Positions 1 to 64,000 of a stretch of 64,000 bases of DNA are shown here, piece by piece. Within the stretch, counting starts at the first letter, position 1, and each line of letters begins with the position of its first letter. Source of the stretch: Hyphomonas sp. (GTDB lineage: Bacteria; Pseudomonadota; Alphaproteobacteria; Caulobacterales; Hyphomonadaceae); assembly GCA_017792365.1 (NCBI GenBank), contig CP051229.1, positions 2,418,001 to 2,482,000 of the forward strand, given 5' to 3'. Under the pieces are notes generated by a model. The model saw only the letters and a list, made by a program, of their open reading frames with translations, was not told where the DNA came from and did not search any database. A program made the translations under genes and the position numbers.

Positions 1-1
1 T

Positions 2-610
2 GCAGACCGCATGGCCGATGCGCAGATTCTGATGGCCTCAGAGACATCCGAGAACCTGAGACTCATCGCCGGCGCGCTCGCCGACGATCGCAGCCTCCTC
101 GATGGCGAAGGCGCCGGCGCGCTCATCGAACGCTACCGCGACGCCACGCGCGAGCTTCAGTCCATCCTGCCCGAAGCGCTCTCGCCGCTGGTGCGCAGCC
201 GGGTCGAGGCCCGAGCCGAGCGTTACACAGAGGCCGGCGCGCCGGTCGACCTCGCGCGCGACGTCGCCTTCATCCGCGCCAATGCATCCGCCCGGGAAAC
301 CATCGAGATCGCCCGCCGCACCGGCTGGCCGCTAAGGGCGGTCGCGCTGATGCAGCATCAGGTCGGCCGCCAGCTGGGACTGGACCAGATGCGCGCCGCC
401 GCCCGCGACCTGTCGCCGAACGATCCATGGGAGCGCATCGCGCTGAACGGCGTCGCCGACGACCTGCCCCGCCAGCAGATCAAGCTGGTCAACGCCGCCA
501 TCGACACAGCCGGCCGCAACGGCGTCAAACCCGAAAAACTGGAAGCGGCGGGCGCCGCTGCCGCCGTACACGCCGGATTGCGCCAAATCGCACCTTTGCA
601 GAGCGGCTGA
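2..610 (+). CDS. NAD-specific glutamate dehydrogenase, C-terminal end (5' truncated by window edge)
   Basis: The frame is open from the first bases of the window, so this is the 3' end of a larger gene. The roughly 200 residues seen are helical and match the tail of the large (about 1,600-residue) bacterial NAD-glutamate dehydrogenases, which oxidise glutamate to 2-oxoglutarate and ammonia in the cytoplasm. Recognisable pieces are the segment 'ARDVAFIRANASARETIEIA' and the later 'DPWERIALNGVADDLPRQQ', the usual pattern of the C-terminal helical domain. No catalytic motif is in view, so the call rests on tail similarity alone. It ends in TGA, and a GNAT gene follows about 150 bp downstream on the same strand. 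Confidence 0.7.
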   Translation, partial: ADRMADAQILMASETSENLRLIAGALADDRSLLDGEGAGALIERYRDATRELQSILPEALSPLVRSRVEARAERYTEAGAPVDLARDVAFIRANASARETIEIARRTGWPLRAVALMQHQVGRQLGLDQMRAAARDLSPNDPWERIALNGVADDLPRQQIKLVNAAIDTAGRNGVKPEKLEAAGAAAAVHAGLRQIAPLQSG

Positions 611-763
611 CGCAACCTGCAGGATCATTTGAGAGTTCCGGCATGTGGTCGCTGGCGAAACTGGTTCTCTTGGGCGATGCTGTGCGCGATTTCGTAGCTG
701 TGTGCAGCCGAACTCCTGGCAGCGCGCCCAGCCTCTGAACAGAAAGATAGTGAGGAAACATTG

Positions 764-1300
764 GTGCTCGACCGCGCCCTCACCTTCAGGGACGCCCGCG
801 AGAACGACGCTGTCGACGTCGCCGAGATCGGCCGCGACACGTTCATCGAGACGTTCGGGCACCTCTATCCGCCTCACGACCTGAAAACCTACCTCGACGA
901 CGCCTTCGCCATTGAAACCATCCGCGCCGAAATCCTCGACCCCCAGATCGAGGTTCGGATCGCCTTCGCAGGCAAGCGCATCGTCGCCTACACCAAGATC
1001 GGTCCGTGCAAGCTGCCGATCGACACCGGCGCCGACCCAGCCCTCGAACTCCACCGCATCTACGTCTATCGCGCCCGCCAGGGCGTCGGCGTCGGACGCA
1101 TCCTCCTGAACTGGGCGATCGAACGCGCACGGCAACGCGGCGCCGCCCAGCTCCTCCTTGGCGTCTTCTCCAAGAACGAGCGCGCGATCGCCGTCTACGA
1201 AAACCGCGGCTTTGAGAAGGTCGGCGAGTACAAGTTCCCCGTCGGCGAGACCATGGACGACGAAATCATCATGAGGCTTGATCTCTCGACCGAGCGTTGA
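764..1300 (+). CDS. GNAT-family N-acetyltransferase
   Basis: A 178-residue single-domain protein with the GNAT fold, transferring an acetyl group from acetyl-CoA to an amine of unknown identity. The acetyl-CoA loop is visible as 'RARQGVGVGRILLNWAIE', and the late motif 'NERAIAVYENRGFEKVGE' is the typical GNAT motif B with its Tyr-Glu-x-x-Gly-Phe. I chose the GTG start because GAGGAA at 752-757 lies 6 nt upstream; a TTG at 761 is the alternative but is too close to that site. It stands alone between the glutamate dehydrogenase tail and terC. The substrate cannot be told from sequence. Confidence 0.85.
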   Translation: MLDRALTFRDARENDAVDVAEIGRDTFIETFGHLYPPHDLKTYLDDAFAIETIRAEILDPQIEVRIAFAGKRIVAYTKIGPCKLPIDTGADPALELHRIYVYRARQGVGVGRILLNWAIERARQRGAAQLLLGVFSKNERAIAVYENRGFEKVGEYKFPVGETMDDEIIMRLDLSTER

Positions 1301-1389
1301 CCCCCAGTCCCACCTCAAATCCCCCACTCACCCCGCTTAACCTCCAACCCACAACCGGCTAAAGCAGGATTCGCTAGGGAGTTGTTCGA

Positions 1390-2187
1390 ATGCAGGAAAT
1401 TGCAGCGCTACTGAACGATCCGGCCGCCTGGGCCGCACTCATCACGCTGATCGTCATGGAAGTCGTGCTCGGCATCGACAACCTTATTTTCATTTCCGTT
1501 TTGACCAACAAGCTGCCGGAAGCGCAACGCGCCAACGCGCGCCGCATCGGCATCAGCCTCGCACTGATCATGCGCCTGGTATTGCTTGGAACCATCACCT
1601 TCATCATCGGCCTCACCGCGCCCGTATTCGACCTCGGCCTCACCGGCTCGCCCGACTCCCATGGCAATCCGGCGTTCGAGACCGAGTTCTCCTGGCGCGA
1701 TATCATCCTGATCACGGGCGGCTTGTTCCTCGTCTGGAAGGCCACCACCGAAATCCACCACTCGATGGAGCCGGACAAGCACGAGGGCGCACCGCGCGTC
1801 GGCCGCGCCAGCCTCAACTTCGGCGCCGCCCTGGTGCAGATCATCCTGCTCGACCTCGTCTTCTCGATCGACTCGATCCTCACGGCGGTCGGCATGACCG
1901 ACCACCTGCCGATCATGGTGGTTGCGGTCATCTTCGCGGTCGGCGTGATGATGATCTCGGCCGGCCCGCTGGCCCGCTTCATCGAGCAGAACCCCACGAT
2001 CGTGATGCTGGCCCTCAGCTTCCTCCTGATGATCGGCATGGTGCTGATCGCCGACGGCTTCGGCATCCATGTGCCGAAAGGCTACGTCTACGCGGCGATG
2101 GCGTTCTCGGGCTTCGTGGAAATGCTCAACATGCTGGCACGTCGCGGCAAGTCGAAACCGGCGGCCGTCGAAACCGCCAGCCACTAG
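1390..2187 (+). CDS. TerC-family integral membrane protein
   Basis: A 265-residue polytopic membrane protein of the TerC family (Pfam TerC). The hallmark acidic membrane motif 'VLGIDNLIFISVLTNKLP' is near residue 28, and its internal repeat 'DLVFSIDSILTAVGMTD' near residue 155. These paired Asp-containing helices are thought to form a metal-ion path, and family members are linked to manganese export and tellurite resistance. About seven hydrophobic segments are visible. The start has GGGAG (TAGGGAG) upstream. No other tellurite gene cluster is present, but a secreted vWA protein follows directly. A role in metal homeostasis, perhaps in loading exported metalloproteins, is inference. Confidence 0.9.
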   Translation: MQEIAALLNDPAAWAALITLIVMEVVLGIDNLIFISVLTNKLPEAQRANARRIGISLALIMRLVLLGTITFIIGLTAPVFDLGLTGSPDSHGNPAFETEFSWRDIILITGGLFLVWKATTEIHHSMEPDKHEGAPRVGRASLNFGAALVQIILLDLVFSIDSILTAVGMTDHLPIMVVAVIFAVGVMMISAGPLARFIEQNPTIVMLALSFLLMIGMVLIADGFGIHVPKGYVYAAMAFSGFVEMLNMLARRGKSKPAAVETASH

Positions 2188-2234
2188 CGCTCGCCCTGCA
2201 GGGGACGAGGACAGCTGTCATAACCCATGTTTGT

Positions 2235-2268
2235 CCCGGATTGCGCCGTCTGACCGCCGCAATCCGGG
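2235..2268. repeat. Perfect hairpin (11-bp arms) between terC and the vWA gene
   Basis: Arms CCCGGATTGCG (2235-2245) and CGCAATCCGGG (2258-2268) are perfectly complementary around a 12-nt loop. There is no T-tract after it, so it is either a REP-like palindromic unit or an attenuating hairpin rather than a classical terminator. It lies between the terC stop and the ribosome-binding site of the next gene. Confidence 0.6.
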
Positions 2269-2307
2269 CGGCACCTTGTCCTCTCACGCTTATCAGGGAG
2301 GACGAAC

Positions 2308-3048
2308 GTGAAACACATCCAGACAGCCATCGCATCGGTGCTGGCCGCGGCGACCGCCGCCACGGCCACAGCGGAAGCCCCGCGGACCACAGACGCCTCG
2401 ATCCACTCCTACATCCTGCTCGACCGGACCGGATCGATGTCGTCGATGTGGGCCGAAGCTCTGTCATCGGTGAACGCCTACGCCGCAGGCCTCGCCTCGC
2501 TTGAAGGCGGCCCCGCCGTTGACGCCGACGTCACGCTCGCAGTGTTCGACGCGCAGGAAGGCCTGCAGTTCGACGTCATCCGCGACAATGTCGACGCCAC
2601 GAAATGGCGCAACGTCACCGACGCCGACGCCAGCCCGCGCGGCATGACCCCGCTCTACGACGCCATCGGCCGCATCGTCTCGGTCGCCGAAACCGACCGC
2701 CCCAACAAGGCGGTCCTCGTCATCATGACTGACGGTCTCGAAAACGCCAGCCGCGAACTCACCCGCGAAGGCGCCAAGGCCGCGCTCGACCGCGCGCGCG
2801 AAAAGGGCTGGGAGATCGTATTTCTCGGCGCCGAATTCTCGAACTTCGACGACGCCGAAGGCGTCGGCCAGACGTCATCGCGCAACATGGCCGTCTCGAA
2901 GGAGCAGCTGACCGAATCCATGGGCCGGCTGGCCGACAAGTCCAAGGCCTACGCCAACGGTCAGGAAGCCACCATCGAGTGGGATGCCGAAGACCGCGCC
3001 GTCGCCCAGGAAGAACAGGTCAAGCAGCGCAACAACAGCCAGCGCTGA
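2308..3048 (+). CDS. Secreted von Willebrand factor A domain protein
   Basis: A 246-residue protein with an Ala/Thr-rich Sec signal peptide (about residues 1-24) and one vWA domain. The metal-ion-dependent adhesion site is nearly complete: 'DRTGSMSS' supplies Asp, Thr (replacing the first Ser) and Ser, 'GMTPLYDAI' supplies the Thr, and 'VIMTDGLEN' the distal Asp. A charged tail follows. It starts at GTG with a strong AGGGAGGA site (about 2295-2302). Such domains mediate protein-protein or metal-dependent contacts, and the partner is unknown. It lies downstream of terC; vWA proteins (TerY) are known companions of Ter systems, but TerY is cytoplasmic, so this link is only suggestive. Confidence 0.85.
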   Translation: MKHIQTAIASVLAAATAATATAEAPRTTDASIHSYILLDRTGSMSSMWAEALSSVNAYAAGLASLEGGPAVDADVTLAVFDAQEGLQFDVIRDNVDATKWRNVTDADASPRGMTPLYDAIGRIVSVAETDRPNKAVLVIMTDGLENASRELTREGAKAALDRAREKGWEIVFLGAEFSNFDDAEGVGQTSSRNMAVSKEQLTESMGRLADKSKAYANGQEATIEWDAEDRAVAQEEQVKQRNNSQR

Positions 3049-3080
3049 TTGCAGACTGAAGTTTCCCACCCGAGGACGCG

Positions 3081-3500
3081 CTAGCGCTCAGCCGCGGCGT
3101 CGACCTCGGAGATCGAGACCAGGTATGCGACCAGCGCGTCCGTGGCGATGACGTTGAAATCGAAATTGGGCATGTCCTGATGCCCCATCTTCACGCCGTT
3201 GATCAGGTCATCGGTCAACGCGTCGGGATCATAGCCCGCCAGCAGGGTCTTCAGCGGCGGCGCGTCTGGCCGCGGGCTTTGGTCGGCGTCGTCAAGCGCA
3301 TGACACCCGCCGCACATCGAAACGGCGATGTCCCGCCCTTCCTGAACCTGCGCCGGATCCACCTCAGGCGCTGATGCTGTAGCAACCCCTTCAGCAGCGA
3401 CCGGCGCGCGCGGCGCTTCCTCGCTCGCCTCGGTGCCGCCGCATGCGCCAGCCAGCGCTGCGGTCACCACAAGTGCAAACAGGGAGGAACAGGCTTTCAT
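3081..3500 (-). CDS. Cytochrome c lipoprotein
   Basis: A 139-residue c-type cytochrome. The N-terminus has a signal peptide ending in a lipobox-like 'LAGAC' (Cys at about residue 20), so it is probably lipid-anchored and faces the periplasm. One haem-binding motif, CGGCH, is near residue 63, and the likely axial Met is in 'HQDMPNFDF'. An Ala/Pro/Glu-rich linker joins the anchor to the haem domain. This is a class I, single-haem architecture suited to shuttling electrons to a terminal oxidase or dehydrogenase. No oxidase gene is nearby. It is convergent with the vWA gene, with a 32-bp gap. Confidence 0.85.
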   Translation of the reverse strand: MKACSSLFALVVTAALAGACGGTEASEEAPRAPVAAEGVATASAPEVDPAQVQEGRDIAVSMCGGCHALDDADQSPRPDAPPLKTLLAGYDPDALTDDLINGVKMGHQDMPNFDFNVIATDALVAYLVSISEVDAAAER

Positions 3501-3543
3501 GGCCGCATTCTAGCCCCCAACCGGCACTCTGCGAAAGCCCGGC

Positions 3544-3999
3544 CTACTTCGTGACGTGGGCCGCCCGCTCGACAGCCTCCTCGACCGGATGCACCTCCCC
3601 CTCCATGCGCGCGCCCTCCGCCGCCGCCCGGAACTGCCCGGCATGCGCCATGGTCGGGAAATGAATCCTGGAATCGCCCCGCCCCCTCACCGTCAGCCGC
3701 CCGTATCCGAAAATGCGCCCGATGATCGATTGGTCGATATGCGACCCCTCGATCGACGACAGGTTCATCTCGTCGACATCGACGTCGAGAATGCCCTTCT
3801 TGAGCACGATCCGCCGGTTGGTGACGACGAAATTGGTCGTGTTCAGCCGCACCATCTCCTTGATCCAGATGAACACCCCGATCAGCAGCACGCCGAGGAA
3901 CAACAGCGCCATCCACGCCCAGAAGTGCTGAAGCCAGTGAAACGCGCCCCGGTAAACGATGACCTCGCCAGGCGCCAATCGCTTGTCGACGTAACTCAT
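3544..3999 (-). CDS. Bacterial PH-domain (bPH2) membrane protein
   Basis: A 151-residue protein that begins 'MSYVDKRLAPGE', has a hydrophobic hairpin of one or two membrane segments (about residues 22-50), and then a bPH2 domain. The domain shows the typical 'NFVVTNRRIVLKKG' strand, followed by 'MNLSSIEGSHIDQSIIGRIFGYG'. This is the YdbS/YdbT-like family of unknown biochemical role. An in-frame extension back to 4206 exists, but this ATG matches the family start and gives a normal length. It ends close to the cytochrome gene on the same strand. The function is not known and I do not propose one. Confidence 0.8.
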   Translation of the reverse strand: MSYVDKRLAPGEVIVYRGAFHWLQHFWAWMALLFLGVLLIGVFIWIKEMVRLNTTNFVVTNRRIVLKKGILDVDVDEMNLSSIEGSHIDQSIIGRIFGYGRLTVRGRGDSRIHFPTMAHAGQFRAAAEGARMEGEVHPVEEAVERAAHVTK

Positions 4000-4164
4000 C
4001 GGCCCGCTTGTCCCCTCTCTGGCTGCGTTGAAACTCAGGGTTAAATCAAGTGAAACGCCGCGCCGCGTCTGAACGTTCCCCTCGCTTTCTTCAGCAATTC
4101 CCTGTAGACGCCCCGCAAACAGAGCCGGACGGCGGCCAACTCCCCGGAATTTGCGAGCCTTCAC

Positions 4165-5985
<1,821 letters not shown>

Positions 5986-6438
5986 CTAACCCCGCTCATC
6001 CTTCGGCGCCCCCATCACGATATAGCTCGTGATCGAGGCGACCTGCGGCACCTGGCCGAGATACTCGGTGTGGAACTGCTTGTAGGCGGCGATGTCCTCC
6101 GCCTCGACGCGCAGGATGTATTCGATCGTGCCGGTCACATTGTAGCACTCGCGCACCTGCGGCGCCCGCGCCATCGCCTTCTCGAACGCGTCCTGATCCG
6201 CCTTGGTGTGCTTCGACAGGCCGACCGTCACATACGCCAGGAACCCGCGCCCCATCGCCGCCGGATCCAGCACCGCGCGATAGCCGGAGATCACGCCGGT
6301 CCGTTCCAGCTCCTGCACCCGGCGCAGGCAGGCCGACGGCGACAGGTTGATCCGCGCCGCGAGGTCGACATTGCTCAGCCGCCCGTCGCGCTGCAGCTCA
6401 TGCAATATCCTGCGGTCAATGTCGTCCAATTTCGTCAT
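5986..6438 (-). CDS. Lrp/AsnC-family transcriptional regulator
   Basis: A 150-residue regulator. The N-terminal helix-turn-helix covers 'LDDIDRRILHELQRDGRLSN' and 'LAARINLSPSACLRRVQELE', and the C-terminal RAM/AsnC ligand-binding domain starts about residue 65. It is divergent from a LysE/RhtB exporter gene, a very common pair in which the Lrp-type protein senses an amino acid and controls its exporter. A palindrome GCAATAATTGC lies only 6 bp upstream of its start, consistent with autoregulation and control of the exporter. The effector amino acid is unknown. It ends immediately beside typA. Confidence 0.92.
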   Translation of the reverse strand: MTKLDDIDRRILHELQRDGRLSNVDLAARINLSPSACLRRVQELERTGVISGYRAVLDPAAMGRGFLAYVTVGLSKHTKADQDAFEKAMARAPQVRECYNVTGTIEYILRVEAEDIAAYKQFHTEYLGQVPQVASITSYIVMGAPKDERG

Positions 6439-6443
6439 TCATT

Positions 6444-6454
6444 GCAATAATTGC
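6444..6454. promoter_or_regulatory. Probable Lrp-family operator in the lrp/lysE divergent gap
   Basis: GCAATAATTGC is a perfect 5-1-5 palindrome in the 74-bp divergent gap. It matches the GCAAT-type half sites reported for Lrp/AsnC operators. Placement beside the regulator start suggests autorepression. Confidence 0.5.
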
Positions 6455-6512
6455 TTCCAACGCCGCATAAACGCAAGCACCTTCACCCAGCGTCAGGCTA
6501 AGACTCCCGGCC

Positions 6513-7133
6513 ATGACACAGGACCTGCTCCTCGCGCTGATCGCCTTCGCATTCGTATCCTCGATCACGCCGGGGCCGAACAACCTGATGCTGATGGCAT
6601 CCGGCACGAACTTCGGCTTCACCCGGACGCTCCCCCACATGCTCGGCGTGGGCCTTGGCTTCACCGGCATGATCGTCCTGCTCGGTCTCGGCATGGTGCA
6701 GCTGTTCAACGCCATCCCCGGCTCGATGCTGGCGCTGAAGATCGGCTCTGCCGCCTACCTGCTCTACCTCGCATGGAAGATCGCCAACGCAGCCCCGCCC
6801 AAGGGTGACGCCAGCCACGCCAGCGCGGGAAAGCCCTTCACATTCCTCCAGGCCGTGCTCTTCCAGTGGGTGAACCCCAAGGCGTGGACCATGGCCCTCA
6901 CCGCCATCGGCGCCTACACCATCCCCGAAAACCCGATGGTCTCGCTGCTCATCGTCGCCGGCGTCTTCGGCGCCATCAACCTGCCCTGCGTCTCGTCCTG
7001 GACCGTGCTCGGAACCCAGATCCGCAGGCTGCTCAGCCGCCCGCTCCACCTGCGCATCTTCAACGTCACTGCGGCGCTTCTCCGGGTCGCCACGCTCTAC
7101 CCGATCCTCGCCACAACCATCGACGTGCAATGA
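6513..7133 (+). CDS. LysE/RhtB-family amino-acid exporter
   Basis: A 206-residue inner-membrane protein with about six hydrophobic helices. The family signature is at the N-terminus, 'SITPGPNNLMLMASGTNFG', and 'FQWVNPKAWTMALTAIGAY' in the second half is the conserved LysE/RhtB re-entrant motif. Members export amino acids such as lysine, threonine or homoserine lactones. It is divergent from the Lrp-type regulator with a putative operator between them, so export is probably induced when the cognate amino acid accumulates. The substrate cannot be assigned. Confidence 0.9.
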   Translation: MTQDLLLALIAFAFVSSITPGPNNLMLMASGTNFGFTRTLPHMLGVGLGFTGMIVLLGLGMVQLFNAIPGSMLALKIGSAAYLLYLAWKIANAAPPKGDASHASAGKPFTFLQAVLFQWVNPKAWTMALTAIGAYTIPENPMVSLLIVAGVFGAINLPCVSSWTVLGTQIRRLLSRPLHLRIFNVTAALLRVATLYPILATTIDVQ

Positions 7134-7234
7134 CGGGAACAATGATCTTACAGCACCTTCACCAGCCAAAGCCTTGAAAAACAGGCCCGGAAATGCCTTT
7201 AGACGCGGGGCGCTGAGCAGAAGGCCCGCGCGGC

Positions 7235-8364
7235 GTGAAACGTTTCCTCGCAATTCTATTCTGGGGCGTCATCCTCTCGGTGGTTGGCGCATTCGCCTAC
7301 AACTTCTGTGGCTGGATGACCCGCACCGCGAAGGCCCTGCCCAGCTCATCGCGCATCGCGGAATCCACCAGACATTCGACCTCGAAGGCGTCGCAAACGA
7401 CACCTGCACCGCAACGCGCATCCACGCGCCCACCCACAACTATATCGAGAACACCATCCCCTCGATGCAGGCCTCATTCGACGCCGGCGCCGCGATCGTC
7501 GAACTCGACGTCCACCTCACGCCAGATGGCGAGTTCGCCGTCTTCCACGACTGGACGCTCGACTGCCGCACCGACGGCCAGGGCGTAACCGAAGACACCC
7601 CCATGCCCACCCTCCGCACGCTCGACGTCGGCTATGGCTACACTGCCGACAACGGCGCCACCTATCCCCTGCGCGGCAAGGGCTTGGGCATGATGCCGAC
7701 CCTCGGCGAGGTCTTCGCCGCCAATCCCGACCAGAAATTCCTCGTCAACTTCAAGTCCAATCGCGCCGACGAAGGCCAGGCGCTGGTCGACCTGATCGCC
7801 GCCCATCCGGAATGGCGCGGCCAGCTCTGGGGCGTCTATGGCGGCGACGCGCCCACCAACACCACGCTCAACGCCGTCCCCGATCTCACCGGCTACACCC
7901 GCGACAGCCTGATGACCTGCGCCAGGGACTACATGCTGCTCGGCTGGACCGGCATCGTCCCGGACGCCTGCCGCAACACAACCGTCGCTGTGCCCGCCAA
8001 CTACGCATGGATGGTCTGGGGCTGGCCGCACAAGTTCACGCGCCGGATGGAAGCGGCCAACACCAACGTCATCCTCCTCGGCGCAATGGAGAACGGCGAC
8101 ATCGGCTCATCCGGCATCGACAGCGTCACGGACCTCAAGCAGGTCCCCGAAGGCTTTGGCGGCTATGTCTGGACCAACCGCATCGAACTGCTCGGCCCGG
8201 CCCTCGCCGCAGGCCAGCAACCCGAGCCCGCCCCGCCCCCGGCGCCGCCCGAACCCGTCGAGGTCGAAGAGCCCGCCGCGGAACTGGCCTCGGCATCAGC
8301 AGAAGACGCAGAACCCGAAGACCAGCCCGAAGGCCATTACATCGGCGATCCCGACGGCTGCTGA
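7235..8364 (+). CDS. Glycerophosphodiester phosphodiesterase family protein (frameshifted)
   Basis: Reads in two frames joined at about 7336-7340. The first gives a GTG start, an N-terminal membrane anchor ('FLAILFWGVILSVVGAFAYN') and 'GWMTRTAKA'. The second gives 'AQLIAHRGIHQTFD' and the rest of the domain. Adding one C to the CCC run restores 'TAKAPAQLIAHRG' and a 376-residue protein. Catalytic GDPD residues are present: the His-Arg of 'AHRG', 'ELDVHLTPDG' and 'FHDWTLDC'. The enzyme would hydrolyse glycerophosphodiesters at the periplasmic face. A Pro/Glu-rich tail ends at 8364 and overlaps the convergent lipoprotein gene by 28 bp. The frameshift may be a sequencing error. Confidence 0.8.
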
Positions 8365-9397
8365 TCGAGGATCCGCTGCCGGGCGGTATCCGTTAGCGGA
8401 TCGCAGGTCTCTTCCGCGGGCGACAAGCCGTCCGCATCGGCCCAGTCGTCATTGTCCCAGCCGACGTAGGCCGCGCACCGGTCCGTCAGCGGCAACCGGA
8501 TCTTCGGATCGGCAAGCGCTGCAAGCGCTTCGGCCAGCGCCGCCTCGTGCCCCCGGCGGCGAATGAATCGCTGATCACCACATCCCCGTTCGGCGTCTGC
8601 ACCATCATGCGGATATGCCCATCGCCGCGCAGGGTCTCCACCAGCGGCGCTTCACCCCCGCTCTCCAGCGGCGCCTGGATCAGGAACGTCCACGGCTCAT
8701 ATTCCAGCGCATCGGGCTCCTCGTCCTTCCACGTCGTCCGCGACGCCCCGCCTTCCGTCAGCCCGCTCAGCAACACATTGCCGTCAGCCGACAGCTCGAT
8801 CTCCACGCCCCGCGCGCCGCTCGGCCATTCCCATCCCTCAATACGAGCCTGCGTCGCCGCCACCACGTCCTCGCGCGGCGCCCCCTCCTCGATTCCCGGC
8901 GCGGCGATCACCACCTGCTGCGTCCGCACGCTGGCGAACATCGGCGCAGCTGCGCCATCGCGCACGCGATACTCGATGGTCAGTCGCGACAGCCCGTCGC
9001 GATAGGCCCGCAGGTTTCCCTCCCGCTCGCCAACCGATAGCGGCCGGCCCACGCTCCCGGCCTCCCCGCGCGAAGCGAACGATGAAATCCGGATGCGGTC
9101 GCCAAACTGTGCGCCGTCCTCCAGCACATCCGCCGTCTCCGCAAACCACGTCGAATAGACAGCGATCCCCGACGCCTCGCCCGCGCCCAGCCCGAAAGCC
9201 GACATCGGATCGCACGACGGATTGCGCCTGCAATGCTGCAACAGCGCCGGCCACAGCGCATCCCCAAGCGGATGCCCTTCAGCAACCACGACGGCGGGCG
9301 CGCGCACCATCCGCTCGCCCGGCCCATCGCAGGCGCTCGCCATCAGCGCCGCAACGGCCAGAACTCCCGCGCGGACAGGAACGAAACCCTTCAACAT
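8337..9397 (-). CDS. Uncharacterised lipoprotein (frameshifted near its C-terminus)
   Basis: The N-terminus is a lipoprotein signal ('VLAVAALMASAC', Cys about residue 23). About 280 residues follow that I do not assign to a family, rich in short beta-like segments and with two Cys near 'HCRRNPSCDP'. In the first frame the protein runs into a short Arg-rich tail and stops at 8486. One base missing in the C/G-rich run at about 8550-8562 would instead continue as 'RRGHEAALAEALAAL', then 'CAAYVGWDNDD', to a stop at 8337, about 353 residues. The continuation has coding-like codon use, so I accept it. Function unknown; probably periplasmic. Confidence 0.6.
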
Positions 9398-9400
9398 CGC

Positions 9401-10591
9401 TCACACCTTAACGGCGGCTTCGTCATGGCCATAGAGCCAGTCCTGACGGCCGTGCACGATGAACGGCGCCATCCGGTCGGCCAGCCACATCGGGCCATAG
9501 GTCGCCAGCTGCCCCAACGCGCGCCGTCTGTGAAAGATGCCCCGGTTTGCCCGCGCACTACGCATCACCTTGCGCGTCCGGCCCTTCCGCCGCGTCTCAT
9601 AAGCCCCCAGCGCGCCGACATGATCGCCCCGGCGCGCATCCAGGCAATCCGCCAGCGCCCATGCATCCTCGATCGCCATCGCCGCGCCCTGCGCCTGGAA
9701 GGGCGGCATCGGATGGCACGCATCGCCCAGCAGCGTCACACGCCCGCGCGACCAGTGCGCCAGAGGCGCGCGGTCAAACAACGCCCACCTGTGACAGCTC
9801 GCGCCCGCCGCAATCGTCCGCACCACCGGCTCGGCCCAGCCTTCAAAATCCTTCGCCACCTGCGCCACGTCGCCGGCTTCGCTCCAGCTCTCCGTGCGAT
9901 GGTCGTCCGCTTCCGTCACACCGACGAAATTCACCTGCTTCCCGCCGCGCAGCGGATAGGTGACTGCATGTTTCCCCGGCCCCACCCAAACCGTCGCCTT
10001 CGCCGGATCGAACAGCCCGCCCAGCCCCTCGGCCGGAACCACCATCCGCCAGGCGACGCACCCCGTGAACCGCGCACTGTCATGCGCAATCACCTTCTCC
10101 CGCACCTTCGAATGCAGTCCGTCGGCCCCGACCAGAAGGTCGAACCGCTCAACGCCCCCGTTCGACAAGCCGATCCTCACCTGCCCGCCCTCGTCCAGCG
10201 CCTCGATCACGCGGGCGCCCAGCGTCAGGCGGGCCCCCGCATCAAACGCAGCCGCCCGCAATACGGAGATAAGGTCAGCCCGGTGCAGGTGGGCATAGCG
10301 CGCGCCATAGCGATCCAGCGCGCGCTCTCCCATCGGAATGGAAAAGATCCGGCGCCCGCTCACCCCCAGCCGCATCTCCAGCGCTTCCGGCAGGCTGGCG
10401 GCCTCGACCAGTCTGTCCCCGACGCCCAGCGCGTCGAGCACCTTCATGGCGTTCGGGCTCAGCTGGATGCCCGCGCCGACCTCCTCCAGCACCTGCGCCT
10501 GCTCGAACACGTTCACTGCAAAGCCGCGCTGCGCCAACGCTATGGCCGCCGTCAGCCCGCCAATGCCCGCGCCCGCAATCGCAACATTCAT
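9401..10591 (-). CDS. FAD-dependent aromatic-ring monooxygenase (UbiH/salicylate-hydroxylase family)
   Basis: A 396-residue class A flavoprotein monooxygenase, which uses NAD(P)H and O2 to hydroxylate an aromatic substrate. The dinucleotide motif 'AGAGIGGLTAAIALAQRG' starts at residue 5. The DG motif is 'VGADGLHSKVRE' and the second FAD motif is 'LLGDACHPMPPFQAQGAAMA'. The sequence most resembles the salicylate/6-hydroxynicotinate-type hydroxylases. I chose ATG at 10591, two codons before the Rossmann strand; a GTG at 10606 is possible. It follows the Kor operon on the same strand with a 104-bp gap, but no degradation cluster is nearby, so the substrate is unassigned. Confidence 0.88.
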   Translation of the reverse strand: MNVAIAGAGIGGLTAAIALAQRGFAVNVFEQAQVLEEVGAGIQLSPNAMKVLDALGVGDRLVEAASLPEALEMRLGVSGRRIFSIPMGERALDRYGARYAHLHRADLISVLRAAAFDAGARLTLGARVIEALDEGGQVRIGLSNGGVERFDLLVGADGLHSKVREKVIAHDSARFTGCVAWRMVVPAEGLGGLFDPAKATVWVGPGKHAVTYPLRGGKQVNFVGVTEADDHRTESWSEAGDVAQVAKDFEGWAEPVVRTIAAGASCHRWALFDRAPLAHWSRGRVTLLGDACHPMPPFQAQGAAMAIEDAWALADCLDARRGDHVGALGAYETRRKGRTRKVMRSARANRGIFHRRRALGQLATYGPMWLADRMAPFIVHGRQDWLYGHDEAAVKV

Positions 10592-10695
10592 GAAGCCAGC
10601 TCTCACCCGATCCGGTGAGGCTTACCGCACACGATCCAGCATACAAGAGCGCTCTCGCCGACAGCCGCCGACCCGGGCCGGCAGATCAATCTATG

Positions 10696-11751
10696 CTAGC
10701 GCAGTCTCGCATTGATGGCCGCCAGCGCCTTGGCGCCGGGAACGAGATCCGCATCCGACAGCTGGTTGAGCGGCGTCTCGCACGTACGCAGTCGGTCATG
10801 CAGATCGCTCGCATCCGGATCGACATAAAGGAGACCCGTCGAGATTTCGCCCGCAGCGGCGCTCTCCTGAACATGGTTGGCAGCCGCGATCCGGTCCGTC
10901 GGATCGTAGTCCTCGCCCAGCTTCCGAAGCCGCAGCACAGACCCGTCATGCTGCGTCACTTCCCGAAGCTCGCCCGGCTCGTACTCAGCCGTGATGGCCG
11001 CCTGCCCGGTGATCACATCCAGCCGGTTCACCGCCTCGTTGTGCTCGCGCACATAGTCATAGCTCTTCGTCGACCCGTCATGGTTGTTGAACGCCACACA
11101 CGGGCTGATCACGTCGAGAAACGCAGGACCGTGATGGCGCAGCGCGCCCTTGATCAGCGGCACCAGCTGGCCCTTGTCGCCCGAAAAGCTGCGCGCCACG
11201 TAAGTCGCCCCCAGCTGAAGCGCCAGCGCCACGAGGTCGATCCCGGATTCGGTATTCTCGACACCCTTCTTCGACTTCGAACCCTTGTCCGACGTCGCCG
11301 AGAACTGTCCCTTTGTCAGGCCATAAACGCCATTGTTCTCGACGATATAGGTCATGTTCACGCCGCGCCGCATCGAATGCGCGAACTGCCCCAGACCGAT
11401 GGAAGCAGAATCCCCATCGCCCGACACGCCCAGATAGATCAGGTCCCGGTTGGCGAGGTTTGCGCCCGTCAGCACAGACGGCATCCGGCCGTGCACCGTG
11501 TTGAACCCGTGGCTCTGTCCAAGGAAATAATCCGGCGTCTTCGACGAACAGCCGATGCCGGACATCTTTGCAAGCCGGTGCGGTTCAACCTCCAGCTCGA
11601 ACGCCGCCTGGATGATCGCCGCACTGATCGAATCGTGCCCGCACCCGGCGCACAGGGTCGACACTTTGCCCTCATAATCCCGGCGCGTCAGGCCGAGCGC
11701 GTTGGTCTTTAACGCCGGATGGTGCATGCGCGGTTTGAGAATGTAGGTCAT
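10696..11751 (-). CDS. korB: 2-oxoacid:ferredoxin oxidoreductase beta subunit
   Basis: A 351-residue beta subunit that binds thiamine diphosphate and one [4Fe-4S] cluster. Cysteines C34 and C37 ('CAGCGHDS'), C68 ('GIGCSSKTP') and a later one in 'SPCVAFNNH' supply the cluster ligands. The ThDP motif is 'GDGDSASIG' (111-119) with 'ENNGVYG' (138-144). With KorA it would interconvert 2-oxoglutarate (or another 2-oxoacid) plus CoA with the acyl-CoA, CO2 and reduced ferredoxin. The start overlaps the korA stop by 4 nt, so the two are translationally coupled. Substrate specificity is inferred from the family. Confidence 0.93.
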   Translation of the reverse strand: MTYILKPRMHHPALKTNALGLTRRDYEGKVSTLCAGCGHDSISAAIIQAAFELEVEPHRLAKMSGIGCSSKTPDYFLGQSHGFNTVHGRMPSVLTGANLANRDLIYLGVSGDGDSASIGLGQFAHSMRRGVNMTYIVENNGVYGLTKGQFSATSDKGSKSKKGVENTESGIDLVALALQLGATYVARSFSGDKGQLVPLIKGALRHHGPAFLDVISPCVAFNNHDGSTKSYDYVREHNEAVNRLDVITGQAAITAEYEPGELREVTQHDGSVLRLRKLGEDYDPTDRIAAANHVQESAAAGEISTGLLYVDPDASDLHDRLRTCETPLNQLSDADLVPGAKALAAINARLR

Positions 11752-13574
11752 TTCGCCATCTCCGCGCTGGCCTTCACCGGTTTCAACTGCTGCCCGATCG
11801 CCTCGATCAGGAACCGCGCCGTGATCGGCGTGCCGTCAAAATGCAGCACCTTCGTCAGGCGCTTGGGATCAATCTCACCCTCATTCATGATCAGCGTCCG
11901 CAACTGCGCATCGCGGTTCTGCTCGACCACGAACACCTGCTCGTGCGCCCGGATGAAATCATAGACCTCGTCGGAGAACGGAAACCCGCGCACCCGCATC
12001 GCATCGATGTTCTGCCCGCGCGCCTCCAGCGTCTCCAGCGCCTCGTCCATCGCCGGCGCCGTCGATCCGTAATAGATCACGCCCGTCTTGGTTTTCTTCT
12101 TCGCTTTCCGCACGACAGGCGCCGGCACCAGCTTCGCCGCCGTCCCGAACTTCAGGAGCAGCCGCTCCATGTTGTCGCGATAATCGACGCCCTTTTCCGA
12201 ATAGCCCGCCATCCGGTTGCGCGACGTGCCGCGCGTGAAGAACGCGCCTTTCTCCGGATGTGTGCCCGGATAGGTCCGGTACGGAATGCCGTCGCCATCG
12301 AGGTCAGTATAGCGCCCGAAGCTCGCCCCCGCCTCCAGGTCCTCAGCGGACATCACCTTGCCGCGATCCAGCGTCCGCTTCTCATCCCACTTGAACGGCT
12401 CGACCAGCCATTCCTGCATCCCGATATCGAGATCAAGCATCACGAATACGGTCGTCTGCAGCCGGTCGGCGAGATCGAACGCCTGCGCGCCCATCTCGAA
12501 GCACTCGCCGGGATCAGCCGGCAAAAGCATCACGTGCTTGGTGTCGCCATGGCTCGCATACGCCGCCAGCAACAGGTCCGATTGCTGCGTCCGCGTCGGC
12601 ATCCCCGTCGACGGCCCGCCCCGCTGCACATCGAAGATCACCGCCGGGATTTCCGCAAAGTACGACAGCCCGATGAACTCGTTCATCAGCGAAATGCCCG
12701 GCCCGGACGTACACGTGAACGAGCGGGCGCCATTCCACCCCGCCCCGACCACGATCCCGATCGAGGCGATCTCGTCCTCGCCCTGAACGATCGCGTACTT
12801 CGCCTTGCCGTCCTCCGACGTGCGCAGCTTCTTGCAGTGCGCCGTGAACGCCTCGGCCAGCGACGTGGACGGCGTGATCGGATACCAGGCGCAAACCGTC
12901 GCCCCGCCATAGACCGCACCCAGCGCGGCTGCGTCATTGCCTTCGACAAAGATCCGGTCGCCGACCGCATCCGCGCGCCGCAATTGAAGACCGATCGGCT
13001 CCAGATGCTCGCGCGCCCAGTCACGACCCAGATTGAAGGCCTGCAGGTTGGCGTCGATCAGCTTGGGCTTGGAGGCAAACGTCTCCTTCAGCACCGCCTC
13101 GACCACCTCGGGCTCGATATTGATGAGGTACGAAAGCGCCCCGACATAGGCGATGTTCTTGAACAGCTGGCGCTCGCGCGGAACCTTGTAGGCCTCGTTG
13201 CAGATCGCCGTCAGCGGTACGCCGATGATGTTGATGTCCTCGCGAAACTTCGACGGCGGCATCGGCTTGGTGGAATCGTAGAACAGATACCCGCCCGGAA
13301 CGATCTCCTGCAGGTCGTCGTCCCAGGTCTGCGGGTTCAGCGCCACGGCGAGATCGACGCCCCCGCGCCGCCCCAGATGCCCGGCCTCGGTCACCCGCAC
13401 CTCATACCAGGTCGGCAGGCCCTGAATGTTGGAAGGAAAGATGTTCCGCGCCGACACCGGCACGCCCATCCGGATGATCGTCTTGGCGAACAGCCCGTTG
13501 GCCGAAGCCGACCCCGACCCGTTCACGTTCGCAAACTTCACAACGAAGTCGTTGATTGCGCTAAGCTTGTCCAT
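11748..13574 (-). CDS. korA: 2-oxoacid:ferredoxin oxidoreductase, fused gamma-alpha subunit
   Basis: A 608-residue subunit in which a gamma domain (about residues 1-190, containing 'GSGSASANGLFAKTIIRMG') is fused to the alpha pyrimidine-binding domain. The alpha part opens with the diagnostic 'YPITPSTSLAEAF' and has 'QGEDEIASIGIVVGAGWNGA' and 'TSGPGISLMNEF'. This is the two-subunit KorAB layout found in aerobes such as Mycobacterium and haloarchaea, which lacks an integral delta ferredoxin subunit. It lies 9 bp downstream of a flavoprotein carrying its own ferredoxin domains, which could act as electron partner. Confidence 0.93.
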   Translation of the reverse strand: MDKLSAINDFVVKFANVNGSGSASANGLFAKTIIRMGVPVSARNIFPSNIQGLPTWYEVRVTEAGHLGRRGGVDLAVALNPQTWDDDLQEIVPGGYLFYDSTKPMPPSKFREDINIIGVPLTAICNEAYKVPRERQLFKNIAYVGALSYLINIEPEVVEAVLKETFASKPKLIDANLQAFNLGRDWAREHLEPIGLQLRRADAVGDRIFVEGNDAAALGAVYGGATVCAWYPITPSTSLAEAFTAHCKKLRTSEDGKAKYAIVQGEDEIASIGIVVGAGWNGARSFTCTSGPGISLMNEFIGLSYFAEIPAVIFDVQRGGPSTGMPTRTQQSDLLLAAYASHGDTKHVMLLPADPGECFEMGAQAFDLADRLQTTVFVMLDLDIGMQEWLVEPFKWDEKRTLDRGKVMSAEDLEAGASFGRYTDLDGDGIPYRTYPGTHPEKGAFFTRGTSRNRMAGYSEKGVDYRDNMERLLLKFGTAAKLVPAPVVRKAKKKTKTGVIYYGSTAPAMDEALETLEARGQNIDAMRVRGFPFSDEVYDFIRAHEQVFVVEQNRDAQLRTLIMNEGEIDPKRLTKVLHFDGTPITARFLIEAIGQQLKPVKASAEMAK

Positions 13575-13583
13575 GTCGGTGAA

Positions 13584-15374
13584 CTACCCGGCCCGCCCGC
13601 AGGACCCGGCCTGCGCAATATCGATAATATACTTCTGCATGTCCCACGCGCCGGTCGGACAACGCTCCGCGCACAACCCGCAATGCAGGCAGACATCCTC
13701 GTCCTTCGCCATGATGCGCCCGGTCTCTTCAAGCGGCGGGCTGACATAGATGTCCTGCTCGGGATTGGTCGCCGGCTGCTTCAGCCGCTGCCGCAGCTCC
13801 GGCTCGGGCCCGTTCTCCGTGAACGTGATGCAGTCCATCGGGCATATGTCGACGCAGGCGTCGCACTCGATGCACGTCTTGTCGTTGAACACGGTCTGCA
13901 CATCGCAGTTGAGGCAGCGCTGCGCCTCCTTGAATCCGAGCTCCTGGTCGAAACCCAGCTCGGCCTCCATCTTGATGTCCTTCAGCCGCGCCGCCTTGTC
14001 GGCGTGGGGCACGGCGTAGCGAACGTCATTGGCGATATCGTTGTCGTACGACCACTCGTGGATGCCCATCTTCTGGCTGGTGATCGTCACACCCGGCGGC
14101 GGCCGCTGGCTGACGTCTTCCCCGCTCAGGAACATGTCGATCGACACCGCTGCCGCATGTCCATGCGCTACGGCCCAGATGATGTTCTTCGGCCCGAACG
14201 CCGCATCCCCACCGAAGAACACGTTCGGGATCGACGACTGCATCGTGTCCTCGTCCACGACCGGCATGTCCCACTTGCCGAACTCCAGCCCGCAATCGCG
14301 CTCGATCCACGGAAAGGCGTTCTCCTGTCCAACCGCGACGAGAACATCGTCGCACTCAAACGTCTCGTCCGGCTCGCCCGTCGGCACCAGCTTCCGGCGG
14401 CCCTTGTCGTCGTATTCGGCCTTCACCTTCTCGAAGACCATGCCCGTCAGCTTGCCGTTCTCGTGCAGGAAGGCCTTGGGCACGAGATAGTTGAGGATCG
14501 GAATGTCCTCCGCGACCGCATCTTCCTTCTCCCACGGAGACGCCTTCATCTCCTCATAGCCGGACCGCACGATCACCTTCACATCGTCGCCGCCAAGCCT
14601 GCGCGCCGTCCGGCAGCAATCCATCGCCGTGTTGCCGCCGCCCAGCACGATCACGCGCCTGCCGATCTTGTTGGTGTGCTCGAACGACACGTTCGCCAGC
14701 CACTGGATGCCGATATGGATGTTGGCGTCCGCTTCTTTGCGCCCGGGAAGATCAAGGTCCCGCCCCTGCGGCGCCCCCGACCCCACGAAGATCGCGTCAT
14801 AGTCCTCGGCCATCAGGTCCTTCAGGCTGTCGACCCACTTCTCAAGGTGCATGACCGGGCCCAGCCGCGTGATAAACCCGACTTCCTCGTCGATGACTTC
14901 TTCCGGCAGGCGGAAACGCGGGATTTGGCTGCGGATCATCCCGCCAGCGCGCTTGTCCCCGTCAAACACATGAACTTCGTACCCGAGCGGCGCGAGATCG
15001 CGCGCCACGGTCAGCGAGGCGGGCCCGGCCCCGATGCACGCCACCTTCTTGCCGTTGAGGGCGGCCGCAGGCTGCGGCATGCGCTCGACCACATCGCCTT
15101 TGTTGTCGGCCGCAACGCGCTTCAGCCGGCAGATCGCCACCGGCTCTTCTTCCACCCGGCCGCGCCGGCACGCCGGCTCGCACGGCCGGTCGCAGGTGCG
15201 CCCCAGCACGCCGGGAAACACGTTCGACTTCCAGTTGATCATGTACGCGTCGGAATAGCGCTTGTCGGCGATCAGCCGGATGTATTCCGGCACCGGCGTA
15301 TGCGCCGGACACGCCCACTGGCAGTCCACGACCTTATGAAAATAGTCCGGACGACTGATGTCCGTAGCCTTCAC
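13584..15374 (-). CDS. GltD-like NAD(P)/FAD oxidoreductase with C-terminal 2[4Fe-4S] ferredoxin domain
   Basis: A 596-residue protein in three parts. (1) An N-terminal GltD-type cysteine-rich helical domain, with C18, C22, C61, C65 and C69. (2) The FAD and NAD(P) Rossmann pair: 'CIGAGPASLTVARDLAPLG' and 'VIVLGGGNTAMDCCRTARR', with 'VAVGQENAFPW' and 'FFGGDAAFG'. (3) A C-terminal bacterial ferredoxin domain, 'CIECDACVDICPMDC' and 'CLHCGLCAERCPTG'. The layout resembles glutamate synthase small subunit/NfnB proteins that pass electrons between NAD(P)H and iron-sulfur partners. It starts at GTG with a GGGAGAG site and is first gene of the operon with korA and korB. Confidence 0.9.
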   Translation of the reverse strand: MKATDISRPDYFHKVVDCQWACPAHTPVPEYIRLIADKRYSDAYMINWKSNVFPGVLGRTCDRPCEPACRRGRVEEEPVAICRLKRVAADNKGDVVERMPQPAAALNGKKVACIGAGPASLTVARDLAPLGYEVHVFDGDKRAGGMIRSQIPRFRLPEEVIDEEVGFITRLGPVMHLEKWVDSLKDLMAEDYDAIFVGSGAPQGRDLDLPGRKEADANIHIGIQWLANVSFEHTNKIGRRVIVLGGGNTAMDCCRTARRLGGDDVKVIVRSGYEEMKASPWEKEDAVAEDIPILNYLVPKAFLHENGKLTGMVFEKVKAEYDDKGRRKLVPTGEPDETFECDDVLVAVGQENAFPWIERDCGLEFGKWDMPVVDEDTMQSSIPNVFFGGDAAFGPKNIIWAVAHGHAAAVSIDMFLSGEDVSQRPPPGVTITSQKMGIHEWSYDNDIANDVRYAVPHADKAARLKDIKMEAELGFDQELGFKEAQRCLNCDVQTVFNDKTCIECDACVDICPMDCITFTENGPEPELRQRLKQPATNPEQDIYVSPPLEETGRIMAKDEDVCLHCGLCAERCPTGAWDMQKYIIDIAQAGSCGRAG

Positions 15375-15511
15375 CGGCGTCTCTCCCACCCGCTGGATTG
15401 TCCGGCTTTTATGCGCATCCGGACGAACTGACGCCCTTGACCCTACTCCCCGCAAAATAAACGTCCAGCGACGAATCCGCGCGTCTGGCGAAGCGTTTCT
15501 GATCTGACGCT

Positions 15512-16162
15512 TCAGCCCTTGCGAAACACCACGCTCAGATTGTTGGCCGGCATCTCGACCACGTCGGCAAGCTCCAGCCCCGCATCGCGCGCGAGAGGAA
15601 CGATATCGCCCTCAAGGTCGCGAACGCCCCAACGTGCGTCCCTCGATTTCAGGCTTTCATCGAACGCTTCATTCGACGGCGCCGTATGAACCCCGCCCCG
15701 GGAAAATGGTCCATAAAGAAACAGCACGCCGCCCGGCGCGAGGTACCGCCCCGCGCCCGCCAGAAGGCCGCGCGCCGACTCGAACGGCGAGATGTGAATC
15801 ATGTTCAGCGACACGATCCCGGCAAGCGCCCCCGCCTCGCATCCCTCCCAGTCCGCAGCCGACACATCGATCGCATGCGGCGGCGCGACATTGGCCAGCC
15901 CTTCATGCGCCGCCCACGCAGCGATCGAGGCCCGCGATTGGGGATCAGGATCGCCCGGCCGCCAGCGCACGCCCGGCAGCGCCGCCGCAAACGTCACCGC
16001 ATGCTCGCCGGTCCCCGCCCCAACCTCCAGCACCTCGCCCTCGCGCGGCGCAAACCGCAGCAACACGTCGCGCACGACTTCACGATTGCGCCCGGCCGAA
16101 GGAGAAAACAGCCGCCCGCCATCCGCGCCGCGATCCTCAAGAGCGATAGGTTTGTCCGTCAT
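15512..16162 (-). CDS. DUF938 SAM-dependent methyltransferase
   Basis: A 216-residue class I methyltransferase of the DUF938 family. Motif I is 'VLEVGAGTGEHAVTFAAALPG', the acidic position after beta-2 lies in 'PGDPDPQSRASI', and 'SLNMIHISPFESARGLL' is the family signature. The substrate is unknown. I chose ATG at 16162, giving 'MTDKPIALEDRGADGGRLFSP', the usual DUF938 opening. It is 32 bp downstream of the membrane/Gfo-Idh fusion gene and may share its transcript. Confidence 0.88.
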   Translation of the reverse strand: MTDKPIALEDRGADGGRLFSPSAGRNREVVRDVLLRFAPREGEVLEVGAGTGEHAVTFAAALPGVRWRPGDPDPQSRASIAAWAAHEGLANVAPPHAIDVSAADWEGCEAGALAGIVSLNMIHISPFESARGLLAGAGRYLAPGGVLFLYGPFSRGGVHTAPSNEAFDESLKSRDARWGVRDLEGDIVPLARDAGLELADVVEMPANNLSVVFRKG

Positions 16163-16194
16163 CTTCAGCCGCCGTCCGCTTTGCTCTCGCCCGA

Positions 16195-17940
16195 TCAGGC
16201 CATGTCGCGCGGACAAGCGTCCTCGCTGATCGTATCTCCGTACGCCCAGCTCGCTGGCGCCTGCAACGTGTCCTGCTCCGACAGCCAGGCGAGCACCGGG
16301 ATCTGGTCTTCCAGCTCATCATAGCGCTCGCCCGCCCAGCCTTCCCGAAAGAACTTGAGCATCAGATACATCTGCACGGCATAAGGCGTCCGATACTTCG
16401 GCCTGATCTCGAGCCGGACCACCGTCTCCTTGCCGCCTTCGCCAAGCGTCAGCACGGTCTCACCCGTCTCGAAATCCGTCGCAATCGATCCATGCTCGAA
16501 TTCAAATCGCGCTGACCGCTGCGCGCGGTCCACCGGCATGTACTTACCTGCAACCAGCCTGACCCGCGCGCCATCCCCCGATGTCAGCGTTGTATCGATC
16601 AGCGTCGTCGCATCCTGCACCACGCTGCTATCGGATGAGCCGAGCTTCACCGCCTCCGGTCTCCACTTCGAAAGCGGTCCGCTAACCTTCTCAAGCAGCA
16701 TGAACAGGTGAACGCCAGTCTCGAACAGCAGCCCGCCCTCCTCGGCCTGTTCCGTCCAGGCCCGGCGAGAAGGGCTTGGGGACCGCGCGTCGGTCTCCAA
16801 CAGGTATAGTTCGCCGGAGTTGAGGTTTCCCAGCCGCGCGACGAGGTTTTCAGGCGATGGCAGGTTGCCAGACACGCGGATGAGCGGCGCGTGCGCTTCC
16901 ACCCGGTCAAACACCCATCTCAGAGTCAGCGCTTTCTCGAGGCTGTAATAACTGAGCGCGAACCCGTTCGAGAACCATGCTGCAGCCTTCGCCTGAAGAT
17001 CGGCGATCTCTGTCGGCCTTGCGACGATCGGCTTTTCCACCGCAAATCGCAGCCCGTTTTCGAAACAGTGGCGGATGTAGTCAGCATGCGCGCCGGTTGA
17101 GGTCGCAATGTAGACGGGATGGCCCTCGGCCGAGGCCCTCGCCTTGATGGCGGTTTCAGGCATCAGGTGAACATCGCTGGCCTTGATCGGTCCGGCAGCA
17201 TCAGACCCGGGCAGCGCATGCAGCCGGTAGCGGTCAGTGCCAATCCGCAATGCGCGCAGCGCCGGAATGACCCGCCTCGACACAACATCCCCGGCGCCGA
17301 TGACCGAGAATTGCGGGAACGTCTTGAACTCGGTCGATGGATACATCTGACGCAGATTGCCGATCACTATGATGGTGTAGATCAGGCCGAGCGCCCGCAG
17401 CGGGTGCGCCAGCCGGTCTGGAAGATCCGACCCCCCCACGAAGATCGCCTGCGCCAACTCTCCCGCCGGCTGGTCGAACAAGAGGCCCAGATTCAGAATC
17501 TGGACGGCAAGCACGACGGGGAACAGCACGAAGTACTCCGAGCGGTGATACAGCGTGTAGCCCGGCTCAGCGAAGTTCCGGATGAACAGGTAATACAGCG
17601 CCCAGAGCCCGGTCTCGAAGACCATCAGATACGCGAACGCGTGCAACGGGTAGATGTGCCAGCCTGCAAACAGCCAGCGTTCGTCGAACAATCCTTCAGA
17701 GCCGACATACAGAGCCAGCGACAGCCCCAGCACAGCCAGGAAATAGACTTCCGTATAAAGCGCATGGAAGTTGGGGCGCCGCGACCGGTGGCTGACGCTC
17801 CACCTCTGCTTGAACTTGCGGTGGCAGAGTTTCACCCATTGTAGCGGACTGAACAGTCTCGCGATGGCAAACAGGTGAAAGACGATGAAGGCGAGGATCG
17901 AGGGCTTGTCACCCCAGTACCAGACAGGCCGCGAAGGCAT
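16195..17940 (-). CDS. Membrane protein fused to a Gfo/Idh/MocA oxidoreductase domain
   Basis: A 581-residue two-part protein. Residues 1-200 hold about five hydrophobic segments (near 14-30, 59-80, 99-121, 135-155 and 180-196), with basic loops after the first. A Rossmann domain then begins at residue 211 ('FSVIGAGDVVSRRVIPAL'). It carries the Gfo/Idh/MocA signature 'FAVEKPIVARPTE', whose Lys is normally catalytic, and a long C-terminal alpha/beta domain. The soluble half would be an NAD(P)-dependent sugar or polyol oxidoreductase tethered to the membrane. I do not recognise the membrane half. ATG 17940 is preferred; GTG 17982 is an in-frame alternative. The frame is open further upstream through the tRNA and is not coding there. 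Confidence 0.78.
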   Translation of the reverse strand: MPSRPVWYWGDKPSILAFIVFHLFAIARLFSPLQWVKLCHRKFKQRWSVSHRSRRPNFHALYTEVYFLAVLGLSLALYVGSEGLFDERWLFAGWHIYPLHAFAYLMVFETGLWALYYLFIRNFAEPGYTLYHRSEYFVLFPVVLAVQILNLGLLFDQPAGELAQAIFVGGSDLPDRLAHPLRALGLIYTIIVIGNLRQMYPSTEFKTFPQFSVIGAGDVVSRRVIPALRALRIGTDRYRLHALPGSDAAGPIKASDVHLMPETAIKARASAEGHPVYIATSTGAHADYIRHCFENGLRFAVEKPIVARPTEIADLQAKAAAWFSNGFALSYYSLEKALTLRWVFDRVEAHAPLIRVSGNLPSPENLVARLGNLNSGELYLLETDARSPSPSRRAWTEQAEEGGLLFETGVHLFMLLEKVSGPLSKWRPEAVKLGSSDSSVVQDATTLIDTTLTSGDGARVRLVAGKYMPVDRAQRSARFEFEHGSIATDFETGETVLTLGEGGKETVVRLEIRPKYRTPYAVQMYLMLKFFREGWAGERYDELEDQIPVLAWLSEQDTLQAPASWAYGDTISEDACPRDMA

Positions 17941-18125
17941 CGTCGCGACTTCGCCGACAAAGTTCCGAATGCCCCGCAACACGTCCCCAGGTTCCCGTTG
18001 CCTGCAGCGACCCGCACACCGCCTAGAACCAAGTCCTCCACCAATCGGCGACTCCAGACAACCCGGGCCGCGTAAAACGCAACCGCGCCAGAGGCGACGG
18101 TTGAGAGCCCTGAATGTGCTGATAA

Positions 18126-18200
18126 TGGAGCGGGCGATGAGATTCGAACTCACGACCCCAACCTTGGCAAGGTTGTGCTCTACCCCTGAGCTACGCCCGC
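18126..18200 (-). tRNA. tRNA-Gly (anticodon GCC)
   Basis: A full cloverleaf on the minus strand. The acceptor arm GCGGGCG/CGCCCGC, a D-arm with AGCTCAGGGGTAGAGC, and the anticodon loop TTGCCAA are present. The T-arm loop is GTTCGAATC. The 3' CCA is encoded after a T discriminator. It lies between dinB and the membrane-oxidoreductase gene. Confidence 0.97.
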
Positions 18201-18325
18201 TTCCTGAGGGTATGCCGGCCAGCAAGGGCCGGGAGGGCGTCTTTAAGCCCAAAGCCGCCTCCGACACAAGGGGTCGCGCGCACGATCTGCCCGGATTGCC
18301 CCGCCGCCGCCGCCGTAGCCCGCCT

Positions 18326-18844
18326 TCAGGCGGCCGTTTCCTCCGGCATCAGGAAGATATCGGTGTCCTCCGGCCGCGCCCCTGCGGCCGTCAGCATGGC
18401 GTGAACCTGTCCGCGATGATGCGTCTGATGATTGAAGAAGTGCGCCACGCACAGCCCCGCCGGCCGCGTGACTTGCCTGTTGATCGCCCCGGAAAACCAC
18501 GTCAGGTCGCCGGCAAGCCAGTCTGCCGCAACCACGCGGGCCCACTCTGAAATCACATCGTCGAACGCAACACGGCGGGCGCAAAGCTCGCTCCACTCCG
18601 CAACCAGCTCCGGCGATTGCTTGATCCCGACGCCCGGCTTCTCCACCCGCTCCGGCCAGAACCGGCTCATCCACATCGCATCGGCCCACAGGATATGGCT
18701 CAGCGTTCCATGGATCGAACCAAAGAACGCGCCCCGCTCCGCCCGTCGCGCCGCCTCGTGCAGTCCGCCCGCCGCGGCATAAAGAGAACCATTCTGCCAG
18801 CGATTGTACCGCGCCATCATCCCCACAAACGACCGGTCGATCAT
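18326..18844 (-). CDS. DinB-family metal-dependent hydrolase-like protein
   Basis: A 172-residue four-helix DinB/YfiT-like protein. The three metal-binding histidines are visible: 'THSHILWADA'-type His in 'LSHILWADAMWMSRFWP', and two in 'FFNHQTHHRGQVHAMLTAAG'. Family members include thiol S-transferases using mycothiol or bacillithiol and many of unknown role. 'GARPEDTDIFLM' is the usual C-terminal tail. It lies 5 bp downstream of the DUF6065 gene and is probably co-transcribed with it. Confidence 0.88.
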   Translation of the reverse strand: MIDRSFVGMMARYNRWQNGSLYAAAGGLHEAARRAERGAFFGSIHGTLSHILWADAMWMSRFWPERVEKPGVGIKQSPELVAEWSELCARRVAFDDVISEWARVVAADWLAGDLTWFSGAINRQVTRPAGLCVAHFFNHQTHHRGQVHAMLTAAGARPEDTDIFLMPEETAA

Positions 18845-18849
18845 CGCTG

Positions 18850-19614
18850 CTATCCACCCAACCCCGGCAATGGCGGCTTGGGCGCTGCCGGCGCCTTCAG
18901 CTTGCGCTTGGTGACATGAGACTCCGCCGCCTGCCCGGTCGCCGCATTCTTGCCCGTCATGTAATGCCGCTGCCAGCGCTCGCGCATCGCATCCGCCTCG
19001 CGATCGCCCAGCCGCTTGTTGAAGTCGCTGCGGCTGTCGCGCCAGGTCTCATACTCCTTCTGCAGCTGCGCGTTCGACGACATCTGCCGCAAGGTCGGCT
19101 GCACCTGCTCCAGCAGCTTGTCCTGAACCAGCGTCACGAAACAAAACGGCTCGCCCTTCTCGAACCGCACCTTCCCGGGCCGCGTCATCTGCCAGTTCAT
19201 CGTGAACGGAAACGGCAGCCAGTCCGTCTCGATGATCCCGGTCAACGGATAGATGCCGTCCTTGGGCTCGTTGGGCGGCCCCATCGCCATCAGCGACCAG
19301 CCGGGATCGGTCCGGAACAGGTGCCCGGTATGAAAGGTCACGATCCCGCGCCGGAAATGACTGTCCGCGAACGAGCTCACCGGCGGCCACCCTTCGTCGG
19401 CCGTCAGCTTGATGTTCTCCTCCATCAGGCCGCCATCCCACTCGATCGTCAGCCCGTTCGGACACAGGATCTCCCAGCCCGACGAGTTCGCGATGTTCAA
19501 GGGCAGGCAGCGATAGGGATGCCGGTCATCGAACGCATCCATCCACGCGCGCCGCTGCACGCCGGGCACGATCTCAGGGCCGGTGTCATAGATCCGGTAG
19601 ATATCAAGTCGCAT
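18850..19614 (-). CDS. DUF6065 family protein
   Basis: A 254-residue soluble protein matching DUF6065. It opens 'MRLDIYRIYDTGPEI' and contains 'CLPLNIANSSGWEILCP' and 'TFHTGHLFRTDPGWSLMAMG', then 'KDGIYPLTGIIETDW' and 'FTMNWQMTRPG'. The basic Pro/Ala-rich C-terminus is less conserved. I know of no experimentally defined function. ATG 19614 gives the family start. It is upstream of dinB on the same strand. Confidence 0.8.
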   Translation of the reverse strand: MRLDIYRIYDTGPEIVPGVQRRAWMDAFDDRHPYRCLPLNIANSSGWEILCPNGLTIEWDGGLMEENIKLTADEGWPPVSSFADSHFRRGIVTFHTGHLFRTDPGWSLMAMGPPNEPKDGIYPLTGIIETDWLPFPFTMNWQMTRPGKVRFEKGEPFCFVTLVQDKLLEQVQPTLRQMSSNAQLQKEYETWRDSRSDFNKRLGDREADAMRERWQRHYMTGKNAATGQAAESHVTKRKLKAPAAPKPPLPGLGG

Positions 19615-19703
19615 CGAATGCTTGTCCCCGCACGGTGAAGGCTGCAAACACGGACCTTGTTATGCCCTCGGCATGATACAAACCAGTGACCACGGATAAT
19701 TCC

Positions 19704-20264
19704 ATGTCATTCGCGCGCGGGCCCATGCCTGACCCTCAGGATTTCTCCCGCCAGCCCGAACGCGCCCTCTTCGCGCGCCTCAACGAACTGGGCCTCGCCT
19801 TCACCAACGTCGAGCACGCACCCACCCACACCGTCGCCGATAGCCGCGCCATCAAGACCGGCATTGAGGGCGGCCACACCAAGAACCTCTTCATGAAGGA
19901 CAAGAAGGGCAATCTCGTCCTGATCTCCGCCTGGGCCGACAGCGAATTGGCCCTCAACCAGCTTCACAAGCAGATCGGCGCCCAGCGCCTCTCCTTCACC
20001 AACGCCGACCTCCTCTGGGAAGCGCTCGCCGTCACGCCCGGCTCCGTCACCGGCTTCGCCCTCATGCACGACGACCCGCCGCGCATCCGCTTCATCCTCG
20101 ACGCGAAGCTGCTCGCCTTCGAATCGCTGAACTTCCACCCGCTGCGCAATGACATGACCACCTCCATCGCCCGCGAAGACTTCCTCGCCTTCGCCATCGC
20201 CACTGGCCACGACCCCGAAACCGTCGACTTCACCGCCCTCGCCCAGCCCGGCGCGCAGCACTAA
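19704..20264 (+). CDS. Prolyl-tRNA editing protein ProX (YbaK/EbsC family)
   Basis: A 186-residue trans-editing enzyme that hydrolyses mischarged aminoacyl-tRNA(Pro), usually Ala- or Cys-tRNA(Pro), in the cytoplasm. Recognisable blocks are 'VEHAPTHTVADSRAI', 'GGHTKNLFMKDKKGNLVL' (with the conserved Lys) and 'VTPGSVTGFALMHD'. This is the stand-alone ProX type. The start is uncertain: ATG 19704 is given, and an in-frame GTG at 19686 is possible, neither having a strong Shine-Dalgarno. Confidence 0.9.
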   Translation: MSFARGPMPDPQDFSRQPERALFARLNELGLAFTNVEHAPTHTVADSRAIKTGIEGGHTKNLFMKDKKGNLVLISAWADSELALNQLHKQIGAQRLSFTNADLLWEALAVTPGSVTGFALMHDDPPRIRFILDAKLLAFESLNFHPLRNDMTTSIAREDFLAFAIATGHDPETVDFTALAQPGAQH

Positions 20265-20360
20265 TCCCTCACGCGCCATTGCCCCGAAGCCGGCAAACCC
20301 TCATCTAGGGGCCAGACAATCGCGGGACCGGATCCCGCACGCCGGCAGGAGACGAAACAC

Positions 20361-21284
20361 ATGGACATTATCGGCGCAGGCGGCCCAACAAACGCGGCCG
20401 CGGGCGGCGCAAGCCCGAACGTCATCGACGGGTCCGACCAGACCTTCATGGCCGACGTCATCGAGCCCTCCAAAGCCAACCCCGTCATCGTCGACTTCTG
20501 GGCCCCCTGGTGCGGACCCTGCCGCCAGCTCGGCCCGATGCTCGAGAAGGTCGTCGAGGAAGCCAAGGGCGCCGTCCGCCTGGTCAAGATCGATATCGAC
20601 AAGAACCCCGGCATCGCCGGCCAGCTCGGCGTCCAGTCGATCCCCGCCGTCGTCGCCTTTAAGGACGGCCGCCCGGTCGACGCGTTCATGGGCGCGGTGC
20701 CCGAAAGCCAGATCCGCGCCTTCATCGCCAAACTTGGCGGCAAGCCCTCGAACGGCGAACCGACGCCCTCGGAAATCCTGACCGCGGCTAACGATGCCTT
20801 CGACGCCGACGACTACAACAACGCCATCCAGCTCTATGCGGCCGTGCTCGACATGGAGCCGGACAATTTCGACGGCCTCACCGGCCTCGCCAAGACCTTC
20901 CTCAAGCTCGGCGACATCGAACAGGCGCGCGCTGTCGCCGACCAGATCCCGGAAAACATGCGCGCCAAACCGGCCGCCGCCGCGATCTTCTCCACGCTCG
21001 ATCTTGCAGCGCACGTCGCCGAGCCGGATGAAATCCTCGACCTCAAGACCGCCGTGCAGAACTCGCCCGACAACCACGACGCGCGCTTCGAACTCGCGGG
21101 CCTCCCGCCGGCAAGGGCAAGCACCGAAGCGGCCGACCACCTCCTCCACATCCTCGAAAAGAACCTGCAGTGGAAAGACGGCGCCGCGAAGGAACAGCTG
21201 CTCAAGGTGTTCGACGCCGCCGGCGCGACATCCGACGTCGCCAAGGACGGCCGCAAGCGCCTTTCATCCCTCATGTTCCGCTGA
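20361..21284 (+). CDS. Thioredoxin-TPR co-chaperone, CnoX/YbbN family
   Basis: A 307-residue protein with an N-terminal thioredoxin domain and C-terminal TPR repeats. The active site WCGPC (C51, C54) is intact, unlike E. coli CnoX, which has SXXC. The TPR part includes 'AANDAFDADDYNNAIQLYAA'. Family members hold unfolding clients for GroEL/DnaK under oxidative stress. Between about 21100 and 21126 the translation looks scrambled ('GLPPARAST'); reading with one base gained and one lost gives 'GLAAGKGKHEAADHLL', which fits TPR periodicity, so two compensating indels are suspected. It heads a row with MAPEG, Lon-N, Trm112 and DUF971. Confidence 0.88.
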   Translation: MDIIGAGGPTNAAAGGASPNVIDGSDQTFMADVIEPSKANPVIVDFWAPWCGPCRQLGPMLEKVVEEAKGAVRLVKIDIDKNPGIAGQLGVQSIPAVVAFKDGRPVDAFMGAVPESQIRAFIAKLGGKPSNGEPTPSEILTAANDAFDADDYNNAIQLYAAVLDMEPDNFDGLTGLAKTFLKLGDIEQARAVADQIPENMRAKPAAAAIFSTLDLAAHVAEPDEILDLKTAVQNSPDNHDARFELAGLPPARASTEAADHLLHILEKNLQWKDGAAKEQLLKVFDAAGATSDVAKDGRKRLSSLMFR

Positions 21285-21352
21285 CCTAGCGGCGCCTTCC
21301 GCCCGGCGCGAAATCCATCCATGTTCGCCTCACCACAAATCGGGAGGCGGGC

Positions 21353-21780
21353 TTGGATTGGTTCACTGGCATGTCTGCACTGCAGGCGGCGGCGCTCTAC
21401 ACCGCGCTGCTCACACTTGTTCTTCTCGGACTGAAACTCTTCGTCGGCGCGCGCCGGGCGCGCTGAAAGTGCCGTCCGGCGACGTCTCCAATCCGGAGTT
21501 CGCCCGCGTCCAGCGCGTCCAGCAGAACGCGGTCGAGGACGTCCCCGTCCTGGTGATCGCGCTGGTCCTCAGCGCCATGCTGGCGGCGCCCGTATGGCTC
21601 ATCCACGCAGCCGGATCGGTGCTCGTCATATCCCGCCTCGGCCACGCATTCGGCCTTGCGAGCAAGGATGGCTTCTCGCCCGGCCGCGCCTTCGGCACCC
21701 TCGGAACGCTGCTGGTCTACCTCGCGCTCGCTGCAGCCCTACTGCTACGCGCCTTTGACGCCGGCATTGGATCGGCGTAG
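21353..21780 (+). CDS. MAPEG-family membrane protein (frameshifted)
   Basis: Four-helix MAPEG protein split over two frames. The first segment starts at TTG 21353 (GGGAGG site at 21342-21347) or ATG 21371 and reads 'MSALQAAALYTALLTLVLLG' to 'FVGARRAR', then hits TGA. One C missing near 21460 would continue directly as 'LKVPSGDVSNPEFARVQRVQ', the MAPEG signature with its conserved Glu/Arg, and three further helices to 21780 (about 142 residues). MAPEG proteins include glutathione-dependent enzymes, but the prokaryotic group is largely uncharacterised. The break is probably an artefact. Confidence 0.75.
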
Positions 21781-21869
21781 GCCCGGCTCAGTTCGCTTTG
21801 GGGGGCCAAAGCCGACGCCGAACGCATTCTTCACCGCCCCGAACCAAAAGTTCGAGAGCCTGACTACAC

Positions 21870-22517
21870 ATGAACACGTCGCGCACAGACCTGCCGGACA
21901 CGCTGCCCTTGTTTCCCCTACCCGGGGCGCTCCTCTTGCCCGGCGCAGAACTGCCGTTGAACATATTCGAGCCGCGCTATGTGCAGATGGTCGAGGACGC
22001 GCTCGCGCAACCGCGACTGATCGGCATGATCCAGCCGATGCAATCGCTCAACGGCCAGTCGCGTCGCGAGCTTGCCCAGGTCGGCAGCGCCGGACGCATC
22101 TCCGGCTTCCAGGAAACCGGCGACGGTCGCTACCTCATCGTCCTCAAGGGTGTGTGCCGTTTCAGGATTCTCGAAGAGTGCGAGAGCGATGCGCTCTACA
22201 GAAAAGCGCGCGTCGATTTCTCACCCTACCACGCCGACCTGACGGAACACGCGCACGCCGACGACGTTGACACCGGTGAACTCACGAGTGCACTGCGTGA
22301 CTATCTTTCGCGAAACGGCTTGACGTCTGACATGGCAGCGATATCGGACACGCCACCGCAAACGCTTATCAACGCAATTTCTGCTGACTGCCCCTTTACG
22401 AACTCGGAAAAGCAGGCGCTTCTGGAGGCGCGCACATTGGAAGACAGATGCGCAGCTCTCGTCGCCCTGCTCTCAATGAGTTCAATCGGGCGCCAGCAAA
22501 AGGAGTACGTGCAATGA
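21870..22517 (+). CDS. Lon protease N-terminal (LAN/PUA-like) domain protein
   Basis: A 215-residue protein made only of the Lon substrate-binding N-domain. It shows '[20 protein letters not shown]', '[13 protein letters not shown]', 'GCAGRIS'-type sequence '[20 protein letters not shown]', and 'VCRFRILEE'. No ATPase or protease domain follows. The role of stand-alone LonN proteins is not established; protein quality control is inferred from the neighbouring thioredoxin-TPR protein. Its stop overlaps the next start (ATGA at 22514-22517). Confidence 0.9.
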
Positions 22518-22753
22518 CGCGTAGTTCCGCAGCTCACCCCACCCCGCGCAGCACAGCTCGATCCGTCGGCAAGCACGGCGTCGATCCGCGCCTGCTCGAG
22601 GTCCTGATCTGCCCCGTTACCCGCGGCCCGCTGACCTACGACAAGTCCGCCAACGAGCTGGTGTCGCGCAGCGCAGGCCTCGCCTATCCGATCCGCGACG
22701 GCGTGCCGATCATGCTGCGCGATGAAGCCCGCGAATTGTCGACCGCGGAGTAG
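22514..22753 (+). CDS. Trm112-family protein
   Basis: A 79-residue Trm112/YcaR-like protein. The core is '[19 protein letters not shown]' and '[19 protein letters not shown]'. Trm112 proteins activate methyltransferases in eukaryotes and archaea, whereas the bacterial partner is unknown. Only one Cys of the usual zinc set is present, so it is probably a non-zinc version. It has an N-terminal Ser/Arg-rich extension and is translationally coupled to the LonN gene through ATGA. Confidence 0.88.
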
Positions 22754-22767
22754 CGGCGCGTTCCGCC

Positions 22768-23142
22768 ATGTCTGCCGATCCAACCGCAACCGTCTGGCCA
22801 ACCCGCCTCGAGTTCAACGCCGCACGCGCTGAACTCGAAATCGTGTTCGACGACGGCTATTCCCAGACCATCCCGTTCGAACTCCTCAGGGTCGAAAGCC
22901 CCAGCGCCGAAACGCGCGGCCACAGCCCGGCCGATCGCCCGCCGCCGCCGCCCAGCAAGAAGTCAGTGAAAGTGATCGGCGCGGATCCCGTCGGACGCTA
23001 CGCCCTGCGCATCCGCTTCGACGACGGACACGACACCGGCCTCTACACGTGGGATTGGCTGCGCGAACTCGCCGAGGATCGCGACACCCTCATGGCGGAC
23101 TACCTCAAGCGCCTGAAAGCCGCCGGCCGCTCACGCGACTAG
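22768..23142 (+). CDS. DUF971 (gamma-butyrobetaine hydroxylase N-terminal-like) protein
   Basis: A 124-residue DUF971 domain protein. It shows 'TRLEFNAARAELEIVFDDG', 'FELLRVESPSAE', 'VGRYALRIRFDDGHDTGLYT' and 'WDWLRELAED'. This small beta domain also occurs at the N-terminus of gamma-butyrobetaine hydroxylase and next to Mrp-type Fe-S proteins. Its own function is unproven. It closes the cnoX-MAPEG-LonN-Trm112 row and overlaps the convergent UbiH-like gene by 4 bp. Confidence 0.88.
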   Translation: MSADPTATVWPTRLEFNAARAELEIVFDDGYSQTIPFELLRVESPSAETRGHSPADRPPPPPSKKSVKVIGADPVGRYALRIRFDDGHDTGLYTWDWLRELAEDRDTLMADYLKRLKAAGRSRD

Positions 23143-24362
23143 GCCGCCGGCGCGCGCATCAGCGACGGCGTCTCACCCAGAACTCCTGCCGCCTCTTTCG
23201 CGAACATGCTCCGGGCGCCGCGCACCCCGCCAGCCGCCCGCATGGCCGCGCCTGAAATCATCCGCACAGGACGAGGCGCCGTGAACGCGCGATGAAACCC
23301 TTCCATCGCTGCGGCCGTCGCCACCACGTCCGCGCGCCGCCACTGCGTATAGGGGATCAGCGCAGCCTCTGAACCGATATCAAGGCCGACGCGATCCGCC
23401 TCCGTGATCACATCGATCAGCGCCGCGACATCTTTCAGGCCAAGATTGAGGCCCTGCCCCGCCAGCGGGTGGACAATGTGCGCGCTGTCCCCCGCCAGCG
23501 CGACCCGCTCGGCATGAAAGCGCGAGGCGATCCGGTTGGACAACGCAAAGGCGCCTCTCGGCCCGGCAAGCCGCGCATCCGGAAGGAAGCCCGGCGCCTG
23601 GCGGTCAAGCTCGGCTTCAAACGCCGCATCGCTCATCGCAACCAGCGCCTCGGCGATCGCCGACTTCACCGACCACACCACGTTGACCCGGCCCTCTGTC
23701 ATCGGCAGCGCCGCGATCGGCCCGCCGCGCAGGAAGGCCTGTCGCGCCCGCCCGCCATGTGCATCCGGGCACGTCATCACCGTCGACACGGCCTGATAGT
23801 CGTAATCCCAGCCCTCGAATCCGATGTCGGTCGCCGCGCGCACCGCCGACCGCACGCCGTCACACCCGACAACCAGCCGCGCCGCCACGTCACCACTGTC
23901 TCCAAGGCCCGCCCGCACGCCAGCCGCCCCGATCGCCAGCTCCGTCACGCCCGCAGGCGCACGAACCTCGACATTGGCTGTCTCCAGCACCGCAGCGCCA
24001 AGTACGTCGACCAGCGCTGCATTCTCGATCACATAACCCAGCGCATCGCCCGCACCGGCGTCATGCCCATCGAATGCGATCGCATCGGACCCTGCCGCCG
24101 CCGCAACCTCAAGTACCGGCTCGGCGACCTGTCGCAGCTTCTCGCCGACTCCCAGCGCATCGAAAATCCGCCAGCACCCCGCCGCCACCAGATACACCCG
24201 GCCGGCGCCTGGCGCCCCCCGCACACCCCCCTCCGGACCCACCGGACGCGGGTCTGCGATGGTGGTCGAAAACCCGGCACGACCCAGTCCAAGGGCCAGC
24301 GTCAGGCCCGCCGGTCCGGCGCCTGAGATCAGAATTTCGGTCGAATTGGGTTTTACGGACAC
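23139..24362 (-). CDS. UbiH/UbiF-family FAD hydroxylase (probable ubiquinone biosynthesis)
   Basis: A 407-residue flavin hydroxylase. FAD motifs are 'ISGAGPAGLTLALGLGRAG' near the N-terminus, 'VGCDGVRSAVR' in the middle, and 'VALAGDSAHIVHPLAGQGLN' late. The last, followed by 'LGLKDVAALIDVI', is diagnostic of the UbiH/UbiF/VisC group that hydroxylates the ubiquinone ring. Which ring position is modified cannot be said. The gene is not in an obvious ubi operon; the LonN-Trm112-DUF971 row converges on it. Confidence 0.9.
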   Translation of the reverse strand: MSVKPNSTEILISGAGPAGLTLALGLGRAGFSTTIADPRPVGPEGGVRGAPGAGRVYLVAAGCWRIFDALGVGEKLRQVAEPVLEVAAAAGSDAIAFDGHDAGAGDALGYVIENAALVDVLGAAVLETANVEVRAPAGVTELAIGAAGVRAGLGDSGDVAARLVVGCDGVRSAVRAATDIGFEGWDYDYQAVSTVMTCPDAHGGRARQAFLRGGPIAALPMTEGRVNVVWSVKSAIAEALVAMSDAAFEAELDRQAPGFLPDARLAGPRGAFALSNRIASRFHAERVALAGDSAHIVHPLAGQGLNLGLKDVAALIDVITEADRVGLDIGSEAALIPYTQWRRADVVATAAAMEGFHRAFTAPRPVRMISGAAMRAAGGVRGARSMFAKEAAGVLGETPSLMRAPAA

Positions 24363-24584
24363 GTCAGATGCGGCTCTAAATAACTGATCAATATAGCATA
24401 ATTTGGAGGCGCCCGAAGATTAGGCGCCATGGACCGGGTGCGCCTCGCCCTTGCTCACTTTTCTCCGAGTCTGGCGAGACGCGCTCCACTTTCTTGCCTT
24501 CAGCCCCCCGCCGTCAACGATCTGGGGCTCTGGCGGCCCCGAAAACATGATGGGGGGCGTCGCCTCAGCCACGGGAGACCAAGA

Positions 24585-25904
24585 ATGAGATTCAGACCCG
24601 GATGGGTAACACGACTGGCGGGGGCCGTCGCTGCGACCGGACTACTGGCGCCCATGGCGCTGGCGCAGGAAGTCCCGGAGGCGAGCGCTGTGTCAGCGTA
24701 TGTCGACAACTCCTACCTCTTCCTGATTTCAGGCCTCGTCGTCATGTTCATGGCGGCAGGCTTCTGCATGCTCGAGGCGGGCCTTGTGCGCGCCAAGAAC
24801 GCTGCAACGCAGGCGACCAAGAACATCATGCTCTATTCGGTCGCGGGCATCATGGTCTGGATCGCCGGCTACAACATCATCTACCCGTCGGAATGGATCG
24901 TCGAAGGCGTCTTTGGTTTTGGCGGCCCATGGCACTGGGGCGACCGCGAAGCCATGAGCGAGGCCGGCTATTCGCCCGGCTCGGACTGGTACTTCCAGAT
25001 GGTCTTCGTCGCGACGGCGGCCTCGGTCGTGTCCGGCACCCTCGCCGAGCGCATCAAGGTCTGGCCGTTCATCATCTTCACGGCGGTCCTCACCGGCGTC
25101 ATCTACCCGATCCAGTGCTCCTGGGAATGGGGCGGCGGCTGGCTCGACGGCATGGATTTCTCTGACTTCGCGGGCTCCACGCTGGTTCACTCCACGGGCG
25201 GCTGGGCGGCTCTTGCGGGCGCAATCATCCTCGGACCGCGCCTTGGCAAGTACGTCGACGGCAAGACCGTCCCGATGCCGGGCTCGAACATCCCGCTGGC
25301 GGCGCTGGGCACGTTCATCCTGTGGTTCGGCTGGTTCGGCTTCAACGGCGGCTCGCAACTCGCGGCCGGCACCGCAGCCGACATCAACGCGGTCTCGATC
25401 ATCTTCATCAACACCAACGCAGCAGCCGCTGCGGGCGTGATTGCCGCGATGATCATGACCTCGGTCCTCTACAAGGGCAAAATGGACTCCACCATGATCC
25501 TCAACGGCGCCATCGGCGGCCTGGTCTCCATCACGGCCGAGCCCCTGACGCCGGAAATCTGGCAGGCGGTCCTCATCGGCGGCGTCGGCGGCGTACTGGT
25601 CGTCCTCAGCGTCCCCGCCCTCGACAAGCTGAAGATCGACGATGTTGTCGGCGCCATCCCGGCCCACCTCGTGTGCGGCATCTGGGGAACGCTGATCGTG
25701 TCCTGGACCAACACCGGGGTTCCGATCGTCGCTCAGGCCACAGGCGTGGTCGCCATCGGCGCGTTCGTCTTCATCACCTCGGCCATCGTCTGGACGATCC
25801 TGAAGTTCACGGTCGGCATCCGGGTTTCCGAGGAAGAAGAGATCGAAGGCCTCGACCTTGGGGAACTCGGCCTCGAAGCCTACCCCGAGTTCAAGAAGGG
25901 TTAA
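24585..25904 (+). CDS. amtB: Ammonium transporter Amt
   Basis: A 439-residue Amt/Mep/Rh channel. The N-terminal signal peptide ends at 'MALAQ', followed by the expected set of about 11 transmembrane helices. Family markers are 'AAGFCMLEAGLVRAKN', the first pore His in 'TLVHSTGGWAALAGA', 'WFGWFGFNGGSQ', and the second pore His in 'IPAHLVCGIWGT'. It conducts ammonium/ammonia across the inner membrane. ATG 24585 has GGGAGA upstream. No glnK (PII) gene sits beside it, unlike the common glnK-amtB operon. An excellent intrinsic terminator follows. Confidence 0.96.
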   Translation: MRFRPGWVTRLAGAVAATGLLAPMALAQEVPEASAVSAYVDNSYLFLISGLVVMFMAAGFCMLEAGLVRAKNAATQATKNIMLYSVAGIMVWIAGYNIIYPSEWIVEGVFGFGGPWHWGDREAMSEAGYSPGSDWYFQMVFVATAASVVSGTLAERIKVWPFIIFTAVLTGVIYPIQCSWEWGGGWLDGMDFSDFAGSTLVHSTGGWAALAGAIILGPRLGKYVDGKTVPMPGSNIPLAALGTFILWFGWFGFNGGSQLAAGTAADINAVSIIFINTNAAAAAGVIAAMIMTSVLYKGKMDSTMILNGAIGGLVSITAEPLTPEIWQAVLIGGVGGVLVVLSVPALDKLKIDDVVGAIPAHLVCGIWGTLIVSWTNTGVPIVAQATGVVAIGAFVFITSAIVWTILKFTVGIRVSEEEEIEGLDLGELGLEAYPEFKKG

Positions 25905-25942
25905 CAACTCGCAAATCTGGTCTCTCGGGACCAGTCATGGGG

Positions 25943-25978
25943 AAGCCCCGGAAGGTTTACGCCTTCCGGGGCTTTTTT
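25943..25978 (+). terminator. Rho-independent terminator of amtB
   Basis: A perfect 12-bp stem: AGCCCCGGAAGG (25944-25955) pairs with CCTTCCGGGGCT (25962-25973) around TTTACG. A run of six T (25973-25978) follows. It insulates amtB from ftsK. Confidence 0.96.
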
Positions 25979-26080
25979 ACACAGATTTCGGGGAATTCAT
26001 GGCCCTGTTTGCCGCCCGTTAAGGCCCCGCGAGTCAGGGTGAACCGGCTGTTTTTAACCCTAACCAGACGAGGTCTGCGA

Positions 26081-28609
26081 ATGTCCCACGGACGGGCGCC
26101 GCACTCTGAAGACATCGACCACGAGGTCCGGGCCAACAGCCCGTTCGTCCGCTTCCTGACGGGTCTTCTGGCCTTTTCGGCAGGCGTGTTCATCTGTGGC
26201 GCCTGCGGCTCGTATTCGCCCGCCGATCCCAGCATCAATTCCGCCGTGTCCGTGACGCCCGCCAACCTGTTCGGCCGTCCCGGCGCCATCGGCGCCGACC
26301 TCCTGACGCAAAGCTTCGGGTGGACCGCCTGGCTGATGGGTTTCGCGCTGATGGTCGGCGGCCTGCGCCGCACGCTCGGCATCGGCCCGCGCGACCCCGG
26401 CGCCTGGACCTGGGCCGCCGCAGCCCTCGTCCTCGCCGCCTGCTGTCTCGCCGAATGGCCGATCCCGCAGACCTGGCCCTTGGCCGCCGGCCTCGGCGGC
26501 ATGCTGGGCGACGTCCTCCTCGCCGTCATCTCCATGCCCTTCGCCGCGCTCAACGCCCCCTCGCCTGAAGCGTGGGCCGCAGCCTTCGCCGGCATCACCG
26601 CCGTTCTGTTCGCCGCCATGTCGATGGGCCTCGGCACGTCCGACGGCGCCGCGCTCCTGCGCGCCCTCAAGCCGCGTCCCCGTCCGCAACGCCAGCGCAC
26701 GGCGCCCTCGCCCGTCCTGCAGATCCCCAACATGCTCACCGCCATCGGCGATGGCGTCGCCGGCCTGTTCAACCGCCGCAACGACGAAGACGTCATCGAA
26801 CCCATCGTCTATTCCGACGAGGACGAGTTCGAGGATGGCGATCACGCCTTCTTCTCGGCTGTCGAGAAGGCCGAAGGCGTCGGCGGCCGCAAGCGCCGCG
26901 CCGAGCCGCGCATCCTCGAAAGCCAGCCCGTCGACGATGAAGACGACGAGGACGAAGTCGAGACCTACGTCGCGCCGCCGCCGCGCCGTCCCGAACCCGT
27001 CAAACAGCCCGAGCGTCCCGTCCCGCAACAGCGTCCGCAGCCCGCTGTCATGCGCGCCAACGTAGCCGCAGCCTTTGGCGACGACGAGGAACTGGTCCCG
27101 ACCATCGACCTCCTCGACGTGCCGCCAGCACGCCAGTCCGAGATCGACGAGGAACGCCTCCTCGCCATGGCCGAGCGCCTGCAGGTCGTGTTCAACGACT
27201 TCGGCGTCAAGGGACGCATCACCGAGGTTCGCCCCGGTCCGGTCGTCACCCTTTTCGAACTTGAGCCCGCACCCGGCGTCCGCTCCTCGCGCGTCATCGC
27301 GCTCGCCGAAGACATCGCCCGCGCCATGTCGGCCACCGCCGCGCGCGTCGCCGTCATCCCGGGCCGCAATGCCATCGGCATCGAACTGCCGAACGAAACC
27401 CGCGAAACCGTCTATCTCCGCGACCTCCTTGCATCGAAGGACTTCGCCAAGTCGCGCGCCTCGCTGCCGCTCGCCCTCGGCGAGGACATCGAAGGCAACG
27501 CCACCATCGCCGACCTCGCAAAGATGCCTCACCTCCTGATCGCCGGTACGACCGGTTCGGGTAAGTCGGTCGGCATCAACGCGATGATCCTGTCGCTCAT
27601 GTTCAAGCTGCCGCCCGAGAAGTGCCGCTTCATCATGATCGACCCGAAGATGCTCGAACTGTCGATCTACGAAGGCGTGCCCCACCTCCTCTCGCCCGTC
27701 GTCACCGACCCGCAGAAAGCCGTTCTGGCGCTCAAATGGGTCGTGCGCGAAATGGAGAGCCGCTACGACATCATGTCGAAGATGGGCGTCCGCAACATCG
27801 CCGGCTACAACAAGCGCGCCGCCGAAGCCGAAGCCGCTGGCGAATACCTCACCCGCCAGGTCCAGACCGGCTGGGACAAGTCCACCGGCGAAGCGATCTG
27901 GGAAAACGAGAACATCAAGCCCGAGCAGATGCCGCACATCGTCGTCGTCATCGACGAGATGGCCGACCTCATGCTTGTCGCCGGCAAGGACGTCGAAGCC
28001 GCCGTCCAGCGGATCGCCCAAATGGCGCGCGCCGCCGGCATCCACATCATCATGGCCACCCAGCGCCCGTCGGTCGACGTCATCACCGGCACGATCAAGG
28101 CCAACTTCCCGACGCGCATCTCCTACTCGGTCACCACCAAGATCGACTCGCGCACCATTCTCGGCGAACAGGGCGCCGAGCAGCTGCTCGGCATGGGCGA
28201 CCTCCTCTGGATGGCCTCGGGCGGAAAGATCCAGCGCGTCCACGGCCCCTTCGTGTCGGACGAAGAAGTCGACCGCGTCGTCGGCTGGCTGAAGGACCAG
28301 GGCCAGCCGCAATACGTCGCCGACGTCACCGAGGAAGTCGAAGACGCATCCGTCGCCGACAACGCCTTCGGCACGTCTTCAGGCGATCCCGACGAGGACC
28401 TCTACCGCGAAGCGGTGCAGGCCGTCCTGCGCGACAAGCGTCCGACGACCTCCTACGTCCAGCGCGTCCTGCGCATCGGCTACAACCGCGCCGCCACGCT
28501 CATCGAGCGCATGCAGGACGACGGCATCATCTCGGCGCCGAACAATGCCGGCAAGCGCGAGATCATCCAGAACCGCGATCGCCCAAGCCGCGACGACGAA
28601 GCCGCCTGA
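26081..28609 (+). CDS. ftsK: DNA translocase FtsK
   Basis: An 842-residue septal DNA pump. The N-terminal quarter has four membrane segments, starting with 'FLTGLLAFSAGVFICGACG'. A short acidic/Pro-Gln linker (about residues 240-330) follows, and then the alpha/beta RecA-like motor. Walker A is 'GTTGSGKS' (about 489-497) and Walker B 'VVVIDEMADLM' (about 622-632). The C-terminal winged-helix gamma domain ('VLRIGYNRAATLIERMQ') reads KOPS sites to move the terminus to XerCD. The linker is short compared with E. coli FtsK. ATG 26081 is used although the frame stays open upstream. Confidence 0.97.
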   Translation: MSHGRAPHSEDIDHEVRANSPFVRFLTGLLAFSAGVFICGACGSYSPADPSINSAVSVTPANLFGRPGAIGADLLTQSFGWTAWLMGFALMVGGLRRTLGIGPRDPGAWTWAAAALVLAACCLAEWPIPQTWPLAAGLGGMLGDVLLAVISMPFAALNAPSPEAWAAAFAGITAVLFAAMSMGLGTSDGAALLRALKPRPRPQRQRTAPSPVLQIPNMLTAIGDGVAGLFNRRNDEDVIEPIVYSDEDEFEDGDHAFFSAVEKAEGVGGRKRRAEPRILESQPVDDEDDEDEVETYVAPPPRRPEPVKQPERPVPQQRPQPAVMRANVAAAFGDDEELVPTIDLLDVPPARQSEIDEERLLAMAERLQVVFNDFGVKGRITEVRPGPVVTLFELEPAPGVRSSRVIALAEDIARAMSATAARVAVIPGRNAIGIELPNETRETVYLRDLLASKDFAKSRASLPLALGEDIEGNATIADLAKMPHLLIAGTTGSGKSVGINAMILSLMFKLPPEKCRFIMIDPKMLELSIYEGVPHLLSPVVTDPQKAVLALKWVVREMESRYDIMSKMGVRNIAGYNKRAAEAEAAGEYLTRQVQTGWDKSTGEAIWENENIKPEQMPHIVVVIDEMADLMLVAGKDVEAAVQRIAQMARAAGIHIIMATQRPSVDVITGTIKANFPTRISYSVTTKIDSRTILGEQGAEQLLGMGDLLWMASGGKIQRVHGPFVSDEEVDRVVGWLKDQGQPQYVADVTEEVEDASVADNAFGTSSGDPDEDLYREAVQAVLRDKRPTTSYVQRVLRIGYNRAATLIERMQDDGIISAPNNAGKREIIQNRDRPSRDDEAA

Positions 28610-28794
28610 CCGCCTCCCGCTGAGCGTCGAACGCCCGCGAAAACGGGGTTGCCCATCCAACCCCGCACAGCCGGCTCAGCGCGATGGCGCCCGCATCTGG
28701 CCGCTGAGCCAGCTGCACGTATAGTCTCCGCTGCAGAACAGCCTGCGCGCCCTGATGGGACCCGCGCCGGATCGCGATAGGTGCGGGAGATTTC

Positions 28795-30693
28795 ATGGCC
28801 GCGAACAAACCGCCGCTGGGCGAAACGCGCAGGACCGTCCTTGCGACCGGAACCGCTGCGGCCGTGGCGCCATCCGCATCGCTGCAGGGCTGCGCGCCGC
28901 AAACGACCGCCCTGCCCAACATTCTCTGGCTCGTCAGCGAGGACAACAACCCGATCATCGGCGCTTACGGCGATCCGCTGGCCAATACCCCGGCGATCGA
29001 CCAGCTCGCCCGCGAAGGCGTCCTGTTCCGCAACGCCTACGCCGTCGCGCCGGTCTGCGCGCCCTCGCGCTTCGCGATCCTCACCGGCGTCTATCCGGAA
29101 TCATGCGGGCCCGCCCACCACATGCGCGCGAGCGCCGCCCTGCCCGCCGACATTCCCACCTACCCCGAACTGATGCGCGCGGCCGGATACTACTGCACCA
29201 ACAACCCGAAACACGATTACAACTGCGACGCGGACCCCGCGCAAATCTGGGACGAAACCAGCCCCGACGCCCACTGGCGCAACCGCCCCCCGGGCAAACC
29301 ATTCCTGTCCGTCTTCAACTTCATGACGACCCATGAGTCTCGGCTGTTTGGCCCCACGCCCGGCCGGGTGACATCCGCCGACGTCCGCCCGCCAGCTTAT
29401 CTGCCCGACACCGATATCATGCGCGACCACTACGCCAGCTACTACAACCTGATGGACGCGCTCGACGCTGAAATCGCAGGCAAACTGTCCGAACTCGACG
29501 ACGCTGGCCTGAGCGAGAACACGATCGTTTTCTACTATTCCGATCACGGCGGCGTCCTCCCCCGCAGCAAGCGCTATTGCTACGACGAAGGCCTGCGCTG
29601 CGCCCTCATTGTTCGCATCCCGCCGAAATGGGCGCATCTCGCGCCGGCGAGCGCCGGAGCGGAAATCGCATCGCCCGTCACCCTGCTCGATCTCGCTCCC
29701 ACACTCCTGTCCATCGCCGGCGCGCCGATACCCGACGCCATGCACGGCCAGCCATTGCTCGGACACACGCGCGTCCCGCCGCAGACCCACGCCTTCGGCA
29801 TGCGCAATCGAATGGATGAACGGTACGACTTCGTCCGCACAGTCACCGACGGCCGCTACCGCTATATCCGCAACTACATGCCTCTGCGCCCCGCCGGACA
29901 GCACGGCGCATTCCAGTGGCTACTGGGGTGCTACCAGGATTGGCACCGCCTCTACCTCAACGGCGAGCTGACAGACGTCCAGGCGCGCTTCTTCCGCGCG
30001 CGCGACTTCGAGGAATTCTACGACCTCGGCTCTGATCCTGATCAGACGACAAACCTGATCGCCGAGAGCGCACAGGCAGATCGCATCGACGGCATGCGCC
30101 GCGCGCTCGATGCGCACATGCTGGCGATCAACGACAACGGCTTCATTCCGGAAGGCGCGCCCGCCGAGGGCCGCGCCGCCAGCCGCGACCCCGGCGCCTA
30201 TCCGCTCGCAGCCATCATGCAACTGGCGTCCGCCGCCGCCCGTCGCGATCCCGCCAACCTCGAAGCCTTCCAGGCCGCCCTGCGCGACGACAACGACATC
30301 GTCCGCTACTGGGCGGCGATGGGATTGTTGATGCTGAAGGATGCAGCAGCGCCCGCGTTGGACGACATTCTCCGCACCATGACTGGCGACCCTTCCGATC
30401 ACGTCCGCATCGTGCTCGCCGAAGCCGCCGTCGGCCTCGGCGAAGCGGACCCCGCCATCTCCCTGCTGGCGCAGCTCTCCGCCGCGGGCGAGGAAACATC
30501 GATCCGCCTCCAGGCGCTGAATGCGCTCACGTATTGTGGCGACGCCGCGCGGGCCGCTCTGCCGGTTATCGAACAGGCGGCTGCGGATGATCAGGAATAC
30601 ATCCGCAACGCCGGCCGCTACCTCGCGGCGGTTCTGACTGGCGCGTTCGAACCTGCCTATCCCGTCTTTGAACTCGAACGTCTCGGCCGCTGA
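28795..30693 (+). CDS. Exported sulfatase with C-terminal HEAT-like repeats
   Basis: A 632-residue type I sulfatase. The N-terminus has a twin Arg ('ETRRTVLATG', R12-R13) and a lipobox-like 'SLQGC' (Cys33), so it is probably a Tat- or Sec-exported lipoprotein. The sulfatase signature 'CAPSRFAILTG' (Cys88) is canonical C-x-P-S-R, requiring conversion of Cys to formylglycine. 'SDHGG' and 'KRYCYDEGLR' supply further metal and active-site positions. From about residue 470 the sequence becomes alpha-helical HEAT-like repeats ('DDNDIVRYWAAMGLLML', 'DHVRIVLAEAAVGLG'). The substrate is unknown; marine polysaccharides are a typical target of the family. It is monocistronic between ftsK and mmcQ. Confidence 0.88.
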   Translation: MAANKPPLGETRRTVLATGTAAAVAPSASLQGCAPQTTALPNILWLVSEDNNPIIGAYGDPLANTPAIDQLAREGVLFRNAYAVAPVCAPSRFAILTGVYPESCGPAHHMRASAALPADIPTYPELMRAAGYYCTNNPKHDYNCDADPAQIWDETSPDAHWRNRPPGKPFLSVFNFMTTHESRLFGPTPGRVTSADVRPPAYLPDTDIMRDHYASYYNLMDALDAEIAGKLSELDDAGLSENTIVFYYSDHGGVLPRSKRYCYDEGLRCALIVRIPPKWAHLAPASAGAEIASPVTLLDLAPTLLSIAGAPIPDAMHGQPLLGHTRVPPQTHAFGMRNRMDERYDFVRTVTDGRYRYIRNYMPLRPAGQHGAFQWLLGCYQDWHRLYLNGELTDVQARFFRARDFEEFYDLGSDPDQTTNLIAESAQADRIDGMRRALDAHMLAINDNGFIPEGAPAEGRAASRDPGAYPLAAIMQLASAAARRDPANLEAFQAALRDDNDIVRYWAAMGLLMLKDAAAPALDDILRTMTGDPSDHVRIVLAEAAVGLGEADPAISLLAQLSAAGEETSIRLQALNALTYCGDAARAALPVIEQAAADDQEYIRNAGRYLAAVLTGAFEPAYPVFELERLGR

Positions 30694-30720
30694 CCGCAAC
30701 GCAATCCACCTGCTCCCGCC

Positions 30721-31092
30721 TCATCGTTTCCGGCGCTGTGTCGACGCAGACGCCTCGTCCGCGTCATGAACCTTCAGCCATCGCTTCGGCGCATTCTTCC
30801 GCCACTGCCGCGTCAGCAACGACCGCAGGCGATCCGCATCCATCTTCGCCAACCGCGCCAGAACGATTGGATAGTTCCGGTAGTGATCGGTGAAGAAGAA
30901 CGTGTCGGGCTCCGCCTCGCACAGCAGCTCGCGCTCGTCGAAATCCACGCAGCCGATGACCACGCTGCCATCCTCATCGCGCAGCCGCGTCATGAATTTC
31001 CCGAACGCCTTGAACGACGGCCGCCCATAACTGGTCCCGGCCTCCACCTCCGGAAACGACAGACAAAGCGCCTCGAACGCCTCAGGTGTCAT
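30721..31092 (-). CDS. MmcQ/YjbR family DNA-binding-like protein
   Basis: A 123-residue MmcQ/YjbR (DUF419) protein with a double-wing fold. It contains 'ALCLSFPEVEAGTSYGRPSF' and 'TDHYRNYPIVLARLAKMDAD', then a basic C-terminus ('KNAPKRWLKVHDAD'). Members are found in many genomes with no settled function. ATG 31092 gives the family start. It converges on the sulfatase gene. A long non-coding stretch lies upstream of it. Confidence 0.88.
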   Translation of the reverse strand: MTPEAFEALCLSFPEVEAGTSYGRPSFKAFGKFMTRLRDEDGSVVIGCVDFDERELLCEAEPDTFFFTDHYRNYPIVLARLAKMDADRLRSLLTRQWRKNAPKRWLKVHDADEASASTQRRKR

Positions 31093-31828
31093 CGCCAACT
31101 CCCTCGAACCCGCATTTCCGCCCTCATCCCGTCTGTCATTCCGGCCGCACCCCGGACTTGATTGGCGGGAAGACCCGGAACCCAGTCCATCGAACCAACG
31201 TCCAATTCCTCCCCGCTCATCCCGACGCAAGTCGGGATCCAGTCCTCAGGATAAAGCCGGGCGCAGCCCGACCGCATCTCCTCCAGCGCACCATGGATTC
31301 CGGCTTCCGCCGGAATGAGCGGTCCGAGAAACCTCTTGGATATCCCACAATCAATCCAACACCCCCCACACCCTCGCTACATTCCCCACATCGCGCTTCA
31401 CGAAGGGCAGGCCAACCAACCTGAAGCGCGAGGCGAAACGTCCGCGCCAGCGAGCAGGGTCCACACCACCCTGCAAGCAGCGAAGACCGACCGCCGCGGG
31501 CGCGCTGGCGACAGCAAACCTCGACTACGAACGACAAACCAAAAGCTGAAGCCAGCGCCCCGCGCCCTTCACGTCCAGACCGGACGGCCGCCCAACGGCG
31601 CCGGCCAAATCTAACCGTTCTCGTCCAGAACCGGACCCGCAAATCGCGCGTCCGGCGCCTCCGCACGCCTGCGTCACGCTGCGTTTGGTCGGCAACCCAA
31701 CCCGCAACGGCACGTTCCGTCGCCACAATCGACTGGACTTTCCCACCTGAACCGGCATTCAGCGAAAGACGGCCAAAATACCCTTTTCCCGGCTTGTTTT
31801 CGCCAGCCCCAAAGACGAACTTTCCCCC
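31093..31828. other. 736-bp non-coding region with REP-like palindromes
   Basis: No frame here has convincing codon bias or a family match. It contains two tight hairpins of the REP/PU type: ATCCCGAC-gcaa-GTCGGGAT (31219-31238) and ATTCCGGC-ttcc-GCCGGAAT (31297-31316). Both sit in sequence of the sort that recurs as intergenic palindromic repeats in proteobacteria. The remaining roughly 450 bp, to the lolA start, is unexplained. Confidence 0.5.
31219..31316. repeat. Pair of REP-like palindromic units
   Basis: Two perfect 8-bp-arm, 4-nt-loop hairpins lie 58 bp apart (31219-31238 and 31297-31316). The arms are GC-rich. Other copies in the genome would confirm a REP family. Confidence 0.5.
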
Positions 31829-32620
31829 ATGAGCATTCTGATCGCCACCCTGACTCCCATTCTGGTTTCACACCTGGAGCTGTCGCCGCCTGTCGCGGCG
31901 CCGGCGCCAGTAACGCAGGCCAGCGCCATCGCCACGTCTCCCCTCCCTTCGGCGCCAGCTGAAAGTCTCAGGGCTGAGACCCCCGCGCCTCAAGCCGCGC
32001 CGCTGGTCCGCATCAATGCGCCGGCGCCCGAGCCGCGCCCGGAACCTCGCCCCCAGCCGCAGGCCGATTCAGTCGGCTTCGACCGCGATGAAGTCATCGC
32101 CAGGGCCGCAAAGGCGCTTGCAGGCGTTCGCACGGCCGAAGGCCGCTTCACCCAGCAGGACGACACCGGCTCCGCGTCGGGCAAATTCTACATCTCGCGG
32201 CCCGGAAAGGTCCGCTTCGACTACACGTCGCCCGAGCCGATGCACATCGTTTCGGACGGCGTGTCGGTCTCGATCGAGGAACCCAAACGCGACGCCTTCG
32301 ACTCCGTCCCCCTCGGCTCGACGCAGCTGAGCCTCTTCCTCCGCGACGATCTCGACTTCAACCGCGACGGCAACGTCGTCGACGTCAGCGCGTCCGACGC
32401 CTCCTATTTCGTCGCGCTGGAGGACAAGTCCGGCGAAGCTGATGGTCAGATGATCCTCGAGTTCAGCCGCTCCGCATTCGACCTGCGCGGCTGGCGAACC
32501 GTCGACGGCCTCGGCAACCAGACATTCGTCTCGCTCACCGACGTGAAGACCGGCACCAACCCCCGGCCGTCACTGTTCGTCGTGCGCGACCCCGCCGACC
32601 GGTTCGACGATCGCCGGTAG
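31829..32620 (+). CDS. lolA: Outer-membrane lipoprotein carrier protein LolA
   Basis: A 263-residue LolA, the periplasmic chaperone that takes lipoproteins from LolCDE to the outer membrane. The LolA fold covers about residues 85-260, with 'GKFYISRPGKVRFDYTSPEP' and 'LFLRDDLDF'. The N-terminal part is unusual: after a short hydrophobic segment there are about 60 Pro/Ala-rich residues before the domain, longer than in most LolA proteins. It is followed by a structured gap and xthA, an order (ftsK ... lolA-xthA) seen in related alphaproteobacteria. Confidence 0.9.
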   Translation: MSILIATLTPILVSHLELSPPVAAPAPVTQASAIATSPLPSAPAESLRAETPAPQAAPLVRINAPAPEPRPEPRPQPQADSVGFDRDEVIARAAKALAGVRTAEGRFTQQDDTGSASGKFYISRPGKVRFDYTSPEPMHIVSDGVSVSIEEPKRDAFDSVPLGSTQLSLFLRDDLDFNRDGNVVDVSASDASYFVALEDKSGEADGQMILEFSRSAFDLRGWRTVDGLGNQTFVSLTDVKTGTNPRPSLFVVRDPADRFDDRR

Positions 32621-33019
32621 TCATTCGCCGCCAGCAGAAGGTAATTCGCGTTACTGTGCATAAGGGCCTGCGGAGCTCGTCCAGCCGGGGAAGATTTCCG
32701 CAGAGTCACTTGCATTTGATCATCGAGTGTGGCCAAATTGCCACGGCTGGACGGCTCGTATCCTGACATCCCCCCGCAGGGCGAAATCGCCGATCAGCCC
32801 GGCCGGTAGCTATCCCCTTCCGGCCAAGAGGCGCCTCGGTACGGCGCACAGCGCGCCTGGCTGTCCCCGCGGTCAGGCGCGTTAGCTTTTCTCACCAGCT
32901 TCCTCGTCCGCTTTCTTTGTCCGCCAGTTTCTGAGGCTAACGCCAAGCTTTGCTTGATCGCCCCCTCCCCGCGCGGGATGGTGCGCGCCGATCAGGCCGC
33001 CTCGGGAAACCCACGTTCA
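32621..33019. other. 399-bp lolA-xthA gap rich in inverted repeats; possible structured RNA
   Basis: No supported gene. Arms 32673-32687 and 32744-32757 form a 14-bp stem with one bulged T. GGCCGG (32801-32806) pairs with CCGGCC (32820-32825). GTTAGC plus CTCA (32881-32894) pairs with TGAG plus GCTAAC (32932-32941). This density of stems suggests a folded RNA or a long leader, but I recognise no known RNA family. Confidence 0.35.
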
Positions 33020-33835
33020 ATGCCAAAATTCAAGCTAGCCACCTGGAACATCAATTCCGTGCGGCTGCGCATCGACCGCGTCACCGATTTCATCAGACGG
33101 GAAAAGCCCGACGTCCTGTGCCTGCAGGAGATCAAGTGCCTCGAGGACCAGTTCCCGGCCAAGGCCCTGAAGGCGGCCGGCATGAAGCACATGGTCGTCC
33201 ACGGACAGAAAGGCATGCACGGCACCGCCATCGTCTCGCGCCTGCCGCTCGAACCCGCTGACGGCCCGCCCTTCTGCATGCACGGCCACGCCCGCTGCAC
33301 GGCGGTCACCGTCGCCGGACACGAGATTCAGAATCTCTACGTCCCCGCCGGCGCCGACATCCCCGACCCCGTCCTCAACGACAAGTTCGCCCACAAGCTC
33401 GACTTCATCGAGCGCATGCGCAGCCACTACCAGTCGCGCGCAAAGAAGCGCTCAGCCCCTCCCCTCATCGTGGTCGGCGACCTCAACATCGCACCGGAGG
33501 AACACGACGTCTGGTCCCACCGCCAGCTCCTGAAAGTCGTCTCCCACACGCCCGTCGAAACCGACGGCATGAAAGCCATCATCAAGGACGGCAGGTTCAC
33601 CGACATCGCGCGCGCCAAACATCCGCCCGAAGACAAGCTCTACACCTGGTGGTCCTACCGCTCGCCCGACTGGCGGAAGAACAACCGCGGCCGCCGCCTG
33701 GACCACATCTGGTCCGACCACCGCGCCACCCCCCACGTCGACATCAAGAGCTACGAGATCCACACCACCGAACGCGACGGCGACAAACCCTCAGACCATG
33801 TCCCCGTGACGGTGAAGATCGCGGCGGCCGGTTAG
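33020..33835 (+). CDS. xthA: Exodeoxyribonuclease III
   Basis: A 271-residue Xth-type AP endonuclease/3'-5' exonuclease for base-excision repair. Metal and catalytic residues are in 'ATWNINSVRLRI' (Asn), 'LCLQEIKCLEDQFP' (Glu), 'VVGDLNIAPEEHDVW' (Asp, Asn), 'GRRLDHIWSD' (Asp) and the C-terminal 'KPSDHVPVTV' (Asp-His). All are intact. ATG 33020 gives the family start. Its stop overlaps the convergent Rieske oxygenase gene by 4 bp. Confidence 0.96.
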   Translation: MPKFKLATWNINSVRLRIDRVTDFIRREKPDVLCLQEIKCLEDQFPAKALKAAGMKHMVVHGQKGMHGTAIVSRLPLEPADGPPFCMHGHARCTAVTVAGHEIQNLYVPAGADIPDPVLNDKFAHKLDFIERMRSHYQSRAKKRSAPPLIVVGDLNIAPEEHDVWSHRQLLKVVSHTPVETDGMKAIIKDGRFTDIARAKHPPEDKLYTWWSYRSPDWRKNNRGRRLDHIWSDHRATPHVDIKSYEIHTTERDGDKPSDHVPVTVKIAAAG

Positions 33836-34962
33836 GCTGCATACCGGTCGACCGTATCGTTGAAGGCGCCCAGAGCCCCCTCGAACCGCCCGAACAGCAT
33901 GTCGTCGTTCGCGCCGGACATGAGGCCCGACTGGATGCTTTCCCCAATGTCGAAATCCTCATCCAGCGTCGTGCGCGTGATCTCGAGGTTCCTCGCCCAG
34001 TGCGCCGTATCCTCAGCCGCGCCCTGCGGCGCCAGCAGGACCAGCTTTAGAATCGACTCGCCTGGAGACACGGGCTCCTGCCTGATCCACGCCACATGAT
34101 CCTGCTGCACCAGCAGCTGCGTGGTCGGAAACAGCGTGTAGAGCACATTGGCATGATCCCGGAGCCGCCAGTCAGACCGGGTCTCGGGCGACAGCTTCGC
34201 CATGCTCGTGCGCGGTAGGATTGATCGCATGTGCGGTCCGAACATCCGGTACGAAGACAAATTGTCTTCGAAGTGCGGGCCGATGGTCGACTTGTGCGCG
34301 ATACGGAAATGGTAGGCCTCGATCCCGCCTTCCACCAGGATCTTCCAGTTGGCGCGCCGTTTCTGGGTCACCTGGCCGACGACGACCGCATCACCGAGCC
34401 CCAGCGCCTCAAGATCATCTGCGATGCCCTTAAAGTACCGGTCGAACGAGTCCGTCGCCTCATCCGACAACATCACCCATACAAATCCGAAGCGCACGCT
34501 GCAGGCGACCCGCTTCAAGGATAGCGAAGCGCGGTCGACCTCGGGAAATCCAGCATCGAAATGCGGCGCACCAATCAGCTCGCCGCTGCTGGCATAGGTC
34601 CATGCGTGATACGGGCAGGAAAAGCGGTGGCGACAACCTGCTTCGTCATCGACAAGCCTCGTGCCGCGATGCCGGCACACATTCACGAACGCGTTCACCT
34701 CCCCCGCCTTGTTGCGGGTGATCAGCAGCGGCACGCCGTGAACCTCACGCCTCACGAAATCGCCCGGACTGGAGATCTCGCTGACATGCGCCACCGTGGT
34801 CGGCAGGCGTTTGAAGATACGCTCCCGCTCAAGCGCGAAGCGGTCCGGGCTCGTGTATCGATCAACCGGGTTCCGCCGCACATCAGGGTCGAGAAATGTT
34901 GATTTTGACGCCTTCAGCGCGAGAAGCTCCTCGATCAGTTCATGCTCGGTCTGCACGTCCAT
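33832..34962 (-). CDS. Rieske-type ring-hydroxylating oxygenase, alpha subunit
   Basis: A 376-residue oxygenase. The Rieske [2Fe-2S] ligands are C96-x-H98 ('CRHRG') and C116-x-x-H119 ('CPYH'). The mononuclear iron site includes H218 and H223 in 'GGIEAYHFRIAH' after 'RANWKILVEG'. The layout resembles single-component-alpha oxygenases such as those acting on quaternary amines or sterol-like substrates. No reductase or beta subunit gene is adjacent, so electrons must come from elsewhere. It is divergent from a TetR gene, and a perfect palindrome covers its leader next to the GGGAG ribosome-binding site, so TetR repression is very likely. The substrate is unknown. Confidence 0.9.
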   Translation of the reverse strand: MDVQTEHELIEELLALKASKSTFLDPDVRRNPVDRYTSPDRFALERERIFKRLPTTVAHVSEISSPGDFVRREVHGVPLLITRNKAGEVNAFVNVCRHRGTRLVDDEAGCRHRFSCPYHAWTYASSGELIGAPHFDAGFPEVDRASLSLKRVACSVRFGFVWVMLSDEATDSFDRYFKGIADDLEALGLGDAVVVGQVTQKRRANWKILVEGGIEAYHFRIAHKSTIGPHFEDNLSSYRMFGPHMRSILPRTSMAKLSPETRSDWRLRDHANVLYTLFPTTQLLVQQDHVAWIRQEPVSPGESILKLVLLAPQGAAEDTAHWARNLEITRTTLDEDFDIGESIQSGLMSGANDDMLFGRFEGALGAFNDTVDRYAA

Positions 34963-34973
34963 GACGATCTCCC

Positions 34974-34993
34974 AACTTACCGCTCGGTAAGTT
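34974..34993. promoter_or_regulatory. TetR-type operator O1
   Basis: AACTTACCGCTCGGTAAGTT has perfect 9-bp arms around a 2-nt centre. It lies just upstream of the Rieske oxygenase ribosome-binding site. The TTACCG-nn-CGGTAA core is typical of TetR-family operators. Confidence 0.75.
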
Positions 34994-34998
34994 CTAAT

Positions 34999-35016
34999 AC
35001 CTACCATATGGTAGGT
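34999..35016. promoter_or_regulatory. TetR-type operator O2
   Basis: ACCTACCATATGGTAGGT is a perfect 18-bp palindrome, 5 bp from O1 and 22 bp before the tetR start. Its TACC/GGTA half sites match those in O1, suggesting two dimers bind the same 43-bp region. Confidence 0.75.
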
Positions 35017-35038
35017 CGTCAAGATCACCGGAGACCCG

Positions 35039-35491
35039 ATGCCGACAGACACACGCACACAGTTTCTCGACATGGCGGAGACGCTCTTCGCCGAGCGGGG
35101 GTTCTACGGCGTCAGTATCGCCAACATCGCGGACGAGCTGGGGCTGACCAAGCAGGCCCTGCTCCACCACTTCTCGACCAAGGAAAAACTCTACGGGGAA
35201 GTCTTGCAGCGCATCTCGGACCGCTACGAAGAAATGCAGAACGAAGCCCTGTCAGGATCGGGGGAGCCATCTGAGCGACTGCTGGCATTCTTCCTGTCAC
35301 TCGCAGAGGACGCGCTGGCGGATCCGACCCGCTCTCGCCTGCTGATGCGGGAATTGCTCGACAACCAGGTCCGCGCCGACACGGTCGAGACCTGGTATCT
35401 CCGCGACTTTCTGAAGAACCTGGTCGACACCTTGCGACGGCTCCCCGAATGGCGCGACAGAACGCGGCCGGAAGCGCTTGCCGCAATCTAG
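35039..35491 (+). CDS. TetR-family repressor, interrupted by an in-frame amber codon
   Basis: The helix-turn-helix is complete: 'YGVSIANIADELGLTKQALL' followed by 'HHFSTKEKLYGEVLQRIS'. The frame ends at TAG (35489-35491) after 150 residues. The same frame continues without interruption to TGA at 35630-35632, reading 'ILGAINYFAISEPTLRAIF' and 'RKFPAQLRRTIEAVLERA', which is the normal C-terminal dimerisation helix region of this TetR type (about 197 residues in all). So one substitution (for example TAC or CAG to TAG) truncates the ligand/dimer domain. It is divergent from the Rieske oxygenase with two operators between. Truncation could leave the oxygenase derepressed, or the TAG may be a base-calling error. 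Confidence 0.85.
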   Translation: MPTDTRTQFLDMAETLFAERGFYGVSIANIADELGLTKQALLHHFSTKEKLYGEVLQRISDRYEEMQNEALSGSGEPSERLLAFFLSLAEDALADPTRSRLLMRELLDNQVRADTVETWYLRDFLKNLVDTLRRLPEWRDRTRPEALAAI

Positions 35492-35646
35492 ATCCTCGGC
35501 GCTATCAATTACTTCGCAATCTCGGAACCAACCCTGCGCGCCATCTTCTCGGACCGCCATCACAATGAGCTGGCGCGAAAATTCCCAGCCCAGCTCAGGC
35601 GAACAATTGAAGCAGTGCTTGAACGCGCCTGAACCCAGTGCGTCCT

Positions 35647-36333
35647 TCAAGCCTGCAGCCGGTACCCGCCGCTCTCCGTCAGCAACAGCCGCGCATTGCT
35701 TGGATCGGGCTCGATCTTCTGGCGCAGGCGATAGATGTGCGTTTCCAGCGTGTGCGTCGTGACGTTGGCGTTATAGCCCCACACCTCTGACAACAGCTCC
35801 TCGCGCGCCACCGGCTTGCCGCCCGCACGGTAGAGATACTTCAGGATGTTGGTCTCTTTCTCGGTCAGGCGGATCTTCTTGTCATTGCTGTCCACCAGCG
35901 TCTTGCCCGCCGGCCGGAACTCGTACGGCCCCAGCTGGAAGGTTGCATCCTCGCTCTGCTCGAACGTCCGCAGGTGCGCGCGCACCCGCGCCAGCAACAC
36001 CGAGAACTTGAACGGCTTGGTCACGTAATCATTGGCGCCGGAATCCAGTCCCAGGATCGCATCCGAATCCGTCACCTGCCCGGTCAGCATCACGATCGGC
36101 GCCGCAACCCCCTTCGACCGCATCAGGCGGCAGGCTTCGCGCCCGTCCATGTCCGGCAGGTCGACGTCGAGAATCGCAATGTCCGCCCGCTCCGATTCCA
36201 TCTTCGCGATGCCGTCACCGGCGGTCGCGGCTTGCACGATGCGAAACCCTTCATGGCGCTCGAACTGCTCGGCCAGCGCCTCGCGCAGGTCGTCATCGTC
36301 ATCAATGAGCAGAATGGTCTTGGCCGTCGACAT
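35647..36333 (-). CDS. cenR: OmpR-family response regulator, CenR-like
   Basis: A 228-residue response regulator. The receiver has the acidic cluster at 11-15, phospho-acceptor D56 in 'AILDVDLPDMDG', the conserved Thr in 'VMLTGQ' and Lys in 'YVTKPF'. The winged-helix effector contains 'RLTEKETNILKYLYRAGG' and 'VTTHTLETHIYRLRQKIEPD'. The sequence and its setting near lolA, xthA and ntrZ match CenR, the essential envelope regulator of Caulobacter and Rhodobacter. Its kinase CenK is not in the window. ATG 36333 has GGGAGG upstream. Confidence 0.82.
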   Translation of the reverse strand: MSTAKTILLIDDDDDLREALAEQFERHEGFRIVQAATAGDGIAKMESERADIAILDVDLPDMDGREACRLMRSKGVAAPIVMLTGQVTDSDAILGLDSGANDYVTKPFKFSVLLARVRAHLRTFEQSEDATFQLGPYEFRPAGKTLVDSNDKKIRLTEKETNILKYLYRAGGKPVAREELLSEVWGYNANVTTHTLETHIYRLRQKIEPDPSNARLLLTESGGYRLQA

Positions 36334-36512
36334 AACCCACACACCTCCCGGGCCGCATGTCTCTGCGGCTTGATGATCGAACGGCTGCTCCCGTCCTTCG
36401 GCAGCCAGCCGCAACCTGCAGCGGATCGCTCACACGCTCCGCCGCCCCCAGACGCGCCCCCCAGCCGAATATGCGTAAACGCGCGCGCAATGTTGCGCAA
36501 GCTTAACGAACT

Positions 36513-37193
36513 TCACGCACGCGCACCGAACAGCTCCGTCCCAACCCGCACATGCGTCGCCCCGAAGCGGATCGCGCTCTCGAAATCAGCGCTCATCCCC
36601 ATCGAGAGCTTCCTCAGGCCGTTGCGCGCCGCGATCTTCGCCAACAGCGCAAAATGCAGCCCGGCGGGCTCGTCGACGGGCGGAATACACATCAGGCCCT
36701 CCGGCTCAATACCGTATTCGTTCCGCACTTTCGCGATGAACGCATCCGTCTCCAGCGGAGCGATCCCGGCCTTCTGATCTTCCTCGCCCGTATTCACCTG
36801 CACGAAAATTCCCGGCGCCCTCCCCTCCGCCTGGATTGCATCCGCCAGCGTCCGCGCCAGCTTCTCGCGGTCGAGCGTCTCGATCACGTCGAACAGCGCC
36901 ACCGCATCGCGCGACTTGTTCGACTGCAAGGGTCCGATCAGCCGCAGCTCGATCCCGCCATCGGACCGCTTGCGCTCCGTCCAGCGCTGTTGCGCCTCCT
37001 GCACCCGGTTCTCCCCGAACACGCGTTGGCCGGCGGCCAGCATCGCATCGACGCGCTCATCGGGCTGCACCTTGGAGACGGCGATCAGGGTCACGTCATC
37101 CGGCGATCGCTCCGCCGACTTGGCTGCCTTCGCGATCCGCGCCAGAACACCGGCGCGCCGTTCCGCAATCTCTCGTTCGATCTCGCTGCTCAT
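36513..37193 (-). CDS. YggS-family pyridoxal-phosphate homeostasis protein
   Basis: A 226-residue PLP-binding protein (PLPBP/YggS). The PLP lysine is in 'LIAVSKVQPDERV', and the barrel motifs are 'FGENRVQEAQQRW', 'LRLIGPLQSNKSRDAV', 'IFVQVNTGEEDQKAGI' and 'LSMGMSADFESAIRFGATHVRVG'. It buffers free PLP and affects amino-acid pools; no catalytic activity is established. Its ATG shares a CATG tetranucleotide with the divergent ThiE-like gene. Confidence 0.94.
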   Translation of the reverse strand: MSSEIEREIAERRAGVLARIAKAAKSAERSPDDVTLIAVSKVQPDERVDAMLAAGQRVFGENRVQEAQQRWTERKRSDGGIELRLIGPLQSNKSRDAVALFDVIETLDREKLARTLADAIQAEGRAPGIFVQVNTGEEDQKAGIAPLETDAFIAKVRNEYGIEPEGLMCIPPVDEPAGLHFALLAKIAARNGLRKLSMGMSADFESAIRFGATHVRVGTELFGARA

Positions 37194-37842
37194 GACCAAC
37201 CATCAAGCGCAACGAACCGCCCGCCGCAAGCTGCAAGCGGCCGCCCGGCGCTTTGTAACCCGTGCAGATGATCCCGCCGTACGCCTCCCCCCGGCATTCT
37301 TCATGACCGATCGGACCGAACGGACGCCCGACATCCTGGGCGTCGTCGCGCGCCTGCCCGCCGGCTGGGGCGTCATCTACCGCCACTTCGGCGCGCACGA
37401 TCGCGAGGAGATCGCCTCAACACTCTCACAGCTCGCGGCGCGACGCGGGCTCTGCCTCCTCATCGCCGCCGATCCCGACCTGGCCCTGAAGGTCGGCGCC
37501 GATGGCGTCCACTGGCCCGCCCGGCTGCTGCCGGGCCGATCCGGTCGCGCCCGTTTCGGTCTCGAAACCGCCTCCGCCCATAACGCCCAGGAGCGCAGAA
37601 GCGCAGTCCGCGCCGGCGTCGACGCGGTGATCATTTCGCCAGTATTCGATAGCGACAGCCCGTCCGCCGGAACCCCGATCGGGCTTCCCCGCTTCCGTTC
37701 GATAGCGAGAAGCCTGCCGGTCCCGGCTTACGGTCTGGGCGGCATCGACGAGACCAACGCCGCGCGTCTCACGTCGCTGACAGGGGACGCCATTGCAGGT
37801 TTCGCCGCCGTATCGTCGATTCACGAAAACTGGAAAGTCTGA
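37192..37842 (+). CDS. Thiamine-phosphate-synthase-like (ThiE/TenI-type) protein
   Basis: A 216-residue TIM-barrel protein related to ThiE/TenI. Seen are 'WGVIYRHFGAHDREEIASTL', 'LIAADPDLALKVGADGVHWP' and 'AGVDAVIISPVFDSDSPSAG', with 'PAYGLGGIDETNAARL' near the end. The second and third match the ThiE 'GaDGvHl' and 'DYi..GPvf' motifs. The usual pyrophosphate-binding residues are only partly visible, so true thiamine synthesis is uncertain. ATG 37192 is chosen because the N-terminal Arg-rich stretch before 'MTDRTERTPDILG' belongs to this subfamily. That start overlaps the divergent yggS start. Confidence 0.75.
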   Translation: MTNHQAQRTARRKLQAAARRFVTRADDPAVRLPPAFFMTDRTERTPDILGVVARLPAGWGVIYRHFGAHDREEIASTLSQLAARRGLCLLIAADPDLALKVGADGVHWPARLLPGRSGRARFGLETASAHNAQERRSAVRAGVDAVIISPVFDSDSPSAGTPIGLPRFRSIARSLPVPAYGLGGIDETNAARLTSLTGDAIAGFAAVSSIHENWKV

Positions 37843-37860
37843 GCGCGGAAGCGCGACAGC

Positions 37861-38319
37861 CTAGAACGAGAAAGCGGATTCCAGCCGCACGCCCGCTTCA
37901 CCCTCTTCCTCGCGCCAGCCCTCGGCCGCGCTCTTGATCGAGTCGCCGTTCAGCGACAGGGCGCCGCCGAAACGGAAGCGCGGGGTGATCTGGTAGTATG
38001 CGCCCGCGCTGAACTCTTCACGCGGCAGCACGTCGTTGTTCGAGCGGGTCGTCAGGTCCAGCGTGATTCCCCACTTCGAGCCGGGACGCCACGCCAGCGC
38101 CAGCTGGTCGGTATCGAACGGCGCGATGGCCGAGATCGGCCGCTCAGGCGCGCGCGAAACGCGCAGCTGGTCCAGATGGCCGAATGTCAGGCCGTCCTGG
38201 CTGGCGCGCGTGGATTCGACAGCGCTCGTCGCGCGCGCGGAATCGCTCAGCGTTTCCTGCGCGAAGGCAGGAGCCGACATGAGGCAGATACCGAGGCAAA
38301 GTCCGACTAGCGTACGCAT
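37861..38319 (-). CDS. ntrZ: NtrZ-like periplasmic regulatory protein
   Basis: A 152-residue exported protein with a clean signal peptide ending 'SAPAFAQ'. The mature part ends in 'LAWRPGSKWGITLDLTTRS' and 'LPREEFSAGAYYQITPRFRF', a pattern I associate with NtrZ, the periplasmic inhibitor of the NtrY histidine kinase in Caulobacter. Neither ntrY nor ntrX is in the window. Its position near cenR, lolA and xthA fits the Caulobacter neighbourhood. The alternative is an uncharacterised beta-rich outer-membrane-associated protein. Confidence 0.68.
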   Translation of the reverse strand: MRTLVGLCLGICLMSAPAFAQETLSDSARATSAVESTRASQDGLTFGHLDQLRVSRAPERPISAIAPFDTDQLALAWRPGSKWGITLDLTTRSNNDVLPREEFSAGAYYQITPRFRFGGALSLNGDSIKSAAEGWREEEGEAGVRLESAFSF

Positions 38320-38419
38320 GTTGAGCCCTTTGTACCCGAACTATACAGCAGATGAACAGGGCAGAAGTTAACGAGAATTAATTTATGGGCTGGAAACGGC
38401 GATCTGCGCCCGACTGTCA

Positions 38420-39631
38420 CTAATTCCGCACACTCAGCTCCAGCACAACGCCATCGCGGTCCGGCGGCCCGACACCGTTGAAAGCACTGGATATTCGTCA
38501 GAAAACCCTGATAGCCGACGCCGACGGAAAAGCGTCCCCAATCGTGCGCCGCGCGCCCACCAGCCAGCTTTCACCCTCCACAGCGAGGAAATCGTCGCTC
38601 GCACTGCCCCATTCGACGCCGAATCGCCAGGGCCCCGCCTCGCGCGCCAGCCCGATCTCGACCGCCTCGTAATCGCCCGCCCCGCCGCGCGCATTGTTGC
38701 TGCTCAGCCAGCGAATGCCGCCCATCCAGCCGTCGCGCTCCAGCTCAACGCCGGCGCCGACAGCCTCGTAATCGTCAAACCCGCCGATCGCCGACCCGCT
38801 CTCAGCCGACGTCCCCGTCAACGCCGCACGGATCCGCACCCCGTTCGACCGGAACCGCCGCGAGAACGACAACGCGCCTTCCACGACATTCTCAAGGTCC
38901 GCCCCCACAAGCCCGCCATTGGCGACCTCCGGATCGAAGTCTGCGCCGGCAAGGTTCGCTTCAGGCGTGTAGGACAAGCCAGCCCGCACACCCAGCCATC
39001 GCGGCGTCATGTAGCTCACCTTGGCCGACGGGCCCGTCACGTCATTGCGCGCTCGCACGACGCCGAGCCCTGCCGGATCCAGCATCGGCGAAAACGCCGA
39101 AACAGCCTCGAAAACCTGCGGCGCTCGGGCGTCCAGCCGCGCCGCGACCCCGGAATCAAGCCCGATCACGCCCTCGCCCCACGGGCCGACGGCGGCCAGC
39201 GAGGCGCCCTCGACAAGCGCTTCAACTGCGTTCTCATAAATCTGCCCGCCGACGAACAGCCCGGTCGCAGGCGAAACTGCGCCGCATGCCGGACCGCCGG
39301 CGCAATCGCCAAACCCACCGGCGAAGGACGGCCGCCCCGGCGCATCCCGCCTCAGCCGCAGCTCGCCGCGCCAGTCCAGCGCAACGCCGTTATCCAGGTA
39401 GTCCCGTCGCGAAACCACAAGCCCGGCGTCCGCGGCCAGCCCGTCCCCATCGGGCGCCGAAGCCGGATTGTCTCCGCCCGTCATGGCGGCGATCGTCAGG
39501 CGCGTGTCGACAGCCCAGCCTTCCTCCGCCGCCTGCGCGCTGGCTGGGCCGGCGCCCGCCCCCGCAAGGCCGGCCAGCGCGACCGCCAACCCGCCGACCA
39601 TCCCGACTGAAGACCTGATTGCCTTGCTCAT
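38420..39631 (-). CDS. Porin-like outer-membrane beta-barrel protein (frameshifted near its C-terminus)
   Basis: About 403 residues with a signal peptide ('VALAGLAGAGAGPASAQA') and alternating hydrophobic/polar strands typical of a beta-barrel, for instance 'NGVRIRAALTGTS' and 'WMGGIRWLSSNNARGG'. The frame stops at 38498 after 'AIRVF'. A missing base near 38527-38531 would give 'SVGVGYQGFLTNIQ', and an extra base near 38484-38494 would return to the first frame, ending 'DGVVLELSVRN' at 38420. The net length is a multiple of three, so two compensating indels are likely. The substrate is unknown. Confidence 0.65.
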
Positions 39632-39744
39632 GCGACATTTCCCTTGTGCGGGCCACACTTGGCGCGCATTGCGCTTTATGCCAACAGTCTCAGGCGCCTG
39701 CGCGCGCCCGCGCCGCGTTGGCGCGCCTATGGAGAAGATTGCAC

Positions 39745-40197
39745 ATGACGCTTCGCGCCGCCGCACTTTTTGCCCTCGCTGGCGCCCTTGGTCTGTCAGG
39801 CTGCATCAATTTGGCGAACCCGGCGCGTGAGCGCTTCAGCATCTCCGACGCCGGTCCGGAAGAAACCGGCAATATCGGGGTCAACGCCTACCTGTGGCGC
39901 GCCAGCCTCGACACGCTCGATTTCATGCCGCTTGAATCGGCCGATCCGTGGGGCGGCGTCATCATCACCGACTGGTATGCCCCGCCGGAAACCCCGGACG
40001 AGCGCTTCAAGGTTACGGTCTACATTCTCGACACGCGCCTCCGCGCCGATGGCGTCAGCTCCGCCGTGACCCGCGAGGTCCGCAGCGATACCGGCGAGTG
40101 GGTGACCGGTCCGGTCACCACCGACACCCGCATCGCAATCGAGAACGCGATCCTTACCCGCGCCCGGGACCTCCGCCTTTCGACCATTGACGAATAG
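39745..40197 (+). CDS. DUF3576 lipoprotein
   Basis: A 150-residue lipoprotein with the lipobox 'LGLSGC' (Cys20). The DUF3576 domain contains 'GVNAYLWRASLDTLDFMPLE' and 'DPWGGVIITDWYAPPE', then 'FKVTVYILDTRLRADGV'. It is regularly found upstream of leuS in alphaproteobacteria, as here (64-bp gap), next to lptE, so an outer-membrane assembly role is possible but unproven. ATG 39745 has GGAGAAG 7 nt upstream. Confidence 0.88.
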   Translation: MTLRAAALFALAGALGLSGCINLANPARERFSISDAGPEETGNIGVNAYLWRASLDTLDFMPLESADPWGGVIITDWYAPPETPDERFKVTVYILDTRLRADGVSSAVTREVRSDTGEWVTGPVTTDTRIAIENAILTRARDLRLSTIDE

Positions 40198-40261
40198 GCC
40201 GCGGGCCCGAAAAACAGCTCCGACAGACGAGTTGTAAGACCAGCCAGGAATAACCAAGCCG

Positions 40262-42841
40262 ATGGCCTCCCGCTACAATCCGCGTGAGACGGAAAAGAAA
40301 TGGCGCGCCCGCTGGCAGGACGCGCAGGTCTTCCGTGCGAAATCCTCGACCGAAGCCGGCGACGCGCCCAAGGCCTACGTGCTGGAGATGTTCCCCTACC
40401 CGTCCGGCCGGCTGCACATGGGCCACGTCCGCAATTACGCGATGGGCGACGTCGTGGCCCGCTACCGCGCCAACGGCTATAACGTTCTGCACCCGATGGG
40501 CTGGGACTCGTTTGGCCTGCCAGCCGAGAATGCTGCGATCGAACGCAACGCCGATCCTCGTGGCTGGACCCGTCAAAATATCGCGGCGATGAAGGACCAG
40601 TTCGAACCGCTGGGCCTCTCGCTCGACTGGAGCCGTGAACTCTCGACCTGCGAGGAAGACTATTACGCCCACCAGCAGGCGATCTTCCTGAAGCTCTGGG
40701 AAAACGATCTCGTCTACCGCAAGACCTCGAAGGTGAACTGGGACCCGGTCGAGAACACCGTCCTCGCCAACGAACAGGTCGTCGACGGCAAGGGCTGGCG
40801 GTCGGGCGCGCCCGTCGAGAGCCGCGAGCTCGAGCAATGGTTCTTCCGCATCACCCGCTTCAACGAAGACCTGCTTCAGGGTCTCGAAGGTCTCGACCGC
40901 TGGCCGGAAAAAGTTCGCATCATGCAGGCCAACTGGATCGGCAAGTCACGCGGCGCAACGATCCGCTGGCCAGTCGCGGGCAAGGCGCCGGACGGCAAGA
41001 CCACTCATATAGACGTCTTTACCACCCGTCCCGACACCCTCTACGGCGCCAGCTTCCTTGCCCTCGCGCCCGACCATCCGCTCACCAAAGCGGCCGCGGC
41101 GGCGAACCCGGACGTTGCGAAGTTCATCAAGGAGGCCGCCGCCCTCGGCACCTCCGAAGAAGCGATCGAGAAGGCGCCCAAGCTCGGCGTCGACCTCGGC
41201 TTCACCGTCAAACACCCCTTCGACCCCGACTGGGAAATCCCCGTCTGGGCCGCCAATTTCGTGCTCTCCAGCTATGGCTCGGGCGCCGTCTTCGGCTCTC
41301 CCGCCGGCGACCAGCGCGACCTTGATTTCGCACGCAAATACGATCTGCCGGTCAAGCCCGTCGTGCTTCCGCCCAAGGCGGACGCCGCCACGCACACGAT
41401 CGAAAACGAGGCCTATGTCGGCCCCGGCACGATCTACAATTCGGACTTCCTCGACGGCCTCTCCACCGCCGACGCCATCGAAGCCGCCATCAAGCGGCTG
41501 GAAGACCTGGAACTGGGTACCGCAGCGACAACCTGGCGCCTCCGCGACTGGGGCGTGTCTCGCCAGCGCTATTGGGGCTGCCCCATCCCGGCTGTCCGCT
41601 GCAAATCCTGCGGCGTTGTCCCGGTCCCCGAAGACCAACTGCCTGTCCGCCTGCCCGACGACCCGGACTTTTCAGCACCCGGCAATCCCCTCGCCCGCCA
41701 CCCCACCTGGAAGCACACCACCTGCCCGAAGTGCGGCGGCGAGGCTGAACGCGAGACCGACACGCTCGACACGTTCGTCGACTCATCCTGGTACTTCGCG
41801 CGCTTCTGCGATCCGAAGTCGAAAACCCCCATCAACAAGACCGAAGCCGCCTACTGGCTGCCAGTCGATCAGTATATCGGCGGCGTCGAACACGCGGTGC
41901 TTCACCTGCTCTACTCCCGCTTCTTCGCTCGTGCGCTGAACGCCTGCGGATTGCTGGATCTGCCGTCCGGAGAGCCGTTCGCCGGCCTCTTCACCCAGGG
42001 TATGGTCACGCACGAGACGTTCAAGAACGCGTCCGGCCAGTGGATCCAGCCCGACGAAGTCGAGATGCGGGACGGCGCCCTTGTCGAGATTTCTACCGGC
42101 AAGCCGGCGACGGTTCACGGCGTCGAGAAGATGTCGAAGTCAAAGAAGAACGTCGTCGATCCGGTCGCCATCATCGGGGATTATGGCGCCGACGTCGCCC
42201 GCTGGTTCGTCCTCTCCGACAGCCCGCCGGAACGCGATGTCCAGTGGTCGCAGGAAGGCGTCGAAGGCGCCTGGCGCTTCATCCAGAAGGCGTGGTCCGT
42301 TGTTGAAGCATCACCTGAACAGGACGATGGCGAAGCAACCGAGGGCGACGCGCTCGAACTGCGCCGCCTCACCCACCGCGTCATCAAGCAGGTGACCCAG
42401 GGCATCGAACAGTTTCGCTTCAATACTGCAGTCGCCCAGCTCTACGAACTGGCCAACGCCATGCGTAAGGCCGAGAGCTCCAGCGCGCCGGGTATGGGCA
42501 CGGCGCGTCGCGAAGCCGCCCGCACGCTTGCGCAGCTCGTGTCGCCGTTCGCGCCCCACCTAGGTGAAGAATGCTGGGCCAAAATTGGAGGCGACGGCCT
42601 CGTTGCGACGGCCTCATGGCCGGTCGCCAACCCGGACCTGCTGACGTCCAATAGCGTAACACTGCCTGTTCAGGTCAACGGCAAACGTCGGGGCGAGATC
42701 GTGGTGCCCAAGGACGCCTCCAACGATGCAGTCGAGCAAACCGCGCGCGCAAATCCGGACGTGGCGTCTCACCTGGAAGGCGTGACCGTGAGAAAAGTGA
42801 TTGTCGTCCCGGGCCGCATCGTGAATATCGTGGCGTCATGA
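40262..42841 (+). CDS. leuS: Leucyl-tRNA synthetase
   Basis: An 859-residue class I synthetase, full length. The HIGH motif is HMGH (52-55) in '[19 protein letters not shown]', and KMSKS is at 623-627 ('[13 protein letters not shown]'). The CP1 editing domain is intact, with the Thr-rich '[13 protein letters not shown]' and '[15 protein letters not shown]'. The zinc-ribbon cysteines in 'CKSCGVVP' and 'CPKCGGEAE' are present. It charges tRNA(Leu) and removes mischarged norvaline or isoleucine. It is coupled to lptE through ATGA. Confidence 0.98.
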
Positions 42842-43326
42842 TCAGGACCACCATTCTCGTCCTCGCGACGCTTGGCGCTTCAGCCTGCGGCTTCCAGCCC
42901 GCCTATGCCCCCTCGACTTATGCAGGCGGCTCAGTCGCCATTCCTGAGATCACGGGCCGGACAGGACACTTTCTTCGTCAAGAGCTCGTGCGCTCGATCG
43001 GCCAGGGCGTCCCGGGCATTGAAGGCGGACGCCTCGAGATCCGGGTCGAGGAAGGTATCGAAAACCTCAACTTCCAACCCGACCAGGCGGCGTCCCGTTC
43101 GGATTACGTCGCCGTTTCCTTCTGGACGCTCTTCAATGCAAACGGCGAGGAAGTCGCCTCTGGGGGATCGCGCGAGGCGGCCAGCTTCAACTTCGCCAAC
43201 GCCGCCTTCGCGGACATCTCGGCGCAGTCCGCAGCTCAGGAACGCGTAGCCATTCTCCTGGCGCGCTCCATACGCCAGCAGATTCTCCAGCAAGTCGAAC
43301 GGCCTCAGATCACGTCGGGCCAATGA
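42838..43326 (+). CDS. lptE: LPS-assembly lipoprotein LptE
   Basis: A 162-residue lipoprotein with lipobox 'GASAC' (Cys17) followed by 'GFQPAYAPS', the usual LptE opening. It plugs the LptD barrel and helps insert lipopolysaccharide in the outer membrane. The C-terminal helices ('[18 protein letters not shown]') fit the family. It is the middle gene of leuS-lptE-holA and overlaps both neighbours by 4 nt. Confidence 0.9.
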
Positions 43327-44334
43327 AGCTGGCGGGACAAAAGGCGCTCGCCTACTGCGAAAAGCCAAAGCCGCGCGACCAGGCCATCCTGATCTTTTCC
43401 AGCGACCCCGGCCTCGTCTCCAGCGCGGCCGACACGCTGGTCGCAAAACGGCTCCCTGACATCGATCCGATGAACGTCGTCAAACTGAACGACGACAACC
43501 TCAAGAACGACGACGCGATGCTCGCCGACGAGTTGGTGGCGCGCTCGCTCCTTGGCGGCGATCGGCTGGTCCGGCTGCGGCTGGAAAAGGAGACGTATGC
43601 GAAGCAGGTGATCGCAGTCCTCTCCGACATCGACAATGACCGGCTGCACGCCGAAGCGCTCTGGATCATTGAAGCAAGAGACTTGGGAAAATCATCCAAG
43701 CTCAGGGCCGCCTTCGAGGCCTCCAAGACCGCGCTCGCCCTGCACCTCTTCCCGGACGATGAAACGTCTGTCACCGATTACGCCGAGGCCCAGCTGGCCG
43801 CAGCAGAAATCAGCATCGAACCGGATGCCCGGCGGCCTTCTGCGCCGAGCTCCCCGGCGATCGCCGCCTCGCCATGTCCGAAATCGAAAAGCTCCAGCTG
43901 TTCGCACATGACATCGGGCGGCCGCTGACCATCGACGACATCCAGTCGATCGCCGCAGCCGAACAGCCGCGCGGCGCCGACGTCGCTGCAGATGCTGCAA
44001 TTCTGGGTGACGTGAAAGCGGCGACCATCGCCATGAACCGGTTCCTCGACGCCGGCGGCTCACCGATCTCGGCGATGCGCACATTGCACTTCCGCATGCT
44101 GCGGGTCCCGGATGCGGCTGCGATGGAACGGCCGAACGGACGCGCGCTCCGCCCGCCTGTCTTCGAGAAGGAATGGCCCGCCTTCCAGAGCGCGCTGCGC
44201 GACTGGACCCCGCTCGGATCGAGCGCGCCTTCAGCCAGCTCTATGCGTCTGAGAAAGCCTGCAAACAGGCCGGCGCGCCTGCAGAAGCGATCGCCGGCCA
44301 GCTCATACTCTCGATCGCAACCCGCCAGCCCTGA
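43323..44334 (+). CDS. holA: DNA polymerase III delta subunit (frameshifted twice)
   Basis: Reads in three frames. The first (43323 to about 43828) gives the N-terminal ATPase-like domain ('AILIFSSDPGLVSSAADTLV'). One C missing in the run at 43828-43830 leads to 'AAFCAELPGDRRLAMSEIEK' and the middle domain. A second C missing in 44208-44211 leads to 'ARIERAFSQLYASEKAC' and a stop at 44332-44334. Restoring both bases gives a 337-residue HolA, the normal length. Delta opens the beta clamp and is essential, so the two breaks are almost surely sequence errors. ATGA overlap with lptE. Confidence 0.85.
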
Positions 44335-44359
44335 CACTAGCCAGGCGCCGGGCCGCGCT

Positions 44360-45349
44360 CTAGTTGATCGATGAAGAGCCGCCAGTGTTGATGACCGGAG
44401 CCGCCGGCGCCGGCTCAGTTTCGGGCGCCTCGCGCGTGCGAATTTTCGGACGCGACAGGATGCGGCAGACTTCATCCAGTTGCTCGAGCTCCACATACTT
44501 GATGCGAACCTCGCCGCCCTTGCCGTTCGTGTGACGAATCTCGACATCCAAACCAAGCGCCCGCTGAAGATCAAGTTCCAGCGCTTTGGTGTCGACGTCC
44601 TTGTCTTCGGCGCCCGCCGCTTTGCCGCCGCCCTTCTCCGCCTTGGCCAGCGCTTCGGTCTCGCGAACCGTCATCTTCTTTTCGATGACGGTCAGCGCCA
44701 ACTGGTCGGGGTTCTCGGTCTTGAGCAGCGCGCGTGCATGGCCCGCGGTCAGAAGACCTTCCTTCACCTTGGCTCGCACCTCTTCCGGCAATTGCAGGAG
44801 GCGAAGGGTGTTGGCGACGTGCTCGCGGCTCTTGCCGACCTGGGTCGCAACCGAATCCTGAGTCCGGCCAAACCGGTCCATCAGCGACTTGTAGGCTTCC
44901 GCCTCTTCGATCGCGTTGAGATCCGCGCGCTGCACGTTCTCGATGATCGCGATCTCGAGAACCTCGCGGTCGTCCATCTCGCGAATGACGGCCGGGATCA
45001 TCTTGAGGCCGGCGCGGCGCGCCGCCCGCCACCGGCGCTCGCCCGCGATGATCTGATAGCGACCCGAAGCTTCCGGGTCGGTACGCACCAGGATCGGCTG
45101 GATCACACCCTTCTGGCGGATCGAGTTCGCAAGGTCTTCGAGATCCGCCTCGACAAACGTGCGCCGCGGCTGGCGCGGGTTGGGCGATACCAGTTCGATC
45201 GCCAGCTCGCTGGTCGGACCAAGTGATTCGCCCGAATCATTGTCGGCGGCGACGCCCGGCTCCTTCATGGCGTTTTGCGCGCCGGAGTAGTCCCCGAGTA
45301 GTGCCGATAGTCCCCTGCCCAGGCGGGCCGTCTTGAGTTGCTCGTTCAC
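44360..45349 (-). CDS. parB: Chromosome-partitioning protein ParB
   Basis: A 329-residue ParB CTPase. Order: an N-terminal ParA-activating peptide ('ARLGRGLSALLGD'), the CTP-binding domain with 'SPNPRQPRRTF', 'IQPILVR' and 'IIAGERRWRAARRAG', a helix-turn-helix ('TQDSVATQVGKSREHVANTL') and a C-terminal dimerisation domain. It loads at parS and slides to form the partition complex. The start is GTG, overlapping the parA stop by 4 nt. Five parS sites lie 1.4-4.7 kb away. Confidence 0.97.
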   Translation of the reverse strand: MNEQLKTARLGRGLSALLGDYSGAQNAMKEPGVAADNDSGESLGPTSELAIELVSPNPRQPRRTFVEADLEDLANSIRQKGVIQPILVRTDPEASGRYQIIAGERRWRAARRAGLKMIPAVIREMDDREVLEIAIIENVQRADLNAIEEAEAYKSLMDRFGRTQDSVATQVGKSREHVANTLRLLQLPEEVRAKVKEGLLTAGHARALLKTENPDQLALTVIEKKMTVRETEALAKAEKGGGKAAGAEDKDVDTKALELDLQRALGLDVEIRHTNGKGGEVRIKYVELEQLDEVCRILSRPKIRTREAPETEPAPAAPVINTGGSSSIN

Positions 45350-46146
45350 GCTGCAGTCCTCTCGCGCTCGCGTTCCATAAGTTCCTGCGCAAGTCTTATG
45401 TAAGCTTCACTACCGGAACATTTATGATCGTAGAGGATTGCGGGCTTACCGAACGACGGCGCCTCGGAAAGTCGTACGTTCCTCGGTATGACCGTCTGGA
45501 ATACCTTGGCTCCGAAAAAGCTGCGCACTTCACTGGCAACCTGGTCGGAAAGGTTGTTGCGGCGGTCGTACATCGTCAGCACGACGCCCTGGATGTCGAG
45601 GTCGGGGTTGAGACCGCCCCGCACCAGATCAACGGTCCGAAGCAGCTGGCTCAAACCTTCCAGCGCCAGAAACTCGCACTGCAAAGGAACCAGAACCGAA
45701 TCAGCCGCGGTCATCGCGTTGATCGTGACGGTCGACAAAGACGGCGGGCAGTCGACCAGCACCATCTCGTAAGGCGTGTCCTCGCCCGCACTGACGCGCG
45801 CCCGATATGCCGCCACGGCTTCCTTGAGCTTGAAGTTCTTGCGCGGGTCTTCGTGAAGAAGCGTCTCGACGCCGGCGAGATCCTCGCTGCCCGGAACGAT
45901 GTCGAGATTGGGAACCGCCGTGCTGATGCGTGATTGCTCCAGGCTCGCCTCGCCAACGAGGACGTCATAGCTGCTGCGCGCCCGCGCGGTGGGATCCACG
46001 CCCAGTCCCGTCGAAGCGTTGCCCTGCGCGTCACAGTCGATGATCAGAATTTTCCGGCCAATGGCCGCGAGTGCGGTGCCGAGGTTGATGGCGGTCGTCG
46101 TCTTGCCGACCCCGCCTTTCTGGTTTGCGATCGCGACTACCCGCAT
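45346..46146 (-). CDS. parA: Chromosome-partitioning ATPase ParA
   Basis: A 266-residue deviant-Walker ATPase that moves ParB-parS complexes. Walker A' is 'NQKGGVGKTTTAINLG' (8-23), Walker A-prime 'LVDCPPSLSTVTINAM', and 'LIIDCDAQGNASTGLG' is the switch I region. The start overlaps the rsmG stop by 10 nt, so rsmG-parA-parB is one transcript. Confidence 0.97.
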   Translation of the reverse strand: MRVVAIANQKGGVGKTTTAINLGTALAAIGRKILIIDCDAQGNASTGLGVDPTARARSSYDVLVGEASLEQSRISTAVPNLDIVPGSEDLAGVETLLHEDPRKNFKLKEAVAAYRARVSAGEDTPYEMVLVDCPPSLSTVTINAMTAADSVLVPLQCEFLALEGLSQLLRTVDLVRGGLNPDLDIQGVVLTMYDRRNNLSDQVASEVRSFFGAKVFQTVIPRNVRLSEAPSFGKPAILYDHKCSGSEAYIRLAQELMERERERTAA

Positions 46147-46799
46147 GATTGCTCCGCCCGCTTGCTGAGATTTGAGAGGATCAGGACCTGCCCATCCGGC
46201 CCCGAAAGGCTGGAACGCCTCTCAACATCAAATGCCCTGGTTTCCCGAGCATGAACAATTTCCTCGTCCGCAGACCGCCCCTTCAACAAAAGCGCGCGGC
46301 CGCTCGGCTTCAGCCAGAGATCCAGCATCGGCAGCAGACGGGCGACCGGAGCCAACGCCCTCGCCGTCACGACATCAACCGGCCCCTCCGGAGCATCCTC
46401 GATTCTCTGATTCGAGACCATAGCGTTGAGCCCAAGGCGTCTGACGGCGTCTTCCAGGAACTGCGCCTTACGCACACTTTTCTCGACGAGGGTCACCGCC
46501 ACGTCCCGATCCGCCAGTGCGCACGCCAGGATGACCCCGGGGAACCCCCCTCCGGTTCCAAGGTCCGCCAGCGACCGGACATCTTCGCCCATCAGGGGAA
46601 CCAGCTGCATTGAGTCCAGAATGTGGCGTCGCCAGATGTGCCGTCCTTCGTTCGGGCCGATCACGTTGTATCGCTCCCGCCACTCGTCGAGAATGTCCAG
46701 GAAGGCCTCGACCCGGCCGATCGTTTCACGTGAAACACCCGTGAGGCGGACGACATCGTCCCGCCCGAACCCGTCCTCGTCCTGCGGAGCGTAGCTCAT
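46137..46799 (-). CDS. rsmG: 16S rRNA (guanine-527-N7) methyltransferase RsmG (GidB)
   Basis: A 220-residue SAM methyltransferase that makes m7G527 in 16S rRNA. Family motifs are 'WRRHILDSMQLVPLM', 'LADLGTGGGFPGVILACALA' (SAM loop) and 'VTARALAPVARLL'. Loss is known to give low-level streptomycin resistance. A parS site lies inside its 5' part (46722-46737). The start overlaps the mnmG stop by 4 nt. Confidence 0.96.
   Translation of the reverse strand: MSYAPQDEDGFGRDDVVRLTGVSRETIGRVEAFLDILDEWRERYNVIGPNEGRHIWRRHILDSMQLVPLMGEDVRSLADLGTGGGFPGVILACALADRDVAVTLVEKSVRKAQFLEDAVRRLGLNAMVSNQRIEDAPEGPVDVVTARALAPVARLLPMLDLWLKPSGRALLLKGRSADEEIVHARETRAFDVERRSSLSGPDGQVLILSNLSKRAEQSCG
46722..46737. promoter_or_regulatory. 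parS site 1 (inside rsmG)
   Basis: CGTTTCACGTGAAACA matches the bacterial parS consensus TGTTTCACGTGAAACA at 15 of 16 positions, with the palindromic core complete. Confidence 0.9.
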
Positions 46800-48664
46800 G
46801 CGCGCGACTTCGCCGGGGCCTTCGCCATCGCCCGGACATATCCGAGCAACGCGGTGATTGCGCCCGGGGTCATCCCCTCGATGCGCGACGCCTGGCCGAA
46901 CGTGGCCGGCCGCACGGACGCTAGCTTGTCGCGGGCCTCATTCGAAAGGCCGCCGACGGCCGCGTAATCGAGGTCCGCCGGAATCCGCAAATCTTCATCC
47001 CGGCGGAATGCGCGAATGTCCGCTTCCTGCCGGTCCAGGTACCCCGAATAGGTCGACTCGATTTCCATCCGCTCGCGTACCGCGGGAGCCAGCAACCCGA
47101 GCGGAGGCCAGATACCAGCCAGCGTCTCGAACCCGATCTCCGGATAGGCCAGCAGCTCCATCGCCGACCGTCGCCGTCCATCCCGGTTGACCTGCATCCC
47201 AGCCGCCCGCGCCTCGTTCGGCGTAAGGCTCAATTCGCCCATCAGGTGCCGGGCGTCCGACATCGCCGACTGTTTCACGTGAAACACCGATGCGCGCCGA
47301 GACCCCACACCCCGCCTCGATCCCCAAACCGGTCAGGCGCTCATCCGCATTGTCGGCCCTCAGCGTCAGCCGATACTCCGCCCGCGATGTGAACATGCGA
47401 TAGGGCTCACTCGCGCCCCGGGTCACCAGGTCGTCGATCATCACCCCAATATACGCCTGCGACCGGTCGAGAATTAGCGGCTCCGACCCGGCGGACATGC
47501 GCGCGGCGTTCAGCCCGGCGACCAGTCCCTGGCCGGCCGCCTCCTCATATCCCGTCGTCCCATTGATCTGACCAGCCAGGAACAAGCCCGGCATCTGTTT
47601 GACTTGGAGGTCGGGCGTCAGTTCCCGAGGGTCCACATAGTCGTACTCGATCGCATATCCGAACCGCCGGATCGCCACCGCTTCCAGCCCCGGGATCTTG
47701 CGGATGAACGCCTCCTGCACCCCCTCCGGCAGGGACGTGGATATCCCGTTCGGATAGATCGTGTCGTCGTCCAGCCCTTCGGGCTCAAGGAAGATCTGGT
47801 GCCGGTCCCGGTCCGCAAACCGGGAGACCTTGTCCTCGATCGAGGGGCAATAGCGCGGTCCCCGCCCGGAGATCGCGCCCGAGTAGACCGCCGACTGGTT
47901 GAGGTTCTGGGCGATCACGGCATGGGCCTCAGGCGTCGTCCAAGTGATCCCGCAGGCGATCTGGGGCGTCGTGATCCGATCGGTCATGAAGGAGAACGGA
48001 ATCGGCTCGTCATCCGCCGGCTGCATATCCAGCCCCTGCCAATCGATGGTCGAGCCGTCCAGCCGCGCCGGCGTCCCGGTCTTCAACCGCCCCATCCGAA
48101 GCCCGCTTGCGTAGAGCCGATCCGACAAACCGATCGCCGGCGCCTCGCCAACCCGGCCAGCGGGGATGCGCTTGTCTCCGATATGGATGACCCCTTCAGG
48201 AAGGTCCCGGTCGTGACCACCACCGCCCCGGCCCGCCACCGGGCGCCCGACGCCCCGATCACGCCGACCACCCGGTTTCCCTCGACAATCAGGTCCTCGA
48301 CCCCATCCTCGATGATCGTCAAATTGGCCTGCTCAGCGAGCATCTCCTGCACGGCCTGCCGATAGAGCTTCCGATCCGCCTGCGTCCTGGGTCCGCGAAC
48401 CGCCGGCCCCTTCGACCGGTTCAGCAGCCTGAACTGGATGCCGCCGCGGTCAGCCGCGCGGCCCATCAGACCGTCCAGCGCATCGACCTCGCGGACCAGG
48501 TGACCCTTGCCCAATCCGCCGATGGCCGGGTTGCACGACATCTCGCCAATGGTCACCGCCTTGTGCGTGACCAGCGCCGTCCGCGCGCCAAAGCGCGCAG
48601 CGGCGGCGGCCGCCTCGGCGCCTGCGTGTCCACCGCCAACAACGATTACGTCGAACTGGTCCAT
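46796..48664 (-). CDS. mnmG: tRNA uridine carboxymethylaminomethyl enzyme MnmG (GidA), two compensating frameshifts
   Basis: Reads in three frames. 48664 to about 48195 gives '[20 protein letters not shown]' (FAD) to '[11 protein letters not shown]'. After one base is added to the run 48191-48194 it continues '[20 protein letters not shown]' to '[18 protein letters not shown]'. Removing one base from 47303-47306 leads to '[17 protein letters not shown]' and the C-terminal helical domain to 46796. The sum is a normal 622-residue MnmG. With MnmE it makes cmnm5U34 in tRNAs. Both shifts are in 4-base G/C runs, so sequence error is likely. Contains parS site 2. Confidence 0.88.
47271..47286. promoter_or_regulatory. 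parS site 2 (inside mnmG)
   Basis: TGTTTCACGTGAAACA is an exact match to the consensus. It lies inside the mnmG coding region and encodes 'FHVK' there. Confidence 0.95.
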
Positions 48665-48732
48665 ACGACCCTCTGCTTCTGCCGCCCATTTAAGGCAGCC
48701 AGAGGCGTCAGTCGAGCGATCCTGTGATGCGA

Positions 48733-48748
48733 TGTTTCACGTGAAACA
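48733..48748. promoter_or_regulatory. parS site 3 (mnmG-mnmE gap)
   Basis: TGTTTCACGTGAAACA is an exact consensus parS site, the only one of the five in non-coding sequence. The 170-bp gap holds nothing else I can assign. Confidence 0.95.
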
Positions 48749-48834
48749 TTTGGGCGCGAAGAGTCATTTGCCTCTTTGGCCGACTCCCGCAAGGCCGAGC
48801 CAGGTCTCAGCCGGCCAGCCTGCCAGCCGGTCTG

Positions 48835-50208
48835 TCACTTACCTATGCAGAAGTCCGAGAAGATCCGGTCGAGCAGGTCCTCGACGTCAACCTTACCAGT
48901 CACCTGGCCCAGGGCCCGCGCCGCCATCCTGACATCCTCGCCGACCAGCTCCGGCCCCAAGCCATCCTGAAATGCGCGCCGCGCGGACTGAAGATGGTGG
49001 AGCGCCTGTGACGTCAGCGACTGGTGCCGCGCGCGCGTAACGATTGGCGCTTCCGATGAGGACAGCTTCCGGACCACTTCCTGTTCGAGCGCCAAGAGCA
49101 GCGCCGGGATCCCATCGCCTGTCTCGGCGCTGATCGCAGACGTGGCGTCGTCAGTCATTCGCCCAGCCGCCAGGTCGGTCTTGTTCCAGACAACCAGATC
49201 GCTCTCGGCGAAGGATGTTTCACGTGAAACCCTTTCTAGCGTGTCGGCGTCATCCGTCACGTCGAGAAGCCAGATCCTGAGGTCCGCTGACTGGGCGCGG
49301 TCCAGCGCCCGCCGCACCCCTTCAGCCTCGATCTGGTCCACCGCCTCCCTCAGCCCCGCCGTGTCCGCCACCCATACCGGGAACCCGCCAAGCACCATGC
49401 GGACCTCCACGACATCGCGTGTGGTCCCAGCGATCGGAGACACAATCGCCGCCTCGCGGCCGGCCAGCTGGTTCAGCAGGCTCGACTTGCCCGCATTGGG
49501 CTTGCCGAGGATGGCGATGCGAAAGCCCTCACGCACGGATCGATTTCGCTCCCAGTCTGAGAGCGCGGCCTCGATTTCTGTCTGCAGGCGCGCCAAGGGT
49601 TCCAGCGACCGTCTGGCGATCTGCTCGGGAACATCCGACTCATCGGGAAAATCAATCGCAGCCTCAAGAGCGGCCATGGCCTCGATCAGCCGTTCCCGCC
49701 ACGACTCGAAACGATTGCCGGCTTCGCCTTGGAGTAGGCGCAGGGCCTGAGCGCGCTGACCTTCGGTTTCGGCGTCGATCAGGTCGGCGAGGCCCTCAGC
49801 CTGGGTCAGGTCAAGCCGCCCGTTCTCGAAGGCGCGCCGGGTGAATTCGCCGGGCCCGGCCACACGGCAGAGACCGGTTTCAATGCAGGCCCGCAGCATC
49901 GCCTCCACATTCGCGGCGCCGCCATGGATCTGAAGCTCGACAACATCTTCGCCCGTGAAGCTGTTTGGGCCGGGCATGAAGATGACCAGCGCCTCGTCGA
50001 GGAAGGCGCCATTGCCGGGGGCGTAGAGGGGGCGCAGGGTGGCGTGACGGGGCGCAAGCGCCGGTGACTGTTTCACGTGAAACAGTCTGTGCGCCGTCTC
50101 CAGCGACGCCGGACCGGACAGCCGCACCACCGCGACGCCGGCGCGCCCGGCGCCGCTGGCGAGGGCGACGATCGTCTCGCCGCGATCGGTAGAGTGGCCT
50201 GACGGCAT
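48835..50208 (-). CDS. mnmE: tRNA modification GTPase MnmE (TrmE)
   Basis: A 457-residue enzyme. Order: an N-terminal folate-binding domain ('TIVALASGAGRAGVAVVRLS' to 'FTRRAFENGRLDLTQAEGLA'), a helical domain with an inserted G domain (G1 'GKPNAGKSSLLNQLAG', G2 'GTTRD', G4 'NKTDL') and the C-terminal 'FCIGK' with its catalytic Cys. Two parS sites are embedded in it and are read as amino acids ('FHVK', 'VSRET'). ATG 50208 fits the family start. Confidence 0.97.
   Translation of the reverse strand: MPSGHSTDRGETIVALASGAGRAGVAVVRLSGPASLETAHRLFHVKQSPALAPRHATLRPLYAPGNGAFLDEALVIFMPGPNSFTGEDVVELQIHGGAANVEAMLRACIETGLCRVAGPGEFTRRAFENGRLDLTQAEGLADLIDAETEGQRAQALRLLQGEAGNRFESWRERLIEAMAALEAAIDFPDESDVPEQIARRSLEPLARLQTEIEAALSDWERNRSVREGFRIAILGKPNAGKSSLLNQLAGREAAIVSPIAGTTRDVVEVRMVLGGFPVWVADTAGLREAVDQIEAEGVRRALDRAQSADLRIWLLDVTDDADTLERVSRETSFAESDLVVWNKTDLAAGRMTDDATSAISAETGDGIPALLLALEQEVVRKLSSSEAPIVTRARHQSLTSQALHHLQSARRAFQDGLGPELVGEDVRMAARALGQVTGKVDVEDLLDRIFSDFCIGK
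49216..49231. promoter_or_regulatory. parS site 4 (inside mnmE)
   Basis: TGTTTCACGTGAAACC differs from the consensus only at the last base. Confidence 0.9.
50069..50084. promoter_or_regulatory. parS site 5 (inside mnmE, near its start)
   Basis: TGTTTCACGTGAAACA is an exact consensus match. Confidence 0.95.
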
Positions 50209-50291
50209 ACGCGTTTGCTCCTGTCGACTTGCCGACAACCGCGCGACCACTACAACTGGGCGGGACGACAATCCAGAAGGAGGAACTGGCT

Positions 50292-50975
50292 ATGGGCGAA
50301 CGCGTGACCATAAAGGGGCCGGACGGATCGTTCTCCGCCTACGTAGCTTCCGCCGGCAAGGCTGCGCCGGCCGTCGTCGTGATCCAGGAGATTTTTGGCG
50401 TCAACGAGGTGATGCGCAAGACCTGCGATTGGCTCGCTGCCGAGGGCTACCATGCAATCTGCCCAGACCTCTTCTGGCGCATCGAGCCGGGGATCGACAT
50501 CACCGACAAGACGCAGGCCGAATGGGATCGGGCGTTCGAGCTGTTCAAGGCCTTCAACGTCGACACCGGCATCACGGACATCAAGGCGACCATCGCTCAC
50601 CTGCGCGACGGCGGACATGCCAAGGTGGGCGCTGTTGGGTATTGCCTGGGCGGTCTCATGGCGTACCTGACGGCCGCGCGGACGGATGCGGACGCGACTG
50701 TCAGCTATTACGGGGTCGGTATCGACAACTACCTCGGTGAAGCCTCGAACGTCTCGAACCCGCTGCTCCTGCACGTCGCCGAAGAGGACGGCTTCGTCTC
50801 CAAGGAGAGTCAGGCCAAGATGGCCGAGGGCCTGAAAGGCCCGCACTTCACCATGCGGACATACCCCGGGCGCGACCACGCCTTCGCGCGCCAGGGCGGC
50901 GAGCACTACCACGAGGCTGACGCGAAGCTGGCGAATGAGCGGACACTGGATTTCTTCCGGACCTACCTGAAGTAG
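50292..50975 (+). CDS. Dienelactone hydrolase family protein
   Basis: A 227-residue alpha/beta hydrolase. The nucleophile is Cys118 in 'GYCLGG', as in true dienelactone hydrolases, with Asp and His supplied by 'VAEEDGFV' and 'GRDHAFAR'. The N-terminal 'APAVVVIQEIFGVNEVMR' is the family signature. No other aromatic-degradation genes are near, so it may be a general carboxylesterase. A strong AGGAGGAA site lies 8 nt before ATG 50292. It is divergent from mnmE. Confidence 0.92.
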   Translation: MGERVTIKGPDGSFSAYVASAGKAAPAVVVIQEIFGVNEVMRKTCDWLAAEGYHAICPDLFWRIEPGIDITDKTQAEWDRAFELFKAFNVDTGITDIKATIAHLRDGGHAKVGAVGYCLGGLMAYLTAARTDADATVSYYGVGIDNYLGEASNVSNPLLLHVAEEDGFVSKESQAKMAEGLKGPHFTMRTYPGRDHAFARQGGEHYHEADAKLANERTLDFFRTYLK

Positions 50976-51134
50976 TGCAGGTCAGCCCGACACCCCGTTA
51001 AGACCACGCTAAGGATTGTAACCGGCCAAGAGCGTGGTCGGAGGGGCGTGCCGTTCGGACGGCAGGGGAGGGGAGAGGTCCGGCGACAACAGATGATAGC
51101 GCGCCTCGATGGGCGGGCGCGCTCAGGCGGATCG

Positions 51135-51755
51135 TCAGTCGAGACGGAAATTGAAGCTGATGCTGATGCGGACATCTCTCGCCCGGTTCGTCGGGACCTC
51201 GTGCCGGAGCCAGCTCTCCCAAACAAGAAGGTCTCCGGCGGCCGGTTCGAAGGACACGAAGCGCCGCCGCTCCGGATCGCAGTCCTGACGTAGCGCGGGC
51301 GCCGCCATCATCATCTGAAGCCTGGGATCTTCGAAGCGGATCGCGGAACAGTCCGGCGGGGTCGAGACATAATAGGTGCCTGATAAGATGCAGTGCGGAT
51401 GGACGTGGCCGGTATGAGCGCCCCCCGGTTCGAGAACGTTCACCCACATATTGTCGAGCACGATCTTCGAGGATCGCAGCTCCCATTGATGCAGCAGCGC
51501 GATGCGGACGATCCGCGGCTGAAGCAATTGATGGAGCTCCTCGAAGCACGAGGCCCTGCGCGTCAGGTCATCAAGCGACGAATAGGAGGTGTACCCGTCA
51601 TAGCCATTTTTCTCACACCAGCGGATGCCCGCCGTGTCCTCTTCAGCCAGGCTTAGCGCGAAGGCTTCCAGATCATCGTTGAGCTCCAGCCACCCGTGCG
51701 TCGAGGTCAGGCTCTCCTGATGGATGTCGGTTGCGAAGAACTGGTGTGACGCCAT
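51135..51755 (-). CDS. TIGR02466-type putative 2-oxoglutarate/Fe(II) oxygenase
   Basis: A 206-residue cupin-like protein. The pattern 'GAHTGHVHPHCILSGTYYVS', then 'IRFEDPRLQ', and 'GDLLVWESWLRHEVPTNRA' with 'RISISFNF' follows the TIGR02466 family. It supplies the His pair, the distal His and the Arg expected to bind iron and 2-oxoglutarate. The function of the family is unknown; phage- and DNA-linked members exist. ATG 51755 is preferred to TTG 51761. It stands alone. Confidence 0.8.
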   Translation of the reverse strand: MASHQFFATDIHQESLTSTHGWLELNDDLEAFALSLAEEDTAGIRWCEKNGYDGYTSYSSLDDLTRRASCFEELHQLLQPRIVRIALLHQWELRSSKIVLDNMWVNVLEPGGAHTGHVHPHCILSGTYYVSTPPDCSAIRFEDPRLQMMMAAPALRQDCDPERRRFVSFEPAAGDLLVWESWLRHEVPTNRARDVRISISFNFRLD

Positions 51756-52002
51756 CCCCAATCGTTAGCCGAAAACCGGCGGCCGCGTAATCCGAGACCG
51801 AGCCAACTTCGTCGAACCGGGACGTGCGCGGAAGCGATCGCACTCCATCGAAAGACGATGTCCGCATTTTTTCTCGAAGAAAGTTTGGACGTTTGCATTC
51901 GGGCAAGACTCCCCGGGCATCATGCTTTCCATGGTCAGGGACGTGGCGAGACACCTGACCCGGCGAGTGCAAAACTGACAATCTGGCGAGAAGGAGCGAC
52001 GA

Positions 52003-52161
52003 ATGTCGATCGCGGAACTGCGCGCGAAATTGGGGTATGCTGAAGGCGAGATCATTGAACGCGAAGAGCCGGTGAAGCCGGCGTCATCACGCCCGCGGGT
52101 CATCCTGCGCGACCGGCGACTTTGCGATCTTACGGCGCAACGGGCGTCAGCAACGAGCTAA
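52003..52161 (+). CDS. Small hypothetical protein (52 aa)
   Basis: A short frame from ATG 52003 to TAA 52161 with an AAGGAG Shine-Dalgarno 6 nt before the start. The product is basic and helical at its N-terminus ('MSIAELRAKLGYAEGEIIE') with a Pro/Arg-rich remainder. I recognise no family. It converges on rho with 45 bp between. Real but unknown, or chance; codon bias is moderate. Confidence 0.4.
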   Translation: MSIAELRAKLGYAEGEIIEREEPVKPASSRPRVILRDRRLCDLTAQRASATS

Positions 52162-52206
52162 CTGAGGGGCGCGACCGGTCGGGCGGCGCAAGCGGACGTC
52201 GCCCGA

Positions 52207-53496
52207 TCAGTTGTTCATCGACTGGAAGAATTCGCCGTTGTTCTTCGTCTGCTTCAGCTTGTCGAGCAGGAACTCGATCGCGTCCTGGGCGCCCATCGGG
52301 TTGAGGATCCGGCGAAGCACGTAGACCTTCTGGAGATCCTTCGGATCTGACAGCAGCTCTTCCTTCCGCGTGCCCGACTTGAGAATGTCGATCGCCGGGA
52401 AGACCCGCTTGTCGGCGACCTTGCGGTCGAGAACGATTTCCGAGTTACCGGTGCCCTTGAACTCTTCGAAGATGACTTCGTCCATCCGCGAGCCGGTATC
52501 GATCAGAGCCGTCGCGATGATGGTCAGCGATCCGCCTTCCTCAAGGTTACGCGCGGCGCCGAAGAAGCGCTTCGGACGCTGGAGGGCGTTGGCGTCGACA
52601 CCGCCCGTGAGCACCTTGCCGGAGGAGGGGACGACCGTGTTGTAGGCGCGACCAAGACGGGTGATCGAGTCGAGCAGGATCACGACATCGCGGCCATGCT
52701 CGGCCAGGCGCTTCGCCTTGTCGATTACCATTTCGGCGACCTGGACGTGTCGCGTGGCCGGCTCGTCGAACGTCGAGGAGACGACTTCGCCTTTCACCGT
52801 CCGCTGCATGTCCGTCACTTCTTCCGGACGCTCGTCGATCAGAAGGACGAGCAGGTAACACTCCGGGTGGTTCTCAGCGATCGACTTGGCGATGTTCTGG
52901 AGCAGGACGGTTTTGCCGGTACGGGGTGGGGCGACGATCAGCGCCCGCTGGCCCTTGCCGATCGGCGACACGATATCGATCACGCGGCCGGAACGGTCCT
53001 TCAGCGTCGGATCGCCCATCTCCATGTGGAGGCGCTGGTTGGGGTAGAGCGGGGTGAGGTTGTCGAACGGCACCTTGTGGCGGGCGCGCTCGGGTTCCTC
53101 GAAGTTGACCTGCGTGACCTTCACCAGCGCGAAATAGCGCTCTCCGTCACGAGGGCCTCTGATCAGACCTTCGACAGTGTCGCCGGTGCGCAACCCGAGC
53201 TTCCGCAGCATCTGGGGCGCCACATAGATGTCGTCCGGACCCGGGAGATAGTTGGACTGCGGCGAGCGGAGGAAAGCGAAGCCATCCGGCAGAACCTCAA
53301 CGACGCCCTGGCCGATGATCTCCCATTCGCGCTCTGCAAGTTCCTTCAGGATCGCGAACAGCAATTCCTGCTTGGAGAGGAGGGACGCCCCCTCGACCTC
53401 AAGTTCCTCAGCCTGCGCCAGGAGATCGGCAGGGGCTTTCTTCTTGAGATCGTTGAGGAGAACGCGCTCGCGCGCTTCAATCACGTCATCGGACAT
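52207..53496 (-). CDS. rho: Transcription termination factor Rho
   Basis: A 429-residue Rho hexamer subunit. The N-terminal helical domain is followed by the cold-shock RNA-binding fold ('[15 protein letters not shown]'), then the RecA-like motor with Walker A '[16 protein letters not shown]', Walker B '[17 protein letters not shown]' and the R/Q-loop region '[19 protein letters not shown]'. All are intact. It is the last gene of the hemE-hemH-hemJ-rho group. The hemJ-rho gap is 197 bp and contains a long-range inverted repeat. Confidence 0.98.
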
Positions 53497-53693
53497 GGGA
53501 ACTCGAGTGTTGTATCTGGTTGAATCGGATCAGGAATTTGATCTGTCTTGCAGGGTATTGGGGGAGCCGACGAAGGCGGGCCGAACCACTGGGAGTCGCC
53601 GGTCAGGACGACCGACGCGGATGCATCACCACAAAATCCCTGCAAGGTCAAGCATTTTGCCGCCTCGCAGGCCGAGCGTACCGGCCCGGATTT

Positions 53694-54134
53694 TCACGCC
53701 GCGAACGGCTGCACAACCACCATGATCACCGCGACGATGGCGATCAGCATCGGTATCTCGTTGAACATACGAAGTTTTTTTGGATCCATCGGCCGTTCTC
53801 CGGCCGCGACCTTCCTGCCCATCGCGATGAGATAGCCGGTGACGCCCGATTGGATGACGACAAATCCGATCTTCAGCCAGAACCAAGGCTGGGCCTGGTA
53901 GAACCCCCAGTTGTGGCCAATCAGGCCAAGCCCGAACAGCCAGGTCAGCAGCATCGCGGGGTTGAGGATGATCGTGGCGAGCCTGCGAGCGCCATCATCC
54001 ATCGCCTTTTCAAGTTCCGCGTTTCCTTGGCCCTCCATCCGGTAGATGAGCAGCCGCGGATACATGAGAAGGCCCGCCATCCAGGCGATCATCGCGATGA
54101 TATGGAGGGCCCGCAGCCACTCGAAGACGCTCAT
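53694..54134 (-). CDS. hemJ: Protoporphyrinogen IX oxidase HemJ
   Basis: A 146-residue membrane protein with four helices, the HemJ type of protoporphyrinogen oxidase that passes electrons to the quinone pool. Markers are 'WLRALHIIAMIAWMAGLLMY' with the conserved His, 'YRMEGQ' and 'WFWLKIGFVVIQSG' with the conserved Lys. Its ATG overlaps the corrected hemH stop (ATGA), supporting the hemH reconstruction. Confidence 0.93.
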   Translation of the reverse strand: MSVFEWLRALHIIAMIAWMAGLLMYPRLLIYRMEGQGNAELEKAMDDGARRLATIILNPAMLLTWLFGLGLIGHNWGFYQAQPWFWLKIGFVVIQSGVTGYLIAMGRKVAAGERPMDPKKLRMFNEIPMLIAIVAVIMVVVQPFAA

Positions 54135-55174
54135 TGACCCGGTTTCCTCAGACCCGCGCCAGCCGGCGATTGGGGCACTCCCCACTCTGCCGGACAGATC
54201 CGGCCTCCGCAATGCGATCGCGGGTCACCGACGGACCCATCCGCCGTGGCGTCCTGAACGATGTCGGCAAGCGTCTCGATGTAGCCTTCCGCTACCCCAG
54301 GGCAGGCGCGCGGATATAGGCGGTCGCGTTTTCTTCGTCTGCGATGAGCTTGTACTCGTGATCGAGCTCGACGAGCGTTTCGATGTGTTCCGAGACGAAA
54401 GCGATCGGGGCGATCATGATCGCCTTGCCGTCGCGAGCCGCCTGGCGGATGGAATCATCGGTCGCCGGCCCGATCCATTTCAGCGGGCCGACGCGCGACT
54501 GATAGCAGATCTCGACTTCCCATTCCGCTGGCAGAAATTCACGCAGCGCCGCAGTCGTCTGCTCGACCTGCCACTGATAGGGATCGCCGTCGGCGACGAC
54601 CTGTTCCGGCAGTCCGTGTGCGGAAAGCAGCAGACGGACATTCTCCGGCCGACCGGCTTTCTCCCACGTCTCCAGGATCAACGCTGCATGGGCGCGAATG
54701 AACTTGTCCGCTGTGGGATAGCAACAGACGGTGATGGCTTCATCGCCCCCGGCATCGCGCCACGACTTGACGGACGACGCGGTCGTAGTGGTCGAGAACT
54801 GCGGATAGAGCGGCAGCAACACTACCCGGTCCGCGCCCCATTCCCGGACCCCGCGCACAGCCTGCTTCGCAAACGGCGACCAGTACCTCATGCAGATGAA
54901 CGACCGAGCGGACACGCCTCGCGACGAAAGCGCGGCATCCAGCGCGGCGGCCTGTTTCTTGGTCTCAGGGAGCACCCCCGCCCATTCGGGCGTAGTTTTC
55001 CTTTGCTGAAGGCGCGCGGGTCCTCGAGATGAAGCGGGACAGCATCCAGCGGATCGGGCCTGGCGCGCGTATGATCGCCGGGTCAGAGAACAGGTTCTGG
55101 AGAAACGGCTGAACATCGTCGGGACCATCCGGTCCGCCCAGATTGAACAGCACTACTGCGATTTTCTCGCTCAT
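54131..55174 (-). CDS. hemH: Ferrochelatase HemH (two compensating frameshifts)
   Basis: Inserts Fe2+ into protoporphyrin IX. The first segment (55174 to about 54980) reads 'VVLFNLGGPDGPDDVQPFL' to 'ENYARMGGG'. Removing one base from the C run 54975-54979 continues 'VLPETKKQAAALDAALSSRG' through 'LLLSAHGLPEQVVADGDPY' (catalytic His) to 'AYIRAPALG'. There a second indel (run 54295-54298, one base missing) would extend it through 'VAEGYIETLADIVQDA' to a Cys-containing C-terminus, stopping at 54131 in ATGA overlap with hemJ. The total is 347 residues, a normal HemH length. The start overlaps the hemE stop. Confidence 0.85.
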
Positions 55175-56211
55175 TGAGCGCCCTGGCGCACGACTTTCAG
55201 CACGCGTTCGACGTTCTCGATCGGCGTATCCGGCAGAACGCCGTGGCCGAGATTGAAGATATGGGGACGGCCGTTCAGTCCATCGAGGATCTGACGCACA
55301 CGCGCTTCAAGGCCGTCACCGCCAGCGAGCAACCGCAACGGATCCAGATTGCCCTGGACCGGAAATCCCTTCGGCAAGGTCTTATTCACCCAGTTCAGTG
55401 ACGCAGCCGTATCGAGGCCCACCGCATCCACTCCCGTTCGTTCAACGTAGGGCGCCAACAACGATCCGCAGCCTCTGGGAAATCCAATGATCGGCAGATC
55501 GACGCCCAACTCCCTGAGCCGGGATACGAGCGCCTTCGTCGGCTGGATCACCCACCGATCGAAGCCGTCCTCCGGGAGGCCTTCAGCCCAGCTCTCGAAC
55601 AGCATCAGGGCGTGTGCGCCGGCCTTCGCCTGCATTGCGAGATAATGGGCGGAGGCCTCGACCAGCTGCGCCAGGATCGCATCAAGCTCTTGCGGATTCT
55701 CGTAGCCGAACTGGCGCGGAAAGGTCTTGTCGGTGCCGCCTTTGCCTTCGATCGCATAGATCGCCACCGTCCACGGCGCACCCGCAAAGCCGATCAGCGT
55801 CGTCTTCTCGCTCAGGCGGGGACTCACCCGTTCAACGGTCTCACCGACCGGCGCGAGCTTCGCCATCACCTTTTCCAGCGGCTCGCGATCAAGTTCCGCA
55901 GCGCTTCTGATCGGTTCGACACGCGGCCCCTCGCCAGCCACGAATTCAACCTTCCGCCCCATCGCATCCAGAATGAGAAGAATGTCGGCAAACAGGATCG
56001 CGCCGTCCATGTCGTAGCGGCGGATCGGCTGCAGTGTCGCCTCTGCTGCAAGGGAAGGGGAATAGCAGAAGTCTAGGAAGTCCTTCGCCCGCGCGCGAAG
56101 CTCCAGATACTCGGGCAAGTGCCGTCCAGCCTGACGCATCATCCAGACAGGAGCACGATCCTGTCTTTCACCGCGAAGGACGTTGAGAAGAGGTTTGCCT
56201 TTGAAGGCCAA
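55171..56211 (-). CDS. hemE: Uroporphyrinogen decarboxylase
   Basis: A 346-residue enzyme making coproporphyrinogen III. The N-terminal signature 'PVWMMRQAGRHLPEY' is at 21-35 with the substrate Arg, and 'FAGAPWTVAIYAIEGKGG' and 'FPRGCG' follow. The only possible start is TTG at 56211: an in-frame TGA lies two codons upstream and no other initiation codon precedes the signature. A weak AGG is upstream. The weak start and the adjacent origin-like region suggest low or cell-cycle-gated expression. First gene of hemE-hemH-hemJ-rho. Confidence 0.94.
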   Translation of the reverse strand: MAFKGKPLLNVLRGERQDRAPVWMMRQAGRHLPEYLELRARAKDFLDFCYSPSLAAEATLQPIRRYDMDGAILFADILLILDAMGRKVEFVAGEGPRVEPIRSAAELDREPLEKVMAKLAPVGETVERVSPRLSEKTTLIGFAGAPWTVAIYAIEGKGGTDKTFPRQFGYENPQELDAILAQLVEASAHYLAMQAKAGAHALMLFESWAEGLPEDGFDRWVIQPTKALVSRLRELGVDLPIIGFPRGCGSLLAPYVERTGVDAVGLDTAASLNWVNKTLPKGFPVQGNLDPLRLLAGGDGLEARVRQILDGLNGRPHIFNLGHGVLPDTPIENVERVLKVVRQGAQ

Positions 56212-56415
56212 GCGTCACCTATCGATCTGCACACTCCTTCATTCTTGAATCTGATTCTTAGAAAGAAAGAGTCAGTGGTAGATACACGTTTGATAAGTGG
56301 AGGCGAGTCGTCCTCCACCAAAGAGTCACAACCGCGCATCGGAGAATCCCGATCTGTTCTCAGCGTGCATCTGGCACGCGCCGGGTCCTCGTCCTGAGCC
56401 GCGAACGGGTTTGCT

Positions 56416-56517
56416 GGAGTCGAGTCTGAATCCGAACGCGGCGGCGGCAATCTGTGAAAAACCTTGTGCCCAATCACGGCTGGGGATCGAGATGTGGATG
56501 GATTCTGACTCGAATCC
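56416..56517. repeat. Inverted repeat of GANTC triplets inside the putative origin
   Basis: Left arm GGAGTCGAGTCTGAATCC (56416-56433) and right arm GGATTCTGACTCGAATCC (56500-56517) are inverted repeats matching at 16 of 18 positions. Each holds three GANTC sites spaced 5-6 bp, and the arms are 66 bp apart. Confidence 0.75.
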
Positions 56518-56528
56518 GGGCCTTCCGC

Positions 56529-56537
56529 TTGTCCACA
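56529..56537 (+). promoter_or_regulatory. DnaA-box-like site
   Basis: TTGTCCACA, one mismatch from TTATCCACA, lies 60 bp before the ppsR start within the putative origin. Confidence 0.5.
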
Positions 56538-56596
56538 CTTCGCTCCCAGCGTTATTGATCGAGCCTCCGCGGCCAGACCGCGCCTGAGGCATCGCA

Positions 56597-57415
56597 ATGG
56601 CGTTCCAGATCTTCTTCAATGTCCACCTTGTCTCGGACTCGACCGGCGAGACATTGAATGCGGTCATGCGTGCGGCCAGCGCCCAGTTCGACAACATCGC
56701 CCCGCTCGAACACACCTATTATCTTGTAAGGTCGCCGCGGCAGCTTGAGCGGGTCATTCAGGAAATTGAAGCGGCGCCGGGGATTGTCCTGTGCACGATC
56801 AGCGATGTGACGCTGAGGCAGCGGCTGGAAGATTGCTGCCGCGATCTCGGCGCGCCGGTCCTTGCGGTGATCGATCCGGCCGTTGACGTGCTCAGCCGCT
56901 ATCTCGGCCTGCAATCCTCGCACAAGGTGGCGGCGCAGCACGGCCTCGACGCCGAATACTTTGCACGCATGGAAGCCATCAATTTCGCCTTGCAACATGA
57001 TGACGGGCAATCGGTCGAAGGGTTGCGGGAGGCGGATGTCGTGCTGGTTGGCGTCAGCCGAACGTCAAAGACGCCGACCTGTGTCTATCTTGGCAATCGC
57101 GGGGTGAAGGCGGGAAACATACCGATCGTTCCCGGCGTCGAGCTTCCGGACGTCCTCGACGGGGAGCGGGCGCCGCTCGTGATCGGGCTCAAGATCTCAC
57201 CCGACCGGCTGGTCCAGATCAGGCGGCAACGCCTGCTTGCCCTGAACGAGTCATCCGAAACGTCCTACGCCGACGAAGCCGCGGTCAGGGAGGAGACGAC
57301 CCACGCCAATCGTCTTTATGTCCGCAAGAAATGGCCGACCATTGATGTCAGTCGCCGCTCCGTCGAGGAGACTGCAGCGGCCATTCTCAACATCATCCAG
57401 GACCATAGATCGTGA
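56597..57415 (+). CDS. PEP synthase/PPDK regulatory bifunctional kinase-pyrophosphorylase (DUF299)
   Basis: A 272-residue DUF299 protein that phosphorylates and dephosphorylates a Thr of PEP synthase or pyruvate phosphate dikinase, using ADP and Pi. The P-loop-like motif 'GVSRTSKTPT' is at 152-161, and the N-terminal 'VHLVSDSTGETLNAVMRAA' is the family signature. It is the RP001-type gene flanking the Caulobacter origin. ATGA overlap with maf. Confidence 0.93.
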   Translation: MAFQIFFNVHLVSDSTGETLNAVMRAASAQFDNIAPLEHTYYLVRSPRQLERVIQEIEAAPGIVLCTISDVTLRQRLEDCCRDLGAPVLAVIDPAVDVLSRYLGLQSSHKVAAQHGLDAEYFARMEAINFALQHDDGQSVEGLREADVVLVGVSRTSKTPTCVYLGNRGVKAGNIPIVPGVELPDVLDGERAPLVIGLKISPDRLVQIRRQRLLALNESSETSYADEAAVREETTHANRLYVRKKWPTIDVSRRSVEETAAAILNIIQDHRS

Positions 57416-58008
57416 CCGACCGCCTGATCCTCGCCTCGAAAAGCGCGGCGCGCGCCAACGTGCTGCGCGGCAGCGGCATCGAGTTTGAACAGATCGTCGC
57501 TGGCGTAGACGAAGAGGCGATCAAGGCGGGCCTGCGGGCCGAAGGCGCCTCGCCGCAGAAACAGGCGGAGCTCCTGGCGGAAACGAAGGCGGTCAAGGTA
57601 TCGCGGGGCCGGCGCGAAATTGTCCTTGGCGCAGATCAGGTTCTCGACCTTGATGGCGAGGCCTTCGACAAACCCGCAGACCTAGATGCCGCGCGCGAGC
57701 AATTGATCATGCTGCGCGGCCGCCAGCACAAGCTGCAGACAGCGCTGGTTGCATGCATCGAGGGTGCGCCGGTCTGGCGGCACGTTGCGCAGCCCAGCCT
57801 GACCATGCGGAATTTCTCTGACGGTTTTCTGCAGGATTATCTCGAACGCGAAGGCATGGATCTCTGCAGCACCGTTGGGGGCTACAAGCTCGAGGGCAGG
57901 GGCGCGCAGCTCTTCGACCGCATTGAAGGCGATTTCTTCAGCATTCTCGGGTTACCTTTGCTGCCGCTTCTCGCCTGGTTGAGGGACCGCAACTCGATAT
58001 CGACATGA
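57412..58008 (+). CDS. maf: Maf-family nucleotide pyrophosphatase
   Basis: A 198-residue Maf protein that hydrolyses non-canonical or canonical nucleoside triphosphates. It has 'LILASKSAARANVLRGSGI' at the start, 'VDEEAIKA' and 'IVLGADQVLDLDGEAFDKP', and a C-terminal 'GGYKLEGRGAQLFDRIEGD'. The second-half Glu/Lys set is intact. It is coupled by 4-nt overlaps to ppsR and aroE. Confidence 0.93.
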   Translation: MTDRLILASKSAARANVLRGSGIEFEQIVAGVDEEAIKAGLRAEGASPQKQAELLAETKAVKVSRGRREIVLGADQVLDLDGEAFDKPADLDAAREQLIMLRGRQHKLQTALVACIEGAPVWRHVAQPSLTMRNFSDGFLQDYLEREGMDLCSTVGGYKLEGRGAQLFDRIEGDFFSILGLPLLPLLAWLRDRNSIST

Positions 58009-58838
58009 GCATCTCCGGCGGAACAAAGGTCTATGGAGTTGTCGGAGATCCGGTCGCCCACCTTTCACCTTTGATTCACAATCAATGGATGCGTGAGCTG
58101 TCGGTGGACGCCGTCTATGTGCCGGTCCACCTGACGCACGACGACCCGGTCGGAGCGATCAGGTCCATGGCGGACATCGGGTTCTCCGGCCTGAACGTCA
58201 CCTTGCCGCACAAGATCAGCGCCTTGTCGGCGGCACAACAAATCTCTGACACCGCAAGAGCCGTCGGGGCGGCCAACACCCTTTGTCTGAGGCCGGACGA
58301 TGGATGGATCGCTCACAATACCGATGTGGAAGGCTTTGCGCGCGCTGCAGAAAATGCAGCTGGAGCGCGGCTCGATCAGCTGAGGGTTGTATTGATCGGC
58401 GCGGGAGGCGCCGCGCGCGCAGCAGCCTATTATCTTGGGAAGGCTGGCGCAGAGCTTGCAATTCTTAACCGGACGCGCGCGACCGCCGAGTCTCTGGCTG
58501 CGGAGTTCGCGCCGGCGGCTGAGGTGGCGGAGATGTCCGAACTGATGAAGCTCTCCGAGCGGGCCGATCTGGTGGTGAACGCCGCCAGTCTCGGGCACAG
58601 CGGCGCAGCGCTGCCAACGCTGGCAGCCGGCGAGGGACGCCCGTTTCTCGATCTCAGCTACGGAAAGGCCGCTTCTGGAGTTTTACGGTCGGCCGAAGAG
58701 TCCGGCTGGAAACCGCATGACGGGCTGGCGATGCTGGTTGCGCAGGCGGCCGCCGCGTTTGAACTCTGGTTCTCTGTGTCGCCTGATCAGGAGAGCGCAC
58801 TCACAGCGTGCCGCGATAAGCTGACGGTGGCGCCATGA
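58005..58838 (+). CDS. aroE: Shikimate dehydrogenase
   Basis: A 277-residue NADPH-dependent enzyme of the shikimate pathway. Substrate residues: '[11 protein letters not shown]' (Ser) and 'GLNVTLPHK' (catalytic Lys), 'NTDVEGF' (Asn-Thr-Asp), and the cofactor motif '[16 protein letters not shown]' with 'NRTRATAE'. All key residues are present. 4-nt overlaps with maf and coaE. Confidence 0.95.
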
Positions 58839-59443
58839 TCCTGCTTGGTCTCACTGGCTCGATCGGCATGGGCAAATCGGCGACCGCCCGCCTGTTCGCG
58901 GAGCGCGGCATACCCGTCTACGATGCTGACGCCGCAGTCCACCAAGCCTACGGGCGCGGAGGCGCCGCCGTCGAACCGGTCGGGAAAGCGTTCCCGGGCG
59001 TGGTGACCGCCGACGGCGAGATTGACCGCAAGGCCCTCCGGCAGAAGGTGGTCGGCAAACCCAAGGCGATGGCGAAACTGGAGGCCATCATCCACCCGAT
59101 CGTAGGCGAAGTTCGCACCCGGTTTCTCGAGGAAGCCAGGGCGGCCGGCGCGGATATCGTGGTGCTCGACATACCGCTCCTGTTCGAGACAGGCGGGGAT
59201 GGGAAAGTCGACGCAATCGTGGTTGCAACGGCGCCCGAGCAATTGCAGCGCGCGCGCGTCATGGCCCGGCAGGGGATGACGGAGAAAGAGTTCGAAGCGA
59301 TACTTGCGCGCCAAACGCCCGATTCGGAAAAACGGCAGCGCGCTGATTTCACGGTCAACACGGCGTACGGGTTTGCTTACGCCGGCGTCCGTCGACGAAA
59401 TTCTCAAGGCGCTGCGCGGCGACGGCGCGACCACGGAGACTGA
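58835..59443 (+). CDS. coaE: Dephospho-CoA kinase (C-terminus possibly frameshifted)
   Basis: The last step of CoA synthesis. The P-loop '[20 protein letters not shown]' is at the start, with '[11 protein letters not shown]' and the lid '[16 protein letters not shown]'. The last 25 residues look wrong (Arg-rich); an adjacent frame gives '[18 protein letters not shown]', a normal CoaE tail. A one-base excess near 59381-59386 is suspected, with either a second shift back to the stop at 59443 or read-through into dnaQ. The core is intact. Confidence 0.88.
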
Positions 59444-59449
59444 CGACAC

Positions 59450-60151
59450 ATGCGGGAAGTCGCATTCGACACCGAAACAACGGGGCTCGAGCCACGCGAC
59501 GGAGAACGCATCGTCGAAGTCGGATGTGTAGAGCTGGTCAACTACATCGAGACTGGCCGCGAACTTCAGATCTACATCAATCCGGAAAAACCGCTCAGCG
59601 AAGCGTCCGTCCGGATCACCGGGCTCACCGACGACTTTCTTCGCGACAAGAAGCGGTTCTCGGACCCTGATGTTGTCGACGTGCTGATGGATTTCTTCGG
59701 CGAGGATCCAATTGTCGCCCACAACGCTGAGTTCGACCGCGGATTCCTCAACGCGGAACTGAAACGGCTTGGGCGTCCCGCACTCCCCAAGGAACGTTTT
59801 ATCGACACCATCCCGCTGGCGCGTGCGAACCGGCCCGGGGCCCCGGCGTCGCTGGATGCTGTCTGCAAACGCTTCAACATCTCGATTGAAGACCGCGAGC
59901 TGCACGGCGCCTTGAAGGACGCGAGGTTGCTGGCGAAGGCATATCTGGAACTTCGCGGCGGCAAGGAGCGCAAGTTCGAATTCGACGACGCTTCGGCAAG
60001 CGCGGCCACGGGCGCCGTCCGGATTGCGCGGCAGCCCCGCCCATCGCCACTACCGTCCAGGGTTTCCGAGCAAGAAGCAGCGGCGCACGCCGCTTTCATC
60101 GAGACGTTTGGAGCGGACGCGGTCTGGCGAAAGCTGGCAGGCGGCGGCTAG
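59450..60151 (+). CDS. dnaQ: DNA polymerase III epsilon subunit (3'-5' exonuclease)
   Basis: A 233-residue DEDDh proofreading exonuclease. Exo I is 'AFDTETTGLEPRDGERIVE', Exo II 'IVAHNAEFDRGFLNAEL', and Exo III 'HGALKDARLLAKAYL' with the catalytic His-x4-Asp. The C-terminal segment binds the alpha subunit. It closes the ppsR-maf-aroE-coaE-dnaQ run. Confidence 0.96.
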   Translation: MREVAFDTETTGLEPRDGERIVEVGCVELVNYIETGRELQIYINPEKPLSEASVRITGLTDDFLRDKKRFSDPDVVDVLMDFFGEDPIVAHNAEFDRGFLNAELKRLGRPALPKERFIDTIPLARANRPGAPASLDAVCKRFNISIEDRELHGALKDARLLAKAYLELRGGKERKFEFDDASASAATGAVRIARQPRPSPLPSRVSEQEAAAHAAFIETFGADAVWRKLAGGG

Positions 60152-60156
60152 CCGGC

Positions 60157-60696
60157 TCAGGCCTGGCCTGAGCCATTGTCCGAGGGGGCAGCCGACGCTC
60201 CTGCAGCGCGATTGGCCTTCTGCTTCTGGTAGAGTCCGACAAAGTCGATCGGATCGATGAGCAACGGCGGGTGTCCGCCATCCCGCGTGATTTCCGCAAC
60301 GATACGTCGCGCGAACGGGAACAGAAGGCGCGGACATTCAATGAGCAGCAGGGGCTCGGGATCGCGACCGTTCAGGTCCTGAATCTGGAACACGCCGGTG
60401 TAGACCAGCTCCGCGATAAACACGATCTTGTCTTCCCGCCGGGCCTTTGCCGAGAGTTTCAGATCGACACCGAACACGGATTCGCTTGATGGCCCGGGCT
60501 CGACGCGCACGTCGATGCCGAGTTCGATTTCAGGGGTCTTCTGGCCGGACTGACCGCTCAGAACCCCCGGGTTTTCAAAAGAAAGATCTTTGGTGAACTG
60601 GGCGAGGACCCGCAGGCGCGGTGGCGCGTTAGCTTCAGGCTGCGGGGCAGGGGCCTCGTTTTCGACGCCAGCGCCATCGTCTTGCTCATCAGCCAT
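60157..60696 (-). CDS. secB: Protein-export chaperone SecB
   Basis: A 179-residue SecB, which holds preproteins for SecA. The core has 'LAQFTKDLSFENPG', 'LSAKARREDKIVFIAELVYT', 'LLIECPRLLFPFARRIVAE' and 'PPLLIDPIDFVGLY', the typical run. It has an acidic Pro-rich N-terminal tail. It converges on dnaQ and is divergent from the Tim44-like gene. Confidence 0.96.
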   Translation of the reverse strand: MADEQDDGAGVENEAPAPQPEANAPPRLRVLAQFTKDLSFENPGVLSGQSGQKTPEIELGIDVRVEPGPSSESVFGVDLKLSAKARREDKIVFIAELVYTGVFQIQDLNGRDPEPLLLIECPRLLFPFARRIVAEITRDGGHPPLLIDPIDFVGLYQKQKANRAAGASAAPSDNGSGQA

Positions 60697-60857
60697 GTCG
60701 GGTTTGGACCTCTATTATGACAGTTTATTGAGGAACGCCCGCTATCATGGGCCATTATCTACCGCAACCGCGGGCTGACTCAGCGGCATTTCTGCCTATA
60801 TTGATTGTGCATAAACGCTGAAGCCCAGCTACCCAGCGTCCTCTGAGAGGCCGAGCA

Positions 60858-61469
60858 TTGGAAATCGAACTCATCATTCTCGCCGTTGTGGCGGTATTCG
60901 TGATCTCCCGCCTTTATAGCGTTCTGGGTCAGAAGACGGGCGCAGAGCCGCCGGCCCGCCGCGTGGGCGAGACGGTTTCGCCGGCGAGGCGCGCGGAAGA
61001 TTCGCAGCAGGCAGACGATGTGCCGCCGCAGCTGCGTCCGACGTTCACCGGCCCGGCGGCTGCGGGACTCGAACAGATCGCAGACCACGATCCCGGCTTC
61101 GATCCCGACGGTTTCCTCAAGGGCGCCAAGCTCGCATATGCAGCGATCGTCGGCGCCTACGCAGATGGCGACAAGGAGAAGCTGCGTCCGCTGGTCGATG
61201 ATGACGTGTACGAGGTCTACGCCACGGCGATCGATCAGCGCGAGGATACGGGCGCAGAGCCGATGCGCCTGCTGAGGACGAAGTCCGCAAAGATTGTCGA
61301 GGCCACGATCGATGAGGCGGATCATGTCGCCCGCGTCGGCGTCGCCTTCGAGGCCGAACTGAGCGATGGCGAGAACATGCGGCGCGCACGGGAGGTGTGG
61401 ACCTTCAAGCGCGATGTATCCTCGGACGATCCGAACTGGCTTCTGGACGAAGTCGGGATCGCCGACTGA
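60858..61469 (+). CDS. Tim44-like domain protein (TimA type)
   Basis: A 203-residue protein with one N-terminal membrane helix ('IELIILAVVAVFVISRLYSV') and a Tim44-like domain ('FDPDGFLKGAKLAYAAIVGA' to 'NWLLDEVGIAD'). It is regularly next to secB in alphaproteobacteria. The start is TTG 60858 with GAGAGG 7 nt before, and no ATG precedes the membrane helix in frame. Role unknown; envelope association is inferred. The usual mltA gene does not follow. Confidence 0.88.
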   Translation: MEIELIILAVVAVFVISRLYSVLGQKTGAEPPARRVGETVSPARRAEDSQQADDVPPQLRPTFTGPAAAGLEQIADHDPGFDPDGFLKGAKLAYAAIVGAYADGDKEKLRPLVDDDVYEVYATAIDQREDTGAEPMRLLRTKSAKIVEATIDEADHVARVGVAFEAELSDGENMRRAREVWTFKRDVSSDDPNWLLDEVGIAD

Positions 61470-61515
61470 CCGAGCCGAAGCCTGGCGGCAGGCTTCCGTT
61501 GCGCGGATTCTAGCA

Positions 61516-62037
61516 ATGAACCGGAAGCTCACAGACCAGGAATTGCGCCTGTGGCGGCGCGTTGCGCGAACCGTTCAGCCCATCCGCACGCCATTGCCGG
61601 ACACCGAACAGGATAATCGACAGGGCGCAACCAAACCCGCTCCGGCGGTCCAACCGACATCGTTTGCGCGACCCGTTTCAGCGACAGGCGTCGAGCGCAA
61701 CCCGCCCGGATTCAGTGCTCAGGATCAATCCGGACACCGTCGTGTACGCCGCGGCCAGCTGGCGATCGACGCCACCCTGGATCTCCACGGGCATACTCAA
61801 TTGACCGCCAGACGAACCCTCCAGGCGTTCGTGCATCAACGCCACGCAGCGGGCGACCGCTGTCTGCTGATCATAACCGGCAAGGGCAGGGCGGGCGCCA
61901 GCGTTCTGCGGCAGCGGTTTCTCGACTGGATCAACGACCCCGAGATCTGTTTCGCCGTTGCAGGCTACGCGCCAGCTAATGCGCGGCATGGCGGAGATGG
62001 CGCATACTATCTGCTGCTGAAGCGGTTAACCGCCTAG
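61516..62037 (+). CDS. Smr-domain protein
   Basis: A 173-residue protein. After a Pro-rich N-terminal half, the Smr domain reads 'IDATLDLHGHTQLTARRTLQ' (with the DLHG-type motif), 'CLLIITGKG' and 'GDGAYYLLLKR'. Smr domains are nucleases or structure-specific DNA/RNA binders. ATG 61516 begins 'MNRKLTDQELRLWRRVARTV', the family opening. It lies 46 bp after the Tim44-like gene. Confidence 0.92.
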   Translation: MNRKLTDQELRLWRRVARTVQPIRTPLPDTEQDNRQGATKPAPAVQPTSFARPVSATGVERNPPGFSAQDQSGHRRVRRGQLAIDATLDLHGHTQLTARRTLQAFVHQRHAAGDRCLLIITGKGRAGASVLRQRFLDWINDPEICFAVAGYAPANARHGGDGAYYLLLKRLTA

Positions 62038-62103
62038 CGCCTGCTGGCGAATTGGAACGTCATTGCAAGGCCTCGCGTTGGTTTGGCGACAGCGGAGGCA
62101 GAT

Positions 62104-62355
62104 ATGGAACCCACAAGAGACATTGAAGCGCTGATCGCGGATCCGGCCGGACATTTCGACCGCCCGGCCGACGTGCTCGCAGACGAGAATTTGTCTGTGC
62201 ATCTGAAACAGAAAATCCTCGAAAGCTGGAAGGACGAGGCGAGCCATATGGTTGAGAGCGCCGGAGAGAACATGGCTGGCGGCGAGCCAGCGCGCCTGCG
62301 GGAAGTGTCCGAGGCGCTGCTGCAACTCAACGAAAACACCGTTGTTAATCGCTAG
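62104..62355 (+). CDS. Conserved-looking small protein of unknown function
   Basis: An 83-residue acidic, helical protein ('IEALIADPAGHFDRPADVLA', 'LSVHLKQKILESWKDEA'). GGAGG lies 6 nt before ATG 62104, so it is probably real. The pattern 'adp..F..P.dvl.d..Ls...K..IL..W' resembles short alphaproteobacterial proteins without a named function. An in-frame extension to 62083 lacks a ribosome-binding site. Confidence 0.65.
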   Translation: MEPTRDIEALIADPAGHFDRPADVLADENLSVHLKQKILESWKDEASHMVESAGENMAGGEPARLREVSEALLQLNENTVVNR

Positions 62356-62447
62356 TTCAGCTCAGGAAATCGAAACTGGCGGGGAAAGCTGAGATGGAAC
62401 CAGGCTTTGTGTCCGACGTTCCAGACTCCAGTTCGAAGGAGACGACC

Positions 62448-62810
62448 ATGAAGATCGCGACCTATACAATTGGCGCAACAGCTGCCTTGCTGATGGGCGC
62501 CTGCACGTCGACCGGCAATATTGAGCGTGGCGCAGCAACCGGCGCCGTCCTCGGCGGCGCGGCCGGCGCAATTATCGGCAACAACGTCGGAAGCGGTGAC
62601 GCAGAAACCGGCGCTGCGATCGGCGCAGTCGTCGGCGGCGCTTCGGGCGCCTACGCCGGGCGTGAAGCCGACAAGCGCAATAACAGCTCGCAGTATCAGA
62701 CCGGGCCCAACGGCGAGCGTCTGATCTACGACACCCGTTCAAACCGGTACTACTACGTGGATGGCCAGTCCGGCAGAACGTACTGGGCTAACGGCGAATA
62801 CCGCGGCTAG
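62448..62810 (+). CDS. Glycine-zipper outer-membrane lipoprotein
   Basis: A 120-residue lipoprotein with lipobox 'LLMGAC' (Cys18) and two glycine-zipper segments ('GAVLGGAAGAIIGNNVG', 'GAAIGAVVGGASGAYAG') characteristic of the SlyB/17-kDa antigen type. The C-terminal 'YDTRSNRYYYVDGQSGRTYW' is an aromatic-rich module. ATG 62448 follows AAGGAGACG. It probably sits in the outer membrane and contributes to envelope integrity. Convergent with hisE. Confidence 0.85.
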   Translation: MKIATYTIGATAALLMGACTSTGNIERGAATGAVLGGAAGAIIGNNVGSGDAETGAAIGAVVGGASGAYAGREADKRNNSSQYQTGPNGERLIYDTRSNRYYYVDGQSGRTYWANGEYRG

Positions 62811-62837
62811 GCGAGACCACGCCTGCTGTGAAGCGAC

Positions 62838-62864
62838 GAACCGTCTCTGGAGCAGAGGCGGTTC
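62838..62864. terminator. Hairpin between convergent genes, possible bidirectional terminator
   Basis: GAACCG-TCTCT pairs with AGAGG-CGGTTC (11 pairs with one wobble) around GGAGC. It lies between the lipoprotein stop and the reconstructed hisE stop. There is no T-tract on either side. Confidence 0.4.
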
Positions 62865-63218
62865 AGTCGTTTCTGGCCGCTTTTTCAGCTAGGCCAGAAA
62901 CGCCCTCCCGGGCGCGCAGGACGTCCGCGACTTTATCGAGCGTCACGCCGCGCGCGCGCAGAGCGACCATCAGGTGGTAGACCAGTCAGCAGCCTCTTGA
63001 GTGACCGCGGCGTCAGACTCGGAGGCGACGGCGAGGGCGGCCTCGACACCTTCTTCCCCAAGCTTCTTGGCGCAGAGCGAGGGCCCGCCTGCGAGCAGCT
63101 TGGCGGTCCAGGACGAGCCGGGATCTGCACCAGCGCGCGCATCGATCGTGTTCGCTAAGTCAGACATGGCCGCAGCTAGGCTCGACGCATCGCCTAGCGG
63201 ATTGTGTTCAAGCTTCAT
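62863..63218 (-). CDS. hisE: Phosphoribosyl-ATP pyrophosphohydrolase (frameshifted)
   Basis: Histidine step 2. The first 82 residues end with '[20 protein letters not shown]' and 'TQEAAD', then a shift truncates at 62970. Adding one C near 62982-62985 continues '[19 protein letters not shown]' to a stop at 62863, a normal 118-residue HisE. 'EEGVEAA' and 'EAADLVYHL' are the metal-binding family motifs. The start overlaps the hisF stop by 4 nt. Confidence 0.88.
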
Positions 63219-64000
63219 CGCGCTTCACCCGCAGCTGATCCAATGGCGGAGAAAGGTCGCACTGACGCGCCAGCTTCGGCAAGCGCTGCGCGCGCCTCAG
63301 CCAGCGTACATTCGCCGAAATGGAAGATGGACGCCGCGAGCACAGCATCGGCAAGCCCCTCGGTGACCGCTTCGGCGAGATGCCGGGCGTTGCCTGCGCC
63401 TCCAGAGGCGATGATGGGCACGGTGACGACGTCACGCACAGCGCGGAGCAGGGGAATGTCGAATCCTTCCTTCGTCCCGTCGCGATCCATTGATGTCAGG
63501 AGGATCTCACCGGCGCCGAGTTCGACCGCGCGGCGGGCGAAAGCGATGGCGTCCTTCCCGGTCGGCGTGCGTCCGCCATGCGTGAAGACTTCCCACTGAT
63601 CGCCCCGCCGCTTCACGTCGAGCGCCATGACGACGGCCTGGCGCCCGACTTTCCGCGCGCACGATCGCAGGATGTCGGGATTGTCGACTGCGGCCGTGTT
63701 GATCGCGACCTTGTCGGCGCCGGCGCCAAGCATCGCCACCATGTCATCCGCGGACCGTACGCCGCCGCCCACGGTCAGCGGCATGAAGCACTGGTCGGCG
63801 GTCCGCTCGATCACGTCGATCATCGCGCCTCTGCCTTCGACCGACGCCGTGATGTCCAGGAAACACAACTCGTCGGCGCCTTGCTCATCGTAAGCCTTGG
63901 CAAGGGCGACCGGATCGCCCGCATCACGTAGCCCGACGAAGTTCACGCCTTTGACGGTTCGCCCGTTCTTCACATCGAGACAGGGAATGATGCGCGTCTT
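63215..64000 (-). CDS. hisF: Imidazole glycerol phosphate synthase cyclase subunit (5' end beyond window)
   Basis: A (beta-alpha)8 barrel that makes imidazole-glycerol phosphate and AICAR with HisH. The frame is open to the window edge and starts there at '[19 protein letters not shown]', so only one or two residues are missing. Catalytic Asp residues are in 'CLDVKNG' and '[10 protein letters not shown]', and the phosphate loop is '[10 protein letters not shown]' with '[11 protein letters not shown]'. The tail is about 15 residues longer than usual. The operon runs hisF-hisE. Confidence 0.95.

Follow-up and report, generated by a model that had tools for sequence, protein, structure and literature searches.

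Is the short intergenic gap between hemE and a ppsR-type gene the chromosomal replication origin of its host, and are the GANTC sites crowded into that gap a selected part of the origin that senses its methylation? Both questions are raised by a stretch of 64,000 nucleotides (the window, that is, the whole stretch of DNA that was analyzed), which corresponds to positions 2418001 to 2482000 of a genome that consists of one contig of 3,398,407 bases. We take DUF299 and RP001 to be names of the ppsR-type gene at 56597-57415.

Probable location of the chromosomal origin

The main features of the region are the following.

55171-56211, minus strand: hemE, uroporphyrinogen decarboxylase (TIGR01464, 376 bits, cut-off 303)
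56212-56596, no strand: 385-bp hemE/ppsR intergenic gap, the putative origin of chromosomal replication
56597-57415, plus strand: ppsR / DUF299 (RP001-type) gene (NF003742/PRK05339, 321.5 bits, cut-off 225)
46722-50084, no strand: parS-like sites, exact at 47271, 48733, and 50069, with one mismatch at 46722 and 49216

The initial annotation placed the origin in the hemE/ppsR gap. This assignment is supported by a switch of GC skew, by the parS sites, by hemE/DUF299 synteny, and by marker frequency near hemE in the relative H. neptunium, and the gap is very probably a chromosomal replication origin of the hemE-linked alphaproteobacterial type. GC skew, computed over the window in 4-kb bins, was negative as far as 56000 and positive in both bins thereafter, with the sign switching between the 52-56 and the 56-60 kb bins. 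Skew was also computed for 40 stretches (11.8% of the genome) in addition to the window and was negative in 17 of the 19 stretches of the left arm and positive in 14 of the 21 stretches of the right arm, leaving 9 exceptions among the 40. Thus, the skew analysis that had been proposed as a check, run here on sampled stretches, points to the gap. The parS-like sites are located 6 to 10 kb from the gap and number five for 0.01 expected, with a consensus that we take to be that of parS. The dnaA gene is located ~76 kb away and is therefore no marker of the position of the origin. The gap has the same gene neighbors, hemE and RP001/DUF299, as Cori of Caulobacter crescentus, and it resembles Cori and other hemE-linked origins by its DnaA-box-like and W-box-like sequences. 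hemE is also reported beside the origin of H. neptunium, a member of the same family in which marker frequency peaks close to that gene and in which no clear origin had emerged from skew, from the dnaA gene, or from DnaA sites (PMC6650430). Binding of CtrA beside the H. neptunium origin has been described, and the same paper lists ChIP-seq reads for GcrA and CtrA at this origin among its data (S4 Data; PMC7200025).

Among 105 Hyphomonadaceae genomes, two had no ppsR match and four (G042, G072, G090, and G101) lacked a gap complete on a single contig, so that 99 gaps were available. hemE adjoined ppsR in 99 of the 103 genomes with ppsR, the other four being cut by contig ends; one of these gaps (G042) was later read across the start of the record and enters none of the group counts. 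The length of the gap was 347 to 421 bp in 98 of the 99 genomes and 769 bp in the remaining one (G067), which was omitted from the shuffle, palindrome, CtrA-box, conservation, and flank tests (98 gaps). The 769-bp gap (locus L099) comes from a Hyphomonas-type MAG, has a GC content of 64%, and is bordered by a hemE match starting further off; an insertion or an assembly fault is possible.

The GC content of the window gap is 57%, and that of the sampled genome stretches is 58 to 66%. A+T content is highest at 56232-56291, where it reaches 63% over 60 bp; the A+T-rich stretch of the initial annotation was therefore found again, at a value close to the 65% given there.

Number and density of GANTC sites

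GANTC occurs in the gap at positions 56247, 56253, 56269, 56305, 56323, 56344, 56417, 56422, 56428, 56501, 56507, and 56512. These 12 sites span 270 bp (56247-56516), as in the initial count, which our recount reproduced. The accompanying estimate of about one site expected by chance was a 1.6- to 3-fold underestimate, since shuffling of the gap gave 1.6 sites (base shuffles) or 3.2 sites (dinucleotide shuffles). The gap is A+T-richer than the sampled stretches and its dinucleotides alone give ~3 sites, which speaks for a cluster arising by chance or from base composition. However, none of 20,000 dinucleotide shuffles reached 12 sites (maximum, 11), and the sites are conserved within genera (see below). 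Chance and composition are rejected by the shuffles, and the probability that we leave to them is negligible.

The motif is depleted outside the gap, as the whole 64-kb window contains 119 GANTC compared to 348 obtained by dinucleotide shuffles. The density did not exceed 4 sites per 270 bp in the rest of the window, and a sample of 400 kb from this genome, taken as 40 stretches of 10 kb, contained 603 sites (1.5 per kb) with a maximum of 6 per 270 bp. Over the 464 kb examined (~14% of the genome), no other place exceeded half the count of the gap. In a Hyphomonas genome (G076), at most 4 sites per 270 bp were found in 19 10-kb stretches versus 9 at the origin. GANTC was the most enriched of the 16 palindromes of the form XYNY'X' in the gaps of g1, g10, Hyphomonas, Henriciella, Hirschia-type genomes, and g6, and was not so in the gaps of g2, g7, g8, and g9. 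The genus labels of relatives are inferred; g1 is the window's own group and g10 comprises its nearest relatives.

The promoter region and gene start of ctrA (L237:937-1140, at ~1616.7-1616.9 kb of the same genome) were joint second-densest among the sampled places, with 6 sites per 270 bp, four before the gene and two inside it. The same density was observed at L035:1453-1709 (~511.5 kb), where the sites overlap open reading frames; the stretch around this locus has the highest count of the 40 sampled (26 GANTC per 10 kb). In the window, isolated GATTC-N-GAATC pairs with a 6-bp spacing, resembling the pairs of the origin, are present at 17490-17500 and 33325-33335.

Arrangement of the sites in the gap

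The sites and the neighboring sequence elements are arranged as follows.

56247-56257, no strand: GANTC pair GAATC-N-GATTC, 6-bp spacing, on the A+T-rich side; same-spacing pairs aligned in most g10 relatives
56269-56273, no strand: GANTC site
56305-56309, no strand: GANTC site, the only one of the 12 fitting the extended GcrA motif YGAKTCG
56323-56330, plus strand: GANTC followed by ACA (GAGTCACA), a DnaA-box-like fused form common in Hyphomonas
56344-56348, no strand: GANTC site
56416-56433, plus strand: left arm of the inverted repeat of the two GANTC triples (18 nt, 89%, 66 nt between arms)
56417-56432, no strand: GANTC triple GAGTCGAGTC-N-GAATC
56453-56461, minus strand: DnaA-box-like TTTTTCACA, between the triples
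56481-56486, minus strand: W-box-like TCCCCA, between the triples
56493-56501, minus strand: CCATCCACA, DnaA-box-like on inspection by eye, sharing one base with the GATTC at 56501
56500-56517, minus strand: right arm of the inverted repeat of the two GANTC triples
56501-56516, no strand: GANTC triple GATTC-N-GACTCGAATC, repeating the first triple in inverted orientation
56529-56537, plus strand: putative DnaA box TTGTCCACA

The DnaA-box-like sequence and the W-box-like TCCCCA mentioned in the initial annotation were thus both located, the former as TTGTCCACA. Two 9-mers of the gap fit TTNTNCACA and are putative DnaA boxes by sequence match. At the place aligned to TTGTCCACA, the same 9-mer was found in 9 of the 12 g10 gaps, TTTTCCACA in one, and TTGTTAACA in two. 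The arrangement of the two triples as an inverted repeat around W-box-like and DnaA-box-like sites argues for a methylation-sensing cluster.

Neighboring sites were separated by 5 to 6 bp in 5 of 11 cases in the window gap, compared to 0.6 expected by random placement. Such spacings were also in excess in g10 (21/110 versus 5.4 expected), Henriciella (32/122 versus 3.4), and Hyphomonas (24/281 versus 11.1), in counts that include inherited sites many times.

Distribution of the clusters in the Hyphomonadaceae

Dense clusters were present in several clades, with clade-specific layouts; some enzyme-bearing sister genera had none. The mean number of GANTC per gap was 12 in g1 (1 genome), 10.2 in g10 (12 genomes; range, 2 to 14), 8.2 in Hyphomonas (40 genomes; 5 to 10), 5.2 in Henriciella (29 genomes; 3 to 11), 5.0 in Hirschia-type genomes (3), 4 in g8 (1), 3 in g6 (1), 2.3 in g9 (3 genomes; 0 to 4), 1.7 in Ponticaulis-type genomes (7 genomes; 1 to 2), and 1.5 in g2 (2 genomes; 1 to 2). 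All but two of the 52 Hyphomonas and g10 gaps contained 5 to 14 sites. Persistence of the cluster in close relatives, which the initial annotation had singled out for comparison, was therefore observed in 10 of the 12 g10 gaps (9 to 14 sites), the other two containing 2 to 3. In 61 of the 98 family gaps, at most 2 of 200 shuffles reached the observed count. These comprised 38 of 39 gaps in Hyphomonas, 10 of 12 in g10, 10 of 29 in Henriciella, 2 of 3 in Hirschia-type genomes, and the single gap of g1; none of the 14 gaps of g2, g6, g7, g8, and g9 passed this test.

In a tree of hemE (109 rows), obtained by a quick method from one gene and with a long branch for the window's genome, the low-count groups (Ponticaulis-type, g9, g2, and g6) were interspersed among the high-count groups. 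Labeling of the gaps as having at least 6 or fewer than 6 GANTC required 9 changes in this tree, gain and loss being indistinguishable. Together, the tree and the differing layouts suggest that the clusters were repeatedly elaborated in different clades, loss also being compatible with the tree.

Conservation of the recognition sequence

Related gaps were compared in 10 pairs for g1 plus g10, 132 pairs for Hyphomonas, and 40 pairs for Henriciella, which share ancestry and are not independent, so that the figures are descriptive. In this order, the GA and TC letters differed at 0.073, 0.045, and 0.072, and the other columns differed at 0.272, 0.162, and 0.201, corresponding to a divergence of GA/TC 2.8 to 3.7 times lower. 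GANTC was kept as GANTC in 86, 90, and 84% of the cases compared to 42, 51, and 52% for 11 decoy palindromes. The middle N differed at 0.185 in g1 plus g10 and at 0.171 in Hyphomonas, close to the other columns in the latter, and at 0.063 in Henriciella, in which it was as conserved as GA/TC. Thus, conservation of GA/TC combined with drift of N in two of the three groups indicates that the sites are kept as GANTC, and this makes a methylation-sensing function likelier.

The sites could also be an accident of the motif of another protein, an origin binder (such as a drifted DnaA) that prefers sequences containing GANTC, with methylation being incidental. Several longer conserved sequences are in line with this possibility. 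In Hyphomonas, ACA follows 162 of the 640 half-sites of 320 GANTC sites but only 49 of 1255 other TC. The resulting form, GANTCACA, shares its end with the DnaA box, has G as the N letter in 62% of the 162 cases, and, as read by eye, occurs in places aligned where other genera have TCCACA. In the genome of 3,705,021 bp that we take as that of H. neptunium, 5 of the 9 GANTC of the gap are of this form. The tandem GAGTCGAGTC retained both of its N letters in 11 of the 13 aligned g1 plus g10 gaps and in 2 of 3 Hirschia-type gaps, and conservation of N in Henriciella points in the same direction. On the other hand, N drifts in Hyphomonas and in g1 plus g10 while GA/TC does not, and flanks and layouts vary by clade around GANTC as the common core. 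These observations make an accident of another motif quite improbable. The fused form GANTCACA was also considered as a general feature and rejected, since it is strongly enriched in Hyphomonas only. It is infrequent in the clade of the window (1 of 24 half-sites in the window gap and 5 of 244 in g10).

CcrM and other regulators

The genome encodes the CcrM on which the initial annotation depended, a protein of 387 residues with a RAMA domain over the Pfam cut-off and an NF050803 match (E=1e-192; 639 bits) below the model cut-off of 830. It also encodes CtrA (NF045991, above cut-off), GcrA (NF050816, E=1e-58, below the equivalog cut-off and over the Pfam GcrA cut-off), and DnaA (TIGR00362, E=5e-89, below cut-off and over the Pfam Bac_DnaA cut-off). 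No SeqA homologue (PF03925) was detected in this genome by a search for which the E. coli control was positive. A RAMA-type methyltransferase was found in 103 of the 105 family genomes, including the window's own genome and the cluster-free genera, and the presence of the enzyme is therefore no predictor of the cluster.

Although the genome keeps ctrA, the gap contains no match to the CtrA box TTAA-N7-TTAA with up to one mismatch, unlike Cori of Caulobacter, for which five CtrA boxes are reported (PMC8959179). Exact CtrA boxes were absent from 22 of the 98 family gaps, which contained 0 to 12 GANTC, and were present as one or two copies in each of the 12 g10 gaps. A rule pairing the loss of CtrA boxes with the gain of GANTC was not supported, since all g10 gaps keep boxes and 10 of them contain 9 to 14 GANTC.

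A promoter device should be considered at this point, in which GcrA and sigma-70 would read methylation to time the divergent hemE and ppsR genes, or a CcnA-like small RNA, with the origin merely sharing the gap. Promoter GANTC sites of Caulobacter regulate genes through GcrA, and up to six CcrM sites are reported in the 300 bp preceding ctrA in the Caulobacterales (PMC8116508), in keeping with the six sites found in the present genome within 270 bp across the promoter region and start of ctrA. The origin of C. crescentus gives rise to a transcript, the RNA CcnA (PMC8959179). However, the gap has twice as many sites as ctrA, these are scattered across 270 bp, and only one of the 12 fits the GcrA motif YGAKTCG; an array of GcrA sites is rejected on the last ground. 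In addition, a consensus scan of positions 56100-56700 revealed no sigma-70 promoter or terminator, and positions 55000-57600 gave no Rfam match up to E=1, which bears on CcnA only as far as Rfam covers it. We consider a promoter device unlikely, although less so than an accident of another motif.

Proposed role of the sites at the origin

We favor, with moderate confidence, a reading in which the gap is a hemE-linked origin whose 12 GANTC sites form a selected CcrM cluster, as a methylation-sensing part that would help to delay re-initiation. Four elements of this reading are what we infer, namely, methylation of the sites, the timing of CcrM in this organism, a reader protein, and an effect on initiation. 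Before initiation, the GANTC sites of the origin would be fully methylated. Upon firing, they would be the first on the chromosome to become hemimethylated and would remain so the longest, because in relatives that have been studied CcrM does not act before the end of the S phase. The dozen sites would then report that the origin has already fired for most of the cycle. Hemimethylation may change the assembly of proteins on the origin, acting on DnaA directly, on a methyl-sensitive binder such as GcrA, or on another protein; DnaA is a possible reader because the sites touch DnaA-box-like sequences. The frequent GANTCACA form in Hyphomonas also speaks for the favored reading, and its rarity in the window's clade speaks against it. 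Re-initiation would be delayed until CcrM resets methylation. Conservation of the sites in many relatives suggests a part for the mark in deciding when a new round of copying may begin. We know of no protein that reads hemimethylated GANTC at origins. The CcrM of studied relatives is described as active only late, in predivisional cells, leaving origin-near sites hemimethylated longest (PMC3708114, PMC7987155, PMC11514494).

Control of initiation by CcrM has been asked about in C. crescentus because over-expression of the enzyme gives extra chromosomes, as cited in PMC3973325, and the test was negative, since initiation control was reported to be normal without CcrM (PMC3973325), which speaks against a simple carry-over of the E. 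coli model. The extra chromosomes speak for it, as does Agrobacterium, in which over-expression of CcrM led to over-firing of ori2 and did not significantly affect ori1 (PMC11514494); these results concern origins other than the present one. Within the Hyphomonadaceae, close RAMA-bearing genera have no cluster, two g10 gaps have 2 to 3 sites, and the shuffle test is passed by no more than 10 of the 29 Henriciella gaps and not by that of g8; such a function can therefore not be general.

A broader proposal, which is tentative and on balance doubtful, is that CcrM licenses Hyphomonadaceae chromosomes. GANTC sites in or beside DnaA-binding sequences would block the hemimethylated origin until CcrM acts at the end of the S phase. 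Clades would have built such origins independently, through tandem GAGTCGAGTC, GANTC-N-GANTC arrays, or boxes fused as GANTCACA, and the sites would have taken the place of lost CtrA boxes in the organism of the window. If this is true, Proteobacteria would have invented DnaA origins gated by methylation a second time, by an unrelated route, and CcrM licensing might help to explain why DnaA sites missed the H. neptunium origin.

Comparison to other origins rich in methylation sites

Origins rich in methylation sites are known, and the new elements here are a different enzyme, in an origin class for which the C. crescentus test was negative, and the family-wide comparison of GANTC clusters. The oriC of E. 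coli, with Dam, GATC, and SeqA, is similar in having dense adenine-methyltransferase sites, some of which touch DnaA-box-like sequences, CcrM being putatively solitary here. It differs by its enzyme and motif, by the late action of CcrM in studied relatives, by the lack of a SeqA homologue in the present genome, and by an effect that is putative here. Motif clusters of orphan methyltransferases have likewise been reported at orthologous origins, and the survey of orthologous non-coding clusters by Blow 2016 describes four motifs, all at origins (GATC, TTAA, CTCGAG, and haloarchaeal CATG/CTAG), GANTC being absent from those it describes (PMC4752239). The clusters of that survey track the presence of the enzyme (PMC4752239), whereas those of the Hyphomonadaceae do not. 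GANTC is also found in the repABC origin ori2 of Agrobacterium, for which the authors propose that hemimethylation limits re-firing; ori2 is a RepC-type origin (PMC11514494), whereas the window gap is a putative chromosomal origin of the DnaA type. No published report of a GANTC cluster at a Hyphomonadaceae origin was found among the matches listed in the open full-text literature.

The origins of Hyphomonas and g10 would be a fitting place to ask again whether CcrM controls initiation. The present comparison supplies individual sites to mutate, together with natural controls, namely, sister genera in which an enzyme of this kind occurs without a cluster. H. neptunium has been synchronized and genetically tagged (PMC6650430).

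Origin gaps outside the family

The outgroup was drawn from the best 80 of 494 named loci. Three of these had no divergent hemE, and many of the remaining 77 came from the same genomes as the family set. The outgroup consisted of 52 loci (L177 to L229), mostly from Caulobacteraceae, with Parvibaculum, Terricaulis, and others. It included two MAGs labeled Hyphomonadaceae and one labeled Terricaulis; two of these three fall outside the 99 family genomes in the hemE tree, and L177 was not placed. The 52 gaps contained a mean of 2.7 GANTC, compared to 2.2 by shuffles and to 12 in the window gap, with three enriched exceptions, and the Caulobacteraceae gaps counted among these best 80 of 494 loci mostly contained few sites. 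For the Caulobacter origin, "several" GANTC have been mentioned (PMC3973325, citing Shaheen 2009).

The origin gap of a Phenylobacterium MAG (L186) contained 8 GANTC for 1.8 expected, which may represent an independent cluster in the Caulobacteraceae. The gaps of L203 and L205 contained 4 and 5 sites for 1.2 and 1.3 expected, respectively. Finally, two alphaproteobacterial ppsR loci, L160 and L228, were filed under MAGs named "Acidobacteria" and "Bordetella," which are likely to be mislabeled or contaminated bins.
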